A DNA stretch of 15,068 bases from NCBI GenBank assembly GCA_002390025.1, contig DGRU01000003.1:1-15068 (forward strand), written 5' to 3'. The position numbers and the translations under genes were made by a program. Below the pieces are notes generated by a model. The model was not told the origin of the DNA and made no database searches. It worked only from the letters and a program-made list of their open reading frames with translations. Positions 1 through 15,068 of this stretch are shown in pieces (the stretch's first letter is position 1; each line of letters begins with the position of its first letter). This DNA comes from Lachnospiraceae bacterium UBA4380. Lineage in GTDB: Bacteria > Bacillota > Clostridia > Lachnospirales > Lachnospiraceae.

Positions 1-294
1 CAGCTGACGGTGGAGGTTGAGAAGGGGGAAGTATCCCTCAGAGAGGACGGCATTCTGTGCTGGCAGCTCCACGTCACTGCACATCACGTAAAGGGAATGG
101 TGCAGGGAGAGTTCACTGAGACAGAATGGTTTGAACTGGAAAAGCCCTTCGGCTCAGCAGAAGAGATGGTATGCAGGACGGTGGACATTGTGAGGAAAAC
201 GCGGTTCGCCATTGCTGAGCGCCACCTGAAGCATCTCCCCCACCAGACATATCCCGCCGTGGACGGACGCCAGGGCCCTTACGGGCACCCGTAA
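1..294 (+). CDS. C-terminal part of an unrecognised protein (5' truncated)
   Basis: The reading frame is open from the first base of the window and ends at TAA 292-294. An internal GTG at position 10 is a possible start, but no ribosome binding site can be seen before it, so this is most simply the tail of a longer gene that begins outside the window. The roughly 97 visible residues are soluble and mixed-charge, with several His and Glu/Lys residues and no transmembrane segment or metal motif. The final codons lie inside a short palindrome (TTACGGG CA CCCGTAA, 279-294) that includes the stop codon. I do not recognise a family and assign no function. That it is coding at all rests only on an uninterrupted frame and plausible codon use. 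Confidence 0.45.
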   Translation, partial: QLTVEVEKGEVSLREDGILCWQLHVTAHHVKGMVQGEFTETEWFELEKPFGSAEEMVCRTVDIVRKTRFAIAERHLKHLPHQTYPAVDGRQGPYGHP

Positions 295-299
295 AACTG

Positions 300-369
300 G
301 GGGACGGTCCTTTTGTTTCCGTCCCCTTGTTTCATTCGAAAGAGGGACGGAAACAAAAAGACCGTCCCC
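300..369. repeat. 70-nt near-perfect palindrome, REP-like (GGGGACGG...CCGTCCCC)
   Basis: Pairing position i with 669-i gives an almost unbroken stem from 300/369 to 325/344, with one mismatch at 310/359. The arms begin GGGGACGGTC and end GACCGTCCCC, and the centre is AT-rich. It sits between an upstream stop codon and the asparaginase ribosome binding site, and lacks the T-run of a classical terminator. G-rich palindromes of this GGGGACGG type are, to my knowledge, scattered in many clostridial genomes. A link to REP-associated transposases is an inference. A related half-element appears near 14450. Confidence 0.75.
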
Positions 370-401
370 ATGTTCACGGAAGAAGGAGATACATATTCAT
401 T

Positions 402-1412
402 GTGAATAAAAAAGTTTTGATTATCAATACGGGAGGAACGCTGTCTTCGGTAGCGAAGGAACATGGTTTGACTCCGGGTCTTACGACGGACTCCATGCTC
501 CGTGAGCTCCATGTGGTGGCAGGAGAAGCGGAACTGATCACACAGGAGTTCTCCTCGCTGGACAGCGCCAATATTTTTCCGGAGGACTGGGTGCGGCTGG
601 CACGGGTGATCAGTCAGAAGCGGGATGACTATGACGGGATGGTCGTGATCCACGGCACAGATACCCTGGCCTACACTTCATCCATGTTGTCCTTTATGCT
701 CCAGAATATCCACATTCCGGTCGTGATTACCGGCAGTCAGCTGTCGATTTCCAATCCGGTGGCGGATGCCATGGAAAATCTTCGGTGTGCCATCTACATG
801 GCACAGAGCGGGTGCCCCGGAGTCTTTGTCGCCTTTAACAGGAAGGTGATGCTGGGATGCAGGGCATCCAAGGTGCGCTCCCTGAGCTTTGATGCTTTTG
901 ACAGCATTAACTGTGATAATGTCGCTGAGATCAGTTCCATCGGGATGAAGATCAATTCCCATACGCTGCCGAAGAGAAACGGTATTTTCCGGTTGCAGGA
1001 CCGCTATTGTCCGGATGTGGCTGTGATCAAGCTGTTTCCCGGCATTCACAGGGAAGTGCTCCGCATGTATGCTGAAAATGGCTACAGGGCATTTTTCATT
1101 GAAGCATTCGGTCTGGGAGGCATGCCTTTTCTGCGTCATGATTTTATCAGCGGGATCAGCAGACTGACAGAACAGGGATGCACGGTCCTCGTCGGTACAC
1201 AGTGCCGGTTCGAGGGGAGCAGCCTGGAAGTCTATGAGACCGGCCGGCTGGCACTTGAGGCGGGAGCGCTGCAGGCATATGATATGACGGCCGAGGCAGC
1301 AGTGACCAAGCTGATGTGGGTGCTTGGCCAGACAGAGGACCCTCTGGAGATCAGGGAATATTTCCAACTGAATCTGTGCGGGGAAGTCTCGATCCCTCAG
1401 GGAAACGTCTAG
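402..1412 (+). CDS. ansA: Type I (cytoplasmic) L-asparaginase
   Basis: This gene is predicted to hydrolyse L-asparagine to aspartate and ammonia in the cytoplasm. The 336-aa product has both asparaginase signatures: TGGTLS at residues 10-15 carries the nucleophilic Thr, and HGTDT at 84-88 carries the second Thr/Asp pair. A conserved Lys lies in the RASKVRS segment. Length is normal for the AnsA family, and there is no signal peptide, which argues against the secreted type II enzyme. I chose GTG 402 because the protein then starts directly before the first beta strand. The AGGAG at 384-388 is 13 nt away, rather far, so an ATT start at 399 is possible. An in-frame ATG at 327 would place a 25-residue extension inside the palindrome and is unlikely. 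The gene appears monocistronic, ending before the terminator at about 1535. It could also accept glutamine to some degree. Confidence 0.93.
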   Translation: MNKKVLIINTGGTLSSVAKEHGLTPGLTTDSMLRELHVVAGEAELITQEFSSLDSANIFPEDWVRLARVISQKRDDYDGMVVIHGTDTLAYTSSMLSFMLQNIHIPVVITGSQLSISNPVADAMENLRCAIYMAQSGCPGVFVAFNRKVMLGCRASKVRSLSFDAFDSINCDNVAEISSIGMKINSHTLPKRNGIFRLQDRYCPDVAVIKLFPGIHREVLRMYAENGYRAFFIEAFGLGGMPFLRHDFISGISRLTEQGCTVLVGTQCRFEGSSLEVYETGRLALEAGALQAYDMTAEAAVTKLMWVLGQTEDPLEIREYFQLNLCGEVSIPQGNV

Positions 1413-1534
1413 ACCGGGGGCAGAACAGAGCTGGCTCCAATGTAACTGGAGCATGCGGGCAGGAAAACCATCAAAAGAGAGGATCAGACCGGATGAAGGA
1501 GTTCTTCAGACATAGGATATGACAGCTGACAGAT

Positions 1535-1580
1535 AAAGCCAGGCCGGTGGACGAAATCCGCAGTCCCGGCTTTATTTTTC
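1535..1580 (+). terminator. Rho-independent terminator after ansA
   Basis: An 8-of-9 bp stem (AAAGCCAGG at 1535-1543 with CCCGGCTTT at 1565-1573) is followed by TTATTTTT-type sequence. The loop is long at 21 nt, so it is weaker than the other terminators here. A second T-run (1585-1591) lies just beyond it. Confidence 0.6.
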
Positions 1581-1630
1581 GCGGTTTTTTTCCATTAGGA
1601 AGTCGCAAACAAATATATGATAGAATATAT

Positions 1631-1636
1631 TATAAT
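1631..1636 (+). promoter_or_regulatory. Putative -10 element (TATAAT) for the small Cys-rich gene
   Basis: A perfect TATAAT sits in a very AT-rich stretch (1606-1636), about 58 nt upstream of the ATG at 1694. No good -35 hexamer is seen at 16-18 bp; the best candidates near 1605-1613 are poor. The position after a terminator and before a ribosome binding site supports a real promoter. Confidence 0.5.
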
Positions 1637-1693
1637 GAGTGAGTATTTTATGGCAGATTCCGGAAGGGATTTCTATATTTGGGAGGAATTACA

Positions 1694-1894
1694 ATGGCTG
1701 ATGCACCGGATATTCTGTATTCAAGTGCCGAGGAGCGAAGAGAATTTATAAAGAAAAAATACCCCTGTATTGCTGACTGCGATATGTGCGGCTTGTGCAA
1801 GGTGTTTCGCGGCCGTGACGCAGAACACGCCTTTGAAGATTATATTTCGGGAAAGCGTTCATTTATAGATGTTTCGGCGGATTATAAGAGGTAG
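1694..1894 (+). CDS. Small cysteine-cluster protein of unknown function (66 aa)
   Basis: The start at ATG 1694 is well supported by GGGAGG at 1681-1686 with 7-nt spacing. The product is 66 residues with a tight cysteine cluster, C-x3-C-x2-C-x2-C (CIADCDMCGLC), after a basic KKKYP segment, followed by an FRG and an acidic/aromatic helix. The spacing could ligate Zn or an Fe-S cluster, but it does not match the standard ferredoxin pattern closely enough to call. There is no signal peptide or membrane segment. It has its own likely promoter (TATAAT 1631) and is separated by about 280 bp from the next gene, so it is probably monocistronic. I recognise no named family; the cofactor and function are unknown. 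Confidence 0.75.
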   Translation: MADAPDILYSSAEERREFIKKKYPCIADCDMCGLCKVFRGRDAEHAFEDYISGKRSFIDVSADYKR

Positions 1895-1899
1895 TATGC

Positions 1900-1937
1900 C
1901 GCCCATGGGAGCGCCCATGGAGAGCGCCTGTGAAGAG
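1900..1937. repeat. Short tandem array, three 12-13 bp units
   Basis: Three imperfect units follow the stop of the small Cys-rich gene: CGCCCATGGGAG (1900-1911), CGCCCATGGAGAG (1912-1924) and CGCCTGTGAAGAG (1925-1937). The first two share nine leading bases; the third has diverged. It is one of several unrelated arrays in the intergenic gaps of this window. Confidence 0.6.
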
Positions 1938-2172
1938 AGTATTCCGGATTATTGCAGATATGCGGTAATTGCGGCTGAACTATGGAGTGCAAACTGTAGA
2001 AAGACTTAGGAGGTGCAGCTTGAAAAAACAGTGAAGACAGGTTTTCGGCAAGGGCATGGAAGGATGTCCGGCGGAAGCAATATTCGCTGCGCAGCGGGCG
2101 GAAGCAGGATCCGCAGCACATCGACGAAAGCGGGGTTCGCCGCTCTTTGGCGGAAGAAAGGAAACAGAAAAG

Positions 2173-3339
2173 ATGAGAGCATTAAGAATCGGAGTGATCG
2201 GGCTGGGAGATATCTGCCACGCCTATCTGTCAAATCTGCAGAAGTATCCGGAAGCCGCAGAGCTCTACGCATGCGCCTGCCGCACACCGGCAAAAGCAGA
2301 GGCCAAAAAGGAGCAGTACGGTTTTCGCAAGGCCTATGCGACCGGCGACGAGCTCCTGCAGGATCCCGAGGTGGATCTGGTGCTCAACCTCACGACGCCC
2401 GCAGCACATTATTCCTACAATATCGCCGCCCTGCGCGCCGGAAAGCATGTCTATTCCGAAAAGCCTCTCGCTTCGACATTTGCGGAAGGGCAGGAGATCA
2501 TGAAGCTGGCGGCGGAGAAAGGACTGTATGTGGGATGTGCCCCTGATACCTTTATGGGTGCCCGCCTGCAGACCTTCCGCAGGCTCATGGACGAAGGGGT
2601 CACCGGTCAGATCGTCGCGGGTACGGCCAACTGCGTTTCGCACGGCTGGGAGTGGTACCACCCGAATCCGGCCTTCTTTTACCAGAAGGGCGCCGGTCCC
2701 GTTCTGGACATCGGTCCCTATTATATGACGGCCCTTCTCTCTCTGCTCGGTCCGGTTGAGTCTGTCTGCGCCATGGGCGTTCAGCCTCAGAAGGAGCGCA
2801 TGATCTATTCCGAGCCCATGAAGGGACAGATGCTGCAGGTGGATCCTGATATCATGACCTCCCTGTCCGCAGTTCTGAAATTCAGGTGCGGCGCTGTCAT
2901 CAGCTACAACATGATCTGGGATGCCTGGGATTCTGTCATGCCCCGCCTGGAGCTCTATGGCACCAGATCCACACTGGTCATGGCGGACGAGGATCCCAAT
3001 CAGGGTCCCAATATCTTCGGCGGAGACACCCTGGTAAAGAACGCGGAGACCTACCGCTGGAGAAATATGCCGCGCCATGAAGGTGATGAGGACATTCCCT
3101 GGGAGATCGCGGAGGTAAAACACGACTTCGGCGCGACCAGCTTTGTGACCAACGACCGCGGGATCGGCCTGATCGACGTCGCCCACGCGATCGAGGAGGG
3201 ACGCCCCTGCCGCGCCAGCGGAGCCATGGCCCTGCATATGCTTGAGGTCAGTGAAGCCATCCTGGTCTCCGCCAGGGAAAACCGCTATGTGCAGGTGAAC
3301 ACAACATTTGAACGTCCCGAGGCAATGCCGCAGAAATAA
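2173..3339 (+). CDS. Gfo/Idh/MocA-family NAD(P)-dependent oxidoreductase
   Basis: This is a predicted soluble dehydrogenase acting on a sugar, inositol or related polyol; the substrate cannot be read from sequence. The 388-aa product opens with a Rossmann dinucleotide-binding motif (GVIGLGDIC, residues 7-15). It has the family's EKP signature at 96-98 (YSEKPLA) and an LDIGPYY segment near 240 bp downstream of mid-gene, which corresponds to the conserved D-x-G-x-H/Y of the C-terminal substrate domain. ATG 2173 is preferred because the first strand starts immediately and AGAAAGGA lies about 10 nt upstream. An in-frame ATG at 2056 would add 39 low-complexity residues with no family resemblance and no good ribosome binding site. 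The gene stands alone, with 280 bp before it and 130 bp after, so the context gives no substrate clue. Codon use is more C/G-ending than in the small gene upstream. Confidence 0.9.
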   Translation: MRALRIGVIGLGDICHAYLSNLQKYPEAAELYACACRTPAKAEAKKEQYGFRKAYATGDELLQDPEVDLVLNLTTPAAHYSYNIAALRAGKHVYSEKPLASTFAEGQEIMKLAAEKGLYVGCAPDTFMGARLQTFRRLMDEGVTGQIVAGTANCVSHGWEWYHPNPAFFYQKGAGPVLDIGPYYMTALLSLLGPVESVCAMGVQPQKERMIYSEPMKGQMLQVDPDIMTSLSAVLKFRCGAVISYNMIWDAWDSVMPRLELYGTRSTLVMADEDPNQGPNIFGGDTLVKNAETYRWRNMPRHEGDEDIPWEIAEVKHDFGATSFVTNDRGIGLIDVAHAIEEGRPCRASGAMALHMLEVSEAILVSARENRYVQVNTTFERPEAMPQK

Positions 3340-3368
3340 TCTTCCGGAAGAGGGGAATTCAGCATCCG

Positions 3369-3403
3369 GAGTGAAAATCTTGTATCGACAAGATTTTTCA
3401 CTC
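3369..3403. repeat. Perfect-stem hairpin between the oxidoreductase and the membrane gene
   Basis: GAGTGAAAATCTTGT (3369-3383) and ACAAGATTTTTCACTC (3388-3403) are complementary except for one extra A/T, around an ATCG loop. The T-run is inside the stem rather than after it, so this could act as a weak two-way terminator or a transcript-end stabiliser. It ends the oxidoreductase transcript by position. Confidence 0.6.
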
Positions 3404-3470
3404 GTGACTGTGTGGCGTCTGCAGAGAACGTGCTGCCTTTGCGAAAGGCACTCCGGTATAAGAGGTTGTT

Positions 3471-4127
3471 ATGAAATACGGAGAATCTGTTTTTGACATT
3501 CTATACCTTCTGTTTGCAATCATCAGCGGCTGTCTGATACTGTACAGAGCAGGAAACAGAACGGAAAAGAATATGGGGCTTGCCGCACTGATCCTGGGCT
3601 GCGGAGACGCCTTTCATCTCATTCCCCGCGTCACCAACTATTTTTCGGATAGAGATCTCACAGCCGCTCTGGGAATGGGCAAGCTGATCACGTCCATCAG
3701 CATGACGGGTTTTTATCTGCTGCTGTATTATATCTGGCTGGGGCATTACCGGATGAGGGAAAACCGGCGCCTTACAGCCTTCCTTTGGATACTGGTGATC
3801 ATCCGGATTGTCCTGTGTCTGCTCCCGCAGAACGGATGGCTGGAAAACAGCGCTGACCCGGTCTGGGGGACAATCCGCAATATTCCCTTCGTCCTGATCG
3901 GCGCCGCAGTCTGCCTGCTCTATTTTCAGAAGAGACGGAGGGACCGGGGTTTTCGATATTTCTGGCTGTACATCCTCCTGTCATTTCTGTTTTATATTCC
4001 GGTTGCTGTGGGAGCTGGACTGCTCCCCATGCTGGGCATGCTGATGCTCCCCAAAACCATCTGTTACATTTTGATGATCGTGGCTTTCCTGCGCTCTGTC
4101 ATGAGTGCATCTAAGCAAGCCAATTGA
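3471..4127 (+). CDS. Seven-helix integral membrane protein of unknown function
   Basis: The 218-aa product is almost entirely hydrophobic, with about seven predicted membrane segments (residues roughly 8-28, 36-55, 68-90, 98-117, 133-151, 162-185 and 188-210). The longest polar loop, after helix 5, is strongly basic (KRRRDRG). A GDAFHLIPR motif in helix 2 and RNIPF before helix 5 look like family signatures, but I cannot attach a name. The motif-bearing seven-helix plan without other domains could be a small sensor, an enzyme of the lysoplasmalogenase type or an orphan membrane protein. The start at ATG 3471 follows AGAGG (3461-3465) with 5-nt spacing. It is the first gene of a same-strand run reaching 7220; the next gene starts 66 bp downstream. 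Confidence 0.82.
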   Translation: MKYGESVFDILYLLFAIISGCLILYRAGNRTEKNMGLAALILGCGDAFHLIPRVTNYFSDRDLTAALGMGKLITSISMTGFYLLLYYIWLGHYRMRENRRLTAFLWILVIIRIVLCLLPQNGWLENSADPVWGTIRNIPFVLIGAAVCLLYFQKRRRDRGFRYFWLYILLSFLFYIPVAVGAGLLPMLGMLMLPKTICYILMIVAFLRSVMSASKQAN

Positions 4128-4193
4128 TGAAGGGAAAGACCAGCCTTCTGCATGTGGTTTGATTTATGCCGGGTGTATACGGAGACAGTCATT

Positions 4194-4850
4194 ATGAGCT
4201 TTGAGATTAGTACTTACGGGGAAATGAATGCGGATACACTTCTGATTCAGATGGTCGATGATCATGATCTGCAAGTGATCGAAAAGGAAGCTGCTTTGAT
4301 CAGGGAATTATCCGGAGGACAGAAGTTCTGCCTGAAAACGGTCAAAGTGAAAATCTGGAACCACGATCTGTCACCCTGGCCGGCACCTGCGGTCTTCGGA
4401 AATGAGGATTTTGGGGACGGCGCAGCCCAATCCCTGCTGTTCCTTGAGCAAGCGATTCTTTCGGATTTGCCGGAGGATCCCGCGGCGGCCTATAGCAGAA
4501 TTTATATCGGAGGCTATTCGCTGGCAGGCTTGTTTGCTCTGTGGGCGGGATATCAGACGGACCGTTTTGACGGCATTGCTGCCGCATCGCCGTCGATCTG
4601 GTTTCCGGATTTTCTGGAATATATGCGAAAAAACAAAATCCGTACGGAGGCGGTTTATCTGAGTCTCGGTGACCGGGAGGAAAAGACAAAAAACCCGCTT
4701 ATGTCACAGGTGGGAAATGCCATCAGGGATGCAGAAACCATCCTGAAAAAAGAAGGAAAAGAATGCATTCTGGAGTGGAACAAGGGGAATCATTTCAAGC
4801 AGCCGGATCTTCGGACTGCAAAGGCTTTTGCCTGGCTGATGAACCGGTAA
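4194..4850 (+). CDS. Alpha/beta-hydrolase-fold esterase-like protein
   Basis: A 218-aa predicted serine hydrolase. The nucleophile elbow is GYSLAG (residues 107-112, Ser109), which fits G-x-S-x-G. An Asp at 160 (LSLGDRE) and a His at 200 (KGNHF) sit in the order expected for a Ser-Asp-His triad. The layout, with a short N-terminal sheet, a GGYSLAGLFALW elbow and a late GNH, recalls the esterase D / enterochelin-esterase branch of the superfamily. There is no signal peptide, so it is probably cytoplasmic. ATG 4194 is favoured because GGAGA (4181-4185) is 8 nt upstream; an in-frame ATG at 4152 has only a weak, distant site. The substrate is unknown. It follows the membrane gene by 66 bp and may be co-transcribed with it. 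Confidence 0.82.
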   Translation: MSFEISTYGEMNADTLLIQMVDDHDLQVIEKEAALIRELSGGQKFCLKTVKVKIWNHDLSPWPAPAVFGNEDFGDGAAQSLLFLEQAILSDLPEDPAAAYSRIYIGGYSLAGLFALWAGYQTDRFDGIAAASPSIWFPDFLEYMRKNKIRTEAVYLSLGDREEKTKNPLMSQVGNAIRDAETILKKEGKECILEWNKGNHFKQPDLRTAKAFAWLMNR

Positions 4851-4894
4851 ACGTATCGGGCCTTGTCTTGACGGGCATCGGCCCGGGAAGAGCC

Positions 4895-4980
4895 ACAGAC
4901 AGGCAGGCTGAACCAGGTCCGGAAACAGTTGGGCTGAAACAGGCTCGGAAACAGACAGGCAGGCTGAACCAGGCTCGGGA
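4895..4980. repeat. Tandem array, three ~28 bp units
   Basis: Three units of 30, 26 and 30 bp run head to tail at 4895-4924, 4925-4950 and 4951-4980. Each begins ACAG and ends with a CAGG(T/C)(C/T)CGG-type segment. Units 1 and 3 are nearly identical; unit 2 lacks four bases and is more diverged. The array fills most of the gap between the esterase-like gene and the Nif11-like gene. Confidence 0.8.
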
Positions 4981-5008
4981 TGTAGATTCCATATGAGAAA
5001 GGAATGAA

Positions 5009-5296
5009 ATGGAAGTTTATGAGGCAATGACTCTGCTGAGGGAAAAGGCTGTCAAAGATACCGCCCTGAGAAATGCTCTTCTGGAAACCAGAAACAGCAG
5101 GACGCCCCTGTCAGATTTCTGCAGGCTGAGCACACAGGCAGGTATAGAACTCTATGAAATGGACCTTTTGTCTGCCGGAGAGGATTATTATGCTGCCATG
5201 CGGCGGTCTACAAACGGCGGAGGCGAGAACTCCCCCCTGCTTGTCGGAGAGGATGATTACTACGAATTGTTTATGGAGGAACTGGAGGGTTTATGA
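5009..5296 (+). CDS. Nif11-like small protein, candidate RiPP precursor
   Basis: The 95-aa product has a predicted helical N-terminal half with the Nif11-type rhythm: leucine-rich helix, K-x-D-x-x-L-R, then F-C-x-L-x-x-x-A-G-I-x-L-x-x-x-D-L at residues 24-54. It then has a glycine break STNGGGENS (67-75) and an acidic, aromatic tail (GEDDYYELFMEE). The NGGG could serve as a double-glycine leader cleavage site, leaving a tail of about 25 residues. The tail has no Cys and almost no Ser/Thr, so lanthionine chemistry is unlikely. No modification enzyme or peptidase-transporter lies in this window. ATG 5009 is supported by AAAGGAA with good spacing. The stop overlaps the next gene's start (ATGA, 5293-5296), implying translational coupling to the CapA-like protein. 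Nif11 membership is my reading of pattern, not a search result. Confidence 0.72.
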   Translation: MEVYEAMTLLREKAVKDTALRNALLETRNSRTPLSDFCRLSTQAGIELYEMDLLSAGEDYYAAMRRSTNGGGENSPLLVGEDDYYELFMEELEGL

Positions 5297-6567
5297 GCTG
5301 GAACGAAAAGCGGATGCAGGAAGATGGCCGCGGGTACATGAAATCGCCGAAAAAAAGCAGGACGAGGAAAAATAGCCTGCGGTTCATGGGTCTGCTGTTG
5401 GCGGGGATGGTATTGTTCGGGACCATGCAGCAGGAGGCGTACGCGGAAAAAGTGAGTTCTGCAGACCCTGCTGTCGGCAAGGTTGTAGCTCAAATGGCTT
5501 CCGGTCTGCGGAAAGTGTTTTCTCAGGCCATGAAGGAAGCAGATGCTGCCAAAGAGGCAGAAGAGAAGGCTCGCAGCTACGATTTTACTCTGGGCTTTGC
5601 GGGTGACATCTGCCTGGGGGATAATTATATTCCCATGCAGCACCTGCAGGCAATCGGCTCCGAGGATATCTCTGACGGGATTGATCCGCGCTATATTGAG
5701 ATCATGAAGGGCATGGATCAGATGTGGATCAACAATGAATTCGTCTACAGCCGCCGCGGGGAGCCCCTTCCCACCAAGATGTGGACATTTTGCGGGGATC
5801 CGGACAATGTATCCTATTTAAAAGACCTGGGGGTGGATATTGTCGGACTTGCCAACAACCACACCTTCGACTTTGGCGAAGTTTCCTTCATGGATACCCT
5901 GGAGACTCTTGAGAAAGCAGAGATCCCTTATGTCGGCGCCGGGCGCAACCTGGAGCAGGCGGCCTCACCTGTCTATCTGGAGACGGATGGGTTCAAGATC
6001 GCCTATGTCGCGGCTTCCCGTGCGGAATATACCATCTATACACCGGAGGCGACCGATACGGAACCGGGAATCCTCTGGTGCTATGACTATACCCGTTTTC
6101 TGGAGTCCATCAGGACAGCGGCGGAAAATGCCGATTTTGTCATTGCCCTCCCCCACTGGGGCGTGGAGCACAGCACGGAGCTGGAAAACGAGCAGATTTA
6201 CGGGGCCCATGCCATGATCGAGGCCGGCGCGGATGCCGTGATCGGTGCCCATCCCCACATCCTGCAGGGAATCGAATACTATGAGGGAAAACCCATCCTC
6301 TACAGCCTGGGCAACTTCTGGTTTGATGATTATGATATCGATACCCTTGTCGCCGAGCTGCATTTAAAAGGCAAGAGAGCGGATGCGGACCAGCCTCTGA
6401 AGGACGCAGAAATTGAACTCAAGCTCTATCCCGGCACCCAGTCCGGAGTCTATACCGCACTGGCGGACACAGAGGACTGGAAGACCCGGATCCTGCAGTA
6501 CCTGGAGGGCATCTCCGTAAATGTAAATATTGACGAAGACGGTGTGGTGCACCCCGACTCGGAATGA
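5293..6567 (+). CDS. Secreted/anchored CapA-family protein (poly-gamma-glutamate synthesis-type metallophosphatase fold)
   Basis: A 424-aa protein with a basic N-terminus, a hydrophobic segment (residues about 31-44) and a possible AYA|EK cleavage point at 51/52, so it is exported or membrane-anchored. The mature part carries the CapA (PGA_cap) metallophosphoesterase-like motifs in order: GD (104-105), NNE (147-149), ANNHTFDFG (187-195), PHWGVE (287-292), GAHPH (318-322) and SLGNF (338-342). Length is close to normal for the family. In Bacillus CapA takes part in poly-gamma-glutamate capsule production, but stand-alone clostridial members without capBC nearby, as here, have no settled role. 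The start at ATG 5293 has GGAGG a few bases upstream and overlaps the preceding stop; ATG 5338 is an alternative. A coiled, Ala/Glu-rich stretch (76-95) links the anchor to the catalytic domain. Confidence 0.88.
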   Translation: MSWNEKRMQEDGRGYMKSPKKSRTRKNSLRFMGLLLAGMVLFGTMQQEAYAEKVSSADPAVGKVVAQMASGLRKVFSQAMKEADAAKEAEEKARSYDFTLGFAGDICLGDNYIPMQHLQAIGSEDISDGIDPRYIEIMKGMDQMWINNEFVYSRRGEPLPTKMWTFCGDPDNVSYLKDLGVDIVGLANNHTFDFGEVSFMDTLETLEKAEIPYVGAGRNLEQAASPVYLETDGFKIAYVAASRAEYTIYTPEATDTEPGILWCYDYTRFLESIRTAAENADFVIALPHWGVEHSTELENEQIYGAHAMIEAGADAVIGAHPHILQGIEYYEGKPILYSLGNFWFDDYDIDTLVAELHLKGKRADADQPLKDAEIELKLYPGTQSGVYTALADTEDWKTRILQYLEGISVNVNIDEDGVVHPDSE

Positions 6568-6650
6568 TTCGAAGGATATCCCGGGGTGATGAGAACCACG
6601 GGGGATGAATCTGAAGATTTAAAAGCAAAGAAGTGTAGGAGATAAATGCA

Positions 6651-7220
6651 ATGGAGAAACTGACGATCGAAGAAGCAAAGAGACTGAATGATACCATGGT
6701 GACAGAGGACCATCTCAAGCTCCACGCGGCAAATGTCGCCGCATGCATGGGCGCGATGGCAGAGCATTTTAAGGCGGATAAGGAGCACTGGGAGGCAGTC
6801 GGCTATCTGCATGACTATGATTATGAGAAGTATCCGGAGGAGCATCTGGCCCATACCGAGGAGCCCCTTCGCGCAGCAGGCGTTCCCGAGGAGGATATCC
6901 GGGCCATCCTCAGCCATGGCTATTCCATCTGCACGGATGTGGAGCCCGTCTCCGAGATGGAGAAGAGTCTTTTCACTGTGGATGAACTGAGCGGAATCAT
7001 CCAGGCGGCAGCCAGAATGCGCCCCAATGGGATCGAGGACATGAGCCTGAAGAGTTTCATGAAAAAGTGGAAGGACAAGCGCTTTGCGGCGGGCTGCAAC
7101 CGGGAACTGATCCTGCGCGGATGCGGAATGCTGGATATGGAGATCCGGGATGTCGCGGAGATCTGCATACGGGGTATGCAGGAACATGCGGAGGAGCTGG
7201 GCCTGGGCAGGCCGGAATAA
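6651..7220 (+). CDS. HD-domain hydrolase-like protein
   Basis: A 189-aa soluble protein of the HD/HDIG metal-dependent phosphohydrolase superfamily. It shows an early His (H25 in HLKLHA), the diagnostic HD pair (YLHDYDYEKYPEEH, H54-D55), further His at 65, 68 and 89 and a late Asp at 111. Short HD proteins of this length are common in Clostridia and are often annotated only as HDIG-domain proteins; nucleotide or phosphate-ester hydrolysis is likely, but the substrate is unknown. The start at ATG 6651 is backed by TAGGAGA about 10 nt upstream. It lies 83 bp after the CapA-like gene and ends before the strong terminator at 7275, so it is probably the last gene of this transcription unit. Confidence 0.87.
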   Translation: MEKLTIEEAKRLNDTMVTEDHLKLHAANVAACMGAMAEHFKADKEHWEAVGYLHDYDYEKYPEEHLAHTEEPLRAAGVPEEDIRAILSHGYSICTDVEPVSEMEKSLFTVDELSGIIQAAARMRPNGIEDMSLKSFMKKWKDKRFAAGCNRELILRGCGMLDMEIRDVAEICIRGMQEHAEELGLGRPE

Positions 7221-7274
7221 AGGTATATGATCTTCATCCAGGACGCGTTCGCAATTCTTGCTATATGAAGAATA

Positions 7275-7302
7275 AAAAAATCCGGCTTCGGCCGGATTTT
7301 TT
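7275..7302. terminator. Bidirectional Rho-independent terminator
   Basis: AAAAAATCCGGC-TTCG-GCCGGATTTTTT is a perfect hairpin with a UUCG-type tetraloop and T-runs on both strands. It lies between the plus-strand HD gene (ends 7220) and the minus-strand exchanger gene (ends 7428), and can stop transcription from both sides. Confidence 0.93.
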
Positions 7303-7427
7303 AATGGAAAACCTTATTTTGGATAACAGATAACACTGTTCTTATGCGTTTTCACAGATGATGCTTTGCGGGCAAACCGTTTTTTTTCCTTTTATTCCAG
7401 GATTGCAATTATCTCACGACGGCTGAA

Positions 7428-8390
7428 TTAACCCATGATGGCAAAGGCAGCCTGTCCGACATACATCATGCACATGATGGCGCCTTCTGCGCGGTTCAGC
7501 TGTTTTCCGGTTGAGATGAAGATAAAGGTCACCACATTGATCAGGAGCAGGAAGAGGAGGTTGACAGAGAGCTCAAAGGTGACAGGCAGCGGGTTGAGGA
7601 GAGCTGTTGTACCCAGGATGAACATGATATTGAACATGTTGGAGCCCACAACATTGCCCACGGCAAGACCGTTCTCATGCTTGAGGGATGCAACGATGGA
7701 GGTCACAAGCTCGGGGAGAGATGTGCCGATTGCCACGATGGTAAGTCCCACCAGAGTTTCCGACATTCCGAAGAAGTAAGCGATGGACTTTGCCGAATCG
7801 ACAACGGCCTGGCCGCCGATCACGATGAGCGCGATGCCGACGATCATGATGAGGATGCACTTTTTGAGCGAAATGTTTTCCTGAGCGGCTTCTTCCTCCG
7901 TCTGGCTGTGCATTGCGTTGCGGACCAGAAGGAACATGTAAACTGCGAATACGATCAGAAGAGCAAGACCCTCAAATCTGCTGATCGTTCCCACGGTACT
8001 GCCCGCTGCACGGCCTGCGATCAGTCCGCCGCCGAAGATCAGGACCAGGACAGTTATCAGGATGGAGAGCGGGAAATCTCTTTTGAGGATTTCCGATGAT
8101 ACCGGCACAGGAGAAAAGAGTGCGCAGAAGCCCAGAACGACGAGCAGGTTAAATATATTGGATCCGATCACGTTGCTGAGGGCAATCTCATTGGAATGAT
8201 TGAGTGCAGCGGTTGTACTCACGGCAAGCTCGGGAGCGCTGGTTCCGAATGCCACAATGGTGAGGCCGATGATCAGGCTGGGCACATGGAATTTCTTCGC
8301 CAGAGAGGCGCTTCCGTCCACGAAAAAGTCCGCACCCTTTACCAGAGCTGCAAATCCGATGATCAGTACCAGAAAGTTTACAAAAATCAT
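7428..8390 (-). CDS. CaCA-family calcium/sodium (or Mn) antiporter, YrbG type
   Basis: A 320-aa membrane exchanger with the two inverted alpha repeats of the CaCA family. GTSAPE (residues 49-54) with GSNIFN (76-81) in the first half is matched by GTSLPE (222-227) with GSNMFN (249-254) in the second. About ten hydrophobic helices flank a polar central loop near 160-178 (HSQTEEEAAQ). Members exchange Na+ or H+ for Ca2+ or other divalent cations. ATG 8390 is preceded by AGGAGG 14 nt upstream, which is rather far, but no better in-frame start exists. The leader contains a yybP-ykoY riboswitch, so expression is probably manganese-responsive and Mn2+ export is a plausible job. The gene is monocistronic, ending towards the terminator at 7275-7302. 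Confidence 0.93.
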   Translation of the reverse strand: MIFVNFLVLIIGFAALVKGADFFVDGSASLAKKFHVPSLIIGLTIVAFGTSAPELAVSTTAALNHSNEIALSNVIGSNIFNLLVVLGFCALFSPVPVSSEILKRDFPLSILITVLVLIFGGGLIAGRAAGSTVGTISRFEGLALLIVFAVYMFLLVRNAMHSQTEEEAAQENISLKKCILIMIVGIALIVIGGQAVVDSAKSIAYFFGMSETLVGLTIVAIGTSLPELVTSIVASLKHENGLAVGNVVGSNMFNIMFILGTTALLNPLPVTFELSVNLLFLLLINVVTFIFISTGKQLNRAEGAIMCMMYVGQAAFAIMG

Positions 8391-8415
8391 GATTCTCTTA
8401 CAAACCTCCTATAAA

Positions 8416-8475
8416 TTGAAAAAGAGACTTTTGAATGAAAAACTATTGAATGAAAACACTTTTAAATGAAAAAAG
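8416..8475. repeat. Tandem array, four 15-bp units, in the exchanger 5' leader
   Basis: Four consecutive 15-bp units (8416-8430, 8431-8445, 8446-8460, 8461-8475) follow the pattern TTGAATGAAAANACT. They lie between the riboswitch terminator and the exchanger's ribosome binding site, and unit 1 carries a second copy of the terminator's 3' arm and U-run. Confidence 0.75.
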
Positions 8476-8511
8476 AGACTTTTACCGCATTCAACATGCA
8501 GTAAAAGTCTC
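8469..8511 (-). terminator. Riboswitch expression-platform terminator
   Basis: Read on the minus strand, GAGACTTTTACTGCAT and ATGCGGTAAAAGTCTC form a 16-bp stem with one G-T wobble and a 5-nt loop, followed by six T. The 5' arm segment ACTTTTA (8502-8508) can alternatively close the riboswitch P1 stem with TGAAAGT (8609-8615), so aptamer and terminator are mutually exclusive. Confidence 0.88.
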
Positions 8512-8615
8512 GCTTCTTGACAACATATACCGGGGATTTCATTTCCCGTATTGACGAATATATGTTACACGAAATCGTGTTTAGAAATCGTGCAAGCTAC
8601 TCCCGATTACTTTCA
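8502..8615 (-). ncRNA. yybP-ykoY (Mn2+) riboswitch aptamer
   Basis: The minus strand carries the conserved family elements in the right order. GGGAGTAGC (8596-8604) is the L1 side. TCGTCAATACGGG and TCCCCGG, closing a small GGGA/TCCC stem, form the L3 side. These are enclosed by AACATATA/TATATGTT pairing and followed by TTGTCAAG. This matches my memory of the manganese riboswitch (GGGGAGUAGC ... UCGUCAAUUCG ... ACCGG ... UGUUGAC). The first loop base is C instead of G. The P1 partner strand is shared with the downstream terminator, predicting that Mn2+ binding turns the exchanger gene on. Confidence 0.87.
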
Positions 8616-8690
8616 ATGTGGATACTACACTGATTTTACGGATCTGTCTATATGTCTTTTGCCCGAAAAAATGTATTCTTTTTAAGCCAA

Positions 8691-8802
8691 TCAATAGGGC
8701 CGAACGATAAGGCTGGTCAATAAGGCCGTTAAATCAGACTGATCGATCAGGCTGATCGATCAGGCCTGTTAATAGGAGCAGCCAATAAAGCAGATCAAGC
8801 TG
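8691..8802. repeat. Degenerate tandem array, about nine 12-14 bp units
   Basis: Units start at 8691, 8705, 8717, 8729, 8742, 8755, 8769, 8782 and 8794 and follow roughly TCAATAAGGCCG. Units 5 and 6 are nearly identical and create two copies of the perfect palindrome CTGATCGATCAG (8739-8750 and 8752-8763). The array lies in the divergent region between the exchanger leader and the aldolase promoter. Confidence 0.7.
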
Positions 8803-8830
8803 TGCCGGCCCGGCCCGTATACAGGTAAAA

Positions 8831-8871
8831 AAAGACAGGCACCGTGCCCGAAAGAGCATGGTGCCTGTTTT
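8831..8871 (-). terminator. Terminator-like hairpin in the divergent region
   Basis: AAGACAGGCACCGTGC and GCATGGTGCCTGTTTT pair over about 16 bp with two G-U wobbles and an 8-nt loop. On the minus strand the stem is followed by seven T; on the plus strand only four T follow. No minus-strand gene lies immediately upstream, so its role is unclear. It may block antisense transcription from the aldolase side or be a repeat-element copy. Confidence 0.6.
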
Positions 8872-8936
8872 GACTCCGGCGCGGAAAGGGGTCGGGGACT
8901 TTGCAAAAGTGATCCTTGCAGATCTTCTTTTTATAT

Positions 8937-8964
8937 TTGCAATTAAGTCTAATGCGTTTATAAT
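8937..8964 (+). promoter_or_regulatory. Sigma-A type promoter of the aldolase gene
   Basis: TTGCAA (8937-8942) and a perfect TATAAT (8959-8964) are separated by 16 bp, in an AT-rich stretch. Transcription would start near 8971, leaving a leader of about 90 nt before ATG 9062. Confidence 0.75.
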
Positions 8965-9061
8965 AATATGTAGCATGCAAAATGTATGCAGGTCAGTACA
9001 TGGACTGCTCAATTATTACCGCATCAAAAAAGACGAGTCACAAGAGACAAGGGGGGTTATT

Positions 9062-9904
9062 ATGCTGGTTACACTGAAAGAACTGCTGGCAATTGCGGAG
9101 GCTGAGAACAAGGCGATCGGCTCCTTCACATGCCCGAATATGGAGATCGCGATGGGAACTATCCGCGCGGCAGAAGAGATGGATTCTCCGATCATCATTC
9201 AGATCGCTGAGGGACGTCTGAAACATACTCCGCTGGATATGATCGGACCTCTGATGGTACAGGCTGCCAAGGATGCCAAGGTCAAGATCGCTGTTCACCT
9301 GGATCACGGTCTTACCGCAGAGAAAGCAGCGGAAGCTCTGGGATATGGTTTTACTTCCATCATGTTTGACGGATCCCACTATACCCTGCAGGGAAACATT
9401 GACAAGACCAACGAAGTCGCCCGTCTGGCACGCGCAGCCGGCGCTTCTGTCGAGGCAGAGCTCGGCACCATCGGCGGCAAGGAAGCCACCGAGCGCGAAG
9501 AGGTCTCCAAGTATACTGATGTGGAAGAGGCCAGAACCTTTGCGGCAAATGCTGACATCGATGCACTTGCAGTGGCGATCGGCAATGCACACGGCCACTA
9601 TAAGGGAATCCCCAAGCTGAATTTTGAGCGCCTGACAGAGCTCAAAGAGGCAGTGGGACTTCCTCTGGTCCTGCACGGCGGCTCCGGTATCTCCGATGAG
9701 GACTTCCGCAAGGCCATTACCCTCGGCGTCCGCAAGATCAACATTGCGACAGCCAGCATGGATGCCTGCATCAACTGCGCAGGAGCCTACATGGCACAGC
9801 CCGGCGAGCACGACTACTACGGCTTCAACGAAGCAATCGTCCAGGGCGTCTATGAGAACGTTAAGCACTGCATCAAGGTCTTCAACAACAAAGAGCCCCT
9901 CTGA
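9062..9904 (+). CDS. fba: Class II ketose-bisphosphate (fructose-bisphosphate) aldolase
   Basis: This gene is predicted to catalyse the reversible cleavage of fructose-1,6-bisphosphate (or tagatose-1,6-bisphosphate) to two triose phosphates in the cytoplasm, using a divalent metal. The 280-aa product has HLDHG at residues 79-83 (catalytic Asp81 and metal-ligand His82), FDGSH at 102-106, EAELG at 131-135, NAHG at 175-178 (His177), HGGSG at 205-209 (His205) and NIAT at 227-230. Length fits the short class II (GatY/KbaY/Fba) group. The tail is Cys-containing and departs from the usual C-terminus, so substrate preference is uncertain. ATG 9062 follows AAGGGGGG with about 5-nt spacing; an upstream in-frame start at 8858 would overlap the promoter. 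It is monocistronic, with its own promoter and terminator. Codon use is markedly biased towards C-ending codons, consistent with high expression. Confidence 0.95.
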   Translation: MLVTLKELLAIAEAENKAIGSFTCPNMEIAMGTIRAAEEMDSPIIIQIAEGRLKHTPLDMIGPLMVQAAKDAKVKIAVHLDHGLTAEKAAEALGYGFTSIMFDGSHYTLQGNIDKTNEVARLARAAGASVEAELGTIGGKEATEREEVSKYTDVEEARTFAANADIDALAVAIGNAHGHYKGIPKLNFERLTELKEAVGLPLVLHGGSGISDEDFRKAITLGVRKINIATASMDACINCAGAYMAQPGEHDYYGFNEAIVQGVYENVKHCIKVFNNKEPL

Positions 9905-9936
9905 TCGGGACAACGGACATCTATAGGTAACACAGG

Positions 9937-9973
9937 AAAAGCACTCGGGTGAAATGACCCGGGTGCTTTTTTT
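9937..9973 (+). terminator. Rho-independent terminator after the aldolase gene
   Basis: AAAAGCACTCGGGT and ACCCGGGTGCTTTT form a 14-bp stem with one G-T wobble and a GAAATG loop, followed by a run of T (TTTTTTT in all), 32 nt after the aldolase stop codon. Confidence 0.93.
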
Positions 9974-9987
9974 CGCAGAAAAGCGCT

Positions 9988-10123
9988 GTCTCCTTATGAA
10001 ATCAGTCTCCTTTTGGGATAAGTTTTCTCATGGCATTTGTCTCCTTATGAAATCTGTCAGTTTATGAAATCAGTCTCCTTATGGGTCATGTTTCTTTATA
10101 GAATCTGTTTCCCTGTGAGATAA
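9988..10123. repeat. Tandem array, eight exact-length 17-bp units
   Basis: Eight units of exactly 17 bp run without spacers from 9988 (starts at 9988, 10005, 10022, 10039, 10056, 10073, 10090 and 10107). The consensus is GTCTCCTTATGAAATCA. Units 1 and 4 match it almost perfectly, while units 3, 7 and 8 are most diverged. The array starts 15 bp after the aldolase terminator. A 17-bp period cannot keep a reading frame, so it is non-coding. Confidence 0.9.
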
Positions 10124-10159
10124 AATATCTGCGGCGAAGCTTCCGGCCTGCCGGATGCG

Positions 10160-10204
10160 GCATACCCGGCTCAGGTATACCCGGCTGAGGAAACCGGGCG
10201 TTGA
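10160..10204. repeat. GC-rich tandem units of about 15 bp
   Basis: GCATACCCGGCTCA (10160-10173), GGTATACCCGGCTGA (10174-10188) and GGAAACCGGGCGTTGA (10189-10204) are three diverging copies of a ~15-bp unit. They differ in sequence from the AT-rich 17-bp array just upstream. Confidence 0.5.
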
Positions 10205-10245
10205 AGGGCCGGTCGGGCGAATACGTGACGGAGAGGGATTTTATA

Positions 10246-10273
10246 TGTTCATCTCTTTATACTATGATATAAT
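10246..10273 (+). promoter_or_regulatory. Putative promoter for the 95-aa gene
   Basis: A perfect TATAAT at 10268-10273 lies 67 nt upstream of ATG 10340. The -35 region is weak (TGTTCA, 10246-10251, 16-bp spacing). The AT-rich context contrasts with the GC-rich sequence just before it. Confidence 0.5.
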
Positions 10274-10339
10274 TAATAAGATATATGTGAAAAATCCGCA
10301 ATCCGGCGGCAGATTTATATTTTGGAGATGGGAGACGCT

Positions 10340-10627
10340 ATGAAATTGTGGTTCACTGAAAAGGACATGGAAACATTGCTGGAGGTCTATGATGCATACG
10401 GAGATATGCTGAGTGCTCTGCGCATGATCAACGGCGGTGCCAGCGATACGGGCATCATTGGCCGTATGGGGAAAATAGAGGACCTGTTTCAAGATCTCAG
10501 CCCCGTCTATAATCCCGAAGAGAATGTGTCTGATGACTCGGCATTCTGGCACGCGCTGATGTGCTCTGACATGAACATGTCCGAGCGGGTCGGTGTTCTG
10601 ATGGGGGATGTGCCTGCCGGCAGGTAA
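10340..10627 (+). CDS. Small acidic protein of unknown function (95 aa)
   Basis: The start at ATG 10340 is chosen because GGGAG (10330-10334) is 5 nt upstream; TTG 10322 and ATG 10328 are in frame but lack a site. The 95-aa product is acidic and Met-rich, with two probable helices (residues about 6-30 and 40-52) separated by NGGAS, then a Trp-containing helix (SAFWHALM). There is no signal, membrane segment or metal motif, and I recognise no family. It lies 69 bp before the DisA_N-like gene on the same strand, with no terminator between, so the two are probably co-transcribed from the promoter at about 10246-10273. It may be a partner of that protein, but this is inferred only from position. 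Confidence 0.72.
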   Translation: MKLWFTEKDMETLLEVYDAYGDMLSALRMINGGASDTGIIGRMGKIEDLFQDLSPVYNPEENVSDDSAFWHALMCSDMNMSERVGVLMGDVPAGR

Positions 10628-10696
10628 ACAGTAATTGCTTTCTATGTGTTTTTTACACCAGCTGCTTTTCCGGAGCAGCATGTGGAGATTGATAAA

Positions 10697-11821
10697 ATGG
10701 GCAGAATATCAGCGTTTGTTGATGCGATTTATAAGTATGAGTCCCAGTTCAAAGAGCAGTATGTCCTTGAGGAGGACCAGTTCCTTCCCTCGAAAGATGT
10801 GATCGAAAACATATGTCAGACTCTGCTGGACGTCAGCTGCATGCGCGAGGAAGGGCGCTTTCCCTCCTTCAGGGTATGCTTTATAAAGCCGGATTCGGAT
10901 CTGCTCTCTGCCTATGTCTATGCACATGCGCTTCTTTTCGAGAATCCGACAGAATTCAACAGCAGGAATCTTCATAAGCTTGCACCCGCCCTGAACCCCG
11001 ATATGAGTTATCTGATCGTGGATGTCAGTACCAGCCCTTTTCAGATGATCGGAATCATCGCCGCTTATACCGCCTGGGAAAAGATCCTCACAAAAGAGAT
11101 CACGACCGGCAACAGGATGCCCAAAATCCCGAATCTGTTTGTCAACGGCCCGGGAGAGCTGGGGGCATGTCTTGGAGAGGCGGCCGTTGTCAACTATTCT
11201 TCAGGCCACTGTGTTTTTTTCCGCACAGATACTTTCACATCAACGCTGGTAGCCGAACGGCTGAAAAAAGATTCAAAAGTACCTGAGAAAGAACGCCTGC
11301 AGCTGCTTTACAGAATTTTCTGGCAGATGAGCAACTACGGCCATGGCGGCGCGGTCCTGATCGTTCCCAATGCCGAGTCCTGCAGGGAATTTATCGATTT
11401 CAAGTATCGGATGCGCAGCGGATATCTGTTTGACGATGGAGAAAATACGGAAAAACCTCTCAAGAAGATGCGCGAAAAAGAGATCGTCACCTATGCCGAT
11501 CTGATCGCAAAGCTTACCTCTGTGGACGGCTCGGTCATCCTCACAAAGGATTTCGAACTGCTGGGCTTCGGCGCGGAGACTCTTGTGGACAAGATGGAGA
11601 GCAAGCATCCCGATATGTGTTTTATCGGGTATGACAACAAGGAACAGACCTACAAGAGCTTTATGGACCAGGGAATGCGCCACAGGGCCGGCTATCGTTT
11701 CTGCAGCGCCGTAGAGGGCAGTATCGCCTTCATCGTTTCCCAGGACGGAACCATTGAGGCCTGTACAAAGCATGACGGCAAAGTTGTTGTCTATGACAAG
11801 GTTGCACTGCCTTTTATCTGA
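10697..11821 (+). CDS. DisA_N/DACNV-like putative nucleotide-sensing protein
   Basis: A 374-aa soluble protein whose C-terminal third reads like a diadenylate-cyclase (DisA_N) fold. GHGGAVLIV (215-223) corresponds to the HGALIV strand, SVDGSVIL (275-282) to the DGA motif, and GMRHRAGYRF (326-335) to GTRHRAA, followed by AFIVSQDGTI. Two signature residues differ: DGA is DGS and the Thr of GTRHR is Met. This fits a non-catalytic or altered sensor of the DACNV type better than a true c-di-AMP synthase. The N-terminal 200 residues are a separate domain with FRVCFIKPD, YLIVDVSTS and NLFVNGPGELG segments. I start at ATG 10697 (GGAG 9 nt upstream); GTG 10682 and GTG 10646 are alternatives. It is probably co-transcribed with the 95-aa gene. 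Domain assignment is from motif memory, not a search. Confidence 0.75.
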   Translation: MGRISAFVDAIYKYESQFKEQYVLEEDQFLPSKDVIENICQTLLDVSCMREEGRFPSFRVCFIKPDSDLLSAYVYAHALLFENPTEFNSRNLHKLAPALNPDMSYLIVDVSTSPFQMIGIIAAYTAWEKILTKEITTGNRMPKIPNLFVNGPGELGACLGEAAVVNYSSGHCVFFRTDTFTSTLVAERLKKDSKVPEKERLQLLYRIFWQMSNYGHGGAVLIVPNAESCREFIDFKYRMRSGYLFDDGENTEKPLKKMREKEIVTYADLIAKLTSVDGSVILTKDFELLGFGAETLVDKMESKHPDMCFIGYDNKEQTYKSFMDQGMRHRAGYRFCSAVEGSIAFIVSQDGTIEACTKHDGKVVVYDKVALPFI

Positions 11822-11861
11822 CCTGATCTCCTCCGGTGACAGGTGACGGGGAATCGTAAAA

Positions 11862-11896
11862 AGAACTGTATAAAACCATATAGAGAACTGTATAAA
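11862..11896. repeat. Direct repeat of AGAACTGTATAAA
   Basis: The 13-bp sequence occurs twice, at 11862-11874 and 11884-11896 (22-bp period), in the gap between the DisA_N-like gene and larA. Its role is unknown; it could be the remains of a tandem array or an operator pair. Confidence 0.5.
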
Positions 11897-11938
11897 TAAA
11901 AAACAATCAGTAAAGGGAGCGACCTCTACGATATTTTG

Positions 11939-11947
11939 TGATACTAT
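11939..11947 (+). promoter_or_regulatory. Possible extended -10 promoter upstream of larA
   Basis: TGATACTAT fits a TGn-TACTAT extended -10 element. There is no convincing -35 at 17 bp. Transcription from here would give a leader of about 110 nt before ATG 12064. This is only a candidate. Confidence 0.3.
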
Positions 11948-12063
11948 TAATGGGTGAGTTGTGCATGTTGTCAGGGAATGAACAAACCGGGACAGCATTG
12001 TTGATTGTAGAGCGGCTGTGGTAACCCTGCTCTCTTTCCAGAAAGGAGAAAAGCGAAGGATCT

Positions 12064-13342
12064 ATGAAAACAGTCAAATTTTTTTATGCGCACACAACAC
12101 AGGATCTGCAGGTGCCGGATGATACACCTGTCCTGACCAGCAAAGTGGATCAGCTTACCAGTGACCGCACAGGTATTGAGATCGTCCGCGAGGCCATGGA
12201 GAATCCAATCGACAGCCCCCCGGCTGTGTGAACTGGCGAAAGGAAAAGAAGACTGTGTCATCATTATCAGTGATCACACAAGACCCGTTCCCAGCAGAGA
12301 TATTCTGCCCAATATGATCCGTGAACTCAGGGAAGGCAGCCCTGACATCAAGATCACGCTTCTGGTCTCCACGGGCTTCCATCGTCCCACAACAGTGGAG
12401 GAACTCAGGAACAAGCTGGGCGATGAACTCTTTGAGGAGTTCAAGGACAATATTATTGTCCATGATGCCCACGATCCCTCCAGGAATGTCAAGGTCGGAT
12501 CCCTGCCCAGCGGTCCCGACTGCATCATCGACAAGGTGGCAATGAATACGCAGCTTCTGGTTTCTGAAGGCTTTATCGAGCCTCACTTCTTTGCCGGCTT
12601 CTCCGGCGGACGCAAGAGCATCCTGCCCGGCGTTGCGGATGCTGTCACAGTCATGGGCAATCACTGCTCCAAATTCATTGACAGCCCTTATTCCCGCACC
12701 GGTATCCTGGACCACAACCCCATGCATGAAGATATGCTGGCCGCAGCCAGGATGGCCAAACTTGCCTATATCGTAAACGTTGTCATCGATGAGGACAAAA
12801 AGACGGTTGCCGCTTTTGCAGGAAACTTTGAGACTGCCCACCGCAAGGGCTGCGATTTCATCGCAGATTATGTCTGCGTAAAACCTGCCTATGCGGACAT
12901 CGTCATCACCACAAACGGCGGTTATCCTCTGGACCAGAACGCCTACCAGTCTCCCAAGGGAATGACAGCCGGCGAAGCGACCGCAAAGGACGGCGCGGTC
13001 ATCATCATGCTGGCTTCCTGCTCGGACGGCACAGGCGGCGATTTCTTCTACCATATCATTGCGGATGAGCCCGACATTGAGACGGCCTATCAGAAGTTCC
13101 TGGCAACACCCCAGGAGAAGACCGCTCCCGATCAGTGGTGCAGCCAGATCCTGGCCAGGATCGTGCGCAAATACAAGGTGATCTTTGTCGCCAATGAGGA
13201 TCAGAAGGACATGATCGAAGGTCTGAAGATGGAATATGCTCCCAGCCTCGAGGCAGCTTATAAGCGCGCCAGAGAGATCAAGGGAGAGGATGCTTCCCTG
13301 ACCTGCATCCCCAACGGCATCTCCGTTGTCGTCAGAGACTGA
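12064..13342 (+). pseudogene. larA: LarA-family nickel-pincer lactate (2-hydroxyacid) racemase, frameshifted in a C6 tract
   Basis: Two reading frames together give a complete LarA-like protein. ATG 12064 opens a frame that ends at TGA 12229-12231 after 55 codons. The rest lies in the +1 frame, open to the stop at 13340-13342. Removing one C from the six at 12216-12221 joins them into 425 residues, the normal length for LarA. In that joined numbering SDHTRPVP (69-76) holds the conserved Asp and Arg. STGFHRP, EPHFFAGFSGGRKS and GNHCS hold the conserved His and Lys that in LarA bind substrate or the nickel-pincer cofactor. Family members interconvert D- and L-lactate or similar hydroxyacids. 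No larB, larC or larE is nearby. No good start or ribosome binding site exists to translate the second part alone. The break may be a sequencing error, a recent mutation or a phase-variable switch. Confidence 0.88.
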
Positions 13343-13438
13343 TCTCCGAAGACTGATCCCTCGTGCAGCCGGAGACCGATTTTCGGAAACTGATTTTCAG
13401 AAACTGATTTTCGATGCTGCCGGAGACTGATTCCCCTG
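13337..13438. repeat. Tandem array with alternating 14- and 23-bp units
   Basis: Six units (13337-13350, 13351-13373, 13374-13387, 13388-13401, 13402-13424, 13425-13438) have lengths 14-23-14-14-23-14. Each begins (G/A)AC(T/C)GAT. The two long units add a GTGCAGC/ATGCTGC insert before CCGGA. The first unit starts inside the last codons of larA, and its ACTGA supplies the stop codon. Confidence 0.82.
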
Positions 13439-13480
13439 TCTGCGGTCCGCAGTCTCCCTCTTTTGAACAGCTGAAAAAAC

Positions 13481-13516
13481 AAGCCCATGCCGGATTTACT
13501 TCCTGCATGGGCTTTT
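13481..13516 (+). terminator. Rho-independent terminator after larA
   Basis: AAGCCCATGC (13481-13490) and GCATGGGCTT (13505-13514) form a perfect 10-bp stem with a 14-nt loop, ending in TTTT. It is the first clear terminator beyond larA, just after the tandem array. Confidence 0.8.
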
Positions 13517-13555
13517 CAATGCTTCCCGTTTGCCTCATTTGGCTTTTTGGGGTTG

Positions 13556-13650
13556 TTCTGAATCTGTTTCCGAATGATTCTGAACTTATTCAGAACCGCT
13601 TCTCATGTACAGAACTGTTTTTTATTTTCAGAACTGTTTATTTATTTTGA
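13556..13650. repeat. Degenerate AT-rich repeats (TTCTGAA / CAGAACTGTTT)
   Basis: Copies of TTCTGAA and CAGAACTGTTT recur about every 19-22 bp between the larA terminator and the stop of the convergent secreted-protein gene. The best pair is the two CAGAACTGTTT copies in 13609-13640. Inverted TTCTGAA/TTCAGAA pairs could also form weak hairpins. Confidence 0.45.
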
Positions 13651-13656
13651 GCTGTT

Positions 13657-14247
13657 TTAAATCTGCTCGAAAACCATATCGGAGCCGGCATCCTCTTCCA
13701 GATCATCCCAGACGAGTTCGTCACCGTCCAGTGTGAACTGTGCGGAACCATCGGTGTAGTCTGTATAGCTGTATTCAACATTTCCCTTCTTGTTGAAACC
13801 GATGGTCTCTTTTGTACCGTTGTCTATAGCAATGAGGGAGCCGCTTCCCTGGTCGTAATAGCAGACGTATGACCACTCAGTATGCTCGGCGGCGGTATTG
13901 CTCCAGTTGATGGTCACATCGTAGAGCTGATTGTCTCTCTTAATGTTGATCACTGCACGGCCGCACACGTAGGTGCCGGGATAGGCGTCGCCGGTGGATG
14001 CTGTGACGAAATCACCGTCATTGTAATGATAACCATTCATGAAATCATCATCAATGTAGCTGTAACTGTCTACATAATAGTCGTCGTTATAGTGGCTGTA
14101 GGACTCTGCCTCATCAACACAGACGCCGTTGATATCGGAGGACAGTGTTCCGATCTGAGCGGCGGATACCGTAGTGGGCATCATGGCTGCTCCGAGGATA
14201 ATAATTGCTGAACCTGCTGCTGCGATTGCTGTTGCGATGTTTTTCAT
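13657..14247 (-). CDS. Secreted Asp/Tyr-rich protein of unknown function
   Basis: A 196-aa protein with a clear Sec signal peptide (residues 1-29, hydrophobic core AIIILGAAMM, cleavage near VSA|AQ). The next 60 residues are rich in Tyr, Asp and His (for example YSHYNDDYY), with two Cys in the whole mature protein region at 43 and 95 plus one at 129. From about residue 88 the sequence looks like a small beta-rich domain: GTYVCGRAVINI, VTINWS, EWSYVCYYD and YTDGSAQFTLDGDELVWDD. I have an impression that this C-terminal module is frequent in secreted Lachnospiraceae proteins, but I know no name for it. The start at ATG 14247 has AAAGGG upstream with good spacing. The gene is monocistronic and convergent with larA. 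Binding of a ligand or metal at the cell surface is possible but unproven. Confidence 0.8.
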   Translation of the reverse strand: MKNIATAIAAAGSAIIILGAAMMPTTVSAAQIGTLSSDINGVCVDEAESYSHYNDDYYVDSYSYIDDDFMNGYHYNDGDFVTASTGDAYPGTYVCGRAVINIKRDNQLYDVTINWSNTAAEHTEWSYVCYYDQGSGSLIAIDNGTKETIGFNKKGNVEYSYTDYTDGSAQFTLDGDELVWDDLEEDAGSDMVFEQI

Positions 14248-14277
14248 TTCAAATCCCTTTCTTTATGCTCAAAGCAT

Positions 14278-14322
14278 TTGCTTGTTTGTTTTTGTTGTTT
14301 GTTGTTGTTTGTTTTTTGTTAT
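14278..14322. repeat. GTT-rich low-complexity leader (CAA-rich on the minus strand)
   Basis: Repeated GTTT/GTTGTT triplets upstream of the secreted-protein gene give, on its transcript, a CAA/ACAAAC-rich stretch with almost no structure. Such unstructured leaders can aid ribosome access. No clear promoter was found beyond it. Confidence 0.6.
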
Positions 14323-14380
14323 GCCTGAAGTATATCAGGGGGAACTGCACAGAACTGTCACACACTTTTTATGAATTTCC

Positions 14381-14470
14381 GGGGACGTGAAGGAGCTTGT
14401 GGGTACAGTCCTGAAAAACTCCTTGCGGGCAAATGCTTTTTTCGGAACTGTCCCCATGACTCACGGAAAC
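14381..14470. repeat. REP-like element related to the palindrome at 300-369
   Basis: GGGGAC (14381-14386) and GTCCCC (14450-14455) are inverted ends. Inside them AAGGAG and CTCCTT also pair. The right end GTCCCCATG plus CACGGAA resembles the sequence at 364-381 (GTCCCCATGTTCACGGAA), suggesting two members of one dispersed family. Confidence 0.45.
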
Positions 14471-14500
14471 CTCCCCCGCTGCTCATTCACTTCCCCTTAC

Positions 14501-14529
14501 TTGACTGCATAAATTGCCGTTACTATAAT
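14501..14529 (+). promoter_or_regulatory. Sigma-A promoter of the Nudix gene
   Basis: TTGACT (14501-14506), a 17-bp spacer and a perfect TATAAT (14524-14529) make a near-consensus promoter. Transcription would start near 14536, about 50 nt before ATG 14586. Confidence 0.85.
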
Positions 14530-14585
14530 TTTAAGGAAACATTTCATAATGAAACTTCAGAGATTGCAGACATAACGAGGTGTCA

Positions 14586-15002
14586 ATGAAAACAGTACGA
14601 GTAACAGCTGCGGTGATCTGCAGGGACGGCCGTGTATTTGCGACTGCAAGGGGATATGGCGATTACAGGGGCGGCTGGGAATTTCCCGGCGGCAAGATTG
14701 AACCGGGCGAGACGCCGCAGGAAGCTCTGAGACGGGAGATCCGGGAAGAGCTGGATACAGACATCGTCGTGGGAGATCTCATAGATACGGTAGAATATGA
14801 TTATCCGACCTTTCATTTATCGATGGACTGTTTCTGGTGCACGATCAGAAAAGGAAACCTCACTCTCAGAGAGGCAGAGGCGGCCAGGTGGCTTGGGGCG
14901 GAGGACCTGGACAGTGTGGACTGGCTGCCTGCAGACAGGAGCCTGATCGGAAAGATCAAAAGGGGAATGCGGCAGAGCGGGGTACAGGGGCAGCCCCAAT
15001 GA
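14586..15002 (+). CDS. Nudix hydrolase, MutT-like (8-oxo-dGTP diphosphatase type)
   Basis: A 138-aa protein predicted to hydrolyse a nucleoside diphosphate linked to another group, most likely oxidised dNTPs as in MutT. The Nudix box spans residues 36-58: GGKIEPGETPQEALRREIREE fits G-x5-E-x7-R-E-U-x-E-E, but the Gly normally following (x-G-U) is Asp57. WEFPGGK before the box and the MDCFWC / AARWLGAEDLDSVDWLPAD segments after it are typical of MutT-type members. ATG 14586 is chosen over GTG 14580 because GAGG (14577-14580) is then spaced 5 nt away; the GTG would overlap that site. The gene has a near-consensus promoter and starts a new transcription unit. Substrate preference cannot be settled from sequence; other small Nudix enzymes share these features. 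Confidence 0.92.
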   Translation: MKTVRVTAAVICRDGRVFATARGYGDYRGGWEFPGGKIEPGETPQEALRREIREELDTDIVVGDLIDTVEYDYPTFHLSMDCFWCTIRKGNLTLREAEAARWLGAEDLDSVDWLPADRSLIGKIKRGMRQSGVQGQPQ

Positions 15003-15038
15003 GATTGCAGGATATCTGAGCCGCCTCGAGGCACAGAC

Positions 15039-15068
15039 ATGCAGAGTGAGATGAGAAAGATGCTCGGC
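15039..15068 (+). CDS. Possible start of a further gene (3' truncated by window end)
   Basis: ATG 15039 is preceded by GAGG (about 15028-15031) with 7-nt spacing and stays open to the window end (10 codons, MQSEMRKMLG). The opening EMRKMLG faintly resembles the N-terminus of maltose/galactoside-type O-acetyltransferases, but ten residues are not enough for a call. It would follow the Nudix gene by 36 bp. Confidence 0.35.
   Translation, partial: MQSEMRKMLG

Follow-up and report, generated by a model that had tools for sequence, protein, structure and literature searches.

The window analysed here is the whole stretch of 15,068 bases at C87:1-15068 of the draft genome G000. Two overlapping frames on its forward strand make up what is, judging by its sequence, one gene for a LarA-type nickel-dependent lactate racemase with a broken frame. 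The N-terminal frame (12064..12231) runs from an ATG at 12064 to a TGA at 12229-12231 and encodes 55 aa in 55 codons. The C-terminal frame (12161..13342) is open from a GTG at 12161 through 13342 and carries LarA sequence from about 12218 to its stop. The two frames change over at a run of six C (12216-12221, forward strand), where the codons read AGC CCC CCG GCT GTG TGA in one frame and GCC CCC CGG CTG TGT GAA in the other. A tblastn search with the ORF of the sister genome G054 as the query placed the frame change at 12215-12219. The preliminary description had joined the two frames at this run, and both the codons and the tblastn result bear this out. A single intact frame of about 425 codons is not found in the window, as the frame changes at 12216-12221. 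The size of about 425 aa proposed earlier agrees with 15 complete frames of the same genus, which begin at the usual MKTV-type start and are mostly 424-425 aa long. Beyond the C6 break, the window larA has no additional stop or shift, in line with the earlier statement that the gene is otherwise undamaged. A T7 run in codons 6-8 (12079..12085, forward strand) is intact in the window, and the base directly 3' of it is lost in G054. The gene is the sole LarA match found in G000.

The C-terminal frame scored 546.1 bits against the NCBIfam LarA profile NF033504 (cut-off 460), and the Pfam search found both Lar domains in it. The N-terminal piece matched positions 2-53 of the LarA profile weakly (E 8.7e-5, under the cut-off), and the Pfam search gave no family for it. 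The stretches DHTRP, TGFHRP and HFFAGFSGGRK of the C-terminal frame, with conserved Arg and His, align with PDB 5huq and all lie 3' of the break. The available part of PMC11851776 describes active-site roles for an Arg and two His in LarAIp. On our reading of the motifs, these roles may be mapped onto the window protein. The gene resembles known LarA (NF033504; PDB 5huq, 6c1w) in its profile score, its two Lar domains and the three stretches, and differs from it in that its frame is broken at about codon 52.

Upstream of larA, the ORF at 10646-11821 (forward strand) carries a DACNV sensor domain (PF21751, E 1.1e-20). The same ORF has a sub-threshold DAC (DisA-type) match (E 3e-4) and is found in the same place in G054. 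It is possibly a cyclic-dinucleotide protein.

The break site in related genomes

A LarA match was found in 23 of the 62 genomes of the genus, the window's own included. Of 28 loci fetched from the other genus members, 23 gave a readable sequence over the site, two of them distant (22% identity); another three begin past the site and two gave no alignment. All 21 same-genus loci with at least 51% identity, which come from 20 genomes besides that of the window, are in frame at the site. The longest C run among these 21 loci is C5, and it occurs in one of them (L015), as it does in one of the 23 readable loci. The genome_contigs scan gave 64 loci, 63 of them readable, on contigs partly shared with the genus set. 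All 63 are in frame at the site; C5 was present in six, and C6, also in frame, in one distant locus (L090, 57%). One larA of the genus, that of G059, is in two pieces at contig ends. The close relatives are uncultured Lachnospiraceae and other Clostridia, some of them from the rumen, the jejunum and other gut samples.

At the site, only C3-C4 and other codons are found in the four closest relatives: AGC CCC AGG in G054 and G042, AGT CCC AGG in G033, and AGC CCT CGT in G043. They are in frame, which excludes the outcome, raised in the preliminary description, of a C6 in every relative that is compensated by a second shift. Compared with its nearest kin, the window differs at the site by one silent codon difference (CGG instead of AGG, Arg) and one extra base. 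Downstream of the break, the LarA of G054 has 99% protein identity with that of the window. It is a recent change and, so far as the data show, a private one.

At the protein level, no second carrier of the shifted form was found among the best 120 of about 8000 matches or among four further matches. The nearest protein, P0001, is in frame through the site and differs from the window at 1 of 371 residues. Both observations speak for a consensus or assembly error, that is, for cells that carry an in-frame larA and for an extra base that came from a low-coverage or strain-mixed stretch. We regard such an error as possible, yet it falls short of being the probable explanation. The intact 425-aa form (P0004) is 99% identical to the window and stands for 105 member sequences in the protein lists. 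Oddly starting forms among the listed proteins are P0001, P0002, P0003 and P0005: P0002 (433 aa) has its start in the wrong frame, and P0001 and P0003 start at codon 28. Of these, only P0003 was checked on DNA (G054:C54). An excess of odd lengths in the proteins most similar to the window's was also seen among the best 120 of about 8000 matches, where 7 of the 30 proteins with at least 97% identity were not 424-426 aa long, against 7 of the 90 others (Fisher 0.043). It was given no weight: the comparison was made post hoc, contig-end fragments or the choice of start probably account for some of the rows, and ordinary copies are concealed by clustering.

Selection and the frameshift background of the assembly

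In the 371 codons 3' of the break, 53 synonymous and 3 non-synonymous codons separate the window from G054. Of the changes that could be assigned to a branch, 12 synonymous and 0 non-synonymous fall on that of the window, and 15 and 1 on that of G054. The LarA protein thus appears to have been under selection until very recently, or to be so still. With 12 synonymous and 0 non-synonymous changes, the break is very recent or artefactual, so the wording "an error or a very recent mutation" in the preliminary description holds. These counts exclude a long period of relaxed selection; the downstream frame shows no decay, and an error fits them equally well. The window larA is like frameshift null alleles and young bacterial pseudogenes in having a single-base break, a conserved remainder and an allele private to one genome. 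It shows a disabling lesion where its orthologues are intact. It is unlike such null alleles and pseudogenes in that decay has not accumulated and an assembly error is possible; the remainder shows no relaxed selection (12:0), which is compatible only with a very recent lesion.

The quality of the assembly bears on the same question. G000 contains 2,900,121 bases in 229 contigs and is 75.2% complete and 3.5% contaminated. Its fetched stretches contain 6,324 N, and a draft with such scaffold gaps gives room for an error, but there is no N gap inside the window. For the background, 567,868 bases of G000 (window included) were compared with 1,219,040 bases of G054. When 100 G054 ORFs were first audited by tblastn against G000, 10 frame-change pairs came up, and 7 did so for 110 ORFs in reverse. 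Six of ten frame-change sites looked at were scaffold gaps of 48-73 N. After the gaps were handled, which removed 5 gap pairs, 88 ORFs still gave 6 pairs, one of them in larA, and 103 ORFs in the reverse direction gave 3. None of the 8 leftover ORFs other than larA had a Pfam match, which suggests that they are not genes. Gaps of 48-73 N that lie inside ORFs and mimic frameshifts occur in the G000 stretches L148, L129, L126, L144 and L134. In L148 near 3150 and in L129 near 4390, the gap is flanked on either side by an identical short sequence.

A base-level audit covered 81 ORFs that showed a clear signature of coding (89,267 bases), in which the aligned DNA of G000 and G054 was 90.3% identical on average. 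Frame-shifting indels were present in 16 of the 81 ORFs. Outside larA, these indels either added up to a multiple of three or lay no more than about 60 bases from an end of the ORF, a region in which the real start or stop may be a different one. On a reading of the 16 listed ORFs, a clean internal single-base shift is confined to larA; with none in the other 80 ORFs, the 95% upper bound is 3.7%. The audit is a poor test of the first codons of genes and was unable to register the codon-8 lesion of G054. Exact six-base runs of C or G are also numerous (32 C6 and 22 G6, together 54 in 561,544 non-N bases of G000, the larA tract included), and they show no visible excess of breaks; two others lie in the window, a C6 at 5232 and a G6 at 9051. 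A frameshift-rich assembly was rejected as an explanation. The assembly is gappy yet not frameshift-rich, which moderately favours a real extra base over an error but does not prove it.

Homopolymer switching and recoding

The preliminary description had also offered on/off switching of larA by slippage at the C run, which would act within the population. This proposal is unsupported, and we consider it very unlikely. The break does fall within a homopolymer close to the 5' end of larA, and short tracts can matter: the available parts of the sources describe a poly-C tract of Neisseria meningitidis that is C5 or C6 among strains (PMC5084427) and a hypermutable A6/A7 tract in inlA (PMC2831843). 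In-frame C5 and C6 tracts also occur at the larA site in some relatives (L015, and the loci of the genome_contigs scan). However, the tract is not kept in the closest kin, with their C3-C4 and other codons, no second shifted carrier was present among the matches listed, and six-base C/G runs are common in G000. A central-metabolism enzyme is not the usual target of phase variation, and this too stands against switching. As far as the available text of the two papers goes, poly(C)/(G) tracts are generally under-represented in coding genes (PMC2831843), and G/C tracts under 7 with one-unit variation are rated as weak candidates (PMC5084427). Compared with these contingency loci, in the parts of the papers available, larA shares the frameshift in a short homopolymer early in the gene and differs in that its tract is not kept in close relatives. 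A literature search returned nothing on larA phase variation or on a larC frameshift in lactate racemase.

Recoding, in which ribosome slippage on the C run would yield full-length LarA from the shifted gene, is the least probable reading and we give it hardly any credence: the C run could serve as a slip site, the frame 3' of it is conserved and, as a lead only, LarC of the same pathway matches no more than about the first 235 profile positions, with a stop inside, in seven genomes of the genus, but the relatives are in frame without such a slip site, the stop lies three codons on and not at the slip site, no strong ribosome-binding motif is seen by eye close upstream, the downstream RNA has no better fold than shuffled versions of it (z -1.04; equalled by 30 of 200), and the combination of a conserved slip site with a stimulatory stop, motif or structure that marks programmed ribosomal frameshifts was not found at the larA break.

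The sister lesion, the cofactor genes and LarA function

The nearest sister species, G054, has its own larA break, seen on its DNA, which is different from that in the window and independent of it. At the position of the window's break its larA keeps the frame; what it has lost is one base directly after the T7 run, at codon 8 (C54, L099, about 13683). The preliminary description was right about the window site; this separate break of the same gene lay outside its view. Two different larA breaks in two sister species are unexpected, being more than the low frameshift background would give.

LarA needs the nickel-pincer nucleotide, which is made by LarB, LarE and LarC according to the available part of PMC11851776. 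LarB was above the cut-off in 48 of the 62 genus genomes. A close larA (at least 77%) is carried by 18 genomes, G000 counted, and of these only G000 and G054 are missing LarB. In G054 (90% complete) neither LarB nor LarC was detected. In G000, a 75% complete draft, LarC is present and cut at a contig end, and LarB was not above the cut-off; LarB adjoins LarC in relatives such as G007 and G033, and the corresponding place in G000 is beyond the contig end. A LarE-type protein was above the cut-off in G000 and G054, not in G033. LarB is missing in 2/2 carriers of a broken larA and in 0/16 of the other close carriers (at least 77%; Fisher 0.0065). G022, G028 and G047 have an intact but more distant larA (51-57%) and no LarB above the cut-off; with them added, the counts are 2/2 and 3/19 (Fisher 0.048). 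Neither Fisher figure is a clean test, because the two broken carriers are sisters. Missing LarB is weak support for racemase loss, because its place in G000 falls off the contig end and G022, G028 and G047 have an intact larA without LarB. In G001, G014, G019, G027, G030, G034 and G055, LarC matches only the first approximately 235 profile positions and has one stop inside, a LarC1/LarC2-like split. Next to the LarE-type gene of G000 (C207, L157, 6408-7199) lies an ORF at 7344-8390 that looks transposase-like by eye.

We rank a null allele first and a local consensus error second as the best reading of these data. We believe it somewhat probable that the window larA is a recent private mutation and that the racemase may be dispensable in this clade. 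If the extra base is real, as we infer, one extra C, next to the silent AGG/CGG difference in the Arg codon after CCC, made the run C6 and shifted the frame. Translation from the ATG at 12064 would then give a 55-residue peptide that lacks the stretches with the substrate-binding Arg and the catalytic His. Before the break, the C-terminal frame offers the GTG at 12161 alone as a start, with no ribosome-binding motif seen close to it by eye, and its first ATG lies about 30 codons 3' of the break. With such poor starts an active product would be unlikely, and LarA function would be lost. Since the sister species broke the same gene independently, this small clade may be able to do without the racemase. 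That the sister pair is losing lactate racemase repeatedly and independently, by small 5' lesions in larA with the rest near-perfect and larB and larC missing or undetected, is a tentative and rather unlikely extension. If it were true, racemase loss would be an ongoing trait, differing from strain to strain.

Where a draft genome shows a one-base break in a short homopolymer, comparison with sister genomes should precede any proposal of switching. Apart from these points, the broken larA is an ordinary case. If the break is real, this strain would lack the interconversion of D- and L-lactate by LarA, which bears on the form of lactate that gut fermenters use or make.
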